DNA of 53,974 bases. It comes from Clostridia bacterium. Its GTDB lineage: Bacteria; Bacillota; Clostridia; Oscillospirales; CAG-272. How positions within the stretch are numbered: position 1 is the first letter of the stretch; every line of letters starts with the position of its first letter. Below, one piece after another: positions 1-53,974 of the stretch. The stretch covers positions 1-53,974 of the forward strand of contig JAFWYJ010000026.1 in NCBI GenBank assembly GCA_017517745.1, in the 5' to 3' direction. The position numbers and the translations under genes are program-made. The notes under the pieces are model-generated. The model was not told the DNA's origin, did no database searches, and saw only the letters and a program-made list of their open reading frames with translations.

Positions 1-460
1 ACAAAAACCAAATTCAAACAACTTTTCTTGCCATTTTGGGTGGAGAAGTGATGTTTTTTGCTCACGCAAAAAATGATGTTACTCGCCTTGCTCGTAAATG
101 ATGTTGCCCCTTCGTTGATAAACAACAAAGGGGCAAATGATGTGATGTTTGCCGTCAAAACGTGGCGAAGCCGCGCCTCGTTCGGCGAAGCCGTCATCAT
201 TTGGCAAAGCCAACATCTCTTGCCGAAGGCAAACATCGTTCGGCGTGCCTGCTATCGCAGGTCGCCGCCGGCAGCGGGAGCGATTGCTCATTTGGAGCGT
301 ACAGACAAAGGCTTTCCTTTCCCCCTTACCCGAAAAGTTTTTGCGGGGGCGTGGGGGAGCTTTTCTCAAAAAGCTTCCCCACAAAAAACGCGCCCCACAA
401 AAACGCGCCCCGCAAAAACGCACCCCGCAAAAACGCACCCCACAAAAAACGCGTTATTTT
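1..460. other. Repeat-rich intergenic region, no gene seen
   Basis: No convincing gene. The open frames here lack ribosome binding sites and consist of repeats. From about 100 to 260 there is a run of short inverted repeats: 104-117 pairs with 123-136 (one mismatch), followed by small GAA- or AAA-loop hairpins such as CGGCGAAGCCG, TTGGCAAAGCCAA and TGCCGAAGGCA, several separated by ATGATG- or CATC-like spacers. At 351-382 there is a strong hairpin (GTGGGGGAGCTTTT pairing with AAAAAGCTTCCCCAC), then a tandem repeat. The region lies downstream of the minus-strand gene that ends at 461, so the hairpins may also end that transcript. Confidence 0.6.
377..453. repeat. Tandem 15-bp repeat, about five copies
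   Basis: About five imperfect copies of a 15-16 bp unit of the form CCCCRCAAAAACGCR, with no spacers between copies. On the minus strand the units read as G-rich and T-rich blocks just after the stop codon of the DUF2079 gene. Function unknown. Confidence 0.75.
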
Positions 461-2260
461 TTAATTCTTTTTCAACACCAAAATTTTTCCGTCGAGCTGC
501 GCGGAGACGGTGTAATTTTGCTCGAGGTAAGCCTCCATGGGTTCGACGTAGGCTTTGGAGCGCATATCCAGGACAACGTAATCGACGTCGGGTTTGTGTT
601 TGTGATATTCGACCTCGTAGATCGTTTCACGGTCGGCAATGTGCGCCAGAAGAAAGGTGGATGATGCAACCGAGGCGTCGGCGGGGATGGCTTCGTCAAG
701 GAAGGTGTCCATTTGGCGGAAGGTGTCGCTGTCGCTCTGCCAGCGGGTAGTGTAGACGTTAAGCTTGGGAATGATGGTGAAAACGTAGAGGCACAGACAT
801 GCCGCCGTGGCAACAGCCAGCAGGTTTCGGCGTGTCGGCAGGGCAAGCTCGGGCAGGTTTTTGATCATGGCGTAGATGAGAAACGCCGTGATGCCGAAAT
901 GGTATTGAAAACCGATTTCATATTGGTATGGATAAAGCGTCAGCAGATTGATGAGAATCGGCGTGACGAGCAACCAGCGAGAGGGCTTTTTTGTGCAGAA
1001 GGGAAGGAGACCGAGGGGGAGCAGCATTTGAAGCGTGTAGATGATCTTGTCCCAACCGCCCTTTCCTGTTGAGAAAAGCTGTGTCAGGAGGTATCCCGGA
1101 TTGACCAGCGCGGTCTTGATGGCACCGAGCAGACCGTCATCGGAATTGTAGATGAGATTGTTGAAGCGGTTGATCATCATGCCCATGCCATAGCGGTTGA
1201 GCAGATAGGCACACAAACCGAAGTAACCTACTGCCATGACGGAGAGTGCCGATCCGTGGATCCAATCGCGCTCGGAGAGCAGAAGATAGACGGCGAACAC
1301 CAGCAGATAGATCGCCGCATCCTCCTTGACGGCAAGCACGGCGAGTGCCGAGAAATACATGGGGATATATTTCTTTTTCTCATAGAACAAGAAGGTCAGC
1401 AAGAGACAGAGCGGCAGGAAGCAGTTCTCGTGAAGATCGTAGAAGGTTCCGCCACTGATGGCGGGATAGAAGGCGTAGAGTGCCGCTGCAAGGAGCGTGG
1501 CCCTTCCGGAAAGCCCATGGTGGCGCGCCAGAAGCACGACGGGGATGACACCCGCGGCAAGCACGACAGCTTGGCCGATCTGCAACGTCAGGGGCGAGGG
1601 GAAGAGAAAATAGAAGGGCAGGAACAGGTAGTAGATCGGGGAGACGTGTACGGCAAAATGGGAAAGCAGCATATCACGCTCACTCGTGACCAAGGGAAGT
1701 CCCGTTTCCTTCATGTTGTGGAACATATTGCAGAAGAGACCAAAATCAAAGTTGGGAGCGGAGAAGGTCAGGTATCGCAGACAGGTGAGGGTTGCGATCA
1801 CGCCGCAGGACACGGCACCGATCAAAACCGAAACGATCACCAGAACACGCCGCTCGGGCTGCCATGCGCTGAGGAGCGAGGCGTTGACGCGAACGAAGTA
1901 GATGAGAAAGAAGGTATAAGCCACGATGACAGCCAGCACAAACAGGAAGGCGGGTGTTTTTTCATCGTCGAACTCAAGCAGCCAGCGAATGACGCAAAGC
2001 GTGGAGAAAGCGAACAAGAGCCACGAGTCGACGTGATGATTGGGGAAGAAAAGCGCGAACGCCGAAAAGAGCGCGAAGAATCCGCAGACGCCGAGAAAAA
2101 TCAGGTGGAGCGGAATTTCCTGCGCGTGCGCCAGATTTGAAAATCCGGAATGAAAGAGCAGAATGATTGCGACGAATGCACACCATGCGGCGATGACGCG
2201 ACAAACGACACGATCATATACAAAAGCCGCCCGCAGGCGTTGCTTGAAAGTTGGGTTCAT
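461..2260 (-). CDS. DUF2079 family polytopic membrane protein
   Basis: A 599-residue integral membrane protein with roughly a dozen hydrophobic segments. It matches what I know of the DUF2079 family: the block around residues 170-230 contains FDFGLFCNMFHNM, then TSERDMLLSHFAVHVSPIYY and a following LFPSPLTLQIGQA. These families are thought to be GT-C-fold, lipid-sugar-dependent enzymes, but no substrate is known and none can be inferred here. The start ATG at 2260 has a GGAGGAATCTTATG-type ribosome binding site and a consensus promoter just upstream. It is transcribed alone, divergently from the flavin reductase-like gene. Confidence 0.85.
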   Translation of the reverse strand: MNPTFKQRLRAAFVYDRVVCRVIAAWCAFVAIILLFHSGFSNLAHAQEIPLHLIFLGVCGFFALFSAFALFFPNHHVDSWLLFAFSTLCVIRWLLEFDDEKTPAFLFVLAVIVAYTFFLIYFVRVNASLLSAWQPERRVLVIVSVLIGAVSCGVIATLTCLRYLTFSAPNFDFGLFCNMFHNMKETGLPLVTSERDMLLSHFAVHVSPIYYLFLPFYFLFPSPLTLQIGQAVVLAAGVIPVVLLARHHGLSGRATLLAAALYAFYPAISGGTFYDLHENCFLPLCLLLTFLFYEKKKYIPMYFSALAVLAVKEDAAIYLLVFAVYLLLSERDWIHGSALSVMAVGYFGLCAYLLNRYGMGMMINRFNNLIYNSDDGLLGAIKTALVNPGYLLTQLFSTGKGGWDKIIYTLQMLLPLGLLPFCTKKPSRWLLVTPILINLLTLYPYQYEIGFQYHFGITAFLIYAMIKNLPELALPTRRNLLAVATAACLCLYVFTIIPKLNVYTTRWQSDSDTFRQMDTFLDEAIPADASVASSTFLLAHIADRETIYEVEYHKHKPDVDYVVLDMRSKAYVEPMEAYLEQNYTVSAQLDGKILVLKKN

Positions 2261-2288
2261 AAGATTCCTCCGTTCTGGTCTTTCCTAC

Positions 2289-2317
2289 AGTATACAACAT
2301 TTATCGGATTCTGTCAA
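2289..2317 (-). promoter_or_regulatory. Sigma-A promoter for the DUF2079 gene
   Basis: On the minus strand TTGACA, a 17-bp spacer and TATACT, placed about 30 bases upstream of the start codon. Confidence 0.85.
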
Positions 2318-2381
2318 GAAACACTTGTAAAATCGGTTTGAAAAAACTCTGTTCGGGGGCGATTTCCTGCGCGCTCAAGGC

Positions 2382-2410
2382 TTGACAAAAAAAGCGCGGT
2401 GTGCTATAAT
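2382..2410 (+). promoter_or_regulatory. Sigma-A promoter for the flavin reductase-like gene
   Basis: TTGACA (2382-2387), 17-bp spacer, TATAAT (2405-2410). It decides the gene start: the in-frame ATG at 2399 lies inside this promoter and cannot be translated from its transcript. Confidence 0.9.
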
Positions 2411-2446
2411 AATAAAAGATATCGCTTGGAAAGGAGTCGGAAGGCT

Positions 2447-3034
2447 GTGGCAAAAATGAAATGGCGCGGAGGAACGTTGCTCTCACCCGTTCCGCCGGCA
2501 CTCGTGACCTGTTCGGACGGAGAGCGGGAGAACGTGCTGACGGTCGCATGGACCGGCATCGTCAATTCCGATCCGCCCAAGACCTATATCTCGGTGCGCC
2601 CCTCGCGCTACTCTTACGATATCATCAAGAAAAGCGGCGTGTTTGCCATCAACCTGACCACCAAGGAGCTGACGCGTGCCGCCGATTGGTGCGGTGTGCG
2701 GACGGGCGCGAAGGAAAACAAATTCGAGCGATGTCGACTCGAGACCGAGCGTGCGAGCGAGATCGACTGTCCCGTGCTTGCGGCAAGCCCCCTTGCTTTG
2801 GAATGCCGCGTGACTGACGTGATCCCGCTGGGATCTCACGATATGTTCCTTGCCGACATTGTGGCGATCGACGTGAATGAGGATCTGGTGGATGAGAACG
2901 GCAAGCTGCACCTTGACCGCGCGGGCTTGGTGGCGTATTCGCACGGCGAATATTTTGAGCTTGGCAAGCGGATCGGAAAATTCGGTTTTTCCGTTGCGAA
3001 AAAGAAAAAGCCGACACCGAAAAAGAAGAAATAA
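2447..3034 (+). CDS. Flavin reductase-like FMN-binding protein
   Basis: A 195-residue protein with features of the flavin reductase-like domain (split-barrel FMN binding): an N-terminal PVPPALVTCSDGERENVLTV strand pair, then SDPPKTYISVRPSRYSYDII, GVFAINLTT and a late HDMFLADIVAIDVNED segment. Such proteins bind FMN and either reduce flavin or act as small oxidoreductases; the partner is unknown. The tail is strongly basic (KKKKPTPKKKK). I chose GTG at 2447, with GGAAAGGAG at 2428-2436 in front; ATG at 2456 is a possible alternative. No terminator is seen before cysS, so the two genes may be co-transcribed. Confidence 0.8.
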   Translation: MAKMKWRGGTLLSPVPPALVTCSDGERENVLTVAWTGIVNSDPPKTYISVRPSRYSYDIIKKSGVFAINLTTKELTRAADWCGVRTGAKENKFERCRLETERASEIDCPVLAASPLALECRVTDVIPLGSHDMFLADIVAIDVNEDLVDENGKLHLDRAGLVAYSHGEYFELGKRIGKFGFSVAKKKKPTPKKKK

Positions 3035-3081
3035 GGCAATACGGTATTTATTTTATTGAATTGATTTGGAAAGGACGAGGC

Positions 3082-3135
3082 ATGACGGCGTTTTTGACGA
3101 CGCCACCTCTCGGTATCAACCATGTATTTATATAA
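3082..3135 (+). CDS. Putative 17-codon upstream ORF overlapping the cysS start
   Basis: ATG at 3082 follows an excellent ribosome binding site (GGAAAGGACGAGG, 3068-3080). It opens a 17-residue frame, MTAFLTTPPLGINHVFI, that stops at 3133-3135, 14 bases past the cysS start in another frame. The cysS ATG itself has no visible ribosome binding site. This fits translational coupling: ribosomes finishing the short frame could restart on cysS. There is no cysteine in the peptide. It is an inference from sequence layout only. Confidence 0.4.
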   Translation: MTAFLTTPPLGINHVFI

Positions 3136-4552
3136 TTCTGCAACCAAAACGAAGGACGAATTCGTCCCCCACGAGCCCGGCAAGGTCAGCATGTATACCT
3201 GCGGTCCGACGGTCTATCACTTCGCACACATTGGAAACCTCCGCACCTACATTATGGAGGATATTCTCGACCGTTATCTTCGCTACGCGGGCTACGAGGT
3301 GACGCGCGTGATGAATATCACCGACGTCGGACATCTGACCTCGGATGCCGACACGGGCGAAGACAAGATGCTCAAGGGCGCGAAGCGCGAGAAAAAGACG
3401 GTCATGGAGATCGCGAAGTTCTACACCGACAAGTTCTTTGAGGACTGCCAAGCCCTCAACATCCGCCGTCCCGAGATCGTCGAGCCGGCAACCTCTTGCA
3501 TCGACGAGTTTATTCACGTGATCGAGTCTCTCATCGAAAAGGGATTTGCCTACGAGGCGGGCGGAAATATCTATTTCGACACCTCCCGGCTGGAGCAGTA
3601 TTACGTCTTCCACAATTTTGAGGAGGAGGATCTCGCCGTCGGCGTCCGTGAGGGCGTTGAGGAGGACGGAAACAAGCGCAACAAGGCGGACTTCGTGCTT
3701 TGGTTCACCAAATCCAAGTTCGACGATCAGGAGCTGAAATGGAACAGCCCCTGGGGCGTGGGCTATCCCGGATGGCACATCGAATGCTCTTGCATCAGCA
3801 TGAAGCATCTGGGCGAGCATCTGGACATTCACTGCGGCGGCATCGACAACGCCTTCCCGCATCACACCAACGAGATCGCGCAGTCCGAGGCATATCTGGG
3901 ACACAAATGGTGCAATTGGTGGGTACACGTTCTGCATCTGAACACCAATTCGGGCAAGATGAGCAAGTCCAAGGGCGAATTCCTCACGGTCTCTTTGCTG
4001 ACCGAAAAGGGCTACGATCCCATGGTCTACCGCTTCTTCTGCCTGCAATCGCATTATCGCAAGTCTCTGGTGTTCTCTTGGGAAAACATGGACAACGCCA
4101 AGGTGGCTTACAACAAGCTGATTGCGCGCATCGCCGCTCTCAAGGACGACGGCGAGGTTGACGCGGCTGCATTTGACGCGCAGAAGGCAGGATTTGTCAA
4201 GGCGCTCGACAACGATCTCAACACCTCTTTGGCGGTGACGGCACTCTATGACGTTCTGAAGTGCGATGCCAACGGCGCGACCAAGAAAGCGCTTCTTGCG
4301 GATTTTGATCGCGTGCTTTGCTTGAATTTGCTTGAGAATGCTGCCAAATTGAATGCGGAAAAGGCGGCAGAGGCGGAAAAACCGCAGTCCGAAGATCCCT
4401 TCATCCGTGAGATCGAGGCGATGATCGAGGCAAGATGCGAGGCGAAGAAGAACAAGAACTATGCCGAGGCGGATCGCATCAGAGGCGAGCTTGCCGCGCG
4501 CGGCGTGACTTTGATCGACACCAAGGACGGTACGACCTATCAGATCGGCTAA
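3122..4552 (+). CDS. cysS: Cysteinyl-tRNA synthetase
   Basis: Class I aminoacyl-tRNA synthetase of 476 residues that charges tRNA-Cys in the cytoplasm. Visible marks: the zinc-ligand CGPTVY at residues 27-32, the HIGH-type motif HIGN at 36-39, the second zinc cluster in HIECSCISM and HCGGIDNAFPHHTNE, and KMSKS at 279-283. The length is normal. The start at 3122 is set by homology (MYLYNSATK..., typical for the family), although the expected ribosome binding site is missing and a short upstream ORF with a strong one overlaps it. There is no T-box in the 87-base gap. Confidence 0.97.
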   Translation: MYLYNSATKTKDEFVPHEPGKVSMYTCGPTVYHFAHIGNLRTYIMEDILDRYLRYAGYEVTRVMNITDVGHLTSDADTGEDKMLKGAKREKKTVMEIAKFYTDKFFEDCQALNIRRPEIVEPATSCIDEFIHVIESLIEKGFAYEAGGNIYFDTSRLEQYYVFHNFEEEDLAVGVREGVEEDGNKRNKADFVLWFTKSKFDDQELKWNSPWGVGYPGWHIECSCISMKHLGEHLDIHCGGIDNAFPHHTNEIAQSEAYLGHKWCNWWVHVLHLNTNSGKMSKSKGEFLTVSLLTEKGYDPMVYRFFCLQSHYRKSLVFSWENMDNAKVAYNKLIARIAALKDDGEVDAAAFDAQKAGFVKALDNDLNTSLAVTALYDVLKCDANGATKKALLADFDRVLCLNLLENAAKLNAEKAAEAEKPQSEDPFIREIEAMIEARCEAKKNKNYAEADRIRGELAARGVTLIDTKDGTTYQIG

Positions 4553-4564
4553 AGAAGGATACGG

Positions 4565-4599
4565 CGGGGGAAGACACCTTTTGAAAAGGGCTTCCCCCG
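4565..4599. repeat. Rod-like hairpin between cysS and gtrA-like gene
   Basis: CGGGGGAAG (4565-4573) pairs with CTTCCCCCG (4591-4599), with an inner CCTTTT/AAAAGG pair, giving an almost continuous hairpin. No T-run follows, so it is not a standard terminator. Similar G-rich AAG/CTT hairpins occur at 351-382 and 43782-43818. Confidence 0.7.
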
Positions 4600-4648
4600 A
4601 CACGGATTTTGGAGAGACAACCAAGGAAACGGAAAAAGGAGAAGAAGG

Positions 4649-5089
4649 ATGATCGGAAAAATCAAGGCGCTGTGTGTGCGCTATCGTGAGCAGCTGTTAT
4701 ATCTGATCTTCGGAGCCTTGACCACACTGGTGGACTGGGTGGTCAGCTTTTTGTTGTATCGGGTGTGGGATCAGGCGATCGCCACGCATGTCTTCGTCAT
4801 TCACGGCGCAAACGTCATCGCGTGGGTGGCGGCGGTTCTGTTTGCCTACGTCACCAATCGCAAATGGGTATTCCAAAGCACCCAGAAGAGCGCGGCGGGA
4901 ATTTTTGGTGAGCTTTGCGCGTTTGCGGGCGGTCGTGTGCTGACTTTTCTGCTGCAGGAGGGCATCGTCGCAGTCTTTTTCGATTGGTTGGGGTGGAATA
5001 AGTACGCCGTCAAGCTGATTGCCGCAGTGCTGGTTGTGATCCTCAATTACGTCATCGGAAAGCTCGTGGTGTTCCGCAAAAAGCAATAA
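4649..5089 (+). CDS. GtrA-like membrane protein
   Basis: A 146-residue protein with four hydrophobic segments and GtrA family signatures: LIFGALTTLVDWVVSFLLY near the N terminus, AYVTNRKWVF in the middle, and the C-terminal NYVIGKLVVFRKKQ. GtrA-type proteins are thought to help move lipid-linked sugars across the membrane for cell-surface glycosylation. The start has a GGAGAAGAAGG ribosome binding site. A terminator follows directly. The nearby DUF2079 protein may act in the same kind of pathway, but the genes are not in one operon. Confidence 0.85.
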   Translation: MIGKIKALCVRYREQLLYLIFGALTTLVDWVVSFLLYRVWDQAIATHVFVIHGANVIAWVAAVLFAYVTNRKWVFQSTQKSAAGIFGELCAFAGGRVLTFLLQEGIVAVFFDWLGWNKYAVKLIAAVLVVILNYVIGKLVVFRKKQ

Positions 5090-5098
5090 GATTGGTTT

Positions 5099-5132
5099 GG
5101 GAAGAGGCTTCTTTGTGAGCTTCTTCCTTTTT
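5099..5132 (+). terminator. Terminator after the GtrA-like gene
   Basis: GGAAGAGGCT pairs with AGCTTCTTCC (one G-T pair), followed by TTTTT. Confidence 0.85.
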
Positions 5133-5168
5133 ATTATCAATATATTTTTGAAAAAATGCAAAAAAGTA

Positions 5169-5197
5169 TTGACACAGGGATTTTTTTGTGTTATAAT
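5169..5197 (+). promoter_or_regulatory. Sigma-A promoter for rpmG-secE-nusG-rplKA
   Basis: TTGACA, 17-bp spacer, TATAAT: a perfect consensus, as expected for a ribosomal protein operon. Confidence 0.92.
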
Positions 5198-5203
5198 AAC
5201 CCT

Positions 5204-5369
5204 ACCTCTGTTTGAGGGCTTTTTCTTTGTGCGCTTTTTTGGAACCCATCAAGGTGCGCAGGGAATCCATTCGGTCAATGCGCCACCCGAAAAGGGTTGA
5301 CCGATTCCTTCTCGGAGGGAGGTACACTTGCGCTTTAAGCGTAAAATTTTTGATAGGAGGTGCCGCTAA
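5204..5369 (+). promoter_or_regulatory. Structured 5' leader of the rpmG operon
   Basis: About 165 bases of untranslated leader. A long hairpin is clear: GGAAT 5262-5266 with ATTCC 5304-5308, CGGTCAA 5272-5278 with TTGACCG 5297-5303, and CCC 5286-5288 with GGG 5294-5296. It is followed by a strong ribosome binding site and a short TTG-started frame that abuts rpmG. No known riboswitch was recognised. Confidence 0.55.
5328..5369 (+). CDS. Putative 13-codon leader peptide abutting rpmG
   Basis: GGAGGGAGG at 5314-5322 is followed by a TTG codon at 5328 that opens a 13-codon frame (reading MRFKRKIFDRRCR). Its TAA stop is directly joined to the rpmG ATG (TAAATG). Five of the 13 residues are arginine. 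The two AGG codons are also the ribosome binding site of rpmG, so a ribosome on this frame would cover that site. Suggestive of coupling or attenuation, but the frame is short and could be chance. Confidence 0.35.
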   Translation: MRFKRKIFDRRCR

Positions 5370-5531
5370 ATGGCGAATGACGCAAGAATCAAGATTACTC
5401 TGGCATGCACGGAGTGCAAGCAGAGAAATTACGACACAAAGAAAAACAAGAAAAATGATCCGGACAGACTGGAGCTCATGAAGTATTGTAAATTCTGCCG
5501 TAAGCACACGATGCACAAGGAAACCAAATAA
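5370..5531 (+). CDS. rpmG: 50S ribosomal protein L33
   Basis: A 53-residue L33 of the zinc-binding type, with cysteine pairs CTEC and CKFC, a basic middle ([16 protein letters not shown]) and the tail [15 protein letters not shown] at 5355-5360 sets the start. It is the first full gene of the operon, 60 bases before secE, the usual Firmicutes order. Confidence 0.95.
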
Positions 5532-5591
5532 TCTTTGCGCAATACGACACGCAATTTACAAAATCAAAGAAAGGAATCAAGGTTTTTTAGC

Positions 5592-5984
5592 ATGAAAACA
5601 GGAAATCTGTTGAAGAAATGGGCGGCAGTGCTCGGCACGCTGCTCGCGACGATGTCCCTTTTTGCGATTCCTGCTTTTGCCAGCGAAGCTGCTGAAACGG
5701 CAAAGAAGAAGGGCCTCACCGTCGGTGCCTACATCGGTATCGGTGTTGCGGTGGTTGTTCTGGTCGTTGCAGTTGTTCTTTGCATCAAGTTCCGTGAGAA
5801 GATCGGCAAGTTCTTTCGCACCTATAAGAGCGAATCGAAGAAGATCTCTTGGCTGTCTTGGGAACAGACCAAAAAGAGCACTTGGGTGGTCTTGGTGGTT
5901 CTGGTTATCTGCGCAGCTGCGATCTGCCTGCTCGATTTCGGACTGGGTCATGGAATTCTCGCATTCATCGAATTGTTTCATTAA
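5592..5984 (+). CDS. secE: SecE preprotein translocase subunit, N-terminally extended
   Basis: Subunit of the SecYEG protein channel in the cytoplasmic membrane. The C-terminal half (about residues 75-130) is a normal SecE: RTYKSESKKISWLSWEQTKK followed by a transmembrane helix and LLDFGLGHGILAFI. The N terminus is unusual: residues 1-30 look like a cleavable signal peptide (basic start, hydrophobic core, AFA before SEAA), and a second hydrophobic helix lies at about 44-65. Typical Firmicutes SecE is near 60-90 residues with one helix. I chose ATG 5592; an upstream ATG at 5535 would add 19 residues but lacks a good ribosome binding site. Confidence 0.88.
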   Translation: MKTGNLLKKWAAVLGTLLATMSLFAIPAFASEAAETAKKKGLTVGAYIGIGVAVVVLVVAVVLCIKFREKIGKFFRTYKSESKKISWLSWEQTKKSTWVVLVVLVICAAAICLLDFGLGHGILAFIELFH

Positions 5985-5993
5985 GGCGCGGAC

Positions 5994-6545
5994 ATGAGTG
6001 ATATCAATGAAATGAACGTTGGCCCGAGATGGTATGTGGCGCACACGTACTCCGGCTACGAAAACAAGGTAAAAGCAAATCTCGAAAAAATCATCGAAAA
6101 CCGTGGACTCGGACATTTGATTTTTGACATTCGGATTCCTGTGGAGGTTGTCATCGAAAAGAACGGTGACACCGAAAAGGAAGTGGAGAACAAGCTGTTC
6201 CCCTGCTACGTTTACGTCAAAATGATCATGAACGAGGAAAGCTGGCATGCAGTCCGTAACATTACGGGCGTCACCGGCTTCGTAGGTCCCGGATCCCGTC
6301 CCACCCCGCTTTCCGAGGAGGAGGTTGCCGCACTTGCCATCGAGCAGGTACAGCAGATCAAGCTTTCCTTCAGCGTTGGCGACAGCGTGACCGTGACGGG
6401 CGGATTGTTTGAAGGATACACGGGTACCGTTCAGGCAATTTCCGAGGATCTCAAAAACGTCACCGTGCTGGTCAAGCGCGGAAACCGCGATATGCCCGTC
6501 GAGTTGGAAAGCTCGGACGTCAAGCTTTTGGCATCGCAAAACTGA
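5994..6545 (+). CDS. nusG: Transcription termination/antitermination factor NusG
   Basis: A 183-residue protein that binds RNA polymerase and affects pausing and termination. The N-terminal NGN domain is seen in PRWYVAHTYSGYENKVKANL, LFPCYVYVKM and NITGVTGFVG; the C-terminal KOW motif in FSVGDSVTVTGGLFEGYTGTVQAI. The start follows secE by 9 bases with a weak GGCGCGG-type ribosome binding site, so coupling with secE is likely; ATG at 6012 is a possible alternative. Confidence 0.96.
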   Translation: MSDINEMNVGPRWYVAHTYSGYENKVKANLEKIIENRGLGHLIFDIRIPVEVVIEKNGDTEKEVENKLFPCYVYVKMIMNEESWHAVRNITGVTGFVGPGSRPTPLSEEEVAALAIEQVQQIKLSFSVGDSVTVTGGLFEGYTGTVQAISEDLKNVTVLVKRGNRDMPVELESSDVKLLASQN

Positions 6546-6548
6546 TTT

Positions 6549-6613
6549 CGCAACAAGGCTGTTGCGCGTGGGAGGAAGAAAAATTCTACTTAAATTCTTC
6601 CGCAAAGAACCAC
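6549..6613 (+). promoter_or_regulatory. Structured nusG-rplK spacer, possible L1 site
   Basis: Two stems fill this gap: CGCAACA (6549-6555) with TGTTGCG (6560-6566), and GTGG (6568-6571) with CCAC (6610-6613) enclosing GGAAGAA (6574-6580) with TTCTTCC (6595-6601) across an uneven internal loop. In other bacteria L1 represses the L11-L1 mRNA at a site before rplK; a comparable role here is inference. Confidence 0.4.
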
Positions 6614-6632
6614 ATTTGGAGGTATTTTAATC

Positions 6633-7058
6633 ATGGCAAAGAAAATTTTGGGTTATATCAAATTGCAGTTGCCCGCAGGAAAGGCAACTCCTCAGCCCCC
6701 CGTCGGTCCCGCCCTCGGTCAGTACGGTGTTGCAATTCCCGTATTCACCAAGGAGTTCAACGAAAGAACCAAGAATGACATCGGTCTGATCATCCCCGTT
6801 GTCATCACGGTTTATGCAGACCGTTCCTTCACCTTCATCACCAAGACTCCCCCCGCTCCCGTTCTGATCAAGAAGGCAGCAGGCATCGAGTCCGGCTCCG
6901 CAGCCCCCAACAAGACCAAGGTTGCAAAGCTGACCAAAGAGCAGGTCAAGAAGATTGCAGAGACCAAGATGCCCGACCTGAATGCGGCAAATCTCGAGTC
7001 TGCAATGAGCATGATCGCAGGTACCGCACGTTCCATGGGCGTTACCGTTGAGGACTAA
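6633..7058 (+). CDS. rplK: 50S ribosomal protein L11
   Basis: 141 residues, the normal length. It forms the L7/L12 stalk base and binds the GTPase-associated region of 23S rRNA. Seen are the N-terminal [20 protein letters not shown] loop typical of L11 and the C-terminal [28 protein letters not shown] ribosome binding site precedes it. It pairs with rplA 14 bases downstream. Confidence 0.98.
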
Positions 7059-7072
7059 GGAGGAAACCGACA

Positions 7073-7768
7073 ATGGCAAAAATGGGTAAAAAGTACGTTG
7101 ACAGCGTAAAGCTGATCGAAAAAGCTAAGGCATATGATCCTGCAGAGGCTATGGAGCTGGTTTGCCAGACTTCCAAGGCAAAGTTTGATGAGACCATCGA
7201 AGTACACGTTCGTCTGGGTGTTGACTCCCGTCATGCTGACCAGCAGGTCCGCGGCGCAGTCGTTCTTCCCAACGGAACCGGTAAGACTGTAAGAACCCTC
7301 GTTTTCGCAAAGGGTGACAACGTGCAGAAGGCACTCGACGCAGGCGCAGATTACGCAGGCGGCGCAGAGTATGCAGAGAAGATCCAGGCAGAGAACTGGT
7401 TCGAGTTCGACGTTGTGATCGCAACTCCCGACATGATGTCTGTCATCGGTCGTCTTGGTAAGGTCCTCGGACCGAAGGGCTTGATGCCTTCTCCCAAGGC
7501 AGGCACCGTAACTCCCGACGTTGTTCGTGCAGTTACCGAGGCGAAGGCAGGTAAGATCGAGTACCGTCTGGACAAGACCAACATCATCCACTGCCCCATC
7601 GGCAAGGCTTCCTTTGGCACTGAGAAGCTCAAGGAGAACTTCGACGTTCTTCTCGGCGCAATTATCAAGGCAAAGCCGGCTGCTGCAAAGGGACAGTATA
7701 TCAAGAGCTGCGTCGTGGCTTCCACGATGGGCCCCGGCATCAAGATCAACCAGGCAAAGCTTGGCTAA
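7073..7768 (+). CDS. rplA: 50S ribosomal protein L1
   Basis: 231 residues with the L1 signatures [40 protein letters not shown] and the [14 protein letters not shown] segment. L1 forms the mobile L1 stalk and in many bacteria represses its own operon. In most Firmicutes rplJ, rplL, rpoB and rpoC follow; here a strong terminator ends the operon 11 bases after the stop. Confidence 0.98.
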
Positions 7769-7778
7769 TCAAACGTTT

Positions 7779-7812
7779 GAGGGGATCTCAATTGAGATCC
7801 CCTCGGTTTTTT
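7779..7812 (+). terminator. Terminator after rplA
   Basis: Perfect 11-bp stem (GAGGGGATCTC with GAGATCCCCTC, AATT loop), followed by GGTTTTTT. Confidence 0.95.
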
Positions 7813-7841
7813 GGAGATTCCGAAATTTCGTGAAAAAACAC

Positions 7842-7870
7842 TTGCATTTCGGCATAAAATATGATATACT
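7842..7870 (+). promoter_or_regulatory. Promoter of tRNA-Arg
   Basis: TTGCAT, 17-bp spacer, TATACT, ending 24 bases before the tRNA 5' end. Confidence 0.85.
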
Positions 7871-7894
7871 ATCGGTGTTGCAATACCAACAAAT

Positions 7895-7971
7895 GCACCA
7901 TTAGCTCAGATGGATAGAGCACAAGCCTCCGACGCTTGGTGTCGACGGTTCGAGTCCGCCATGGTGTGCCA
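7895..7971 (+). tRNA. tRNA-Arg (anticodon CCG)
   Basis: A 77-base cloverleaf with encoded CCA. The acceptor GCACCAT pairs with ATGGTGT (first pair G-U), the anticodon stem CAAGC/GCTTG holds loop CTCCGAC with anticodon CCG (reads CGG), and the T loop is TTCGAGT. The T stem GACGG/CCGCC contains one A-C mismatch. It has its own promoter and terminator. Confidence 0.95.
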
Positions 7972-7974
7972 AAA

Positions 7975-8008
7975 AATCCCGCACGGTGTGCGGGATTTTT
8001 ATTTTTTT
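7975..8008 (+). terminator. Terminator of tRNA-Arg
   Basis: Perfect 10-bp stem (AATCCCGCAC/GTGCGGGATT) with a GGT loop, then TTTATTTTTTT. Confidence 0.93.
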
Positions 8009-8015
8009 GGGGGTT

Positions 8016-8633
8016 TCATTCAAACGCAGAGCTCGCGAAGAGTTTGAATGCCGCCTCGCTCATCACAAAAACGTCGGTCGGTTTTTTGGGAGTGCCGCGG
8101 CTCGAGACAAAGCCGTTTTCGTCGAGCCCTTTGATCACGGACGGCTTACCCTTGATCAACACGATCACGGTTTCCTCGGCGCTGCTGCGAGGGGGCTTGA
8201 TCAGGACGTTGACCTCGGGAGTGAGGGCAAGATGACCGACGGGGTAAAATTGCTTCCAATAGACCGTGCCGCTTTCTCTGCATTCAATGTGCGTGTTTTT
8301 TGTGGCAACGTGCAGAGATTGATAGACGACGTACGCTCGCTCGCCGACCGAAAAACGTACGGCTTTGTAAAGCTCGTTTTTCTCTGTGACAACGCCGCGT
8401 TTTTTGTAGGCAGAATAGATCGAAAGCCTGTCTTCGCTCACACATTCCATGATGTCGCAGACGTCGCAGGTGAGCGCGTCGCAGATGCGCGCGAGGGTGT
8501 CTGTGGTCACGGTTTCGTTTTTGGAGAGCTTGGCAAGGACGCGCGAGCTGATGCCGGTCAGCTCCAACAGATCGGTTTTGGTCATGCCCTTGTCGATGAG
8601 CAATTTCCAAAGCTTGCTGTAATCCATATACAT
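8016..8633 (-). CDS. HTH transcriptional regulator with unknown C-terminal domain
   Basis: A 205-residue protein. Residues 1-68 form a Cro/C1-type helix-turn-helix of the YozG-like class (YSKLWKLLIDKGMTKTDLLELTG ... LARICDALTCDVCDIMEC region). The C-terminal 130 residues (from KKRGVVTEKNELYKAVRFSV on) are rich in beta strands, and I do not recognise the fold. The start at 8633 has an AAAGGCGG ribosome binding site at 7-base spacing. The gene has its own promoter, with a palindrome TTTAC-AAAA-GTAAA just upstream that could be an autoregulatory operator. Targets are unknown. Confidence 0.8.
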   Translation of the reverse strand: MYMDYSKLWKLLIDKGMTKTDLLELTGISSRVLAKLSKNETVTTDTLARICDALTCDVCDIMECVSEDRLSIYSAYKKRGVVTEKNELYKAVRFSVGERAYVVYQSLHVATKNTHIECRESGTVYWKQFYPVGHLALTPEVNVLIKPPRSSAEETVIVLIKGKPSVIKGLDENGFVSSRGTPKKPTDVFVMSEAAFKLFASSAFE

Positions 8634-8656
8634 ACCATCACCGCCTTTCTGTTTAC

Positions 8657-8705
8657 ATTATATCACAGAAATTCGCCTTTGTCAATATATATTTACAAAA
8701 GTAAA
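8657..8705 (-). promoter_or_regulatory. Promoter and candidate operator of the HTH gene
   Basis: On the minus strand TTGACA (8680-8685), 17-bp spacer, TATAAT (8657-8662). The palindrome TTTAC-AAAA-GTAAA at 8692-8705 lies directly upstream of the -35 box. Confidence 0.75.
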
Positions 8706-8775
8706 GAAATTTTTTCAAGCAAAGGCGAGCGAACGTCGAATGTTGAGATTTTCTCACTTTTTTTGTGTCAAATGC

Positions 8776-8804
8776 TTGCAGACGTGTGGGAAATATGCTA
8801 TAAT
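8776..8804 (+). promoter_or_regulatory. Promoter of the helical-repeat protein gene
   Basis: TTGCAG, 17-bp spacer, TATAAT. It rules out the upstream in-frame start at 8740. Confidence 0.8.
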
Positions 8805-8838
8805 ACCATCAATGATGGAATTGCGAGGTGCTGAAGAG

Positions 8839-9927
8839 ATGGACGAGCAATTATTGCAAAGAATTGAAAAATACGAGCTTATATACAATATCGAAAGGAG
8901 CTACGCCGCGGCGCAGAGCCTGATCGAGGCATACCGCCAAATGGCACGTTCATTGGAGGATGTCGATCCGAAGCGGGCGACGGAATACTTGAAAAAAGTA
9001 AGAGACGTGGCGACTCAATTGCTCTCAAACGGAGATCGCCGCATGGAAAAAGAGCGCATTTGCGCCCTCCACGATGCCGCCGCCATCGCATTGCGGCACA
9101 AAGCGTTCGGTGCCGCTCAGAATTATCTGGAAGAGGCGATGACGGATTCCAAGCAATGGACGGAGCGTGAGGTGACCTTGCAGTCTCTCGCCTCACTCTA
9201 TGAAACACAAGACTATATGGGAAAGCTTGGGATGGTGGCAGGATATCCTTTGGATGCCGTTGACTGTTTTTTGTCGGCAGAGGAAACGGCATGCCGCATG
9301 CTGGAATTGGAGCGGAACGAAGAAATCGAATTGATGTACGTGATGGCACTGACGTTGCGAGCGGAGGCGAAGGTGGCGGCGAGGGATGCGGACGGCGCGC
9401 TGGAGGCATATCAGCTGGCGCTTGATGTCTTGGATGCGGAGCATGATGCTTCCTTGAAAAATCTGCAGATGGCAATCAACATCAGTCGCCAAGTGTCGAA
9501 TCTTTTGTGGCGTGTCCGAGCTGTCGACCGGGCAATTCATTATGCCGAGAATGCCATCGCACGTTCCGATCGATTGATTGAGGGGGACAAAACCCTTGAG
9601 TCCATGCGCGAAGCCGTTTTAAGTTACTACAATTTAGGGCAAAAGACCGAAGCACTTGGCGGCAGCAAAGCCTTTCTGTGCGCGTCTTATTATATGAAGG
9701 CGATGAGGTTGGCACAGGAAAACGTCGACCGTTACGGAACCCCTCGCTTAAAGGATGATCTCGCCACGGCGGCGTGTGCTTTTGGCCAAGCAACCCAAAC
9801 TCCGAACAACGTCAAGGAAGCGATTGAAATCTGGAACGAGCTTTCTCAACAACCCAACGGCAACGTATATCTGCAAAAGAAGCAATACGCGCAACGGATT
9901 CTTGCGCAACTGATGGCAAATCATTGA
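8839..9927 (+). CDS. Alpha-helical repeat protein (TPR-like), unknown function
   Basis: A 362-residue soluble protein that is almost entirely helical and rich in Ala, Glu and Leu. Several helix pairs resemble tetratricopeptide repeats, for example DADGALEAYQLALDVLDAE near the middle and AVDRAIHYAENAIARSDRL after it. No enzyme motif, signal peptide or membrane segment is seen. Such folds usually serve as protein-binding scaffolds; the partner is unknown. I chose ATG 8839, with GAGGTG 8 bases upstream. It is transcribed alone and shares a bidirectional terminator with the convergent gene at 9992. Confidence 0.7.
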   Translation: MDEQLLQRIEKYELIYNIERSYAAAQSLIEAYRQMARSLEDVDPKRATEYLKKVRDVATQLLSNGDRRMEKERICALHDAAAIALRHKAFGAAQNYLEEAMTDSKQWTEREVTLQSLASLYETQDYMGKLGMVAGYPLDAVDCFLSAEETACRMLELERNEEIELMYVMALTLRAEAKVAARDADGALEAYQLALDVLDAEHDASLKNLQMAINISRQVSNLLWRVRAVDRAIHYAENAIARSDRLIEGDKTLESMREAVLSYYNLGQKTEALGGSKAFLCASYYMKAMRLAQENVDRYGTPRLKDDLATAACAFGQATQTPNNVKEAIEIWNELSQQPNGNVYLQKKQYAQRILAQLMANH

Positions 9928-9938
9928 GTGCCCCCGAT

Positions 9939-9980
9939 CCAAAGAGAGCACCACGCCAATTGGCGTGGTGCTCTCTTTGG
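9939..9980. terminator. Bidirectional terminator (perfect 42-base palindrome)
   Basis: Arms 9939-9959 and 9960-9980 are exact reverse complements and end in short A/T runs. It separates the convergent genes ending at 9927 (+) and 9992 (-). Confidence 0.9.
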
Positions 9981-9991
9981 GTGTTTCCATA

Positions 9992-10432
9992 TCAAACGAT
10001 TTTATATTTCGCATATTGTTCTATGACTTTTTTCGTTTTCTTGTTTTTTGGAATATCAAATTGCTTTGAAATGGTGAGCCCCTTATAATTCAAATGGTAT
10101 ATCAACTCATATCTGGGCAAATCTTTATACGTTCCTCCCCACTTCAACTCGATGATGCTTTTGATTGCATTCCAAGGAATGATTCTTTTGTACTGAAACA
10201 GCCAAATGACCGTGATTTCATTTTTGGTGAAAACAAAGCATAGCGGAGTGAAAAATATCCCGAGCGATATAAAAACGGAAACACCGAGAAGCACACCGCC
10301 AAGCTCTTTGTCTCCTGCTTTGAAAAGGCTGATCGAAAACCACAGCAACGCAATAAAGACAATTACAAAAAGAAGGATTCCGCGATTGAAAATAACAGTT
10401 TTTTCTATCCGCTTGCTTTTTTGTTTTGCCAT
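9992..10432 (-). CDS. Two-helix membrane protein, PH-like C-terminal half
   Basis: A 146-residue protein with two transmembrane helices (about residues 17-35 and 44-66), a basic N terminus, and a cytoplasmic C-terminal half. The segment VFTKNEITVIWLFQYKRIIPWNAIKSI looks like a bacterial pleckstrin-homology domain (short strands around an IPWNAI turn), which is typical of small uncharacterised membrane proteins. Function unknown. AAAGGCGGTGGAG gives the start. The promoter region carries a perfect palindrome at the transcription start. Confidence 0.65.
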   Translation of the reverse strand: MAKQKSKRIEKTVIFNRGILLFVIVFIALLWFSISLFKAGDKELGGVLLGVSVFISLGIFFTPLCFVFTKNEITVIWLFQYKRIIPWNAIKSIIELKWGGTYKDLPRYELIYHLNYKGLTISKQFDIPKNKKTKKVIEQYAKYKIV

Positions 10433-10452
10433 AACTCCACCGCCTTTCTAAT

Positions 10453-10504
10453 GTTTGACGCTTACGTCAAACGTTATTATAGCATATCTTTGCCGGAATG
10501 TCAA
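10453..10504 (-). promoter_or_regulatory. Promoter with operator-like palindrome
   Basis: On the minus strand TTGACA (10499-10504), 17-bp spacer, TATAAT (10476-10481). The exact inverted repeat GTTTGACG-CTTA-CGTCAAAC at 10453-10472 sits just after the -10 box, where a bound repressor would block initiation. No regulator gene lies directly beside it. Confidence 0.75.
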
Positions 10505-10580
10505 GAAAACGATGAGATTGGCACCGGATATTCGTGCGCTCTACGCCTGACAAGCATGCTTGTCGCTCTTCGAGCAATGC

Positions 10581-10608
10581 AAAAAGGACGCCGATCGGCG
10601 TCCTTTTT
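10581..10608 (-). terminator. Terminator of the lipoprotein operon
   Basis: A perfect 28-base palindrome (AAAAAGGACGCCGA and its reverse complement) that ends in five Ts on either strand, downstream of the minus-strand lipoprotein gene. Confidence 0.85.
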
Positions 10609-10640
10609 GTGTTGCGATTTTTGATCTTAACAGATGATCG

Positions 10641-11117
10641 TTATTTCGCAATTTTTATTGCATTTTTCGTACCCCAATAAATTACGTTGCCCTGCATTTG
10701 GCAGGAAATGTCTTTGAAAACGACTCCGTCTGCGATCGCTTCAAGCTCGTCTTCAGCCATTTCTTCAAAGTATTCTCTACAAGACTCACACACTTCTTCT
10801 ATGTCCGGATACAACTCTTTTGCATCTTGTTCGCTTTCAAGATATATTGCATAAACAAAGTTTTTGGTTTGATAAAGTGCTTCGTCAATATCATCTTCCC
10901 ACTCACTGTACTGTTCTTTATCGATTCCGTCTTTGTCAAACGCTGCAAGAACTTTTCCTTCTATGTCCGTGGGCATAAACTCACTCAACGATGCTGCCGT
11001 GACGTAATAGCCTTTGCTTTCAAGCGCCTCTCTGGCATCCAGAAGGGATTTTGCGCCACAAGAACAAATCGTGAGTGTCATAAGCATTACCAATAATACA
11101 CATAATAATTTTTTCAT
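10641..11117 (-). CDS. Putative lipoprotein of unknown function
   Basis: 158 residues with a lipoprotein signal peptide: basic MKK, a hydrophobic core LLCVLLVMLMTLTI, and a lipobox-like ICSC with Cys20 as the likely lipidated residue. The mature part is acidic (EYFEEMAEDELEAIADG, SEWEDDIDEAL) and has no recognised domain. It lies 13 bases after a 37-codon gene and shares its promoter; the divergent HTH gene probably controls both. GGAGAAAAAGAAA precedes the ATG. Confidence 0.75.
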   Translation of the reverse strand: MKKLLCVLLVMLMTLTICSCGAKSLLDAREALESKGYYVTAASLSEFMPTDIEGKVLAAFDKDGIDKEQYSEWEDDIDEALYQTKNFVYAIYLESEQDAKELYPDIEEVCESCREYFEEMAEDELEAIADGVVFKDISCQMQGNVIYWGTKNAIKIAK

Positions 11118-11130
11118 TTTCTTTTTCTCC

Positions 11131-11244
11131 TTAAATTACAAATGGATCAATTTTCGTGTCTTCGTTTGTTTTTTCTTGCTCAATTTTAATTTTTGTTGAA
11201 AGTGCTTCACCCCCCTCTGTTTCTGTGCTTTTTTTAATTATCAT
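11131..11244 (-). CDS. Small acidic/basic protein, 37 residues
   Basis: ATG at 11244 with AGGAGG five bases upstream opens a 37-codon frame beginning MIIKKSTETEGGEAL and ending KIDPFVI. It is charged, has no membrane segment, and its stop lies 13 bases before the lipoprotein ATG, so translation may be coupled. An in-frame upstream ATG at 11265 would add seven residues but has no ribosome binding site. The function is unknown. The frame, the ribosome binding site and the spacing are what support it. Confidence 0.6.
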   Translation of the reverse strand: MIIKKSTETEGGEALSTKIKIEQEKTNEDTKIDPFVI

Positions 11245-11328
11245 GCATTCCTCCTGCTTTGTCATGTTTTCAATGATTGGGTGGTGATTTTTTCATTTTG
11301 TCCCTGCCTTTCTCATCGGATCAACAAC

Positions 11329-11383
11329 ATTATAATACAAATATTTACTAAAGTCAATAGTAAACTTGTTTACTTGATATAAT
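11329..11383. promoter_or_regulatory. Divergent promoters around an operator palindrome
   Basis: Minus strand: TTGACT (11352-11357), 17-bp spacer, TATAAT (11329-11334) for the small protein and lipoprotein. Plus strand: extended -10 TGATATAAT ending at 11383 for the HTH gene. Between them the exact palindrome AGTAAAC-TT-GTTTACT (11359-11374) abuts both promoters, so the HTH protein could control both directions. Confidence 0.75.
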
Positions 11384-11420
11384 ATTTACAAATTCGCAAT
11401 AAAAAGAGGGAGTAAATATT

Positions 11421-11633
11421 ATGCTGGCTTATATAAAAAGAATTCGTGATCTCAGAGAAGATCACGATAAAACGCAACAAGAAATTGCTGATGTGCTGGG
11501 AACCTCTCAAACAATGTATGCAAGATATGAAAGAGGGGCAAATGAAATGCCGATCAGACATCTGATTGCCCTGTGTAAATATTATGGGGTAAGCGCGGAC
11601 TATATTTTGGGATTGAAAGAAAGTACAAATTAA
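11421..11633 (+). CDS. XRE-family HTH regulator, 70 residues
   Basis: A minimal Cro/C1-type repressor: the helix-turn-helix runs through TQQEIADVLGTSQTMYARYERG (about residues 18-39), followed by EMPIRHLIALCKYYGVSADYILGL, the standard C-terminal part of this domain. There is no other domain. GAGGGAG precedes the ATG. It is divergent from the small protein/lipoprotein operon, with an exact palindrome between the promoters, so it is probably an autorepressor that also controls that operon. Confidence 0.88.
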   Translation: MLAYIKRIRDLREDHDKTQQEIADVLGTSQTMYARYERGANEMPIRHLIALCKYYGVSADYILGLKESTN

Positions 11634-11641
11634 ACAGCGTC

Positions 11642-11781
11642 GGCACTAGGGTATTCGCACTTCGTGCGAAGATTTTTGCTCGCGGCTCCCGTGAGCGAGC
11701 TCCCGTCGCCTTGCTCGCAAAATGCGAACCTAGCTCCACAACGCTTCGCGTTGCGTAGCAACGTTTCGAAGCGTTAGTGCC
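11642..11781. repeat. Hairpin-rich element with tRNA-Gln-like ends
   Basis: About 140 bases bounded by GGCACTA (11642-11648) and TAGTGCC (11775-11781). It is packed with short hairpins (TTCGCAC-TTC-GTGCGAA, GCTCG...CGAGC, AACGC...GCGTT). The left end GGCACTAGGGTATTCG and the block GCGAACCTAG at 11724-11733 resemble the complement of the tRNA-Gln T arm and 3' end. No gene is visible. Confidence 0.5.
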
Positions 11782-11838
11782 CCAGCCAAAGAAAAGGGCT
11801 CACCGATTGGTGAGCCCTTTTCTTTGGCTGGGGCACTA
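11775..11838 (-). terminator. 30-bp hairpin overlapping the tRNA-Gln 3' end
   Basis: Arms 11775-11804 and 11809-11838 are exact reverse complements around GATT. The inner part (GGGCTCACC/GGTGAGCCC then TTTTCTTT on the minus strand) is a normal terminator for the tRNA. The outer 14 bases include the tRNA 3' end itself (TAGTGCCCCAGCCA), so the downstream arm can pair with the tRNA acceptor strand. Confidence 0.8.
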
Positions 11839-11900
11839 GGATTCGAACCTAGGTAATGACGGAGTCAGAGTCCGTTGCCTTACCGCTTGGCGATGCCCCA
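11825..11900 (-). tRNA. tRNA-Gln (anticodon CTG)
   Basis: A 76-base cloverleaf with encoded CCA on the minus strand: acceptor TGGGGCA with TGCCCCA, anticodon stem ACGGA/TCCGT with loop CTCTGAC (anticodon CTG, reads CAG), T loop TTCGAAT. It has its own promoter. Its 3' end takes part in a long inverted repeat. Confidence 0.95.
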
Positions 11901-11915
11901 TTCGCAACGCAGTAT

Positions 11916-11944
11916 ATTATAACAGATTTGGAGCAGTTTGTCAA
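11916..11944 (-). promoter_or_regulatory. Promoter of tRNA-Gln
   Basis: Minus strand TTGACA, 17-bp spacer, TATAAT, 15 bases before the tRNA. Confidence 0.9.
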
Positions 11945-12004
11945 TAGGTTTTTGAAATTTTTTTGATTTTTTCTTTTTTGATCAATCAAGTCTGTTTCAA
12001 AGAG

Positions 12005-12032
12005 GGAAGGGGAACATTCGTATTCCCCTTCC
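12005..12032 (-). terminator. Terminator-like hairpin after the M29 aminopeptidase
   Basis: GGAAGGGGAA pairs with TTCCCCTTCC; the T-run on the minus strand is weak (CCCTCTTTG). Confidence 0.6.
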
Positions 12033-12065
12033 GTTCGTTTTTATGCCCGTTGCGGCGGTTTGAGA

Positions 12066-13292
12066 TTAAAACGCCCAGTTTCCGTTTTCAAAAATCGGAA
12101 CGCGTTTGCCATCGCGCGTGATTGCGGTGATGGCGAGGTCGGAGGTGCCGATCATGAAATCGACGTGGATCATCGAGTCATTGATGCCCTTGTCATAGCA
12201 CTCCTTGGTTGTGTACTGATCGTAATTCTTGAGGACGTTGGTAAATCCGTGACCGAGTGCCAGGTGGCAGGTCGCGTTTTCGTCGAACAGGGTGTTATAG
12301 AACAGAATGCCCGAGTTGCAGATGGGGCTGTCATAGGGGACCAGAGCAACCTCGCCCAGGTATGCCGCACCCTCGTCCATTAAGATCATCTCGCGTAAAA
12401 GCTCCTCGTTCTTGTCGGCGTGAACCTCGACTGCCTTACCGTTCTCAAATTTGACCGAAAAGTTTTCGATCAGCTCGCCGCGGTAGGAAAGCGGCTTGGA
12501 GGAATAGACGATTCCGTCGGCAACGCCCTTCATCGGGGAGATGAAGACCTCCTCGGAGGGAATGTTGGGGTTGTAGACGATGCCGCTGCCTTGTGCCGCC
12601 TCGGCGCCGCCCATGAAGAGCGCGTCCTCGATCATGCCCACGCGGAAGTCGGTGCCGTTGGAGGCGCGGAACTCCAGCGTTTCGATGCCGAGACCGTTGA
12701 GATATTCACAACGTGCCGCAAGATCGGCGTTGTGTGCCTCCCACGCCGCCACGGGGTCATCATTCACTCGCGCGGTATAGAGGATCGCCTCCCAAAGCTT
12801 TTCGATGGCGCGGGAACGAGTCTCGTTCGGGAACACCTTCTTTGCCCATGCCGCACCGGGAACGGCGGCGATGCACCATTGATATTTGTTTTCCATCGCC
12901 TCGCGATAGGGCTTGATGATCTGATAGCGTGCCTGAGACGCCTTGGAGATCTTCGCCTGGTTGACGCCCTTGAGTCCGTCGGGATCCTCGGATTCGAGAT
13001 AGATGCGGACGGGGAGGGCTTCGGAGTGGTGCTTGAGCTTGGCGACCTCCCAATCCTCCATCTTGGAGAGGGTGGTCAGCGAGCATTTCTTTTGGTTGAG
13101 CTTGGTCAAGGGCTGATAGCTCCACTCGACCCAGACCTTGCGCGCGCCGCAGGCATAGCACTCCTCGGCGACCATTTTGACAAATTCGGGTTGATCGAGC
13201 GCGGCTTGGATGACCACGTCCTGACCCTTTTGCACGTTACCGCCCATTGCGGCGATCAGGCGAGCGTATTTTCTTAAAACCGTTTTTTTCAT
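12066..13292 (-). CDS. M29 family aminopeptidase
   Basis: A 408-residue cytoplasmic metallo-aminopeptidase of the AmpS/PepS (M29) family, which removes N-terminal residues from peptides with a two-metal centre. Seen are ASNGTDFRVGM, NIPSEEVFISPMKGVADGIV, EGAAYLGEVALVPYDSPI, ALGHGF and the C-terminal IHVDFMIGTSDL; the Glu, His and Asp residues in these blocks are the usual metal ligands. The length matches the family. It is the third gene of a minus-strand operon, 16 bases after the receiver-like gene. Confidence 0.92.
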   Translation of the reverse strand: MKKTVLRKYARLIAAMGGNVQKGQDVVIQAALDQPEFVKMVAEECYACGARKVWVEWSYQPLTKLNQKKCSLTTLSKMEDWEVAKLKHHSEALPVRIYLESEDPDGLKGVNQAKISKASQARYQIIKPYREAMENKYQWCIAAVPGAAWAKKVFPNETRSRAIEKLWEAILYTARVNDDPVAAWEAHNADLAARCEYLNGLGIETLEFRASNGTDFRVGMIEDALFMGGAEAAQGSGIVYNPNIPSEEVFISPMKGVADGIVYSSKPLSYRGELIENFSVKFENGKAVEVHADKNEELLREMILMDEGAAYLGEVALVPYDSPICNSGILFYNTLFDENATCHLALGHGFTNVLKNYDQYTTKECYDKGINDSMIHVDFMIGTSDLAITAITRDGKRVPIFENGNWAF

Positions 13293-13308
13293 GTGTGGCA
13301 GTATCCTT

Positions 13309-13959
13309 TCAGTTCAGAATTCCGTCGCGCAGGCGGTAGCCCCGAGCGTACTCGTTAACGATGAGCGGTTCGGGGGAGATCCTTTTGGCGAGGAGATTGA
13401 TGTTTCGAATTTGGATGGCGAGATTGTCCGCGAGCTGTGTTCCCTCGGGATAGCAAAGATGCAGCAGATCCTTGGTGGATGTCAGAGCGGGGGCGCGGTA
13501 AAAGAGACAGCGCAGAATGGTGTGCGCACGCGGCGGGAGAGGGAAGGGCTGTCCCATATAGAGATTTTCCGCGGGATTTTTGCCCGCGCGCAAGCGGAAG
13601 GTGGAGAGCGCTTCGGTGCTCCAGCCGCAGTTGGTGATGCAGAAATCGAGCAGATCGTCGAAAAGATCGCCGCCGTGATCGCGGATCACTCGGTCGATCG
13701 CAAGGCAGGGAATACTGTTCGGCGTAACGATTGCGGCAATCGGCATCTCATCGGGCTGCTCACGGCGAAGTTTCTCACAAAGAAGCTCAGCCTTTGGCAT
13801 TTCGCCGACACAATCGATCACAACACCGCCGATCTCCTTTTTCCGACAAAGCGCGACTGAGGTGCGGAAGGGGCAATGATAGAGAAAGATGCCCTCCGCG
13901 ATTAAGCGGCGAAGGCTTTCCAGATGATATTCGCGGCGTTCGGTGACAAAGAGAATCAT
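13309..13959 (-). CDS. Receiver-like winged-helix regulator, degenerate
   Basis: 216 residues. The C-terminal 85 residues look like an OmpR/PhoB-type winged helix (LPPRAHTILRCLF, LADNLAIQIRNINLLAKRI, VNEYARGYRLRDG). The N-terminal part resembles a receiver domain: Asp49 in GGVVIDC sits where the phosphorylated Asp would be, but the N-terminal acidic pair (here TERRE) and the conserved Lys are not evident. It is probably not controlled by ordinary phosphotransfer, and no histidine kinase is nearby. It lies 4 bases after the cyclophilin gene, in one operon with it and the aminopeptidase. Confidence 0.7.
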   Translation of the reverse strand: MILFVTERREYHLESLRRLIAEGIFLYHCPFRTSVALCRKKEIGGVVIDCVGEMPKAELLCEKLRREQPDEMPIAAIVTPNSIPCLAIDRVIRDHGGDLFDDLLDFCITNCGWSTEALSTFRLRAGKNPAENLYMGQPFPLPPRAHTILRCLFYRAPALTSTKDLLHLCYPEGTQLADNLAIQIRNINLLAKRISPEPLIVNEYARGYRLRDGILN

Positions 13960-13963
13960 GAGA

Positions 13964-14737
13964 TTATTTGCCGGGGGTTACGAAAACCATTCTTTGAATG
14001 GTGACGGGATGAACGGGCTTCGTCGGATCCTTGTCTTGTGAACCGGGGGCACGTATGGTTTGCGTACCCGCGATGCCGTCAACGGTGTCCATGCCGAAGA
14101 TGACCTTGCCGAATGCGGCATACTTCCCATCCAGACTCGGGGTGTCTTGATGCATGATGAAAAACTGCGAGGAAGCCGAGTCGGGGGATGTGCGCGCCAT
14201 GGAGATGACGCCGCGCGTGTGCGAGAGATCATTGACCACTCCGTTGGACGAAAATTCGCCCTTGATTTTGTCCGGCGAGCCGCCCGAGCCGTCACCGTTG
14301 GGGTCACCGCCCTGGATCATGAATCCCGAATCGATGCGGTGGAAGGTCAATCCGTCATAGAAGCCCTCGGAGACAAGCTTTTTGAAATTCCTGACGGTGA
14401 TCGGAGCTTTGTCGGGACGGAGCTCGACAACGATGTTGCCCGATTGCGGTTTTCCGGTTTTGTCGGTGTAGGTCACAAGCATGCGGACGTAATTTGTGGC
14501 GGTTTCGGAAACGGTAAATCCTTCCAGAGGATCCGGAGCGGGCTTACTTGCCGTGTCTTTGTCGGAAGAAGAGAGAAAGACGGAGACTGCAATGATCAGA
14601 AGGATCGCGCCGAGGATTGCCGTGAAGATCCATATCAAGCGGTTTTCCCGCTTTCTTTTTTCGGCGTCGCGACGCAACTTTTCCTCGTGAGCCTGATGAC
14701 GCCGTTTTGCCTTGTTCGCCTTCGGATTTTTTTCCAT
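13964..14737 (-). CDS. Membrane-anchored cyclophilin-type peptidyl-prolyl isomerase
   Basis: 257 residues. A very basic cytoplasmic N terminus (about 33 residues) is followed by one transmembrane helix (LIWIFTAILGAILLIIAVSV) and an extracytoplasmic cyclophilin domain. The domain shows VRNFKKLVSEGFYDGLTFHR, SGFMIQGGDPNGDGSGG, RGVISMARTSPDSASSQFFI and LDGKYAAFGKV, which carry the active-site Arg, Phe and Gln residues. It likely assists folding of exported proteins. It is the first gene of a three-gene operon with its own promoter. Confidence 0.93.
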   Translation of the reverse strand: MEKNPKANKAKRRHQAHEEKLRRDAEKRKRENRLIWIFTAILGAILLIIAVSVFLSSSDKDTASKPAPDPLEGFTVSETATNYVRMLVTYTDKTGKPQSGNIVVELRPDKAPITVRNFKKLVSEGFYDGLTFHRIDSGFMIQGGDPNGDGSGGSPDKIKGEFSSNGVVNDLSHTRGVISMARTSPDSASSQFFIMHQDTPSLDGKYAAFGKVIFGMDTVDGIAGTQTIRAPGSQDKDPTKPVHPVTIQRMVFVTPGK

Positions 14738-14784
14738 TTGGGTTGTTCCTTTCTATGATGCTCCTCTGAGCGTGGTTCTATAAG

Positions 14785-14813
14785 ATTTTATCAAAAAAGC
14801 CGTCGTTTGTCAA
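14785..14813 (-). promoter_or_regulatory. Promoter of the cyclophilin operon
   Basis: Minus strand TTGACA, 17-bp spacer, TAAAAT. Confidence 0.85.
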
Positions 14814-14896
14814 GTTTTTCCGCCAATTTGAGAAATAATTTACAATCGCGCAGGATACAATATAACAAAGATATCGAAAAAGGGAGGGAAGCGCGG

Positions 14897-15970
14897 ATGG
14901 AACGATCGAGCTGGGAGCGGCGGGCGTCGATTTTGGTTACGGTTTGTCTTGGCGCGGCGTTGCTCTATCTGGGGTTGCGCTATTTGTTGCCGCTCTGTCT
15001 TCCTTTTCTCTTTGCCTGGGGGATCTCTCTTTTGGTACGCCCCTTGTCCGCGCGGCTTTCCGAGCGTGTGGGTGGTTCCGTGGCGGTGTGGGCGGGGATT
15101 CTGTTGCCGCTTCTGCTCGGCGGCATCTTGTTTCTGCTCGGTTTTTCTCTGCGCCGACTCGTCGGGGAGTTGGAACATCTTTTGGAAAGAGTGCTTTCCG
15201 AGGGAGGCGGCATTGCCGAGTTTGTCGGATCGGATCCCGATTATTTTGAGTTGTTGCGCTCCAAGATCGGCTTTTTGCGGCATTTGGACGCAAGTGATCG
15301 ACTGCGGACGGGCTTCAACAACGTGGTGGAAAATGCATTGAACGGTCTTTTGACTTCGTTGACCTCGGGGATTCCGCGATTTGTCAGCAAGGTGGTGTCG
15401 GCGGTGCCGTCGTTGCTCTTTGTGACGTTGATCACCGTGATTGCGGGCTTCTATTTCTGCGTGGACGGTGCGCGCGTCGGACAAGGATTGACAGGAGTTC
15501 TTCCGAGTCCCATTCGCGCTCGGATTCCCGCGTGGAAGCAACGCGCACAGAAGCTGTCATGGAGTTACGTCAGAGCCTATTTGCTGCTCCTGCTTCTGAC
15601 TTTTGCCGAGCTCTTTCTGGGGTTTTGTATCCTCGGGGTGGACTATGCCTTTCTCTTGGCGGCACTGGTTGCGCTCGTCGATTTGCTCCCGATTCTCGGT
15701 GTGGGAACGGTGTTGGTTCCTTGGTCGGTCATCATGCTGATTCAACACCGTTTTTTTGTCGGATTCGGACTTTTGGCGCTTTTTTTGGCTGTGACGGTTG
15801 TACGCCAGCTGGTCGAGCCGCGTCTGGTGGGAAAAAGCTTGGGATTGCATCCGTTGCTGACGCTGTTTTCAACCTACGTGGGGTGGGAGCTGTTCGGCTT
15901 TTTGGGAATGTTGCTCGGCCCGTTTTTCGCGCTTTTGGGAAAGGCGCTTTTTGCACAGTACAAAAAATAG
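14897..15970 (+). CDS. AI-2E family membrane protein (YtvI-like)
   Basis: A 357-residue polytopic protein with about eight helices and the AI-2E/PerM family layout: three N-terminal helices, a soluble middle region (residues about 100-165), then helices with FVTLITVIAGFYFCVDG, LVDLLPILGVGTVLVPW, VVRQLVEPRLVGKSLGLHPLLTLFS and WELFGFLGMLLGPF. The single-gene context and size fit the sporulation protein YtvI, but I cannot separate it from other family members. ATG 14897 follows GGGAGGG. A weak promoter (TTTACA 14839, 16-bp spacer, TATAAC 14861) lies upstream. Confidence 0.85.
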   Translation: MERSSWERRASILVTVCLGAALLYLGLRYLLPLCLPFLFAWGISLLVRPLSARLSERVGGSVAVWAGILLPLLLGGILFLLGFSLRRLVGELEHLLERVLSEGGGIAEFVGSDPDYFELLRSKIGFLRHLDASDRLRTGFNNVVENALNGLLTSLTSGIPRFVSKVVSAVPSLLFVTLITVIAGFYFCVDGARVGQGLTGVLPSPIRARIPAWKQRAQKLSWSYVRAYLLLLLLTFAELFLGFCILGVDYAFLLAALVALVDLLPILGVGTVLVPWSVIMLIQHRFFVGFGLLALFLAVTVVRQLVEPRLVGKSLGLHPLLTLFSTYVGWELFGFLGMLLGPFFALLGKALFAQYKK

Positions 15971-16052
15971 CGCAGGTCGGCGGAACACGTTGAAAAGGCG
16001 TTGCCGAAAAAGAATAAATATGTATCTTTTTTGATAAAAAAACGAAAAAACA

Positions 16053-16081
16053 TTGCAAAACGGAGAGGATTATGCTATAAT
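16053..16081 (+). promoter_or_regulatory. Promoter of the membrane-lipid operon
   Basis: TTGCAA, 17-bp spacer, TATAAT. The roughly 95-base leader that follows can fold into a long imperfect hairpin (GACGTGCCGT... with ...ACGGCGTC, inner CGAAG/CTTCG) at about 16099-16146. Confidence 0.8.
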
Positions 16082-16182
16082 AGAAAGACATAAGTTGAAG
16101 ACGTGCCGTGAGAGGAACGAAGGGGATGCTCTTCGCTGACGGCGTCGGCGTTTTATTTGCTGATAAAGGAAGTTTTTGATTC

Positions 16183-16926
16183 ATGAATTTGAAAGACGTA
16201 TTTCATTATTACCGCGATCTGCGGCCTTCAAACCTCAAAACAACCAAATATAAGCATTTGCTGCTTTTGTTATTCTGGCCGGTGTTCGGCTTGGTCTTTT
16301 GGAGCCTGGAGCGGCTTGTACCGCTTGCTTGGCGCGCGATCACGGGAAAGGAATTGATCTATCACGAGGTCTTCTCCTCGCTCGATTCGCAAATTCCTTT
16401 TTGCGAATGGTTTGTGGGACCTTATTATTTTTGGTTCGCCTTTCTCGTTCTTTTCATTGCCTACTTTGTACTCTTTGATTTTCGCGCCCTGCATCACTGC
16501 ATGTGGTTCATCATTCTTTCCTATTCGATCACCGCTGCGATCTATTTGATTTGGCCCAACATGCAGGCATTGCGTCCGATCGATTTTCCGAGGGACAATT
16601 GGATGACGGATATCGTGCGCGGACTCTATGATTTTGACACCAACACCAACGTCTGCCCGTCGATTCACGTGCTGGGATCGTTGGCGGTCTGTTTTGCGGG
16701 ATTACATAGCCGCACGTTGCGGGGCTGGGGCTGGAAGCTCTTTTTCGTGATCTCCACGGTCTTGATTTCACTTTCGACCGTTTTTCTCAAGCAACACTCG
16801 ATCATTGACGTTCTTGCGGCATTGGTATTGGGTGCGGTTTGCTACGTGCTGGTGTTTTACGTTGTTTGTCCTGAGAAAAAAATGGAGACGCTTCCTCAGG
16901 GACCGAATGCGATCCTTGAAGAATGA
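16183..16926 (+). CDS. PAP2-type membrane phosphatase
   Basis: 247 residues, about six transmembrane helices. The phosphatase motifs are NVCPSIHV (residues about 160-167) and STVFLKQHSIIDVLAA (about 193-208), which carry the catalytic histidines and an aspartate of the PAP2 superfamily; their form resembles AUR1/inositolphosphotransferase-like members. The likely substrate is a lipid phosphate. It is the first gene of an operon with a membrane acyltransferase-like protein and a diacylglycerol glycosyltransferase, overlapping the second by 4 bp, so a role in membrane glycolipid metabolism is a reasonable inference. Confidence 0.87.
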   Translation: MNLKDVFHYYRDLRPSNLKTTKYKHLLLLLFWPVFGLVFWSLERLVPLAWRAITGKELIYHEVFSSLDSQIPFCEWFVGPYYFWFAFLVLFIAYFVLFDFRALHHCMWFIILSYSITAAIYLIWPNMQALRPIDFPRDNWMTDIVRGLYDFDTNTNVCPSIHVLGSLAVCFAGLHSRTLRGWGWKLFFVISTVLISLSTVFLKQHSIIDVLAALVLGAVCYVLVFYVVCPEKKMETLPQGPNAILEE

Positions 16927-17438
16927 GTGGGGTCATGGCTTTCCTTTACAGTGTACTGTACGTTGCCGCGATTGGAATTGCCTCGCATTTCATTGGAGAG
17001 GCATTGCCGCGGCGATGGTTTCACTATGACAAATTTCCTTATCGCGTGTGGAAATGGGAGCGGGGCGGAAAAATATACGACGCTTTGCGCATCCGCGCGT
17101 GGAAGGATCGCGTGCCGGACATGAGTCGCATCATGAAGGACATGGTGCCAAAGCGTGTCGGAAAGACACCGCGCGCCGCGGATGTTTGGCGCTTGGTGCA
17201 GGAAACCTGTGTGGCAGAGATCGTCCACGTTGCGCTTTGTCTGTGCGCGCCGGTGATCTGGCTCTTTTGGGGCAATTGGATCGGGATCTTGCTCGGGGGG
17301 ATCTTTGTCATTTGCAATCTTCCGTTTATCATGATACAACGCTATAACCGTTTGCCCCTGGCATCTTTGGCAGAACGTCTGGAGAAGCGAGAGGAGCGAC
17401 GCCGAAAGGCGGCCGAGCAGGAACAGACCGCCGAATGA
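16923..17438 (+). CDS. CrtO-like (glycosyl-diaponeurosporenoate acyltransferase family) membrane protein
   Basis: 171 residues with helices at both the N terminus and around residues 95-140. The stretch ALPRRWFHYDKFPYRVWKWE followed by GGKIYDALRIRAWKDRVPDMS resembles the family named after the staphylococcal carotenoid acyltransferase CrtO. Members outside staphylococci are uncharacterised and are not tied to carotenoids; nothing here suggests carotenoid synthesis. It overlaps the PAP2 gene (ATGA) and the downstream glycosyltransferase follows closely, so it probably works on the same lipid. Confidence 0.65.
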   Translation: MSGVMAFLYSVLYVAAIGIASHFIGEALPRRWFHYDKFPYRVWKWERGGKIYDALRIRAWKDRVPDMSRIMKDMVPKRVGKTPRAADVWRLVQETCVAEIVHVALCLCAPVIWLFWGNWIGILLGGIFVICNLPFIMIQRYNRLPLASLAERLEKREERRRKAAEQEQTAE

Positions 17439-17458
17439 GGGGGAGGAGGACGCTTCCG

Positions 17459-18571
17459 ATGAAACCGATGAAAATCTTGATCCTGTCGGCAAACACCGGC
17501 AGCGGACACAATTCCACTGCGCGCGCGATTGGCGAGCAGTTGACAAAAATGAATATCGAATATGAAATCGCAGACACGCTGTCGTTCATTTCGGAACGGG
17601 TGTCGGATTTCATCAGCTGGGGGCATTCCTACGTTTACCGCAAGCTGCCCAAGCTTTTTGGCATTGGTTATTGCTTTGAGGAAAAGCATCCTCCGAGATT
17701 TTTGTATAAACAATGCGCACGCGGTGCCGAGGCGCTGCATGCCAAGCTGGAGGCAGAGCCGTTTGATGCCGTCATCTGTGTGCACGTCTTTTCGGGGATG
17801 ATGATGACAGAGGTGCGCAATCGTTATCAGAATCGCATCCCGCTGTATTTTGTTTCGACCGACTACACCTGCAGTCCGGGCGTTTCGGAAATTTCTGCGG
17901 ACGGCTATTTCATTCCGCATCGCATGCTGCTTGGAGAATTTGTGCGCAACGGCGCGATTGCCGCAGACAAATTGTTCGCGACGGGAATTCCCGTGGCAAG
18001 CAGCTTTTGTGAGACTGAGGATCAGGGCGAGGCGAGACGGGTGCTCGGACTTCCCGAGGAGGGAAAAATCGTGTTGCTCTCGTGCGGCAGTATGGGTGCC
18101 GGAAAATTGGAAAAATCCGCCAGAATGCTGCCCCGATATCTGCCCGAGGACGCCACTCTGGTGGTGCTGTGCGGTCTGAACGAGAAACTGTACGAGCAAC
18201 TGAAGCCCTATGAAAACGAGCATTTGCGCATCATCGGTTTTACCGAGCAGATCTCCACCTATATGTCCACGGCGGATCTCTATATCACGAAGCCGGGAGG
18301 CTTGACCACGAGTGAGGCGATTGCGAAACGCTTGCCCATGATCTTTATCAACGCGGTGCCGGGATGCGAATTGAGAAATTTCGAGTTTCTCATCTCAAAC
18401 GGCGTTGCCGGCGGGGCGAAGAAGTGGAAGCAGGTCGCGCTTATGATGCAAAAATCCTTCCGCGATCCGACGATTTTTGCGCAACAGGTGGAAGTGATGA
18501 AGAGCTTTGTGACACACAATGCGGCGGAGCAGATCTGCCGTCATATTGTCAGCGATCTTCGCAAGCAATAA
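17459..18571 (+). CDS. Diacylglycerol glycosyltransferase (UgtP/MGDG synthase family)
   Basis: A 370-residue GT-B enzyme of the GT28 group that adds hexose from a UDP-sugar to diacylglycerol at the inner face of the membrane. Seen are the N-terminal ILSANTGSGHNSTARAIGEQL typical of MGDG synthases, CVHVFSGMMMTEVRNR, STDYTCSPGV and the donor-binding ADLYITKPGGLTTSEAIAKR with VPGCELRNFEFL. I chose ATG 17459, with GGGGGAGGAGG ahead; ATG 17435, overlapping the previous stop, is the alternative. Last gene of the lipid operon. Confidence 0.9.
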   Translation: MKPMKILILSANTGSGHNSTARAIGEQLTKMNIEYEIADTLSFISERVSDFISWGHSYVYRKLPKLFGIGYCFEEKHPPRFLYKQCARGAEALHAKLEAEPFDAVICVHVFSGMMMTEVRNRYQNRIPLYFVSTDYTCSPGVSEISADGYFIPHRMLLGEFVRNGAIAADKLFATGIPVASSFCETEDQGEARRVLGLPEEGKIVLLSCGSMGAGKLEKSARMLPRYLPEDATLVVLCGLNEKLYEQLKPYENEHLRIIGFTEQISTYMSTADLYITKPGGLTTSEAIAKRLPMIFINAVPGCELRNFEFLISNGVAGGAKKWKQVALMMQKSFRDPTIFAQQVEVMKSFVTHNAAEQICRHIVSDLRKQ

Positions 18572-18588
18572 AAAGGAATCATAAAACA

Positions 18589-18622
18589 AACGAGGCATCT
18601 GTCGCATGACAGATGCCTCGTT
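18589..18622. terminator. Bidirectional terminator
   Basis: Perfect 15-bp stem (AACGAGGCATCTGTC and its complement, GCAT loop) between genes converging at 18571 and 18633. Confidence 0.9.
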
Positions 18623-18632
18623 CTTCGTCATA

Positions 18633-20501
18633 TTATGTTTTTCTGCGCAACCATGCCGCCATGCGGGAATCCTCTTTCCAGGTCTTTCCTGCGGAGGCAT
18701 AATCGATCAGGCGGACGGTGCTGCCGTCGCTCAGAGCCACCTCGCGGCAGATCTTGTGGTCGGGGATCTCGTTGCAATAGGCAAATGCTTCGGCGACGGT
18801 GCCGTTTTCGTCACAGACAACGTCCAGCACGGCGTCGGGATCGGTGACGCGCTTGTCGGCGGCGAGAACGATCGGTCCGCGTTGGTATGCCGCGAAAACG
18901 TCACGGTTGACCGCTCCTTCAGGGGGCAGTACGCGCGTGATCGGCATGGGAAGATCGAGCTCTACCGTGTCGCCGTCGCACCATTCGCGCGCAAGACGTG
19001 CATATCCGCAATCAACCGATTCCCACTTGCCGTTGACTGCGATGCGCGCGTTTTTGCACCATGCGGGGATGCGGAAGGCGAGCGAGAATTGTTCGGGAGC
19101 CGAAATTGCGATCGAGACGCGGACGTTGCCGTCATAAGGATATTCGGTCGCGGTTGTCATCGTGATTTCGTTGCAGGCAGGGGTTTTGGCGGTCATCTCT
19201 CCTTGCTCATAGTAGTTGACGGTGATGCCGTTTTGGCTGTGCATCAGAGCAAACTGCGGAATGATTCCCGCGCCTGCCGCACCGATGCAGGCACAGCAAC
19301 CGTAGAAGGTGCCGTCGGGGAAGATGCCGTAGCCTCCGACCTGTCTTCCGCGCCTGTCTGCGGTCAGAGGGCTGTAACTGTCGAAGGGAAGCACCTGCGG
19401 CACGTCGTTTTGCTTGTGATTGCTGAAGGGTACGCGATGGGTGTTGAAGGTGCCGACGAACGCGTTATAATAGGAGCGTTCGATGGCGTCTGCATAGGCA
19501 ACCTCGCCCGAGAGCTCGAGCATGGCGGTTGCAAATTTCATCCAGGTAACCGTGACACAGGTCTCCTGCACGATGCCCTTGTAATCGGTCTGCGTTTGTC
19601 TGACGGCGGTGTGGTCGAAGAGCTCATGCGTGCAGCCGCTGCAACCGATGATGCTCAGTTCACCTTCCATGATCTTGCGACCGAAATTGAGGAGCGCGGT
19701 CTTGTGCTTTTCGATGCCCGTGATGCGATAATATTGCAAAAGTCCTTCGAAGCAGGACATCATTTCGTATGCCTTGACGATGGGATAATCGTGCGGCGCG
19801 ACTTCGTCGGCGTAAGCCAGCTCGATCAGATTGGCGGATTGAATGAAGCCGGTGGAGATGATATATTCGGCAAAGTCGAGATATTTCTTGTTTGCGGTCA
19901 GGCGATAAAGACGCACGATGGGCTCCAGGATCGAGCAGGAATTTAAGCCTTCCCAGTTTTTCGAGCAGGTGCGGATGTCCATTTTGCCCTCACCCTCGCC
20001 GACGCGCTCGATGATGTAGTCTGCCTGACGGCACATGGATGCGATCATTTGGCGGTTCAGATTCTCGTCGCGGCAGATCTCCATGAAATACATCATGCCG
20101 AGCATGACATATTTTCTGCCCCAAAGATCCCATTTGGTGAATTCCCGATCGAGATCGTAGCCCGTAATACGCCCCAGCTCGTCCTCGGTGGTCAGAATGT
20201 CTCTGACCGAGTCCTCGAGGATTCGGTACATCTTGTCATGCTTGGTGTATTGGAGGACCATGGATGCGCCGCGCATCATTTTGCCCCAGAATTCGCTTCT
20301 CCAGGTGATCCAGCCCTCGCCGCCGTCCTCGCAGTCGCGGAAGATCTGAACGAATTTTTTCCAGAGTCCGACTTCGCAGATCTGATTGCTTTCCATGAAG
20401 CGCACCGATTCGGCGAGCGAGCCTTCCAGCTTCATGCGAAGTTCTTCGTCTCTTCTCAGAACGAGTGCATTTTCGATTTCCTTGATTTGATTGATTACCA
20501 T
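18633..20501 (-). CDS. Glycoside hydrolase family 127 protein
   Basis: A 622-residue enzyme of the GH127/DUF1680 type, whose known members are beta-L-arabinofuranosidases with an (alpha/alpha)6 barrel and a zinc-bound cysteine nucleophile. The expected ligands are present: ETC at residues 313-315 and the CC pair at 402-403 (FYGCCACIG). There is no signal peptide, so it acts on imported sugars in the cytoplasm. ATG 20501 follows GGAAGGA; the frame extends upstream without a ribosome binding site. It is divergent from an AraC-type regulator, which likely controls it. The exact substrate cannot be told. Confidence 0.88.
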   Translation of the reverse strand: MVINQIKEIENALVLRRDEELRMKLEGSLAESVRFMESNQICEVGLWKKFVQIFRDCEDGGEGWITWRSEFWGKMMRGASMVLQYTKHDKMYRILEDSVRDILTTEDELGRITGYDLDREFTKWDLWGRKYVMLGMMYFMEICRDENLNRQMIASMCRQADYIIERVGEGEGKMDIRTCSKNWEGLNSCSILEPIVRLYRLTANKKYLDFAEYIISTGFIQSANLIELAYADEVAPHDYPIVKAYEMMSCFEGLLQYYRITGIEKHKTALLNFGRKIMEGELSIIGCSGCTHELFDHTAVRQTQTDYKGIVQETCVTVTWMKFATAMLELSGEVAYADAIERSYYNAFVGTFNTHRVPFSNHKQNDVPQVLPFDSYSPLTADRRGRQVGGYGIFPDGTFYGCCACIGAAGAGIIPQFALMHSQNGITVNYYEQGEMTAKTPACNEITMTTATEYPYDGNVRVSIAISAPEQFSLAFRIPAWCKNARIAVNGKWESVDCGYARLAREWCDGDTVELDLPMPITRVLPPEGAVNRDVFAAYQRGPIVLAADKRVTDPDAVLDVVCDENGTVAEAFAYCNEIPDHKICREVALSDGSTVRLIDYASAGKTWKEDSRMAAWLRRKT

Positions 20502-20541
20502 CGTGCAAAATCCTTCCTTTCGTTTGTCGGATGATAAGTTC

Positions 20542-20654
20542 ATTATACCATAGATGCGCGCTCTTGTCCATTGCATAATGGATTTTTATATTGCATTTTC
20601 GCTTTTGTTTTTTTCGAGTTTTTTATTGACAGAGGGCGGGAAATGCGATATAAT
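20542..20654. promoter_or_regulatory. Divergent promoters of GH127 and AraC-type genes
   Basis: Minus strand TGGACA (20565-20570), 17-bp spacer, TATAAT (20542-20547) for the hydrolase. Plus strand TTGACA (20626-20631), 17-bp spacer, TATAAT (20649-20654) for the regulator. The 55 bases between the -35 boxes are A/T-rich and could hold regulator sites. Confidence 0.85.
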
Positions 20655-20684
20655 ATTTTCAAAGAAGGAAGAGGAGGTGTATCC

Positions 20685-21584
20685 GTGAACGAAAAAACAC
20701 CGCTGGTTTTATTTAAAAAGGGAGCCAGAAGATCGCATTTGTTTTTTCAGCCGTCGCTGTTTGATCTGTTGCCGAATTCCGATTTCTTGCATTATCACGA
20801 CGTGTTGGAGTTGGGCGTGTGTCTGAGCGGAAGCGGAAGATATCTGACTCCGAACGGCGAGACGCCCTTTCGCGCGGGAGACGTGCAGGTGATCATGCCG
20901 TTTCATCCGCACTATAACGTCGCGGATGAGGGCGGCTCTCTTTGGGCGTTTGTTGACGTTGACCTTCCGCGGATTCATTCTCCGCATATCTCCGCGGATC
21001 CCGCCTATTTTTTGGAGCTTGTCCGAAAGCTGTCGGTAAGCGGGATCTACACCGAGGGTTGCAACCCCGAGACCGTTTCTTCTGTGCGGGGGATCGTACG
21101 CCTCATGCGCACGGAGGGGGCTGGAGAGAGTCCGGTATTGGACCTGATCGTCGCCAAGCTCCAGGCTCTTTTGTTGGAGCTTTCGATGCTTGGCGGCAAC
21201 GAAAATGATAGCGTGGAAATCGAAAAGAAAAGTTCGGCGATTCTTCCCGCGATTCGCGCGGCATCCAAAGCGGTGGAGTTCGGCGAAAAAATTTCCGTGT
21301 GCGAGATGGCGAGTGCATGCTTTATGAGCGATTCTTATTTTCGCAAGCTTTTCGGAGAGGTGATGGGAGAGTCACCGAAAAAGTATCTCTTGCATTTGCA
21401 AACACAAAAAGCGGCGGCACTGCTTGTGACAACAGATCTTTCGGTCGGAGAGATCGCCGAACAGACCTGCGCGGAGGATTTTTCGACCTTTTATCGCCGA
21501 TTTGTCAAAGTGTACGGTGTTTCTCCCGATGCCTACCGTCGAGATGCGGGAAAGCGTGTGTTCTCGGGAGCGGTGGAAACGTGA
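20685..21584 (+). CDS. AraC-family transcriptional regulator
   Basis: 299 residues: an N-terminal cupin-like sensing domain (HYHDVLELGVCLSGSGRYLT, PFRAGDVQVIMPFHPHYN) and a C-terminal double helix-turn-helix (VCEMASACFMSDSYFRKLFGE and LSVGEIAEQTCAEDFSTFYRR, then GVSPDAYRR). GTG 20685 follows GAGGAGG by 7 bases; upstream in-frame ATGs at 20571 and 20643 lie in or before the promoter. Divergent from the GH127 gene, so it probably activates that gene in response to a plant-type sugar. Confidence 0.9.
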   Translation: MNEKTPLVLFKKGARRSHLFFQPSLFDLLPNSDFLHYHDVLELGVCLSGSGRYLTPNGETPFRAGDVQVIMPFHPHYNVADEGGSLWAFVDVDLPRIHSPHISADPAYFLELVRKLSVSGIYTEGCNPETVSSVRGIVRLMRTEGAGESPVLDLIVAKLQALLLELSMLGGNENDSVEIEKKSSAILPAIRAASKAVEFGEKISVCEMASACFMSDSYFRKLFGEVMGESPKKYLLHLQTQKAAALLVTTDLSVGEIAEQTCAEDFSTFYRRFVKVYGVSPDAYRRDAGKRVFSGAVET

Positions 21585-21673
21585 TTTTAGCACTTTACAT
21601 TGGTAAAAACGACAAAAAAACACTTCTTTTTTTATACAATACGGAAAAAAGAACGAGAGGAGTGGCTTTTGTC

Positions 21674-21702
21674 TTGCAATTTTTGGGGAAATATGCTATG
21701 AT
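21674..21702 (+). promoter_or_regulatory. Promoter of the NhaC-type antiporter gene
   Basis: TTGCAA, 17-bp spacer, TATGAT. Confidence 0.75.
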
Positions 21703-21751
21703 AAGATAGACGTTGAAAGACGTCATTGACAAACTTTATGAGGAGGCTTTT

Positions 21752-23413
21752 ATGTCAAAGTCAAAGAAAATCACACTCATTATCGCGTGTGTCGTCATTT
21801 TGGCATTGCTGGTTTTTGCCGGCGTGACCAAGGGCGCGAGCGGTACTGTGGACTGTCCCGACTGCGAAGGGCTCTCGACACTCGTTTGCGAGACCTGCGG
21901 CGCTGAGGGTATTGTCAGAGGTACGCTGTGGGCGCTTCTGCCGCCCGTCATCGCGATCGGACTTGCGCTGATCACCAAGGAGGTCTATAGCTCGCTGTTC
22001 ATCGGTATTCTCTCCGGTGCGTTGCTTGCCTCTGATTTTTCCTTTACGGGAACGATCGACGGCATCATCAACGACGGCTTGATCTCCGCCGTTTCGGGCA
22101 GTGCCGGCATCTTCATTTTCCTGGTGGAGCTGGGCATCATCGTCGCGCTCATCAACAAGGCGGGCGGCTCGGCGGCGTTCGGAAAATGGGCACAGACACA
22201 CATCAAGACGCGCGTGGGCGCAATGCTTGCCACCTTCCTTTTGGGCGTTTTGATCTTCGTGGACGACTATTTCAACTGCCTGACCGTGGGCTCTGTGATG
22301 CGTCCCGTGACCGACAGCAAGCGCGTTTCGCGTGCAAAGCTCGCGTACCTCATCGACGCGACCGCTGCACCCATTTGCATGATCGCCCCGATCTCGAGCT
22401 GGGCGGCTGCCGTTGCCAGCTATGCCGAGGAGGGCGAGGGACTGAGCCTGTTCATCAGAGCGATCCCCTATAACTTCTATTCACTTTTGACGCTTGTCTT
22501 CATTATTGTGATTTCCATCATGGGCTTTGATTACGGTTCGATGAGAACGCATGAGTTCAACGCGATCAAAAACGGTGATCTTTATACCTGCGGAGAAAGA
22601 AACGAGTCTGCGGAAGTGGAGCCTTCCTCCAAGGGACGTGTGATCGATCTGATCATGCCCGTGGTCATCCTGATTGTGTCTTGTGTGTTCGGTCTGCTTT
22701 ATGTGGGCGGCATCATGGACGGCACGAACTTCGTGGATGCCTTTGCAAACACCGATGCGACCGTGGGTCTGCCTTGGGGCGGTTTGGTGGCGTTGGTTTT
22801 GATTATCATTTACTATCTGTTCCGCAAGGTTACCTCCTTCAAGGAATCGATGGAGTGCGTTCCCCAGGGCTTCATTGCCATGGTTCCCGCAATTCTGATC
22901 CTGACCTTTGCGACGGCGCTCAAGAATATGACCGCTGTGCTGGGTGCGAAGTATTTCGTCGGCGATCTCATGGCGGGTCAGGCAGAGGCGCTCGGAGCGT
23001 TCCTTCCTGCAATCATTTTCTTGGTTGCCTGTGTGCTTGCATTTGCGACCGGAACCTCTTGGGGAACCTTCGGCATCCTCATTCCGATCGTCACGGCGAT
23101 CTTCCCCGCAGGCTCCGAGTTGCTCATCATCGGCATGTCTGCCTGCCTTGCGGGTGCGGTTTGCGGTGACCACTGCTCTCCGATCTCCGACACGACCATC
23201 ATGTCCTCTGCGGGCGGTCAGTGCAACCATCTCAATCACGTTTCGACGCAGATGCCCTATGCCATCACCGTAGCGGCGATCTCCTTCGTGATGTTCGTGA
23301 TCTCCGGATTCGTTCAGAACGTCTGGATCTGTCTGCCTCTCGGCGTCGTTTTGACGGTGGCAACGCTGTTCGTCATCAAGATGATTGTCAAGAGAAAGCC
23401 TATGGAAGCATAA
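21752..23413 (+). CDS. NhaC-family Na+/H+ antiporter-like transporter
   Basis: 553 residues, about a dozen transmembrane helices. Family marks include FVDDYFNCLTVGSVMRPVTD, APICMIAPISSWAA, FATGTSWGTFGILIPIV and CGDHCSPISDTTIMSSAG. Members exchange Na+ for H+ or amino-acid-type solutes; which applies here is open. Odd feature: between the first helix and the rest, residues 35-49 carry C-P-D-C and C-E-T-C pairs ending in GAEG, like half of a DnaJ-type zinc finger. Given the helix topology this may face outside. ATG 21752 follows AGGAGG. Transcribed alone. Confidence 0.88.
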   Translation: MSKSKKITLIIACVVILALLVFAGVTKGASGTVDCPDCEGLSTLVCETCGAEGIVRGTLWALLPPVIAIGLALITKEVYSSLFIGILSGALLASDFSFTGTIDGIINDGLISAVSGSAGIFIFLVELGIIVALINKAGGSAAFGKWAQTHIKTRVGAMLATFLLGVLIFVDDYFNCLTVGSVMRPVTDSKRVSRAKLAYLIDATAAPICMIAPISSWAAAVASYAEEGEGLSLFIRAIPYNFYSLLTLVFIIVISIMGFDYGSMRTHEFNAIKNGDLYTCGERNESAEVEPSSKGRVIDLIMPVVILIVSCVFGLLYVGGIMDGTNFVDAFANTDATVGLPWGGLVALVLIIIYYLFRKVTSFKESMECVPQGFIAMVPAILILTFATALKNMTAVLGAKYFVGDLMAGQAEALGAFLPAIIFLVACVLAFATGTSWGTFGILIPIVTAIFPAGSELLIIGMSACLAGAVCGDHCSPISDTTIMSSAGGQCNHLNHVSTQMPYAITVAAISFVMFVISGFVQNVWICLPLGVVLTVATLFVIKMIVKRKPMEA

Positions 23414-23434
23414 AATCTTACGGATTGTATCAAG

Positions 23435-23465
23435 AAGACCTCGCGGCATTGCCGCGAGGTCTTTT
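23435..23465. terminator. Bidirectional terminator after the antiporter gene
   Basis: AAGACCTCGCGGCA and its exact complement around one base, ending in TTTT on the plus strand; also placed to end the minus-strand gene at 23481. Confidence 0.85.
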
Positions 23466-23480
23466 GTGCTGTGATACGGT

Positions 23481-24032
23481 TCAAAGTTCTTCTTTTTCTT
23501 CGTTGTTGTCGAGGACGCGTCTTGCTGCGCGGACGAGTCGCTCGCGGAGCCAATAGGGCTCGATCAGGCGAAAATCCGAGTCGAGTGAGAGTAGGATACC
23601 GATGAATTTTTCGACGCTGTGAAATTCACAAACGTAACGCTCGCGGGGTTGCTTTGCAACGATATAATTGCTCAGCTCCAGCGCGGTCAGCTTGTTTTTG
23701 ATCTCGACGGTGGCAGTGTAGGGAATCTGCATCTGGATGATCGATTCGTCCGCGGCAAGGTCTCGCTTTTCGGCGTTGAAGATCTCCGGCATATACAAGT
23801 CATCGTTGTCGGAGCTGAAAAGCACGGGGAGGACGAAAGGATCGGTGTAATAAAATCCCTTGCGGCTGTTATCGTACGCGATCGGTGCGCCGAGCTCGCG
23901 GCGCAGATAGTCCATGTCGCGCTGTGCCTGACGGTGGGAGATTCCAAAACGTTCGGCAAGGCGCTGGGCGTTCGGATAGCTTTTCATCGTCATCTTTTTG
24001 TGTAGCCATTGAATGCGTGTGTTTGCGTTCAT
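23481..24032 (-). CDS. HTH/WYL-type transcriptional regulator, short
   Basis: 183 residues. The N terminus is a DeoR/HTH_11-like helix-turn-helix (SYPNAQRLAERFGISHRQAQRDMDYLRRELGAPI), followed by YDNSRKGFYYTD, the usual link in YafY-type proteins. The C-terminal part (KLTALELSNYIVAKQPRERYV ... FHSVEKFIGILLSLDSDFRLIEP) looks like the end of a WYL regulator, but most of the central WYL domain is missing, so it is about half the usual length. It overlaps the stop of the upstream membrane protein gene by 4 bp and is probably co-transcribed. Confidence 0.75.
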   Translation of the reverse strand: MNANTRIQWLHKKMTMKSYPNAQRLAERFGISHRQAQRDMDYLRRELGAPIAYDNSRKGFYYTDPFVLPVLFSSDNDDLYMPEIFNAEKRDLAADESIIQMQIPYTATVEIKNKLTALELSNYIVAKQPRERYVCEFHSVEKFIGILLSLDSDFRLIEPYWLRERLVRAARRVLDNNEEKEEL

Positions 24033-24946
24033 GTCGGATCCTTTCGATTGGAGTCTTCGGTGGGAGTTACCTCATCGTCACAGACGGCTTCGCTCTCTTT
24101 TTCGGAGATGGGTTCTGCATCGTCGTCGGGGATGACGTCGGCAGCGTCTTCAAGCATGGGGGCTGCGACGGGCTTTTTGAGGAGCGCACGGATGCGCAGG
24201 AGAGAGGAGATCGATGCGCAGAGGATCAAAAATCCGCCCGCGGCATAGACAAGCAGAAGATTGGGAGACGGGAGCTCGAGCTTTCCCATGCGCAGCAGCG
24301 CGTAGGATGCAGGCAGAGAGAGTGCCGAGATCGCGCCGATGGAAGCCGCCCAAGACGAGAGGATGAGAAGCGTGCGCGGTTGCGGTCTTCCGACGAGGTA
24401 GCGGAGCTCGGAGGTTCTCGCCAGCATGGCGAAGAGCAAGCCGACCTGCACCGAGACCTTGAAGGGAGAATTCATTTCCATCCGGGCATCAAAATAGTAA
24501 ATGGCGTTGAGCAGAATCATTCCGATGACGCTGAGAAGTCCGAGGGAGACGGTGGCCGTGTGGCGCTGGGTTTTGGGATATCCCATCAGCATTTCGTAAA
24601 GCGCGGACAGGAGCATCAGGATCGCCGTTGCCTTGGCAAGCGTCGAGGTTTCCTTGAGCACGAGAACAAGCGCGACGGCGAGAAAACCGAGCGTGACGGG
24701 AGATGGCGAGAGGTCCTTGGCAAACGGAAATTCGTTCAGATCCTTCGCGTTGGTCAAACATGCGGCAACCGTGCCGCAGATCGCGCCCAGGAGAGCGAAA
24801 ACGATCGCAAGGATGGGAAGGATGGCGCCTCTTTGGAAATAGTTTGTTCCCGGGTCATGGGAGAGCGGGAGCGCAAGCAACTGCAGGAGTGCCGCCAATG
24901 CGGTGCAACCGACGAAGGCAATACGCAGGAGAGAAATTTTTTTCAT
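24029..24946 (-). CDS. Polytopic membrane protein of unknown function
   Basis: 305 residues with about eight predicted helices (first LLRIAFVGCTALAALLQLLAL; last LLLVYAAGGFLILCASISSLL) and an acidic cytoplasmic tail of about 45 residues (DDDAEPISEKESEAV). I do not recognise a family. The stop overlaps the start of the WYL-type regulator by 4 bp, so the two form an operon and the regulator may act on this gene. Confidence 0.7.
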   Translation of the reverse strand: MKKISLLRIAFVGCTALAALLQLLALPLSHDPGTNYFQRGAILPILAIVFALLGAICGTVAACLTNAKDLNEFPFAKDLSPSPVTLGFLAVALVLVLKETSTLAKATAILMLLSALYEMLMGYPKTQRHTATVSLGLLSVIGMILLNAIYYFDARMEMNSPFKVSVQVGLLFAMLARTSELRYLVGRPQPRTLLILSSWAASIGAISALSLPASYALLRMGKLELPSPNLLLVYAAGGFLILCASISSLLRIRALLKKPVAAPMLEDAADVIPDDDAEPISEKESEAVCDDEVTPTEDSNRKDPT

Positions 24947-25273
24947 GTTTTTTTCCTCAAACGGATCACTTTTTTGAAATAGGGAAATTGCACCTTTTAT
25001 TATATAACAAATATATGAATAAAATGTGACGGTTTGGAGAGTTGTGAAAAAGTTTTTTGAGGGCCTTCGGAATCGGCGTTTTGCCCAAAAGAAGAATCAC
25101 GCGGAAGGGTGTTGTTGAAGAAGGCTGAAAATTGTGAAAAATGAAGGAAAATTTTCAGAATTTTTTCTCAAAATCGCCTCGAAAGGCTGCTTTTGAGAAG
25201 TTTTTTGTTGGAAATGTATATATTGTGGGCTGGAATCTTTTTAAAATTCTACAAATATAACACAAAAAAGGTG
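24947..25273. other. A/T-rich intergenic region with an orphan terminator-like hairpin
   Basis: No gene is seen. TTCTCAAAA (25165-25173) pairs with TTTTGAGAA (25191-25199), with inner GCC/GGC, and TTTTTT follows at 25201-25206. This is a plus-strand terminator shape with no plus-strand gene in front of it. Confidence 0.5.
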
Positions 25274-25302
25274 TTGCAATTTTGGAGGTTATCTGTTATA
25301 AT
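25274..25302 (+). promoter_or_regulatory. Promoter of the ribosomal superoperon
   Basis: TTGCAA, 17-bp spacer, TATAAT, about 360 bases before rpsJ. Confidence 0.85.
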
Positions 25303-25308
25303 ATAAAG

Positions 25309-25660
25309 GCTTGATATGCGATGAAACGAAAGGTTGCCGCGAGGGGACGCCTGAGCGGGTAATTTTCGTGGAGTATGTCCGTTGAACCGGGCGAAAGGTA
25401 ATTTCCGAAGCTTAAACGGCGTAAACGTGCGCCGGAGCTCTGTCGCGAGCTTTGCTGAACGAAAGCCCCGGAATTTGTTCCAGTGGTTCCCGGCTGAACC
25501 GAGCGGAACAAACTCCGTATTTTTCGGGAGGTCAAAGAAACGCGCGGGGCGGTGTTGTAGGAGTTGCCCGCCTTACAAAACGCGGCTTGCGGACGAATCC
25601 TTACCTTTTATATATAAGGACGCCGCAGACGAGCGAAATCTGATAAGGAGGCAAAACAAA
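25309..25660 (+). promoter_or_regulatory. Long structured leader of the S10 operon
   Basis: About 350 bases without a convincing gene but with many pairings: CGGCG/CGCCG at about 25417-25434, AGCTC/GAGCT, GCTTT/AAAGC, and a strong extended hairpin 25469-25481 with 25505-25517 (one G-T or mismatch) carrying an inner GGTTC/GAACC stem at 25485-25500. Near the end TCCTTA/TAAGGA is nested in GCGGC/GCCGC. In other bacteria L4 regulates the S10 leader; the same here is inference. Confidence 0.6.
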
Positions 25661-25972
25661 ATGGCAGTCAAAGAGAAGATCAGAGTCAGACTGAAGAGCT
25701 ACGATCACGTTCTGATTGACACCGCAGCGAAGAAGATCGTTGAGGTCGCAACCAGAAACGGTGCTCAGGTTTCCGGTCCTATCCCGCTTCCCACCGAGAA
25801 GGAGATCATTACCATCCTTCGCGCGGTGCATAAGTACAAGGATAGCCGTGAACAGTTCGAGTATCGCACTCACAAGAGACTCATCGACATCATGAAGCCG
25901 TCCCAGAAGGTTGTGGATGCGCTGATGAGCGTCGAGCTCCCCGCCGGTGTTGAGATCGAGGTTAAAATCTAA
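25661..25972 (+). CDS. rpsJ: 30S ribosomal protein S10
   Basis: 103 residues, normal length. Seen are [43 protein letters not shown] and [20 protein letters not shown], which are typical of S10. S10 is a 30S head protein and, as NusE, a partner in antitermination. AAGGAGG sets the ATG at 25661; upstream in-frame codons belong to the leader. First gene of the superoperon. Confidence 0.98.
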
Positions 25973-26111
25973 TATCAAGCAGCCTTGAAATCATCGCCAA
26001 AACAAAGACAACAGCCGAGTTGTTGGCCGAAAGGTCGAAAATGATCGGTAACTTTGTAAGTCATGTTGGCGCCGAACGCGTCAACCAATAATTTACAGGA
26101 GGAAAAACAAC

Positions 26112-26738
26112 ATGAAAAAGGCTATTATCGGTAAGAAAATCGGTATGACGCAGATTTTCGACGAAAACGGAAACGTCATCCCCGTAACTGTTATCGAAGC
26201 AGGCCCGTGCGTAGTCGCACAAAAGAAGACCGTTGAAAAGGACGGTTACAACGCTCTCCAGCTCGGATTTGCCGAGGTGAAGGAGAAGCACCTGACCAAA
26301 GCTGAAAAGGGTCATTTTGACGCAGCAAACGTTCCCATGAAGAAGCACCTCAAGGAATTCCGCCTTGACGACTGCTCCGCAAACGTAGGCGACTTCATCA
26401 CTGTCGAAACCTTCGCCGCAGGCGACAAGGTCGACGTAACCGGTACGACGAAGGGCCGCGGATACACGGGCGCAATCAAGAGATGGAATCTGCACATGCT
26501 CGGCAAAACTCACGGTATCGGTCCGATCCACCGTCAGTCCGGATCCATGGGCGTTATCGACCCCGCGAGAATCTTCAAGAACAAGAAGATGGCAGGTCAG
26601 TACGGTAATGAGCAAGTTACGGTTCAGAATCTGAAGGTCGTGAAGATCGATGCAGAGAAGAACCTGATCGCAATCAAGGGAGCAATTCCCGGTGCGAAGG
26701 ACGGAATCGTGTTCATTCGTGATTCCGTGAAAGCATAA
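26112..26738 (+). CDS. rplC: 50S ribosomal protein L3
   Basis: 208 residues. The N terminus [19 protein letters not shown], the central [14 protein letters not shown] and the [22 protein letters not shown] loop are L3 signatures; L3 binds 23S rRNA near the peptidyl transferase centre and starts 50S assembly. The 139-base gap from rpsJ holds short pairings (ACAAC/GTTGT; GTTG...CAAC near 26065-26090) but no gene. AGGAGG precedes the ATG. Confidence 0.98.
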
Positions 26739-26758
26739 GCGGAAGGAGGAAAACAACA

Positions 26759-27478
26759 ATGCCAATCGTAAAAATCGTAAATATGTCCGGCAAAGAAGTC
26801 GGCGAGCTTACACTGAACGATAAGCTGTTCGGTGCAGATGTAAACGGCGCTGTTCTCCATGCCGCAGTCAGAGCTTATCTGATGAATCAGAGACAGGGTA
26901 CGCAGTCCACGCTGACCCGTACCGAGGTTTCCGGCGGCGGTAAGAAGCCCTGGAGACAGAAGGGCACCGGCAGAGCCCGTCAGGGTTCCACCCGCGCTCC
27001 TCAGTGGACGCACGGCGGTATCGCTCTCGGCCCGAAGCCCAGAGATTATCGCCTCGCAATGAACAAGAAGGCACGTCAGGCTGCTCTGTTCTGCGCACTT
27101 TCCGATAAGGTTGCAAACGGCAATCTCGTCGTGGTCGATAAGATCGCTATGGAAGGCGACAAGCCCTCCACCAAGGTTATGGTGGGAATGTTCAAGACCT
27201 TCGGTTTTGAGAAGACCTACACCAAGACCTACAAGACCATTGCCATCGAGGACGGCGCTCCCGTGTATGGCACTGAGACCAGAGAGGCTGTAAAGGCTCA
27301 GCGTGCGCTGGTGGTTCTGGACAACGTTGACGCGGCTGTCATCAAGAGCTGCAACAACATTCCCACTGCCAAGACGACGCAGTTCAACACGTTGAACGTG
27401 TACGACGTCCTCAACGCCGAGAAGCTGGTCATGACCGTTGACGCGGTTAAGAAACTCGAGGAGGTCTACGTAAGATGA
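26759..27478 (+). CDS. rplD: 50S ribosomal protein L4
   Basis: 239 residues, somewhat longer than the usual 206-210. The conserved extended loop is present (GGGKKPWRQKGTGRARQGST, then PQWTHGGIALGPKPRDY). L4 lines the exit tunnel and in other bacteria represses the S10 operon through the leader. The C-terminal half is less conserved but ends normally (LNVYDVLNAEKLVMTVDAVKKLEE). It overlaps rplW by 4 bp. Confidence 0.97.
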   Translation: MPIVKIVNMSGKEVGELTLNDKLFGADVNGAVLHAAVRAYLMNQRQGTQSTLTRTEVSGGGKKPWRQKGTGRARQGSTRAPQWTHGGIALGPKPRDYRLAMNKKARQAALFCALSDKVANGNLVVVDKIAMEGDKPSTKVMVGMFKTFGFEKTYTKTYKTIAIEDGAPVYGTETREAVKAQRALVVLDNVDAAVIKSCNNIPTAKTTQFNTLNVYDVLNAEKLVMTVDAVKKLEEVYVR

Positions 27479-27777
27479 AATTGGCTCACGATATTATCAT
27501 CAGACCGGTTATCACCGAGGCTGCAATGGACCTGATGGCCAACAAGACCTACGTCTTTGAGGTTCGCAAGGATGCCACGAAGCCCGAGATCGCCAAGGCC
27601 GTTGAAGAAGTCTTCAAGGCAAACAAGGTTAAGGTCGCATGTGTGCGTACCATCAACATGAAGAAGAAACCCAAGAGACTCGGTGTACACTTCGGTTACA
27701 CCTCCGAGTGGAAGAAGGCAATCGTAACTCTGGCTGCCGATTCCGGAGAGATCGAGTTCTTCGAGGGTCTTAACTAA
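27475..27777 (+). CDS. rplW: 50S ribosomal protein L23
   Basis: 100 residues. AHDIIIRPVITEAAMDLM, YVFEVRKDATKPEIAKAVEE and VACVRTINMKKKPKRLG are L23 hallmarks. L23 sits at the tunnel exit and docks trigger factor and SRP. Its ATG overlaps the rplD stop, which implies coupled translation. Confidence 0.98.
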   Translation: MKLAHDIIIRPVITEAAMDLMANKTYVFEVRKDATKPEIAKAVEEVFKANKVKVACVRTINMKKKPKRLGVHFGYTSEWKKAIVTLAADSGEIEFFEGLN

Positions 27778-27796
27778 GAGAAGGAGGGAATAAGGA

Positions 27797-28630
27797 ATGC
27801 CTACGGTTAAGTATAAACCTACAACACCGGCCAGAAGAAACATGTCCGTTCCTTCGTTCGAGGAGATCACCAAGTTCACTCCCGAAAAGAGCCTGATCGT
27901 AACCAAGAAGAAGCATGCGGGCCGTAACAGCTACGGACGAATCACCGTTCGCCACAGAGGCGGCGGAAACAAGGTCAAGTACAGAATCATCGACTTCAAG
28001 CGTCAGAATACGAACGCGAACACGGTCGTTGGTATCGAGTACGACCCCAACAGAACCGCTTATATCGCACTGCTCCAGGACACCGAGGGAACCAAGAGCT
28101 ATATCATCGCTCCCGAGGGACTGACTGCAGGTGACGTCGTTTACTCCGGCGCAGATGCAGATATCAAGCCCGGCAACACTCTGCCGATCGCCAACATTCC
28201 CGTTGGTACCGTAATCAACAACATCGAGCTTTACCCCGGCAAGGGCGCTCAGCTCGTTCGTTCCGCAGGTGCGATGGCACAGCTGGTCTCCAAGGAGCCC
28301 AACGGTCTGGCACAGGTGAGACTTCCTTCCGGTGAAGTTCGTTGGATCCGTCTGGATTGCAAGGCAACCATCGGACAGGTTGGTAACGTCGAGCATGACA
28401 CCGTTAAGGTCGGTAAGGCAGGTAAGACCAGACACAAGGGTTTCCGCCCGACTGTCCGCGGTTCTGTCATGAACCCCTGCGATCACCCCCACGGTGGTGG
28501 TGAGGGACGTTCTCCCATCGGTCATCCCGGACCGGTTACTCCTTGGGGTAAGCCTGCTCTGGGTTATAAGACCAGAAACAAGAAGGCGCGTACCGATAAG
28601 TTCATCGTAAAGCGTAGAAATGCGAAATAA
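27797..28630 (+). CDS. rplB: 50S ribosomal protein L2
   Basis: 277 residues, full length. Seen are [38 protein letters not shown], and the C-terminal GVVMNP-like block here reading [20 protein letters not shown], with the functional His in HPHGG. L2 is needed for subunit joining and peptidyl transfer. Confidence 0.99.
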
Positions 28631-28644
28631 GGAGGGAATATAAA

Positions 28645-28926
28645 ATGAGCAGAAGCCTTAAAAAAGCACCTTATGTCGAAGAGAAACTCTACGCTCGTAT
28701 CGAAGCAATGAATGCGAAGAACGAGAAGAAGGTTCTCAAGACCTGGTCCAGATCCTCTACCATATTCCCGGAATTTGTCGGTCATACCATCGCGGTTCAT
28801 GATGGCAAGAAGCACGTTCCGGTCTATGTCACTGAGGACATGGTAGGACACAAGCTGGGTGAGTTCGCTCCCACCCGTACGTTCAAGGGCCATGCAGGCT
28901 CCAAGACTTCCAACAACGGTAAATGA
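28645..28926 (+). CDS. rpsS: 30S ribosomal protein S19
   Basis: 93 residues: [20 protein letters not shown], then [29 protein letters not shown] and [19 protein letters not shown]19 pairs with S13 in the 30S head. AAGGAGG precedes it, 14 bases after rplB. Confidence 0.99.
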
Positions 28927-28950
28927 TCTAAGGGGAGGTAATTAAATACT

Positions 28951-29286
28951 ATGGAAGCAAAAGCATATCTGAAGTATGCAAGAATTTCCCCTCGCAAGGT
29001 TCAAATCGTTCTCGACCTCATCAGAGGCAAGGACGTCGCTACCGCTATGGGAATTCTGAACAATAAGCCCCGCGCAGCATCCGAGCTTCTCATCAAGCTC
29101 CTGAAGAGCGCGATCGCAAATGCAGAAAACAATTTCCACATGGATACCACGAAACTCTACGTTTCCGAGTGCTTCGTTTGCCCCGGCCCGACGCTGAAGA
29201 GAATCATGCCTCGCGCCAAGGGAAGCGCAGACCGTATCCTGAAGAGAACCAGCCACGTCACCATGGCTGTCAAAGAAAGAGACTGA
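28951..29286 (+). CDS. rplV: 50S ribosomal protein L22
   Basis: 111 residues: [38 protein letters not shown] and the beta-hairpin [20 protein letters not shown] that lines the exit tunnel (macrolide-contact region). Normal length. Confidence 0.99.
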
Positions 29287-29305
29287 GAGAGGAGGAAACA
29301 ACAGA

Positions 29306-30097
29306 ATGGGTCAGAAAGTAAATCCCCACGGTCTGAGAGTGGGCGTGATTAAAAACTGGGATTCAAGATGGTTCGCAAAGGACGAAGTCTTTGGAGATAC
29401 CCTTGTTTCCGACTACAATGTCAGAAAGTATTTGAAGAAAGAGTTGTATGACGCAGGTGTTTCCAAGATCGAGATCGAGCGCGATGGCCACAGAGTCAGA
29501 GTGTTCGTGAACTGCGCAAAGCCGGGTATGGTTATCGGCCGCGGCGGCGTTGAGATCGAGAAATACAGACAGAAGCTCGAAAAGATGGTTGGCATGCCTG
29601 TTGCCCTCAACGTTGTTGAGATCAGACAGCCCGACCTCGATGCTCAGCTGGTTGCAGAGAACATCGCAAAGCAGCTTGAGAACCGCGTTGCATTCAGACG
29701 CGCAATGAAGATGTCCATCCGCAACACCATGAGACTCGGCGCAAAGGGTATCAAGATCAATTGCGGCGGCCGTCTGGGCGGTGCGGAAATCGCTCGCTCC
29801 GAGCATTATCATGAGGGCACCATCCCGCTTCAGACGCTGAGAGCCGACATCGACTACGGCTTCGCAGAAGCAAACACCACTTACGGTAAAATCGGTATCA
29901 AGGTTTGGATCTACAAGGGAGAAATCCTGAACGAGGTCAACAGACCCGGTTCCAACCAGAGACGCAACGACCGCAGAGACAATCGCGGCGACCGCAGAGA
30001 CAACCGTCGCGGCGGCGATCGCAGAGAGGGCCGCAACGGCGGCAACTTCCGCGGTGAGCGCAGAGAGAGAACTCCGAGAGAAGGAGGCGCGAAATAA
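29306..30097 (+). CDS. rpsC: 30S ribosomal protein S3 with Arg/Gly-rich tail
   Basis: 263 residues; the usual S3 is about 215-230. The core is standard: [21 protein letters not shown], the KH-domain motif [11 protein letters not shown], and [15 protein letters not shown]. The last 45 residues or so (29944-30085) are a run of Arg, Asn, Asp and Gly in [13 protein letters not shown]-like repeats, which is unusual for S3 and resembles an RNA-binding RGG-type tail. S3 lines the mRNA entry channel. Confidence 0.98.
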
Positions 30098-30099
30098 TC

Positions 30100-30525
30100 A
30101 TGTTAATGCCGAAGAGAGTAAAATTCCGTCGCGTACAGCGCGGAAGACTGAAGGGCAAGGCATCCCGCGGCACCAAGATCAGCAACGGTAACTATGCACT
30201 GGTTGCTCTTGAGCCCGCATGGATCACCAGCAATCAGATCGAGGCAGCCCGTATCGCTATGACCCGTTATATCCGTCGTGGCGGTCAGGTCTGGATCAAG
30301 ATCTTCCCCGATAAGCCCATCACTGAGAAGCCCGCTGAAACTCGAATGGGTTCCGGTAAGGGATCTCCCGAATACTGGGTAGCAGTCGTCAAGCCGGGCA
30401 GAATCCTGTTCGAAATGGACGGTGTTGCTGAGGACGTTGCAAAAGAGGCTATGCGTCTTGCAGGCCACAAGCTCCCCATCAAGACGAAGTTCGTCACCAA
30501 AGAAACTGAGGAAAAGGAGGGTTAA
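30100..30525 (+). CDS. rplP: 50S ribosomal protein L16
   Basis: 141 residues. [22 protein letters not shown], the GRLxGxAxRG pattern, [20 protein letters not shown] and [18 protein letters not shown] are L16 marks. The first codon may be the ATG at 30106 (MPKRV), as in most homologues. L16 contacts the A-site tRNA elbow. It starts 2 bases after rpsC. Confidence 0.98.
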
Positions 30526-30528
30526 TCA

Positions 30529-30726
30529 ATGAAAGCAGCAGAATTCAGAAAAATGTCTGTTGAGGCACTTGAAGAAAAGCTGAAGGAACTCAAGGCCGAG
30601 CTCTTCAATCTTCGCTTCCAGCATGCCATCAACCAACTTGACAACCCTCACAAGATGACTGAAGTAAAGCACGACATCGCTCGCGTGATGACGGTTCTTC
30701 AGGAAATGAAGAAGGAGGAGGCTTAA
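30529..30726 (+). CDS. rpmC: 50S ribosomal protein L29
   Basis: 65 residues: [26 protein letters not shown] and [19 protein letters not shown], the two helices of L29, which sits near the exit tunnel. It follows rplP by 3 bases. Confidence 0.98.
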
Positions 30727-30730
30727 GGTC

Positions 30731-30988
30731 ATGGAAGAAAGAGCACTCAGAAAAACCAGAGTGGGTCTGGTTGTCAGCAACAAGATGGATAAGACCGTTG
30801 TGGTTGCCATCGAGGACAACGTGAAACACCCCATTTACGGTAAGATCGTAAAAAGAACCCTGAAGCTCCATGCTCAGGACGATGAGAACACCTGCAACAT
30901 CGGTGACAAAGTGAAGCTCATGGAGACGAGACCGCTTTCCAAAACGAAGAGATGGCGTGTCGTCGAGATCATTGAGAGAGCGAAATAA
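30731..30988 (+). CDS. rpsQ: 30S ribosomal protein S17
   Basis: 85 residues: [44 protein letters not shown] and the end [20 protein letters not shown] hairpin spans its stop codon (GAGAG 30974-30978 with CTCTC 30996-31000, GCGAAA with TTTCGC), in the only sizeable gap of this stretch. Confidence 0.98.
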
Positions 30989-31066
30989 TTTCGCCCTCTC
31001 GACGATCATCATTCATTCGAATAGTAAATACGTCGTAGCGTATTGAATCAGTAGGAGGATAAGAAA

Positions 31067-31435
31067 GTGATTCAGCAGCAAACTTTAATGAAGGTTGCCG
31101 ATAACACCGGTGCTAAGGAGCTGATGTGCATCAGAGTCCTTGGCGGCACGGGCAGAAGATATGCAAATATCGGTGACGTAGTCGTTTGCGCAGTCAAGAA
31201 GGCAGCACCCGGCGGCGTTGTGAAAAAAGGTGACGTTGTCAAGGCAGTCGTTGTCAGAACTGTGCACGGAATCAAGAGAGCAGACGGCTCTTATATCAAG
31301 TTCGATGAGAACGCAGCAGTGGTCATTCGTGAGGACAAGACTCCTCGCGGAACCCGTATCTTTGGCCCTGTGGCAAGAGAGCTTCGCGACAAGGATTATC
31401 TGAAGATCCTGTCTCTGGCTCCCGAAGTGCTTTGA
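31067..31435 (+). CDS. rplN: 50S ribosomal protein L14
   Basis: 122 residues starting at GTG 31067 behind GTAGGAGG. Seen are [43 protein letters not shown] and [21 protein letters not shown]. The 78-base gap before it holds AATACG/CGTATT and the rpsQ-stop hairpin. L14 is at the subunit interface and binds L19. Confidence 0.98.
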
Positions 31436-31450
31436 TGGAGGTAATCAACA

Positions 31451-31768
31451 ATGGCAAAAATGCATATTAAAAAAGGCGATACCGTTGTTGTTCTCTCCGG
31501 AGATGACAAGGGCGTTCAGGGCGAAGTAATCGCAGTTTCCCGCGAAGAGGGAAAGGTGCTCGTGAAGGGCGCAAACATCATTCACAAGCACGTAAAGCCC
31601 CGCAAGCAGGGTGAGTCCGGCGGCATTATCGACGCTGAGGGTGCAATCTATGCATCCAAGGTCGCTCTGTACTGCTCCACCTGCAAGAAGGGTGTACGCG
31701 TTCACACCGAGGTTGTGGATGGCAAGAAGATCCGCGTTTGCGCAAAATGCGGCAAGAAATTTGATTGA
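31451..31768 (+). CDS. rplX: 50S ribosomal protein L24
   Basis: 105 residues with an N-terminal KOW motif (IKKGDTVVVLSGDDKGVQGEV) and VKGANIIHKHVKP. The C-terminal part carries two CxxC pairs (CSTC and CAKC), as in the zinc-ribbon-like form seen in many Firmicutes. L24 is an early 50S assembly initiator. Confidence 0.98.
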   Translation: MAKMHIKKGDTVVVLSGDDKGVQGEVIAVSREEGKVLVKGANIIHKHVKPRKQGESGGIIDAEGAIYASKVALYCSTCKKGVRVHTEVVDGKKIRVCAKCGKKFD

Positions 31769-31783
31769 GGAGGGTAAGCAATC

Positions 31784-32323
31784 ATGGCAAGAATGAAAGA
31801 TATGTATAAAGCTGAAATTGCTCCCGCACTCATGAAGCAGTTCAGCTACAAGAGCGTCATGCAGATCCCGAAGCTTGACAAGATCGTTGTCAACGTCGGT
31901 GTCGGCGACGCAAAGGATAACTCCAAGGCTCTGGACGCAGTTCTTCGCGACCTGGCGATCATCACCGGTCAGAAGGCTGTTCCCACCTACGCAAAGAAGT
32001 CTGTTGCAAACTTCAAGCTCCGTCAGGGTATGAAGATCGGTGCAAAGGTGACTCTGCGCGGTGACAGAATGTACGAATTCATGGACAGACTCTTCAACTT
32101 CGCTCTGCCGAAGGTCCGTGACTTCAAGGGCATCAATCCCAACGCCTTCGACGGACGCGGCAACTACGCGCTCGGTCTGAAGGAGCAGCTGATCTTCCCC
32201 GAAATCGAGTACGATAAGGTTGAGAAGATCCGCGGTATGGATATTTGCTTTGTAACCACTGCAAATACCGACGAAGAAGCAAGAGAGCTGCTGAAGCTGT
32301 TCGGCGCTCCCTTCGCGAAATAA
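31784..32323 (+). CDS. rplE: 50S ribosomal protein L5
   Basis: 179 residues: [44 protein letters not shown] (given in part), [18 protein letters not shown] and [18 protein letters not shown]5 binds 5S rRNA in the central protuberance. Normal length. Confidence 0.98.
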
Positions 32324-32339
32324 TTAGGAGGTAATCACG

Positions 32340-32525
32340 ATGGCAAAGAAAGCTATGGTAAACAAGCAGCAGAAAGCACAGAAGTTCTCTACCAGAGAGT
32401 ACAACCGCTGCAAAATCTGCGGACGCCCTCACGCATATCTCCGTAAGTTCGGTATCTGCCGTATCTGCTTCCGCAACCTCGCATACAAGGGCGAGATCCC
32501 GGGTGTAAAGAAGGCATCCTGGTAA
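32340..32525 (+). CDS. rpsN: 30S ribosomal protein S14, zinc form
   Basis: 61 residues, the short zinc-binding type (type Z): two CxxC pairs in [20 protein letters not shown], ending [11 protein letters not shown]. It follows rplE with a TAGGAGG ribosome binding site. It is followed by an unusual 157-base structured spacer. Confidence 0.98.
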
Positions 32526-32529
32526 TTCA

Positions 32530-32682
32530 AAACAACAAACGCATCGCGTTGTTGAATAAAAACTTCCAACTATCGGCAGGAAATTAAACCGGTCCAAAGC
32601 GAGCGGACAGTTGGATTTAACCGCCGATAAGCCGCCCCATGGGCAGCAAGAGAAAATTAACTTGCATAAGGAGGATATGAAT
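32530..32682 (+). promoter_or_regulatory. Structured rpsN-rpsH spacer with predicted pseudoknot
   Basis: A bulged hairpin at 32532-32554 (CAACAAACGC with GCGTTGTTG) is followed by two interleaved perfect 7-base pairings: TCCAACT 32565-32571 with AGTTGGA 32609-32615, and TATCGGC 32571-32577 with GCCGATA 32623-32629 (one T is shared). A small GTCC/GGAC stem (32592-32595 with 32605-32608) lies between. The order a-b-a'-b' is that of an H-type pseudoknot. It ends about 40 bases before the rpsH ribosome binding site. Confidence 0.6.
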
Positions 32683-33081
32683 ATGCAAATGTCAGACGTA
32701 ATCGCCGATATGCTCACCAGAATCCGCAATGCAAACAATGCAAAGCATCAGACTGTTGACATTCCGGCATCCAACATGAAGAAGGCAATCGCCGAGATCC
32801 TCGTTGAAGAGGGTTACGTGAAGTCCTATCAGATCATTGACGACGGCAAGCAGGGAACCATCCGTGTGACGCTGAAGTATCTGCAGGGCAAGCAGAAGGT
32901 CATCCGCGGAATCCGCCGCGTATCCAAGCCCGGTCTGCGTATCTACGCGGGCTGCGAGGATATGCCCAGCGTGATGAACGGTCTCGGAATTGCGATCGTT
33001 TCCACATCCAAGGGTATCATGACGGGCAAGAAGGCTAAGTCGCTCAACGTTGGCGGCGAAGTTCTTGCATTCGTATGGTAA
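32683..33081 (+). CDS. rpsH: 30S ribosomal protein S8
   Basis: 132 residues: [40 protein letters not shown] and the end [23 protein letters not shown] chose ATG 32683, eight bases after AAGGAGG; 32677 is too close and 32689 is possible. S8 is the spc-operon repressor in E. coli, which makes the structured spacer in front of it notable. Confidence 0.97.
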
Positions 33082-33104
33082 TCCGGAACGGGAGGTATTG
33101 AACA

Positions 33105-33677
33105 ATGTCAAGAATTGGAAGAATGCCCATTGCGATCCCCGCAGGCACCACCGTTACCGTTGCTGACGAGAACGTGGTTACCGTCAAGGGTAAGCTCGGC
33201 ACACTCACTGAAAAGTTCAGCTCTCGTATGAGCATCAAGGTGGAAGGAAACGAAGTCATCGTCACCCGTCCCACCGACGCCAAGGAAGACAGAAGCCTGC
33301 ACGGTCTGACCCGCGCGCTCCTGTTCAACATGGTTGAGGGCGTTACCAACGGCTACTCGAAGAAGCTCGAGATCGTCGGCGTTGGTTACAAGGTTGTCAA
33401 GCAGGGCAAAACCCTGCAGCTGTATCTGGGCCACTCCCTGATGCCCGATTCCGGTCTGCCGCAGGCAAGATTCTGCATGACCGAGGAAGACGGTATCACC
33501 TTCGACGTCCCGGATTCCAACACCATCATCGTCAAGGGTATTGACAAGCAGAAGGTTGGTCAGACCGCCGCAGTCATTCGCGGAAAGAGACCCCCCGAGC
33601 CCTACCACGGTAAGGGTGTTAAGTATGCCGACGAGTATGTCCGCCGCAAGGCAGGCAAAGCCGGTAAGGGCAAATAA
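33105..33677 (+). CDS. rplF: 50S ribosomal protein L6
   Basis: 190 residues: SRIGRMPIAIPAGTTVTVAD, HGLTRALLFNMVEGVTNGY and the C-terminal PPEPYHGKGVKYADEYVRRK. L6 lies near the sarcin-ricin loop. Slightly longer than the usual 178-180, with extra residues in the second repeat (around MPDSGLPQARFCMTEEDG). Confidence 0.98.
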   Translation: MSRIGRMPIAIPAGTTVTVADENVVTVKGKLGTLTEKFSSRMSIKVEGNEVIVTRPTDAKEDRSLHGLTRALLFNMVEGVTNGYSKKLEIVGVGYKVVKQGKTLQLYLGHSLMPDSGLPQARFCMTEEDGITFDVPDSNTIIVKGIDKQKVGQTAAVIRGKRPPEPYHGKGVKYADEYVRRKAGKAGKGK

Positions 33678-33695
33678 TGAAAGGAGTGAAGTGAC

Positions 33696-34055
33696 ATGGT
33701 ATCAAGAAAAGATGCAAACAAGGCTCGTCTTAAGAGACATAAGAGAGTCAGAGCAAAGATTTCGGGTACTGCCGAGCGTCCGCGTCTTGCTGTATATCGC
33801 TCTAATGCGAACATCAGCGCACAGATCATTGATGACGTCAAGGGCGTAACCCTGGTAAGCGCTTCCACTTTCGGAAAGAGCTTTACCGCTGACGGCGGCA
33901 ACAAGGCAGCAGCTCGTGAGATCGGCAAAATGATCGCCGAGAAGGCAATTGCACAGGGAATCACCGAGGTCGTGTTCGACCGTGGCGGTTATCTGTATCA
34001 CGGACGTGTATCGGAACTGGCTGAAGGCGCTCGCGAGGGCGGCCTGAAGTTCTGA
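33696..34055 (+). CDS. rplR: 50S ribosomal protein L18
   Basis: 119 residues: basic N terminus, then [41 protein letters not shown] and [19 protein letters not shown]. It binds 5S rRNA with L5. A TGTTCAA/TTGAACA hairpin (34073-34079 with 34094-34100) lies in the gap before rpsE. Confidence 0.98.
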
Positions 34056-34114
34056 TTTTCCGGTTTGTACACTGTTCAAACAACTACAAGTGATTGAACA
34101 TTTTGGAGGAAAAA

Positions 34115-34621
34115 ATGGTAGAAAAATTTAATCCCGCTGAGCATGATCTGAAAGAATCGCTCATCTCTCTGAACCGTGTTTCCAAGACCGTTAAGGGTGG
34201 TCGTATCGCCCGCTTCGCAGCTTTGATGGTTGTGGGTGACGGTGCAGGTCACGTAGGCGTTGGTCTTGGCAAGGCTGCCGAGGTTCCCGAAGCAATCCGC
34301 AAGGGAATTGAAGACGCAAAGAAGAATATGGTGAAGGTTTCCCTGAAGGGAACCTCCATTCCCCACGAGGTTATCGGTGTGTTCGGTGCAGGCAAGGTGC
34401 TTCTGAAGCCCGCTGCTCCCGGTACCGGTATCATCGCAGGCGGCAAGGTACGTATGGTACTTGAGGCTGCCGGAATTAAGAACATTCGTGCAAAGTGCCT
34501 GCGCTCCAACAATCCTACCAACGTTGTCAAGGCAACGATGGAAGGCTTGAAGGAACTCCGCACTGCTGAAGAGGTTGCGAAGATTCGTGACATCTCGGTT
34601 GACCAGGTCAAGAAGGCTTGA
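34115..34621 (+). CDS. rpsE: 30S ribosomal protein S5
   Basis: 168 residues: [40 protein letters not shown] and [21 protein letters not shown]5 acts at the mRNA entry site and in decoding fidelity. ATG 34115 follows TTTGGAGG; the in-frame ATG at 34094 lies in the hairpin before that site. Confidence 0.98.
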
Positions 34622-34638
34622 GCAGGAGGTAAGCGAAA

Positions 34639-34821
34639 ATGAAAAAAGTTACACTTACGAAGTCTCTGATCGGCAGCAAGCCCAATCAGAAGGCAACTGC
34701 AAAATCTCTTGGACTGAACAGAGTCGGTGACAGCATCGTTCACGCTGACGACGCAGTGCTTGCCGGCAAGGTCAGAGTTCTCGCACATCTGGTTACGGTT
34801 GAGACCGTAGAAAACGCATAA
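34639..34821 (+). CDS. rpmD: 50S ribosomal protein L30
   Basis: 60 residues: [20 protein letters not shown] and [28 protein letters not shown] (in part) are typical of L30. AGGAGG precedes it. Confidence 0.97.
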
Positions 34822-34834
34822 GGAGGTATTGCAG

Positions 34835-35278
34835 ATGAAACTCCACGAATTGAGTCCTGCCGAGGGTTCCGCAAAGGCCGCTTGGCGCAAGGGCAGAGGT
34901 CCCGGATCGGGCAACGGTAAGACCGCCGGCAAGGGACACAAGGGACAGAACGCACGCTCGGGCGGCGGTGTCAGACCCGGCTTTGAGGGCGGTCAGTTCC
35001 CGATTTACAGACAGCATCCCAAGAGAGGCTTCACCAACTACCGTTTCGCAACCAACTATGCGATTGTGAACGTTGAGGATCTCAACCGTTTCGTTGACGG
35101 CACCGAGGTCACCATGGAAGTGCTTCTCGCAGCAAAGATCATCCGCAAGCCCATGGACGGTTTGAAGGTCCTCGGCAACGGTGAGCTTACAAAAAAACTT
35201 ACAGTCAAGGCTGCCGTTTTCTCGGCAACTGCTAAGGAAAAGATTGAGGCAGCAGGCGGTAAGGTTGAGGAGGTATAA
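34835..35278 (+). CDS. rplO: 50S ribosomal protein L15
   Basis: 147 residues: [60 protein letters not shown] and a C-terminal [14 protein letters not shown] 34835 lies eight bases after AGGAGG; the in-frame TTG at 34829 is too close. It ends two bases before secY. Confidence 0.98.
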
Positions 35279-35280
35279 GG

Positions 35281-36594
35281 ATGTTTCAGACGTTTAAGAA
35301 CGCATGGAAAACTCCCGACCTCAAAAAGAAGATTCTCTTCACGGCAATGATTCTGCTTTTGTACCGCATCGGTGCATGCCTCTATGTTCCTTACGTAGAC
35401 GTGGATGCCGTGCAAAATGCAGCTCGTTTCCAGGGAATCCTCGAGTTTGTCGATATGCTTTCCGGTGAAGCGCTCAGCAAAGCAACTCTGTTTGCCCTGT
35501 CTGTATCGCCGTATATCACCGCATCCATCGTGATGCAGCTTTTGACCATCGCAATTCCTGCCTTGGAAAGAATTTCCAAACAGGGAGAAGAAGGAAAAAA
35601 GAAGATCACCGCTTACACCAGATGGGTTACCGTCGCACTGGCGTTGATCACCGCATACGGCTATGTAAAGCTTCTCGACTCTATTGATCTTTTGACGGTC
35701 AAGAGCGGTGACAAGTTCTACGTCTTCGCTCAAATCGTCATGATCGCATGCTTCTGCGCAGGCGCGGCTCTCATCATGTGGCTGGGTGAGCAGATCAATG
35801 CACACGGTATTGGAAACGGTATCTCGATGATCCTGTTCGCAAACATTCTTTCCAGCTTCACTTCGATGGTCCTTGGAATGATCCGGATGGTCACTCGTGA
35901 GAAGGGCTGGTGGATTGCACTCGGCATCGGAGAGGTGATTCTTTCTTTGGCACTCGCGCTGGGCGCGATCATGCTCATCGTTTGGTTCACCAATTCCGAA
36001 AGAAGAATTCCGATCCAATATGCAAAGAGAGTCGTCGGACGCAAGATGTACGGCGGTCAGTCCTCCAATCTTCCTCTGAAGATGAATATGGCGGGCGTTA
36101 TGCCGGTTATCTTTGCAAGCTCGATCGTCTCGATCCCCGCAACCATCGCAGGATTTATGACCAAGTCGAACTGGTTTACCAAGTTTGTCAACAATTGGTT
36201 TAACTACACGTCGCCGTTGTATATCGCGGTTTTTGTAGTTCTCATTGTCCTGTTCTCCTACTTCTACATTATGATTTCTTTCAATCCCGTAGAGGTAGCA
36301 AACAATATCAGAAACAACGGTGGCGCGATTCCGGGTATTCGTCCGGGCAAGCCTACGTCTGATTATATCAAAAAAATCTTGAACCGCATTACCATGATGG
36401 GCGCGATCTTCCTGGTTGTGATTTCGGCACTCCCGATGATCATCACCGCTGTCACCAGCGCGTTCGGCGTTTCGTTCCAGAGCTTCGCATTTATGGGAAC
36501 CTCGCTCTTGATCGTTGTCGGCGTTGCATTGGAGACGGTACGCGACCTCGAGGCTCAGCTGGCAATGCGCAACTACAAGGGCTTCCTTGATTAA
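35281..36594 (+). CDS. secY: SecY protein translocase channel subunit
   Basis: 437 residues, ten transmembrane helices. Seen are the N-terminal FKNAWKTPDLKKKILFTAMI, the plug region DMLSGEALSKATLFALSVSPYI, ITASIVMQLL, GIGNGISMILFANI and the late GIRPGKPTSDYIKKILNRIT cytoplasmic loop that contacts SecA and the ribosome. It forms the channel with the extended SecE encoded at 5592. Normal length. Confidence 0.98.
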   Translation: MFQTFKNAWKTPDLKKKILFTAMILLLYRIGACLYVPYVDVDAVQNAARFQGILEFVDMLSGEALSKATLFALSVSPYITASIVMQLLTIAIPALERISKQGEEGKKKITAYTRWVTVALALITAYGYVKLLDSIDLLTVKSGDKFYVFAQIVMIACFCAGAALIMWLGEQINAHGIGNGISMILFANILSSFTSMVLGMIRMVTREKGWWIALGIGEVILSLALALGAIMLIVWFTNSERRIPIQYAKRVVGRKMYGGQSSNLPLKMNMAGVMPVIFASSIVSIPATIAGFMTKSNWFTKFVNNWFNYTSPLYIAVFVVLIVLFSYFYIMISFNPVEVANNIRNNGGAIPGIRPGKPTSDYIKKILNRITMMGAIFLVVISALPMIITAVTSAFGVSFQSFAFMGTSLLIVVGVALETVRDLEAQLAMRNYKGFLD

Positions 36595-36621
36595 TCTGCC
36601 AAATCGCATACGGAGGAAACT

Positions 36622-37260
36622 ATGAATCTTATTTTAATGGGCGCTCCCGGAGCGGGCAAAGGTACCCAATCCGCGAAGATTTCCGAAAAATATCATATTC
36701 CCGCGATCGCGACCGGAGACATTCTCCGCGGAGCAATCAAAGCAGGCACCGAGCTCGGTAAGGCCGCAAAGTCCTATATCGATGCCGGTCAGCTGGTTCC
36801 CGATTCCGTTGTGATTGGAATCATCAAGGAGTATCTCGCATCCGACGAATGCAAGAACGGCTTCATTCTTGACGGCTTTCCCCGTTCGATCCCTCAGGCA
36901 GAGGCGCTCGACGAGATGGGCGTGAAGATCGACGTTGTGCTCAGCATCGAGGTTGCGGATGACAAGATCGTGGAACGCATGAGCGGACGCAGAGTTTGCT
37001 CTTGCGGAGCTTCCTACCATGTGGCTTACAATCCCCCCAAGACCGAGGGTGTTTGTGACAAGTGCGGCGCTGCACTGTATATCAGAGCCGACGATGCCGC
37101 AGAGACCGTAAAGAACAGACTTGCAACCTTCCATGCACAGACCGAACCGCTCAAGGAGTATTACTCCAAGAAGGGACTTCTCGTGACCGTGGAGGGACAG
37201 GAAGAGGTTGCCGACACCACCGCGTTGGTGTATCGCGCATTGCAGTCGTTCGAGGCGTGA
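36622..37260 (+). CDS. adk: Adenylate kinase
   Basis: 212 residues. It interconverts ATP, ADP and AMP. The P-loop is GAPGAGKGT at residues 7-15; [13 protein letters not shown] and the LID domain with cysteines follow. The LID zinc site reads [11 protein letters not shown] ... GVCDKCG: the first pair is C-x-C rather than the usual C-x-x-C, one residue short. Otherwise typical. A GGAGG site precedes the ATG. Confidence 0.97.
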
Positions 37261-37264
37261 TTTT

Positions 37265-38026
37265 ATGATTCATTTAAAAAATTCGGCACAAATCGCGGCC
37301 ATGAAGGACGCAGGACGTATTACGGGCGAGGCTTTGCTGGTTGCCCGTGATATGGTCCGCCCGGGAGTCAGCACCTATGAGATCGATGTGGCGATCCGTC
37401 GGTATATCGAGAAGTGCGGTGCGACTCCTGCCTTCCTGGGCTACAGCGGATTCCCGGCGAGCGCGTGCATCAGCATCAATGACGAGGTCATCCACGGAAT
37501 TCCTTCCAAGAAGAGAATTCTGCAGGAGGGAGACATCGTGAAGATCGATACGGGCGCGACCTACAAGGGCTACGTCGGAGATTCGGCAAGAACGATTCCC
37601 GTCGGCAACGTCAGCGATGAGGCACAAAAGCTGATTCAGGCAACGCGTGACAGCTTTTGGGCAGGCATTGAGAAGCTTGCTGTGGGAAATCGATTGGGCG
37701 ACGTTGGGTTCGCGATTGATGAATTGGTCCGTAAGAACGGATTCAGTACGGTGAAGAGATACGTGGGACACGGAATCGGGACGAACATGCATGAGTCTCC
37801 CGACGTTCCCAACTACGGAACTCCCGGACGCGGTGTTCGGCTTTGCGCCGGCATGACGCTTGCCATCGAGCCGATGGTCAACGTCGGAACCTTCGAGGTC
37901 AAAGAGAGCTCGGACGGTTGGACGGTGAAAACGGCGGACGGCTCGCTTTCGGCACATTACGAAAACACGGTGGCACTGACAAGCGACGGTGTTCTGATCC
38001 TCACCGAGGTCGAAAAAGGTTTCTGA
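37265..38026 (+). CDS. map: Type I methionine aminopeptidase
   Basis: 253 residues. It removes the start methionine from new proteins. The metal ligands are in [18 protein letters not shown] (two Asp), [12 protein letters not shown] (His), AIEPMVN (Glu) and HYENTVALT (Glu). ATG 37265 is four bases after the adk stop, and GAGGCG inside adk serves as ribosome binding site. Confidence 0.97.
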
Positions 38027-38049
38027 TCAATCATATTAGGAGAATTGTT

Positions 38050-38271
38050 ATGGCACAAAAGGATGACGTGATCGAATTTGAAGGTACGGTCGTTGAGGCA
38101 CTGCCCAACGCCTGCTTCAAGGTGAAGCTTCCGAACGGACACATGGTGACCGCACACATTTCGGGCAAGCTTCGCATGAACTATATCAAAATTTTGCCGG
38201 GCGACCGCGTGACCATCGAGGTTTCGGTCTATGACCTGACCAAGGGACGCATCACTTGGCGCGCAAAATAA
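38050..38271 (+). CDS. infA: Translation initiation factor IF-1
   Basis: 73 residues, an OB fold: [40 protein letters not shown] and [20 protein letters not shown]. It blocks the A site during initiation. A TAGGAG site precedes the ATG. Confidence 0.98.
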
Positions 38272-38314
38272 TCAGCAGAATCCAAATACAGCAAGAAAGG
38301 TATGGTAAGAACGA

Positions 38315-38428
38315 ATGAAGGTGAAACCATCCGTTAAGAAGATCTGCGAAAAATGCAAGATCATCAAGAGAAAAGGCAAAATTATGGTAATCTGCGAAAA
38401 CCCCAAGCACAAGCAGAGACAGGGTTAA
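38315..38428 (+). CDS. rpmJ: 50S ribosomal protein L36
   Basis: 37 residues, zinc form: [14 protein letters not shown] at the start, then [11 protein letters not shown] at the end, giving the C-x2-C ... C-x4-H ligand set. AAGAAAGG precedes the ATG by about 11 bases. The usual position between infA and rpsM. Confidence 0.97.
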
Positions 38429-38467
38429 GCAAATACCGAAAAATCAACAGAGAGGTGAATAAACAGT

Positions 38468-38836
38468 ATGGCTCGTATAGCTGGTGTTGATATTCCGAAC
38501 AACAAGCGCGTAGAAATCGCCCTTACCTATATTTACGGTATCGGCCGCAAGAGCGCAAACGATATCCTTGCAGCGACCGGCATCAATCCGGATACTCGCG
38601 CAAAGGATCTGACCGAGGATGAAGTTGCCAAGCTTCGTGATGAGATTGAAAAGTCTTATACCGTAGAAGGTGACCTCCGCCGTGATGTTGCCCTCAACAT
38701 CAAGAGAATGGTTGAGATCAACTGCTACCGTGGCATCCGTCACAGAAAGGGCTTGCCCGTACGCGGTCAGAGAACCAAGACCAACGCAAGAACCCGTAAA
38801 GGTCCCGCAAAGACCATTGCGAACAAGAAGAAGTAA
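38468..38836 (+). CDS. rpsM: 30S ribosomal protein S13
   Basis: 122 residues: [23 protein letters not shown] (in part), [20 protein letters not shown] and [21 protein letters not shown]13 contacts the P-site tRNA and forms bridge B1. GAGAGGTG precedes the ATG. Confidence 0.98.
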
Positions 38837-38851
38837 AGGAGTGGCATAAAA

Positions 38852-39250
38852 ATGGCAAAAGTAGCAGCAAAGAAAGTTGTCAAGAAACGCCGCGAGAGAA
38901 AGAATATCGAAAAGGGTGCAGTGCATATTCAGGCAACCTTCAACAACACGATCGTTACGATCTCCGACGTTGACGGAAACACCATTTCGTGGGCATCCGC
39001 AGGTGAGCTTGGCTTTAAGGGCTCCAGAAAGTCTACTCCGTTTGCAGCACAGTCTGCTTCCGAGACGGCAGCAAAAGCCGCTATGGAGCACGGTCTGAAA
39101 TCCGTTGAGGTTTTCGTAAAGGGCCCCGGATCCGGACGTGAATCGGCAATCCGTGCGCTGGAGACCGTTGGTCTGCAGATCACGATGATCAAGGACGTGA
39201 CGCCCGTTCCTCATAACGGTTGCAGACCGCCCAAGCGCAGACGTGTTTAA
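38852..39250 (+). CDS. rpsK: 30S ribosomal protein S11
   Basis: 132 residues: basic N terminus, then [31 protein letters not shown]-type block, [20 protein letters not shown] and [18 protein letters not shown]11 shapes the E-site side of the 30S platform. Confidence 0.98.
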
Positions 39251-39272
39251 TTTTTAGTGGAGGGATAAAATT

Positions 39273-39899
39273 ATGGCAAGATACACAGGACCTGTTTGCA
39301 GACTCTGCCGCAGAGAAGGTACGAAGCTTTATTTGAAGGGCGACCGTTGCACTTCCGGCAAGTGCGCTCTGGACCGTAGAAGCACCGCTCCCGGTCAGCA
39401 TGGCGCAGCAAATAAGAAAATGAGAGAATATGGACTGCAGATGCGTGAAAAGCAGAAGACCAGAAGATACTACGGTGTCCTCGAGAAGCAGTTTGTCAAC
39501 TACTATGAAGAGGCAGCTCGCAAGGAAGGCATGACCGGTGAGAACCTGATCTGCTTGCTCGAGCGTCGTCTTGACAATGTTGTTTACAGAATGGGCTTCG
39601 CCGCTTCTCACAAGGAGGCTCGTCAGTTGGTTCTCCACGGACACTTCACCCTCAACGGCAAGAAGGTCAACATTCCTTCTTTGATCGTCAAAGCAGGTGA
39701 CGTTGTCGCAGTGAAGGAAGCCAGCCGTAGCTCCGTGAAGTTCAAGGCATTGGCAGAGGCAGCTGCTTCCCAGACCGCTCCGAAGTGGTTGGAGGTAAAG
39801 GCAGACGAGATGACCGCAAAGGTTGCAACCCTGCCCGCACGTGAGGACGTTGACTTCGATTTCAACGAGCAGCTCATCGTCGAGCTCTATTCCAAGTAA
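39273..39899 (+). CDS. rpsD: 30S ribosomal protein S4, zinc form
   Basis: 208 residues. The N terminus carries a zinc-binding set (CRLC ... CTSGKC around residues 9-31), followed by [18 protein letters not shown] and the S4 domain [21 protein letters not shown]4 starts 30S assembly and in several bacteria represses ribosomal protein operons. Confidence 0.98.
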
Positions 39900-39919
39900 T
39901 CCCGTTGTTTTCCAAAAAG

Positions 39920-39949
39920 ATACGGCGTGCCGTTGTGCAGTTGCCGTAT
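39920..39949 (+). promoter_or_regulatory. Hairpin in the rpsD-rpoA spacer
   Basis: ATACGGC (39920-39926) pairs exactly with GCCGTAT (39943-39949). No T-run follows, so it is not a terminator; it may limit or stabilise the mRNA between rpsD and rpoA. Confidence 0.5.
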
Positions 39950-39996
39950 GAGCCCTGTCGCAATTTTTGAAACGATTATAAGGAGGTTTATTTGGA

Positions 39997-40971
39997 ATGA
40001 TTGAGATTGAAAAGCCCAATATCACATCGATTGATTTGAGCGAGGACGGCACACACGGTACTTTCATCGTGGAGCCCCTGGAGCGTGGCTACGGCATTAC
40101 GCTTGGTAACTCCTTGCGCAGAGTGTTGCTCAGCTCCTTGCCCGGTGTTGCAGTAACCAATATTAAGATCGACGGAGTTCTGCATGAATTTTCGACCATC
40201 CCCGGTGTCACCGAGGACGTGACCGAGATCGTGCTGAACGTCAAGGGCATCAATGCAAAGTTGCATTGTGCAGGCCCCAAGACCGTTGTGATCGACGTGA
40301 CCGGTGAGAAGAACGTTACCGCCGGTGACATCAAGCCGGATTCCGATATTGAGATCCTGAACCCCGAGCATCACATCGCAACCGTGGGAGAGAATGACAG
40401 ATTCTATATGGAACTGACCTTCGCCAGCGGTCGCGGATACGTTTCGCAGGAGAAGAACAAGCTGCTGCATACCCAGATCCTTGGAACCGCAGCTTCGGCT
40501 CCCCTCGGAACGATTTATACCGACTCGATCTACACGCCCGTGTATAACGTCAATTATACCGTGGACAACACCCGTGTCGGTAACATTACGGATTACGACA
40601 AACTGACCCTGGAGGTTTTGACAAACGGAACGATCTCGGCAAGAGAAGGCGTTTCGCTTGCAGCCAAGATTCTCAATGAGCATCTCAACTTGTTTGTGGA
40701 TTTGTCCGATGAAGCAAAGAAGGCAGAGATCATGGTCGAAAGAGAAGAGACCATCAAGGAGAAAGTCCTTGAGATGACCATTGAGGAGCTTGATATGTCT
40801 GTTCGTAGCTTCAACTGCTTGAAGCGCGCAGGCATTGACACGGTGGAGGATCTGATCGCTCGCACCGAAGAAGATATGATCAAAGTCCGTAACCTTGGTA
40901 AGAAGTCGCTCGAAGAGGTTATTCAGAAGCTTCACTCCCTTGGCTTGGAGCTCCGCAAGGAAGAAGAATAA
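39997..40971 (+). CDS. rpoA: RNA polymerase alpha subunit
   Basis: 324 residues. The N-terminal dimerisation domain shows [24 protein letters not shown] (in part) and [17 protein letters not shown]; the C-terminal domain shows [22 protein letters not shown] and [15 protein letters not shown], which contacts UP elements and activators. ATAAGGAGG precedes the ATG. Confidence 0.99.
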
Positions 40972-41036
40972 TTTCTCACGATTTTTGACCGCATAGAATA
41001 AAAAAGATTCGTAAACAGCAGAAGGAGGGAATAGAA

Positions 41037-41477
41037 ATGCCCGGAACCAGAAAACTTGGCAGACCTACCGCCCACAGAAGAGCAATGCTCCGCGGTATGG
41101 TTACCTTACTGCTTGAGAACGGACAGATTGAGACCACGCTCACCAGAGCGAAGGAAGTTCGTTCCGTAGCAGAGAAAATGATTACGCTCGGTAAGAAAAA
41201 TACACTGGCAAGCCGTCGTGCAGCTCTTGCTTATATCACCAAAGAGGACGTTGTAAGCAAGCTGTTCAACGAGATTGCTCCCAAGTATGCAAACCGTCAG
41301 GGCGGTTACACCCAGATCTTTAAGCTGGGCAACCGCAGAGGCGATGCTGCTGAAATGGCAATCGTAAAGCTGCTGGAGGAGGCTCCCGTTGTTGAGGAGA
41401 AGCCCGCCGAGGAAGCTCCCAAGAAGAGAGCGCCCAGAAAGAAGAAGACCGAGGAGGCTGCAGTAGCAGCTGAATAA
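41037..41477 (+). CDS. rplQ: 50S ribosomal protein L17 with charged tail
   Basis: 146 residues; the usual length is about 115-125. The core is standard ([60 protein letters not shown]). The last 30 residues are a Glu/Lys/Ala-rich tail ([18 protein letters not shown]). Last gene of the superoperon, followed by a terminator. Confidence 0.97.
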
Positions 41478-41484
41478 TCAAATT

Positions 41485-41530
41485 GGGAAAGAGAAAACCT
41501 TTTGCAAGAGGTGCTCTCTTTCCCTTTTTT
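41485..41530 (+). terminator. Terminator of the ribosomal superoperon
   Basis: GGGAAAGAG pairs with CTCTTTCCC across a 22-base loop, followed by TTTTTT. Confidence 0.85.
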
Positions 41531-41594
41531 GTCCCAACCTTTTTTCCTTTTTTCGTGTCTATCTGATATACGAAGAAAGGAAGGAAAACCGTGC

Positions 41595-42107
41595 ATGAAA
41601 AAAACGAGAGGAATCCCGATCGTCATGACCGTCACTTTTTCGGTGATCGGTACGATCGTCACATATTTTGCGTTCTTTCGTCACAGCCTGTTCTGGCTGA
41701 TTCCGTTTTATATCATGCTTTTGTTTGGAATGACGGTTTTGAGTGGGCACGCAGCTGAAAAAATGATGGGCTTGGTGCGGTTAAAGTATGTTTTTGTTGA
41801 AAGGCAAGAACCGTATTGCGCACCGATCCGAAACATGTATTTGTATATCTTTTTGATTGCATTGCCTTTTTATTTGATTTGGTTTTTGGTCTCTTTTATC
41901 GCGGTTTTGAACGTTTATGCGTTTATCATTCTGTATTTGCCCATCTTGATTCTTTCTTTTTTGACGTTTGGTTTTCCTTTCTTTGCTTGGAAGACACTCG
42001 GGGGGCGCGGTTGGTGCTTTTGGTGCTTTCACGTTGTATTTTATTTCGTGACACAACTTTTGGGCTGGGTTGTGCGAAGCGTTTTTTTGAAAGCGTTTTA
42101 TTTCTAA
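41595..42107 (+). CDS. Small polytopic membrane protein, unknown
   Basis: 170 residues, four to five hydrophobic helices (IVMTVTFSVIGTIVTYFAFF first; LLGWVVRSVFLKAFYF last) with many aromatic residues. The middle (LVRLKYVFVERQEPYCAPIRNM) may be a short cytoplasmic loop. No family recognised; RDD-like proteins are a distant possibility. ATG 41595 follows AGGAAGGAAAA. No own promoter was found, so it may be read through from rplQ. A terminator follows. Confidence 0.65.
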   Translation: MKKTRGIPIVMTVTFSVIGTIVTYFAFFRHSLFWLIPFYIMLLFGMTVLSGHAAEKMMGLVRLKYVFVERQEPYCAPIRNMYLYIFLIALPFYLIWFLVSFIAVLNVYAFIILYLPILILSFLTFGFPFFAWKTLGGRGWCFWCFHVVFYFVTQLLGWVVRSVFLKAFYF

Positions 42108-42137
42108 AGCACTTGGATCTGAAAATTTATAAAAAAT

Positions 42138-42179
42138 ACTGCCGATAGGAATCAAACGGTTTCCTGTCGGCAGTTTTTT
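42138..42179. terminator. Terminator shared by convergent genes
   Basis: ACTGCCGATAGGAA pairs with TTCCTGTCGGCAGT (one G-T pair), followed by TTTTTT on the plus strand and preceded by an A-run that gives T-rich sequence on the minus strand. Confidence 0.9.
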
Positions 42180-42185
42180 GGTTTG

Positions 42186-43169
42186 TTATTGTCCAAATAT
42201 GATTTTCATAACACGCGCCATCTCATCGGGGAGAGGAGAGGTGAAATGCACCTCTTTCTGCGTGCGCGGATAGACGAAGGTCAGCTCCTTGGCGTGCAGG
42301 CACTGTCCGTGGATCAATGCCTTGTGATGCGCTTCAAATTTGGTGTTCGAGCCTCCGTAGATCGAGTCGCCCAGGAGCGGATGTCCGATCGATGCCATGT
42401 GTACGCGGATCTGATGGGTGCGCCCGGTCTCCAGCTCGCAGCGAAGCAGCGTAAAGCTTTGTCCGTTGGATTCACCGCGCGAGAGTACCGTCCAATGTGT
42501 GACAGCATCACGCGCCTTGAGATCACTGTTGCGGATGACCGCCATGCGCTTGCGGTCGACGGGGTGTCTGCCGATCGGCGCGTCCACCGTGCCGCTGTCC
42601 TCTTTGAAATTGCCAATGGCGATCGCGTAGTAGGTGCGGCGGATGTGGTGTCCCTTCAGTTGCGCCGAGAGCGCGAGGTGCGTTTCATCGTTTTTGGCGA
42701 CGACCAGGAGTCCCGAGGTATCCTTGTCAATGCGGTGAACGATTCCGGGGCGAATGACTCCGCCCACGCCAGATAGAGACGAGCCGCAGTGATAGAGCAG
42801 CGCGTTGACCAGCGTTCCGTCGGGATTGCCGGCGGCGGGATGCACCACCATCCCCACGGGCTTGTTGATGACGATCAGGTCGTCGTCCTCATAAATGATA
42901 TCCAGAGGGATATTTTGCGGGATTGCTTCACAGGGAGCTGGTGTGGGAAGGGTGATCTCCACGACGTCTCCTTGACGGATGCGATAATTTTTGGCGATCG
43001 GAGCGCCGTTTACGGTCACGGAACCGCTCTCAAGTAGCCTTCCAAGTGCCGAGCGTGTCAATTCTCCGCTTTGCGCGGCAAATACGTCCACACGCTTGCC
43101 AACGTCCTCGTCTGAGGCGCTCAGCGTGAGGGTCGACGCATCAAGCTCATTCCATTCCATCGTTTCCAT
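42186..43169 (-). CDS. RluD-like 23S rRNA/tRNA pseudouridine synthase
   Basis: 327 residues: an N-terminal S4 domain (SALGRLLESGSVTVNGAPIAK) and the catalytic domain with the signature GIVHRIDKDTSGLLVVAKN, whose Asp is the catalytic residue, and ELETGRTHQIRVHMASIGHP. It isomerises uridine in RNA. ATG 43169 overlaps the end of lspA in another frame, with GGAG seven bases before it; the longer frame starting at 43262 reads through lspA repeats and is unlikely. Last gene of the ileS operon. The exact rRNA site is not known. Confidence 0.92.
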   Translation of the reverse strand: METMEWNELDASTLTLSASDEDVGKRVDVFAAQSGELTRSALGRLLESGSVTVNGAPIAKNYRIRQGDVVEITLPTPAPCEAIPQNIPLDIIYEDDDLIVINKPVGMVVHPAAGNPDGTLVNALLYHCGSSLSGVGGVIRPGIVHRIDKDTSGLLVVAKNDETHLALSAQLKGHHIRRTYYAIAIGNFKEDSGTVDAPIGRHPVDRKRMAVIRNSDLKARDAVTHWTVLSRGESNGQSFTLLRCELETGRTHQIRVHMASIGHPLLGDSIYGGSNTKFEAHHKALIHGQCLHAKELTFVYPRTQKEVHFTSPLPDEMARVMKIIFGQ

Positions 43170-43755
43170 GGTCTGTCTCCGTAGGTGTGGAGGTCGATTC
43201 ATCGGCTTCGTTGGCTGCACTTGTTTCATTGGCTTCATTGGCTTCATTGGATTCGTCGACACCGAGGGCTTGCTCGGCGGCGCGCACTTTTTCTTTTTCT
43301 GTTTTTGCCTCGTGAATAATATCCCAAATCAAATATCCCATGAGCATAAAAGCACCGACCGTGACGAAGGAATCCGCCACGTTGAAGATGGCGAAGTCGA
43401 TCAGGGTGAAGTCGATGAAATCAATGACGTATCCGAGTGCGATACGGTCGATCATGTTTCCGATGCCGCCTGCCGCAACCATGGCAAGCGTGATCTGCAC
43501 GTAACGGCTTTTGGGAGCGCGGAAGAAGAGAACGCCAAGGAGCACGAGAATGGCGACGGTTGAAAAGATCATGAATACCCAACGCTGATCGCTGAGCATT
43601 CCAAACGCCGCACCCTCGTTGCGCGCATAGGTGAAGTGCAGAACGTCCTGCCACAGAGGGAAGGAGGCTTCACCTTCGAGATAGATGACAGCGAAAGCTT
43701 TGGTCAGTTGATCGAGCGCGACGATGCCGACAATGATTGCAATGAGTAGGATCAT
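43147..43755 (-). CDS. lspA: Lipoprotein signal peptidase II with repeat tail
   Basis: 202 residues; the usual length is 150-165. It cleaves signal peptides of lipidated prolipoproteins in the membrane. Seen are ALDQLTKAF, RNEGAAFGML, GGIGNMIDRIALGYVIDFID and FNVADSFVTVG, with the two catalytic aspartates in GNMIDR and FNVADS. The C-terminal 40 residues are an acidic low-complexity tail (EANEANETSAANEADES) encoded by 9-bp repeats at 43227-43250. The end overlaps the rluD-like gene by 23 bases. Confidence 0.95.
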   Translation of the reverse strand: MILLIAIIVGIVALDQLTKAFAVIYLEGEASFPLWQDVLHFTYARNEGAAFGMLSDQRWVFMIFSTVAILVLLGVLFFRAPKSRYVQITLAMVAAGGIGNMIDRIALGYVIDFIDFTLIDFAIFNVADSFVTVGAFMLMGYLIWDIIHEAKTEKEKVRAAEQALGVDESNEANEANETSAANEADESTSTPTETDHGNDGME

Positions 43756-43781
43756 AGGCTTCCTTTCTTCAAAGATTTGAA

Positions 43782-43818
43782 CAGGGGGAGAAGCTTTGCG
43801 GAAAGGCTTCTTCCCCTG
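43782..43818 (-). other. Hairpin between ileS and lspA
   Basis: CAGGGGGAGAAGC (43782-43794) pairs with GCTTCTTCCCCTG (43806-43818), with one mismatch. No T-run follows on the minus strand, so partial termination or RNA processing between ileS and lspA is more likely than full termination. It resembles the hairpins at 351-382 and 4565-4599. Confidence 0.6.
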
Positions 43819-43837
43819 CTTTCGATCAGAGAATTGC

Positions 43838-46636
43838 TTATTTCAGAATTTCCTTGCAGCGAGCGCAGAGGAATCCGCCGTCGGCATCGTGCTCACCCTC
43901 TGTGGAGAAGCCCCAGCAACGGTCGCACTTGCATCCGTCAGCGGGCTCGACCAGAACGGCGAGACTTTGATCCTCATTCTGATATGCAGCGGCGGGCGCA
44001 TCTGCATCGGTCAGCTTGACGCCCGATACGATGAACACGGTGTTCAGCTCCTTGCCAAAGCTTTCGAGGAGTGCAGTCAGTTCAGCGTCTTTGGTATAAA
44101 GCGTGACCTTTGCCTCGAGCGATTTTCCGACCAGCTTTTCGGCGCGTGCCAATTCCAGCGCCTTCATGACGTCGTCTCTCTTTTCAAAGAGGCGATTCCA
44201 CTTTTCCGTGATCTCGGAGAAGCAGAGGGCTTCGTCATAAGCAGGCATATCGTTGAGATAGACGCTTTCCTTGACGTCGGAGGCAAGGTGCGGGATTGCC
44301 TGCCACATTTCCTCCGCGGTGTAAGCGAGGATGGGGGCAAGCAGACGGACCAGACCCGAAAGGACGAAATACATCGCGGTCTGCGCGCTGCGGCGCGCCT
44401 TGCTGTCTGCCTTTTCGGTGTAAACGCGGTCCTTGGTGATGTCGATATAGAGTTTGGAAAGCTCTGTGGTGCAGAAATTGGTGATGCTGTGGGAGATCGG
44501 GTGGAACTCGTATGCATCATAGTAGGCGCGAACCTCGCGGGTCAGATCGTTCATCGCGGAGATGATCCAACGGTCGATCTCAAAAAGCTCGTCAAACGCC
44601 AACGCGTCGACGTTGGGATCGAAGTCGTTCAGGTCGGCGATCAAAATACGAACCGTGTTGCGGATCTTGCGGTAAGCGTCGGAAAGCTGCTTGAAGATCT
44701 GATCCGAAGCGCGCACGTCCACTCGATAATCGGCGGAAGCAGCCCACAGACGAACCAGGTCTGCACCGTATTTCTTGATCATGTCAAGCGGATCGATGCC
44801 GTTTCCGAGTGACTTGTGCATGGCTCTTCCTTCGCCGTCCACAACCCAACCGTGGGTCAGAACCGTCTTGTAGGGCGCCTGAGCCTCGCCGCATGCGCCG
44901 ACAGCGGTCAGAAGAGAGGATTGGAACCAGCCGCGGTACTGATCGGCACCCTCGAGATAGAGATCTGCGGGCCAATGCGCCTCGCCGTTGTCCTTGACAA
45001 CAGAGAAATGCGTCGATCCCGAGTCGAACCAACCGTCCAAAGTGTCGGTTTCATGCGTGAAGTGCTTGCCGCCGCAGTGCGGGCAGACGAAGCCCTCGGG
45101 AAGCAGCTCGGCTGCGGATTTTTCATACCAGACGTTCGAGCCGTGCTCGGCAAAGAGCGCGGAAACGCGCTCGATCGTTTCATCGTTGCAGATCGGCTTC
45201 TTGCAGTCGTCGCAATAGAAGACGGGAATCGGCAGACCCCAGTGACGCTGACGCGAAATGCACCAGTCGGCGCGGTCGCGAACCATCTGCTTGATGCGCT
45301 CGCCGCCCCATTCGGGGAGCCACTGTACCTTGTCGCAAGCGCGCACAGCCTCATCCTTGAAGGCGTCAACCGAGCAGAACCACTGCGGCGTTGCGCGGAA
45401 GATGATGGGCTGCTTGCATCTCCAGCAGTGCGGATACTCGTGCTCAAATTCCTTTGCAGCGAAGAGCGCGCCGCTTTCCTTCATGTCGGCAAGAATGGCA
45501 TCGTTGGACTCGTCATAGCGCAGTCCCGCAAATTTGCCTGCCTCCTCGGTCTGATAGCCGCGGTCATCGACGGGAACCAGCGCGGGGAGATTGTAGCGAC
45601 GGCAGGTGACGTTGTCGTCCGCACCGAAGCCACCCGCGGTGTGCACGCATCCGGTACCGCTGTCCATCGTGACGTAGTCGGCAACAGCCAACAAGCTGTC
45701 ACGGTCGAGGAAGGGATGCTGCGCGGTCATATATTCAAAGAAATTGCCGGGATAGGTTGCAATGACTTCATAGTCCTCCACGCCGCCCTCTGCCATGGTC
45801 GCGGCAACGAGCGCCTCGGCAACGATATAGCACTCTCCGTTTGCCGCCTTCACGATCGCGTAGGATTCGGCAGGGTTGAGTGCGATCGCCTGGTTGCCGG
45901 GGAGTGTCCAGGTCGTGGTCGTCCAGATGATGAAATAGGTGTTTGCGAGGTCGCAGACGCCGGCAAGCTTGCCCTGATCGTCCTTGATGCGGAATTTGAC
46001 GTAGATCGAGGTACAGGAATCGGTCTTGTATTCGATCTCGGCCTCAGCGAGCGCGGTCTCGTCGTTCGGGCACCAATAAACCGGCTTCAGTCCCTTGTAG
46101 ATGTAGCCGCGCTTATACATTTCTCCAAATACCTTGATCTCGCGTCCTTCGAATTCCTTGTTCATGGTGAGATAGGGATTCTTCCAATCTCCGGTGACAC
46201 CGAGGCGAACAAACTGTCCCATTTGCACTTTGACGAACTCCTCGGCAAACGCATGGCATTGGTTGCGGAATTCGGGAATCGACATCTTTTTGCGGTCGAG
46301 CTTGTTTCTCTTGATGATCGCCGATTCAATGGGCATGCCGTGGTTATCCCAACCGGGGATGAAGGGAACGTGATAGCCCGACATGGACTTGGATTTGTTG
46401 ATGAAATCCTTGAGGATTTTGTTCATGGCGGTTCCCATGTGGATGTTTCCGTTGGAGAAGGGGGGGCCGTCATGCAGAACGAACAGAGGCTTGCCCTTGG
46501 CATTCTCCTGCATTTTGTTGTAAAGATCCATGTCTTCCCAATATTTCAGGGTGTCCGGCTCTCTTTGCGGCAAATTTGCGCGCATCGGAAATTCGGTTTC
46601 CGGCAGATTCAGTGTGCTGGTGTAATCTTTTGCCAT
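43838..46636 (-). CDS. ileS: Isoleucyl-tRNA synthetase
   Basis: 932 residues, class I. The HIGH-type motif is in FSNGNIHMGTAMNKILKD, the KMSKS-type motif reads AMHKSLGN, a variant common in clostridial IleRS, and the C-terminal zinc finger is CKCDRCWGF ... FLCARCKEIL. WDNHGMPIE and GWFQSSLLTAVG are further marks. ATG 46636 follows AGGAGAG; the upstream in-frame ATG at 46696 lies in the T-box terminator. Controlled by a T-box leader with an isoleucine specifier. Confidence 0.98.
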   Translation of the reverse strand: MAKDYTSTLNLPETEFPMRANLPQREPDTLKYWEDMDLYNKMQENAKGKPLFVLHDGPPFSNGNIHMGTAMNKILKDFINKSKSMSGYHVPFIPGWDNHGMPIESAIIKRNKLDRKKMSIPEFRNQCHAFAEEFVKVQMGQFVRLGVTGDWKNPYLTMNKEFEGREIKVFGEMYKRGYIYKGLKPVYWCPNDETALAEAEIEYKTDSCTSIYVKFRIKDDQGKLAGVCDLANTYFIIWTTTTWTLPGNQAIALNPAESYAIVKAANGECYIVAEALVAATMAEGGVEDYEVIATYPGNFFEYMTAQHPFLDRDSLLAVADYVTMDSGTGCVHTAGGFGADDNVTCRRYNLPALVPVDDRGYQTEEAGKFAGLRYDESNDAILADMKESGALFAAKEFEHEYPHCWRCKQPIIFRATPQWFCSVDAFKDEAVRACDKVQWLPEWGGERIKQMVRDRADWCISRQRHWGLPIPVFYCDDCKKPICNDETIERVSALFAEHGSNVWYEKSAAELLPEGFVCPHCGGKHFTHETDTLDGWFDSGSTHFSVVKDNGEAHWPADLYLEGADQYRGWFQSSLLTAVGACGEAQAPYKTVLTHGWVVDGEGRAMHKSLGNGIDPLDMIKKYGADLVRLWAASADYRVDVRASDQIFKQLSDAYRKIRNTVRILIADLNDFDPNVDALAFDELFEIDRWIISAMNDLTREVRAYYDAYEFHPISHSITNFCTTELSKLYIDITKDRVYTEKADSKARRSAQTAMYFVLSGLVRLLAPILAYTAEEMWQAIPHLASDVKESVYLNDMPAYDEALCFSEITEKWNRLFEKRDDVMKALELARAEKLVGKSLEAKVTLYTKDAELTALLESFGKELNTVFIVSGVKLTDADAPAAAYQNEDQSLAVLVEPADGCKCDRCWGFSTEGEHDADGGFLCARCKEILK

Positions 46637-46694
46637 TGTGATCTCTCCTGTCAATAAAATTCTGATCAAATTTTTGTTATTTTCGGGCGCGGAC

Positions 46695-46961
46695 AAAACA
46701 AAAAAGTCTCATAGCATGTCCATGCTATGAGACGGAAGATCCGCGGTACCACTCATATTCGCCGCCCGAGGCGGCGCACCTTTGCGGAGGCAGAAACCTC
46801 CTGTGCTTTAACGCAGCCATACGAATGCACTTACTGACCATTGGTGTTGGGCGCATCAACTCGGAAGTGATGTCACAAAAAAGTACCGACTGCACGCTTC
46901 CACCAAACGCGTGCTCTCTGTGAGTTTTCCTTTTTCGGAGCTCTTCGTCATCGTTTTTATA
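46695..46961 (-). promoter_or_regulatory. T-box riboswitch (isoleucine) before ileS
   Basis: Minus strand. Stem I is seen in AGAGAG and the apical GGTGGAAG; the specifier codon ATC is at 46869-46871, followed by A (ACATCAC). The T-box sequence GAGTGGTACCGCGGATC lies at 46738-46754. The terminator is the GTCTCATAGCATG hairpin at 46706-46733 followed by TTTTTT. Uncharged tRNA-Ile should stabilise the antiterminator and switch on ileS, and probably lspA and rluD behind it. Confidence 0.95.
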
Positions 46962-46967
46962 CATCAT

Positions 46968-46996
46968 ATTATATCACTCTTTTTTTGCTTTGTCAA
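46968..46996 (-). promoter_or_regulatory. Promoter of the ileS operon
   Basis: Minus strand TTGACA, 17-bp spacer, TATAAT, directly before the T-box. Confidence 0.93.
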
Positions 46997-47163
46997 TGGT
47001 TTTGCAAAAAAACTTGATGATTTCCTTGTTTTTTGCTCAATATTTTAAAATAAAACTAATTCTTATTATAGAATTTGTGACCAAATTCGACAAAAAAGCA
47101 TATCATGGGAATAGCCGTCCATTTTGTGACGGCGGAAGCAAAATGAAGAAAAGGAGAGACTTC

Positions 47164-47580
47164 ATGTATTCTGAGTATCACAGAGACACTCCGACGCATC
47201 GCGCAAACGACGCGTTTTTGCGCCGGATGCTCGGAGGAGATTTGAAGGGTGCGGAGCTGTACCGCTTGCAGACGGAGCGGCACGAGCATCCCACGGAAGC
47301 GCGGGAAAGACGGGTGGATTGCCGAGGAAACGTCGTGCAGGAGGAAGCTGCTTGCGGAATCAAATCCGCGCGAGAGAGCAGTGATGGGGGCGAGTGTGAT
47401 CGCTGTCCCACGGAGATTCCCGCTCCGGCACTTGCCATGGTCTATGCGCCTCGGCAGTGTTGGAGAGGTCTGTTCGATCCGCAAACGGGCTTGGCGCACG
47501 GCAGCCTCTTTGCCGAGCTGATCCTGCCCTTTGAGGGATGTCCCAAATATGGAAGAACGGAGGGGAAGCCTTGCAAATGA
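47164..47580 (+). CDS. cotJA: Spore coat protein CotJA-like
   Basis: 138 residues. The C-terminal part is a CotJA domain (PALAMVYAPRQCWRGLFDP, then HGSLFAELILPFEG). It belongs to the inner spore coat, encoded with CotJB and CotJC. The N-terminal 95 residues are Arg/Glu-rich and low-conservation, making it longer than usual CotJA (70-80). ATG 47164 follows AAAAGGAGAG. The stop overlaps the cotJB start. No clear sporulation promoter could be named; one may lie in the A/T-rich DNA before it. Confidence 0.82.
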   Translation: MYSEYHRDTPTHRANDAFLRRMLGGDLKGAELYRLQTERHEHPTEARERRVDCRGNVVQEEAACGIKSARESSDGGECDRCPTEIPAPALAMVYAPRQCWRGLFDPQTGLAHGSLFAELILPFEGCPKYGRTEGKPCK

Positions 47581-47912
47581 GGTGGAATGAAGCGATGAAT
47601 CAGCAGAAACGTTACGATCAGACGCCCCCGATGCACGGGCGCCAGAGCAACGGCGGGGAAATGAACTGCCGCGAGCAACTCAAGCGCATCCGCGCTCTGG
47701 ATTTCGCCATCCAGGAGACGGTGCTTTATCTGGACGCCTATCCCGAAAACAGACAGGCGTTGGAATATTACCACCAGCTTCTGGAGCAACGCCGTGAGTG
47801 CATGACACTCTATCAGAAGAGCTGCGGCCCCTTGAGCATGTACGGCAACACCTCCCATGACTCGTGGGATTGGGTATGCGGTCCGTGGCCGTGGGAGCCC
47901 GAGGCAAACTGA
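47577..47912 (+). CDS. cotJB: Spore coat protein CotJB
   Basis: 111 residues: LKRIRALDFAIQETVLYLDAYPENRQAL and RRECMTLYQKSCGPLSMYG (each in part), ending WDWVCGPWPWEPEAN, the typical CotJB end. The start may be ATG 47577 (overlapping the cotJA stop, ATGA) or ATG 47595, with GAGGTGG before it. A spore-coat protein of unknown biochemical role. Confidence 0.9.
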   Translation: MRWNEAMNQQKRYDQTPPMHGRQSNGGEMNCREQLKRIRALDFAIQETVLYLDAYPENRQALEYYHQLLEQRRECMTLYQKSCGPLSMYGNTSHDSWDWVCGPWPWEPEAN

Positions 47913-47935
47913 CGGAGTGAAAGGAGAAGAGAGAA

Positions 47936-48397
47936 ATGTGGACTTATGAGAAGAAATTGCAATATCCCGTGAAGATCAAGAATCCCAACCCCAAGCTGGC
48001 GCAGATCATCATCAGTCAGTTGGGCGGCCCCGACGGGGAGATCGGCGCTTCAATGCGCTATCTCAATCAGCGCTATTCCATGCCCTATGGGCAGGTCACG
48101 GGAATCCTGACCGACGTCGGAACCGAGGAGCTGGCGCATATGGAGATGGTTGCCGCCATCATCCACCAGCTCACACGGAATCTGAGCGAGGAGGAGATCG
48201 CCAACAGCCCCTTCGCCACCTATTTCGTGGATCACACCACGGGCGTCTATCCCGTGGCGGCAAGCGGCGTGCCGTTTGATATGAAATATATCGCGGTCAA
48301 GGGCGACGTCATCACCGACCTCAACGAGGATTTGGCGGCAGATGCTGCAATAACGCAAATGCAACCTTTATCAAAAAATCGCCGAAAACCCTTGTGA
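47936..48397 (+). pseudogene. cotJC: cotJC-like manganese catalase gene, 3' truncated
   Basis: 153 codons. The first 135 match CotJC/manganese catalase: MWTYEKKLQYPVKIKNPNPK, the ferritin-like helix QLGGPDGEIGASMRYLNQR, TEELAHMEMVAAIIHQL with metal-ligand Glu and His, and GDVITDLNEDLAADAA. After that the frame turns to ITQMQPLSKNRRKPL and stops, losing the last two helices (about 50-60 residues) with their metal ligands (ARATYE... and ...REVVHF in relatives). Fragments such as ANAT and YQKIAENPC appear in other frames just past the break, so frameshifts plus insertion of the A/T-rich island probably destroyed it. Confidence 0.75.
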
Positions 48398-48566
48398 AAT
48401 AAGGATTTTTCGCACATCGGCAAAACGCTTAAAATTTGCCAACCTGCTATCACATAAGAACAACAACAAGCATTTTTAGCAAAAAATCAACTTAATTTAT
48501 TCAAATTTGATAAGGACAAGCTGTTTCTCCCTAAACCACATTTCTCGTTATTATTGCTGTTTCCAC
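48398..48566. other. A/T-rich junction between cotJC remnant and island promoter
   Basis: No gene is seen. The composition turns clearly A/T-rich here, marking the left edge of the island. Out-of-frame traces of the cotJC end may extend to about 48430. Confidence 0.5.
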
Positions 48567-48595
48567 TTGACAGATTTCCCACAATATGGTATACT
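48567..48595 (+). promoter_or_regulatory. Promoter of the RNase III-viperin-Smr operon
   Basis: TTGACA, 17-bp spacer, TATACT. Transcription should start near 48602, about 200 bases before the first gene. Confidence 0.88.
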
Positions 48596-48601
48596 ATTTT
48601 T

Positions 48602-48802
48602 AGCAGAAGAATTAAGGTTATCCTTTTTGACGAGTATGTACAGCAAGTATTGCCGCTATCGAATACAAGAAGTTGATATTCGGTCATATTCCTAAAAAAT
48701 GATTGGTAATGACACTAATTTTATAGTCTCGGAGCCTCCCGAAAATTCTGCTATAGGATCGAACCGTTCCACAAAACAGAATTTTATAAGGAGGCTATAA
48801 CT
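48602..48802 (+). promoter_or_regulatory. Leader with a hairpin that hides the ribosome binding site
   Basis: AGCCTCC (48733-48739) pairs exactly with GGAGGCT (48790-48796), and AAAATTCTG (48742-48750) with CAGAATTTT (48777-48785). The ribosome binding site AAGGAGG (48788-48794) lies in the lower stem. The 26-base apical loop holds the 20-base element 48754-48773, whose complement lies after the gene. The first 130 bases of the leader hold a 19-codon frame (ATG 48636) without a good ribosome binding site. Confidence 0.75.
48754..48773. repeat. Left copy of a 20-base inverted repeat
   Basis: TAGGATCGAACCGTTCCACA. Its reverse complement, with one change, lies at 51111-51130. It fills most of the apical loop of the leader hairpin. 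Confidence 0.9.
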
Positions 48803-51103
48803 ATGTCTATTTTTAGGCAGAGGGATAGTCTTGATTGGCTATCCCTCTTTTCTGTTTCCGAAAAGGAAAAAAAGCAAAAACTGCAATGGATTCAGCAATT
48901 TCAAATGGAGTATGACAGCCAACATTTTGCATATGAGCTGTTGCAAGTTACCGGATTGAATCCACGCGATTTTCGCACCGATGACGTAGCAACACAAATT
49001 GCTTGCGAATACGTTGCCCTCAAATTCATGATTGAGGATTCCGAATTTGCAGAAGATCTGCTAAGTGCGGAGGATTTTAAAAAAGCGCAGTCTGTGTTTG
49101 CCCGCAAGCAGTTGAACAGCAAAATCCTAAGACATCTTTTGTCTTGCTTCTTCAAACTGCTCAGAGATCACAGTCGCGAAGGTAACTTAAAAAATCTTTT
49201 CACTCTGTCGATACTGGAGCAAATCAAGATCGCGCAAGAGGATGAGATCAATCGCAGTTTTGGCGCATTAAAAAAAGTGTTAGATAAGGTTTCATCGGGT
49301 GTGAAAAACAAATGCTATTTTGAGGCTGACCGCTACGTCAATGAATATGATACTGCTTTGGATGATGCATTAAACACTTTTGTTGTAAATCATTTTGGCT
49401 ACAATTTCAATGAGGCTAACAACAAAATTCTCGGTTTAAATGGTGGATCATGGCTTTTAGAGGAAAGAGGACTTTTAGCAAATGATCATATTCTCGGAGA
49501 TGCTCTCTTACGCGACGTCAACTTTTGGTCAGCACACCCACACTTTTGTGTTATAAGATTCATCAATGAAATTGCCAAGCACAACAGTATTCGCCATGCT
49601 GAAAAAGTGCTCCAGCATATGTTTGAGAATCTAAAAAGAATGCCACATATGAGCATCGTTTTTGAAAACAAATTTGCTCTCTATATGTCAAAGTATGAGG
49701 AATTAGTAAACGGTCTTGAAGCACAAGGGCGCAGATTCACCTTCAAGCGCTTGACACAGTATTGTGATATTTCCGTATTGGATAATCTTTGTTTCTGTTA
49801 TCCCATGAATAATGTTGACGAAAAGCGTTTTGAAATCGGTCGCAAAATATGGGATAACTTCATCTGCGAATACAATTATCCTCACGATGCCGAAACCGTA
49901 ATGCAATTTTTATCGGATGAGGTGGCGCGCTTTATCCCCGAAAGCATCACTGACACCAAAGAGATCGCAGTCATTTTGGATTGCGGTCCCTTCCACTTCA
50001 CAAACAAGGAGGACGATGACCGCAAGCTGTTCCGTGCGTATCATCCCGATTGCTTCACCGCAGAAAACATATGGAAGCGCGTTTATCTGAAGGCACACGC
50101 CGTTACGCTGTTGTCAGATGACGAAGCAACACAGTTTTCTTATCTGCAACGAATATTTATTGATTTAATCAAAGCCATAGAAGAACGGCTTGGTATCTGT
50201 ACCGCTCATCAGTTGGATATGTCGGCACGAATCCGCCATTATGAAAGGCTGAAAGAAAAGCTGAAAGAATTTGGCATTAAAACGAACGATCAATACAAAG
50301 AGGACTACGTCGTTTCTCTTTTGGATCGTGATACGGCGCAAATGAGCGAAGCGGAAAGATTTCCCGAGCTTGAGCAATTGGGTGACTCCATCTACGGCTT
50401 GGCGGTGGCAGAGCTTCTTTTCTACAATCCAACAACCGTTTTACCTTGGAATACCGAAAAGAAGATGCAACAGCTTTTTGAGGATTATACCCGCGCAGAA
50501 GCACAGGTTTTGATTTCAAAAAAGCACGGTTTTGATGAACTGTTTTTGCACATTGGTCTGCCCGCAAAGTATTTGGAATTTGATTCACTTTTCTTCGATT
50601 ACGATACGGCAACCGAGGAACGTTTGCAGGGCTTGAATCAAGAAAAATACCTTGCAGACTCACTTGAAATGATCATCGGATCGGTTTGTCGTGATAAAGG
50701 CTTTGATACAGCGATTCAATTCGCAAAAGAGCTTTTGCAAAAAACATTCTCCAAGACATTTACCGCCGAAATTCATCCTACGGATGAAAATAAACGTAAC
50801 ACGGACATCGAGTGGGACTATTGGGCAAGAATACTCCCGGCTCCTCGTACGGTTATGGAAAGCGAGCATCACGTTCTCTGGAATGCTCTGCACAAGGTCG
50901 TTATGACTCTTTCGCTTGGAACGGATAATAAGGAAAAGCGAAACTATATTTCTCATAGCTTTGGCAATACGGCTATTTATGGTGATCCTGACAGCTACGA
51001 TATTTCGTGGGTGTTCTATGACTATCTGCAAAGCGGACTTGATACCGTCCTAAAAAAATACGGTGACAAGGTTCGCGAAAGCTATAAAAACAAAATCAGA
51101 TAA
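48803..51103 (+). CDS. Large protein with C-terminal RNase III-type domain
   Basis: 766 residues. Residues about 515-645 match a ribonuclease III catalytic domain: PELEQLGDSIYGLAVAELLF holds Glu524 and Asp528, and LADSLEMIIGSVCRDKGFDTA holds Asp619 and Glu622, the four acidic metal ligands of the family (E41, D45, D114, E117 in E. coli numbering). About 30 extra residues lie between the two blocks. The N-terminal 500 residues are mostly helical, with no fold recognised; no dsRNA-binding domain follows (about 120 unknown C-terminal residues). First gene of an A/T-rich operon with viperin-like and Smr genes. The ribosome binding site is in a leader hairpin. Likely cleaves structured or double-stranded RNA; unproven. 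Confidence 0.75.
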   Translation: MSIFRQRDSLDWLSLFSVSEKEKKQKLQWIQQFQMEYDSQHFAYELLQVTGLNPRDFRTDDVATQIACEYVALKFMIEDSEFAEDLLSAEDFKKAQSVFARKQLNSKILRHLLSCFFKLLRDHSREGNLKNLFTLSILEQIKIAQEDEINRSFGALKKVLDKVSSGVKNKCYFEADRYVNEYDTALDDALNTFVVNHFGYNFNEANNKILGLNGGSWLLEERGLLANDHILGDALLRDVNFWSAHPHFCVIRFINEIAKHNSIRHAEKVLQHMFENLKRMPHMSIVFENKFALYMSKYEELVNGLEAQGRRFTFKRLTQYCDISVLDNLCFCYPMNNVDEKRFEIGRKIWDNFICEYNYPHDAETVMQFLSDEVARFIPESITDTKEIAVILDCGPFHFTNKEDDDRKLFRAYHPDCFTAENIWKRVYLKAHAVTLLSDDEATQFSYLQRIFIDLIKAIEERLGICTAHQLDMSARIRHYERLKEKLKEFGIKTNDQYKEDYVVSLLDRDTAQMSEAERFPELEQLGDSIYGLAVAELLFYNPTTVLPWNTEKKMQQLFEDYTRAEAQVLISKKHGFDELFLHIGLPAKYLEFDSLFFDYDTATEERLQGLNQEKYLADSLEMIIGSVCRDKGFDTAIQFAKELLQKTFSKTFTAEIHPTDENKRNTDIEWDYWARILPAPRTVMESEHHVLWNALHKVVMTLSLGTDNKEKRNYISHSFGNTAIYGDPDSYDISWVFYDYLQSGLDTVLKKYGDKVRESYKNKIR

Positions 51104-51110
51104 TTAAAAC

Positions 51111-51130
51111 TGTGGAACGGTACGATCCTA
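51111..51130. repeat. Right copy of a 20-base inverted repeat
   Basis: TGTGGAACGGTACGATCCTA, 19 of 20 bases complementary to 48754-48773. Its last part (GATCCTACC, 51124-51132) can instead pair with GGAGGATC (51153-51160), the ribosome binding site of the viperin-like gene. Confidence 0.9.
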
Positions 51131-51164
51131 CCATAATCAAAAACAGATTTTTGGAGGATCAAAA

Positions 51165-52013
51165 ATGAACGCTTATTCCGTGGTAAATTACCATATCACA
51201 AACCACTGCAACTACCGTTGCGCCTACTGCTTTGGCAAATTTGACGGACAAGAAAATCCGTCGCTTGACAAAGCAAAAAATATTATTGATAACATTGCCT
51301 CGTATTTCAAAGCTAATCAAATTCCAAATGGTCGAATCAATTTTGCAGGCGGAGAGCCGATGCTATATCCGAAGCTTGATGATTTGATCTGTTACACGCA
51401 TTCCCTTGGTATTTCCGTATCTATTGTTACCAACGGCTCCTTGTTAACACCAGAACGCATTCACTCTTGGAATGGATTGGTTTCCTGCATTGGAATCAGT
51501 ATTGATTCTCTATGCGAAAACACCAACATACAGATCGGGCGATGCTGTCGTGGCTCCGTAAAAACAATGGAGGATTGGCTCGCCATTGCAACCGCTATTC
51601 ATGAATGCGGTATTGCTTTGAAGATCAACACCGTGGTATCAAAGCTAAACATTCAGGAGAATCTTCTTCCGCTCTACCATGCAATAGCTCCTAACAAAAT
51701 TAAATTGTTGCAAATGCATTTGATCAAAGGGATCAATGATTGGGCAAAACCATATGAAATCACTAAACGAGAATTTGATGATTTTTGTGAGCGTCATAGT
51801 TCAGCGCCTTCTGTCATTGTCTCAGAGCCTTGCGGAAGTATGGAAAATTCCTACTTAATGATCAATCCCGTTGGCAACGTGCAATTGAATAATAACGGGA
51901 TATACGAGTGCTATGGAAATTGTTGCGACACACCGCTTTGCGAGATTATGAAATCGGTTCCGATTGATGCGGATAAATTCAACTCCAGATATGTTCGGGA
52001 GGTGAAGCCATGA
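51165..52013 (+). CDS. Viperin-family (pVip) radical SAM protein
   Basis: 282 residues. Cys15, Cys19 and Cys22 in CNYRCAYC bind the 4Fe-4S cluster; RINFAGGEPML (GGEP at 62-65), SIVTNGSLL, GISIDSLCENTNIQIGR, LKINTVVSKLNIQENL, LLQMHLIKGIND, EFDDFCERH and MENSYLMINPVG line up block by block with human viperin motifs. Viperins turn a nucleoside triphosphate into its 3'-deoxy-3',4'-didehydro form, a chain terminator; prokaryotic viperins are antiphage. It has no N-terminal amphipathic helix. A GGAGG site precedes it, and the stop overlaps the Smr gene by 4 bp. The nucleotide used cannot be told. Confidence 0.88.
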   Translation: MNAYSVVNYHITNHCNYRCAYCFGKFDGQENPSLDKAKNIIDNIASYFKANQIPNGRINFAGGEPMLYPKLDDLICYTHSLGISVSIVTNGSLLTPERIHSWNGLVSCIGISIDSLCENTNIQIGRCCRGSVKTMEDWLAIATAIHECGIALKINTVVSKLNIQENLLPLYHAIAPNKIKLLQMHLIKGINDWAKPYEITKREFDDFCERHSSAPSVIVSEPCGSMENSYLMINPVGNVQLNNNGIYECYGNCCDTPLCEIMKSVPIDADKFNSRYVREVKP

Positions 52014-52348
52014 GCGCATATACCGAGATCAATATCAAAGAAGGAATGCCGATGGCGGCAGATGCCTTGAATTATTTGAAATCGTCTATAGAGCGTAGCC
52101 GAAGAAAACGTTACGGTTGTGTTTTGATTATTCACGGCTACGGAAGTACCGGCAAAGGCGGAGTTATTCATGACAAAGCTCGCCAATGGCTCAAAGCACA
52201 GGAGCGAAACGGTAAAATGAAAGCCGTAATTTATGGAGAAGATTTTTCGATATATAATGCGCAAGCAAGAGAATTGAAAAAACGATATCCCGAATTAGAA
52301 CAACTTTTTCGGATATGCAATCACGGCGTTACAGTGGTAGAATTGTAA
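52010..52348 (+). CDS. Smr-domain protein
   Basis: 112 residues that form little more than an Smr (small MutS-related) domain: TEINIKEGMPMAADALNYLK, then the core CVLIIHGYGSTGKGGVIHDK (the HGxG pattern) and a C-terminal LFRICNHGVTVVEL. Smr domains bind or cut DNA or RNA, for example in MutS2 and in Cue2-type ribosome rescue. The ATG overlaps the viperin-like stop, so the proteins are probably made together. The internal sequence LKKRYPELEQLFR looks helical. Activity unknown. Confidence 0.82.
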   Translation: MSAYTEINIKEGMPMAADALNYLKSSIERSRRKRYGCVLIIHGYGSTGKGGVIHDKARQWLKAQERNGKMKAVIYGEDFSIYNAQARELKKRYPELEQLFRICNHGVTVVEL

Positions 52349-52361
52349 GCAAACAAAAATC

Positions 52362-52396
52362 GAGGGCTGACGAAACAACTCGTCAGCCCTCTTTGT
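52362..52396. terminator. Bidirectional terminator at the island's right edge
   Basis: GAGGGCTGACGA pairs exactly with TCGTCAGCCCTC around AACAAC; TTTGT follows on the plus strand and GATTTTTG on the minus strand. Confidence 0.9.
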
Positions 52397-52402
52397 ATAC
52401 TA

Positions 52403-53065
52403 TTACTTAAACGACGGCGCGTGCGTCTCACCAGTCGCAAACGTATTCGGTCCGGGGTTCGACATTGAGAAATACATCTTCGCCGCTTTCGTCGTACCGA
52501 AATCACGGTTTGAGCCCGTTTCCTGCACCTTGTTGAAGGCATCACGGAACATCTGGTTGTGCGCTTCCTCACGGTTAAGCAGAAAATCGATGGTCTCTCT
52601 GACCTTCTTATCCTCAATCTGACGGTAGAGATATTCGTAAACCACCTTGGCTCTCTGTTCGGATGCAATATTGGAAAGCAGATCAGCACACAGGTCGCCC
52701 GTGACGGTCACGTAATCCGCCGTCCAAGAGTATCCTGAAGAATTGATGAGTCCGGGATTCAGACCGAGCAGAACGTGCGTCTGCACCTCGCCCGCCTGCA
52801 CTTTGGTTGCGTCCACGTCGTGACCGTTGAGCAGATTGATGGTCTGCGCCACCATTTCCATGTGTCCAAGCTCCTCCGCGGCTATGTCAAGAAACAAGTC
52901 CTTGATCTCGGGATCTTTAATTCTGAAGCTCTGCGACATATACTGCATAGCCGCCTTCAATTCGCCATTGCCGCCGCCAAGCTGCTCCTGAAGCAACACC
53001 GCATACTGCGGATTTGGTCTCTCCACCTCTACGGGATGAAATAACATTTTTTCGTGTTTGAACAT
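52403..53065 (-). CDS. Manganese catalase family protein (CotJC-like)
   Basis: 220 residues, complete. MFKHEKMLFHPVEVERPNPQ, QLGGGNGELKAAMQYMSQSF, AAEELGHMEMVAQTINLL, NIASEQRAKVVYEYLYRQI and NREEAHNQMFRDAF carry the Glu/His ligands of a dimanganese site. Manganese catalases remove hydrogen peroxide; CotJC-type members sit in the spore coat. It is a distant relative of the broken gene at 47936, in the opposite direction, and the two now flank the island. GGAGG precedes the ATG. No clear vegetative promoter was found; a TTTCCCG...CGGGGGAAA hairpin lies in the leader. Confidence 0.9.
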   Translation of the reverse strand: MFKHEKMLFHPVEVERPNPQYAVLLQEQLGGGNGELKAAMQYMSQSFRIKDPEIKDLFLDIAAEELGHMEMVAQTINLLNGHDVDATKVQAGEVQTHVLLGLNPGLINSSGYSWTADYVTVTGDLCADLLSNIASEQRAKVVYEYLYRQIEDKKVRETIDFLLNREEAHNQMFRDAFNKVQETGSNRDFGTTKAAKMYFSMSNPGPNTFATGETHAPSFK

Positions 53066-53231
53066 AGATACCTCCGTTTTTTGTATTCACCGTTATTATT
53101 TCCCGAAACGGGGGAAAATATATTGTCGAAGGTATAAAATTACCTAAAACAAAGAATTGAAAGTATTTTTCGGCTGTTTTTAAGAATTTATATAAATTAG
53201 CCGAAGGTTTCTGTAACAGGTATTGATTCTC

Positions 53232-53266
53232 CCGAATCTGCAAAGACTAATTCTATTAAGATTCGG
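53232..53266 (+). promoter_or_regulatory. Leader hairpin before the FAD oxidoreductase
   Basis: CCGAATCT (53232-53239) pairs exactly with AGATTCGG (53259-53266), partly covering the ribosome binding site CGGAGGA of the next gene. Confidence 0.5.
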
Positions 53267-53275
53267 AGGACTTAT

Positions 53276-53974
53276 ATGGAATCGGTATGGGAGAAAACAG
53301 CGTCAAAGCCGCGTTTTGACGCACTTGGCGGCAATAAAAAGACCGACGTTTTGATCATCGGCGGCGGGATCGCGGGAATTTTGTGTGCTTATAAGCTGAA
53401 AAACGCGGGAGTGGATTGTATGCTTGTAGAAGCGACGGAGGTCTGCGGCGGTATTACTAAAAACACCACAGCGAAGATCACACTCGGGCATAGATTGATT
53501 TACGATAAGATGATAAAACGCTTTGGGGAAGACAAAGCGCGCCTTTATGTTGACGCACAAAACAAAGCAATCAAAGAATACACCAAACTTTGCGAGAATA
53601 TCGACTGCGATTTTGAAACACGGGAGAACTACGTTTATTCTCTCAATGACCGCAAGAAAATCGAAAAGGAAGTTACCGCACTTAACAAAATCGGCGTGAA
53701 AGCCGAGTTTTCGGATGCAAAAGAGCTTCCGTTTTCTGTCGCAGGCGCGGTTCGCCTGAAAGATCAAGCGCAGTTTCACCCATTGAAATTTTTATATACA
53801 ATCGCAAAAGATCTGCCGATCTACGAGAATACAAAGGTCACAGAACTAATGCCGCACAAGGCAAAAACCAACCGCGGCGAGATTGCTTTCAAAAAGTTGA
53901 TTATCGCAACCCATTTTCCGATGCTCAACAAGCACGGATTGTATTCCTTAAAGCTTTATCAGCACCGTTCCTAT
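53276..53974 (+). CDS. FAD-dependent oxidoreductase (DAO family), partial
   Basis: 233 codons visible; the frame runs off the window end. The N-terminal FAD-binding fold is clear: DVLIIGGGIAGILCAYKLKN (GxGxxG pattern), VDCMLVEATEVCGGITKNTT and KITLGHRLIYD, as in glycine oxidase/DadA-like proteins. In many Clostridia relatives carry a C-terminal Rieske iron-sulphur domain, which would lie outside the window. ATG 53276 follows CGGAGGA within a hairpin. It is divergent from the manganese catalase gene, which suggests a shared oxidative-stress theme. Confidence 0.88.
   Translation, partial: MESVWEKTASKPRFDALGGNKKTDVLIIGGGIAGILCAYKLKNAGVDCMLVEATEVCGGITKNTTAKITLGHRLIYDKMIKRFGEDKARLYVDAQNKAIKEYTKLCENIDCDFETRENYVYSLNDRKKIEKEVTALNKIGVKAEFSDAKELPFSVAGAVRLKDQAQFHPLKFLYTIAKDLPIYENTKVTELMPHKAKTNRGEIAFKKLIIATHFPMLNKHGLYSLKLYQHRSY

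Follow-up and report, generated by a model that had tools for sequence, protein, structure and literature searches.

The stretch of DNA analysed here (hereafter the window, 53,974 nucleotides of a Clostridia bacterium, contig JAFWYJ010000026.1) carries three adjoining genes encoding an RNase III-type protein, a viperin-like enzyme and an Smr protein. The first-pass annotation, made from the sequence alone, proposed them as a candidate new defence operon.

Organization of the operon

The three ORFs are located on the + strand, with a 4-nt overlap between the second and the third (Table 1), as the first-pass annotation had described, and the single promoter and the terminator that it assigned to them are both present. 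The operon promoter, with 11 of 12 matches, belongs to a scan in which promoter-like sites were overall at chance level (9 found vs. 10.0 expected); the three relatives of the window operon have a TTGACA box at the corresponding place. The operon DNA is A/T-rich, also as annotated, with a G+C content of 0.408 (positions 48343–52400) vs. 0.519 at positions 1–48342. The flanking genes had been described as spore-coat type. This was correct as to their kind, since they are of CotJA, CotJB and Mn-catalase (CotJC) type, but the left cotJC gene is not whole and is cut after residue 136 approximately.

Table 1. Features of the operon and of its surroundings (positions in the window; hairpins and start-site masking are predictions).
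Feature	Position	Strand	Details
cotJC1 5' part, cut by the element	47936..48342	+	Matches residues 1-136 of intact CotJC1; shared CAGA ends here
Element left end, conserved non-coding	48343..48530		Also present at the corresponding site of G787, G793, G781, G795
Promoter of operon	48567..48595	+	TTGACA-17-TATACT; 11/12 consensus matches; TTGACA box aligned in 4/4 operons
Conserved leader, about 200 nt	48596..48802	+	Aligns in four operons with gene 1 proteins ~46% identical between genera
Leader motif ATACAAGA(A/T)GTTG	48663..48675	+	In 4/4 operons
Hairpin masking gene 1 Shine-Dalgarno site	48733..48796	+	AGCCTCC with GGAGGCT; folding z-score
Loop complementary to gene 1-2 spacer	48754..48773	+	95% complementary over 20 nt
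Gene 1, encoding the large RNase III-type protein	48803..51103	+	766 aa
Terminator-like hairpin and T run, gene 1 codons 6-16	48819..48848	+	12 pairs
Gene 1 region of highest variability, residues 177-240	49331..49522	+	Identity and invariance counts
RNase III domain, residues 523-631	50369..50695	+	PF00636; E524, D528, D619, E622 invariant in four homologues
Spacer arm complementary to leader loop	51111..51130	+	Complementarity
Hairpin masking viperin Shine-Dalgarno site	51124..51160	+	Folding z-score
Gene 2, prokaryotic viperin	51165..52013	+	282 aa; NF038283, PADLOC pVip, Radical_SAM
Gene 3, stand-alone Smr protein	52010..52348	+	112 aa; PF01713 34.9 bits, cut-off 25.7
Terminator	52362..52391	both (by sequence)	12 exact pairs
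Second cotJC (cotJC2), on element	52403..53065	-	Mn_catalase/CotJC-type

Proteins encoded by the operon

According to family models and to its grouping in a tree made of viperins only, gene 2 encodes a genuine prokaryotic viperin. Its product scored 269.4 bits with NF038283 (cut-off 180) and 9.1e-78 with the PADLOC pVip model, and was over the cut-off of the Radical_SAM family. All the viperin motifs quoted in the first-pass annotation were found in the translation, among them CNYRCAYC, which is the radical SAM CxxxCxxC motif and whose three cysteines are invariant in alignment A2. The possibility considered there, that the radical SAM protein could group outside the viperin clade, was not borne out by these models and this tree. 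Another tree, with five further radical SAM proteins from the order, placed one of these among the viperins with a very long branch and was not relied on.

Prokaryotic viperins (pVip) have been described previously (PMC12926258 and PMC10865869, both in excerpt). The window operon belongs with them through gene 2, but differs in its partner genes and conserved leader and in lacking a kinase neighbour. Of the two models compared, the one for viperins without an associated kinase gave a better score than the kinase-associated one (259.3 vs. 236.1 bits), and no nucleotide kinase gene was identified by family models among the operon genes, which separates it from the kinase-associated pVip. An excerpt of PMC10865869 reports HicA or RelE toxins, which are RNases, adjoining some pVips. 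The window operon is similar to such loci in having an RNase-type gene next to the viperin; however, the RNase III domain is here part of a large protein and is accompanied by Smr, and no HicA or RelE was detected, genes 1 and 3 matching only RNase III and Smr at the thresholds used.

Judged by domain cut-off and catalytic carboxylates, the gene 1 protein is a member of the RNase III superfamily. PF00636 matched it with 28.9 bits (cut-off 27), the domain was matched in all four homologues, and the four catalytic-type carboxylates were conserved in every one of them; its profile match to solved RNase III was weak. The N-terminal part, of about 500 aa, gave no family match in the searches, so that the RNase III-type active site behind a large unmatched region, as noted in the first-pass annotation, was confirmed. 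Within the region of highest variability, residues 193–240 are 38% identical between the window and L015, and one of the 30 residues at 211–240 is invariant. Gene 1 shares with bacterial RNase III (rnc) the domain and the active-site-type residues, but its N-terminal part is longer by some 500 residues, a search for a dsRNA-binding domain found none, and its score with the rnc equivalog TIGR02191 (27.1 bits) is far under the cut-off of 166.25. Gene 3 corresponds to a stand-alone Smr domain, also as annotated; the same model gave 37.7 bits in G1013 and 39.5 in G1099. A related Smr protein is found alone in another family of the same order.

Leader RNA and gene 1-2 spacer

A new element of this operon, based on alignment and folding, is a leader that is conserved in four operons and has predicted masked start sites and a terminator-like hairpin. 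The hairpin over the gene 1 Shine-Dalgarno site had a z-score of −4.90 in the window and −3.43 in L015, with an unpaired probability of about 0, and that over the viperin site had −2.99 and −2.64, respectively, with an unpaired probability near 0. The inner 10 pairs of the terminator-like hairpin are formed in 40/40 cells over the four operons, and their covariation was not above that of shuffles (114/500; four operons). No known RNA family reached its cut-off in the leader.

The leader loop finds its best match in the transcript at the gene 1-2 spacer in the three operons having this spacer. Complementarity was 13/13 in both L015 and G1013, and one change in G1013 is matched on both sides of the pairing. 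In L015, pairing with the leader as good as that of the spacer was reached by 12 of 452 other windows. The G1099 operon has neither spacer nor loop. Ordinary folding of leader and spacer together gave only two local hairpins, by a method that cannot draw the loop contact. An antiterminator formed by the leader 5' end and the terminator arm is not claimed because it is weak in G1013. The palindrome was also considered as a genus-wide operator and rejected. A query of 74 bases covering the spacer region gave strong matches (E below 1e-20) in the three gene 1-bearing genomes alone, all others being at 0.0036 or worse.

Mobile element and distribution of the gene set

The two cotJC1 parts, the shared CAGA and the recombinase place the operon at one end of an integrative element of the serine-recombinase type, which splits the spore-coat gene cotJC. 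Contig C53 of this genome has a match to residues 133–202 of cotJC1, CAGA is present at both junctions, and a 519-aa recombinase is located beside this right-hand part. C53 is presumed to carry the other end of the element, C26 and C53 being linked through the two parts of this one gene. PADLOC matched nine of the ten proteins given from the C53 part, among them bSEFIR, HsdR/S/M, PDC-S53 and KwaB. The element left end was found in 5 of the 35 genomes of the genus, the window's own included, and cotJC2 appears only beside truncated copies of cotJC1 (20 cotJ regions, several on contigs that end early). In G795, having the operon and the left end, there is only a 29% identical recombinase, elsewhere. 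Prophage-like elements inside sporulation genes are known, such as SPbeta in spsM (excerpt of PMC4191935) and yin in yabG (excerpt of PMC10747680). As far as these excerpts go, the window element is similar to them in sitting inside a sporulation gene, with a serine recombinase at one junction, but it targets cotJC and carries a second cotJC and defence genes.

The three-gene cassette is carried by gut bacteria. The same genes, in the same order, occur at other loci in two species of another genus (protein identities of ~46, 55 and 65%), which answers the concern of the first-pass annotation that they might rarely be together outside close relatives; every copy seen belongs to one bacterial family. 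Neighbour genes in G1013 and G1099 were named by eye, except WYL/WCX, Smr and viperin. Viperin and Smr follow gene 1 in the four full-length RNase III-type homologues found, and a fifth (G770) is a 56-residue fragment at a contig edge with a MATE gene where the viperin was expected. Gene 1 is rare, being present in a single genome among 394 from the order, and a class-wide search of 391 genomes gave no strong match besides the window's own. A phage origin was rejected, since no relative of the large protein was detected in phage records or, by pattern scan, in viral contigs; the window viperin had no match in phage records at 1e-10, and the RNase III part has a weak match (3.6e-5) to a PHROG without assigned function. 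Plasmid spread was also rejected, as the large protein has no relative in plasmids, where the G1013 homologue retrieved only an ordinary RNase III gene (7e-4).

Function and possible mechanism

Because it recurs at unrelated sites and lies on a mobile element with many other anti-phage genes, the operon appears to represent a new form of viperin defence, with an RNase III-type protein, Smr and a folded leader. A role in anti-phage defence is likely, and we favour, as the reading that is probably correct, that the three genes form an anti-phage system which is centred on the viperin and spreads horizontally. By its family, the viperin would convert a nucleotide triphosphate to a chain terminator, stopping phage transcription. 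The large protein would act as an endonuclease on double-stranded RNA, with a variable N-terminal part that may contact a trigger; its substrates could be structured phage RNA, hairpins of its own mRNA, or both, while Smr may assist by RNA binding or trimming. The leader would keep the operon low until infection through the hairpin in the first codons and the masking of both start sites, and pairing of its loop with the spacer could expose the viperin start site.

Self-control of the operon by the large protein is about as natural a reading as sensing or cutting of phage RNA. It is a possibility of some standing, though tentative, that this protein is mainly the post-transcriptional regulator of the operon, setting the viperin level by binding and cutting either the hairpin of the leader or the duplex of leader and spacer. 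Phage RNA might divert it from this task and thereby allow viperin production. The conserved hairpins at both start sites and the loop-spacer match, with its two-sided change in G1013, are consistent with this, as is the S. aureus RNase III, which cleaves a stem-loop within the coding part of its own mRNA (excerpt of PMC3386247). However, the N-terminal region exceeds the needs of self-control, and the G1099 operon lacks the pairing partners altogether. The two inverted copies might instead be DNA operators for a repressor, RNA pairing being a by-product; both window copies fit GGAWCGNNNCGWTCC and are its only exact hits in the window. We consider this quite improbable, as L015 and G1013 combine full complementarity with a weaker symmetry, and the copies adjoin start codons and not the promoter.

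A reading in which viperin alone works in defence, gene 1 and gene 3 being passengers or forming a toxin-like arrest module, is rather unlikely. It would agree with the toxins beside some pVips mentioned above and with a crude motif search in which no RNase III signature was found at 16 other pVip loci, but gene order and overlaps are kept in 4/4 operons at ~46% protein identity between genera. Housekeeping RNA processing was put aside given the rarity of the large protein and its occurrence at different loci. An RNA-processing or stress operon with a recruited radical SAM enzyme could be imagined from the solitary Smr protein (40% identical) and from the MATE gene after the end of gene 1 in G770; the set is, however, patchy and mobile, contains a viperin and lies on an element with defence genes, and such a function appears highly doubtful.

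The defence system that we favour could also be an RNA-sensing one, a bolder proposal to which we give a low probability. The large protein would then be a bacterial non-CRISPR dsRNA sensor and nuclease that at rest holds its own mRNA through the leader hairpins; phage dsRNA would titrate it, leader-spacer pairing would open the viperin start, and viperin would be made only on infection. If true, RNA sensing would be wired to viperin output within a single mobile operon. The cassette offers a small testable system for how bacterial viperins switch on and what detects the phage. It adds an uncharacterised region of some 500 residues, possibly a sensor, and a mobile element of changing cargo inside a spore-coat gene.

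Organization of the operon and its large protein

The operon contains three genes on the same strand, with a 4-nt overlap between genes 2 and 3, and its G+C content is 0.408 compared with 0.519 in the DNA to its left. The first-pass annotation had described this A/T-rich unit with its promoter and terminator, as well as the identity of the three genes, and both descriptions were confirmed. Gene 2 encodes a prokaryotic viperin (PADLOC pVip, 9.1e-78; NF038283, 269.4 bits, cut-off 180), whose best structure matches by sequence include solved viperins, and the product of gene 3 is an Smr domain protein (34.9 bits against a cut-off of 25.7). In gene 1, an RNase III domain at residues 523–631 (PF00636, 28.9 bits, cut-off 27) follows an N-terminal region in which no model exceeded its cut-off, the weak matches to DUF4276 (0.025) and a hairpin domain (0.12) being non-significant.

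Features of the operon and of the adjoining DNA in the window
Feature	Positions	Strand	Description
ORF	43838-46696		952 aa
T-box leader	46725-46960	-	upstream of the 952-aa ORF
cotJC1	47936-48342		split by the element
Promoter	48567-48595		5' of gene 1
Gene 1	48803-51103	+	766 aa
Gene 2	51165-52013	+	282 aa
Gene 3	52010-52348	+	112 aa
Terminator	52362-52391		3' of gene 3
cotJC2	52403-53065		copy borne by the element

The T-box leader is an ordinary one, and the ORF behind it was recognized by eye as an isoleucyl-tRNA synthetase.

PF00636 was matched by all four gene 1 homologues, in which E524, D528, D619 and E622, presumably the catalytic carboxylates by comparison with the RNase III family, are invariant. 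A four-sequence profile also matched solved RNase III (E 3e-4), with these residues contained in the two aligned segments, and no double-strand RNA-binding domain was detected in the homologues by Pfam. Gene 1 of the window is 82% identical to that of L015, a relative carrying the operon, and only 38% at residues 193–240. Within residues 211–240, 1/30 positions is invariant in the four homologues, other poorly kept stretches being 31–60 (2/30) and 361–390 (3/30). This fast-changing patch could serve as a recognition surface.

Distribution of the gene set

Counting the window's own genome, the large protein was found in 1/394 genomes of the order, 1/391 of the class (plus two borderline local matches, E about 8e-4), 3/35 of the genus and, using a two-sequence profile, 3/395 of the family. 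The scan of genome contigs gave one relative, L015, in which the complete gene trio lies at the cotJ site, as in the window; it agrees with G795:C26 over the stretches compared and the two were counted as one copy. The family search yielded two full-length homologues from another genus (genomes G1013 and G1099), followed in both by a viperin (PADLOC pVip) and an Smr gene in the order of the window. Compared with the window's proteins, the large protein is 46% identical, the viperin 57 and 53% and Smr 67 and 64%. Since the window, L015, G1013 and G1099 all carry viperin and Smr, the complete set accompanies 4/4 full-length gene 1 homologues. Conservation beyond the closest relatives thus extends to another genus, but all copies seen lie within one bacterial family.

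The operon is found in different surroundings: both the window and L015 have it at the cotJ locus, G1013 has a WYL regulator (Pfam) upstream of it, and in G1099 it is accompanied by an ABC-F-like gene and fatty-acid-type genes (by eye). WYL regulators have been discussed in relation to defence islands (PMC9122601). Synonymous divergence between the window and L015 is 0.14 for viperin, 0.03 for Smr and 0.53 for the adjoining cotJC2; this near-identity at the operon's 3' end, next to a diverged cotJC2, suggests a recent exchange between the two species. One arrangement stands against the gene set as a unit. In genome G770 (L023:1-1561), gene 1 is cut by a contig edge down to its C-terminal 56 residues (93% identity), the spacer between genes 1 and 2 continues past the gene end (90% over 71 bases), and a MATE transporter gene, possibly a cargo swap, begins at the expected viperin position.

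In a tree of 20 viperins the four operon viperins formed one group (99/97), in line with the anticipated viperin identity of the radical SAM protein. A crude motif search covered 16 other pVip loci, namely 11 of the 14 plasmid pVips and the five of 11 viral-contig relatives that cover most of the query; the RNase III signature was absent from them and the one Smr-like match was unconvincing. The viperin cut-off was passed by 1/394 genomes of the order, the window's own, and the operon set thus belongs to one lineage of viperins. Annotated kinase genes adjoin 4/11 plasmid pVips. On a Treponema saccharophilum plasmid (L008:2444-6807) pVip is the last of a closely packed gene series that also encodes a nucleotidyltransferase, a PEP/pyruvate-binding protein and a cysteine desulfurase, and in both Pseudoalteromonas plasmid records examined (L010:4977-7249, L078:4977-7240) it overlaps a DUF4145 gene by 4 nt.

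Among the matches listed for papers on viperin with RNase III, Smr or neighbourhood, and on RNase III in antiphage defence, titles and abstracts shown did not describe the gene set. A full-text search for viperin together with 'Smr domain' returned no paper, and the RNase III passage of a defence review concerns CRISPR (PMC12926258). The nearest case described is pVip beside HicA or RelE (PMC10865869), whereas the partners here are an RNase III-type protein and Smr.

The integrative element within cotJC1

The match of the cotJC gene left of the operon ends at residue 136, and the ~187 bp after the cut are common to four other genomes of 35 at the same place. The rest of the gene was located on another contig of the window's genome, C53, directly behind a 519-aa serine recombinase. 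The parts represent residues 1–136 (contig C26, the window) and 133–202 (C53) of intact CotJC1, with CAGA at both junctions, and G+C at the C53 junction is 0.413 on the recombinase side and 0.519 beyond. Uncut cotJC1 occurs in, for example, G357, G789, G768, G783 and G771. In genome G781 both junctions are found with a recombinase of 96% identity, and the left end lacks the operon. Together with the split gene, the shared junction bases and the recombinase, this makes the operon most likely left-end cargo of an element spanning at least 31 kb, of which 5.6 kb lie on C26 and 25.8 kb on C53. That both contigs carry parts of one element we infer from the two cotJC1 parts.

The element splits cotJC1 (near 6830 in L091, the recombinase side) and bears its own cotJC2. 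Beside the truncated cotJC1, G781 and G793 have only a terminator before cotJC2, and G769 has unrelated genes (L057:2486-6332), with a different sequence after the cut. PADLOC matched 9/10 C53 proteins submitted (PDC-S53, bSEFIR, HsdR, HsdS, HsdM, KwaB, PDC-S14, PDC-S72, PDC-M13B). This defence-gene cluster on the recombinase side (L098, L091; G000:C53:1-25830) includes type I restriction, KwaB-like and PDC-S72 (Fic) genes. In C. difficile a CotJC-like gene adjoins a prophage (PMC11222575).

Leader RNA and spacer

The leader, ~200 nt from promoter to gene 1, is alignable in 4/4 operons and was fitted by no Rfam family. It keeps ATACAAGA(A/T)GTTG, a GCCTCC block and a coding-sequence hairpin followed by T's within gene 1 codons 6–16. 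The inner 10 pairs of this hairpin are formed in 40/40 cells of the four operons; slid versions pair in only 30–60% of cells. One A-U pair became G-C in G1099, both changes altering the protein, and covariation in the four sequences was not above shuffles (114/500 reach it). The gene 1 Shine-Dalgarno is paired with GCCTCC in a hairpin (z -4.9 in the window, -3.4 in L015) and that of viperin is also masked (z -3.0 and -2.6), masking being weaker before the G770 MATE gene (z -2.2).

The loop of the first leader hairpin is complementary to the spacer at 12/13 bases in the window and 13/13 in L015 and G1013, the next best loop match in each transcript having 9 bases; one base is altered on both sides in G1013. 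By duplex energy with the leader, the spacer was better than all other sites of the transcript in the window (452/452) and G1013 (461/461), and 12/452 other sites were as good in L015. Composition shuffles reached the spacer's value in 0/300 cases for each of the three. G1099 has neither the spacer nor the corresponding loop, and its viperin start was unremarkable (79/444).

Proposed function

Viperins produce chain-terminating nucleotides (PMC12926258, PMC10865869). The large protein would probably act on double-stranded RNA; its substrate might be RNA of the phage, the leader of the operon itself, or both. S. aureus RNase III cleaves a stem-loop within its own coding sequence (PMC3386247), and a regulatory role alone is conceivable for the large protein, if rather doubtful. 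The defence genes that accompany the operon and the operon's changes of locus argue for a role in phage defence, as far as sequence can indicate. Smr proteins elsewhere are nucleases or RNA binders; because they act on nucleic acid and a related Smr (40% identical) occurs on its own in a different family of this order, the operon Smr may be a recruited helper. Judged by genome comparison, the three-gene viperin operon is real and mobile; its set of partners is new and its leader is conserved, and all copies seen belong to one bacterial family.
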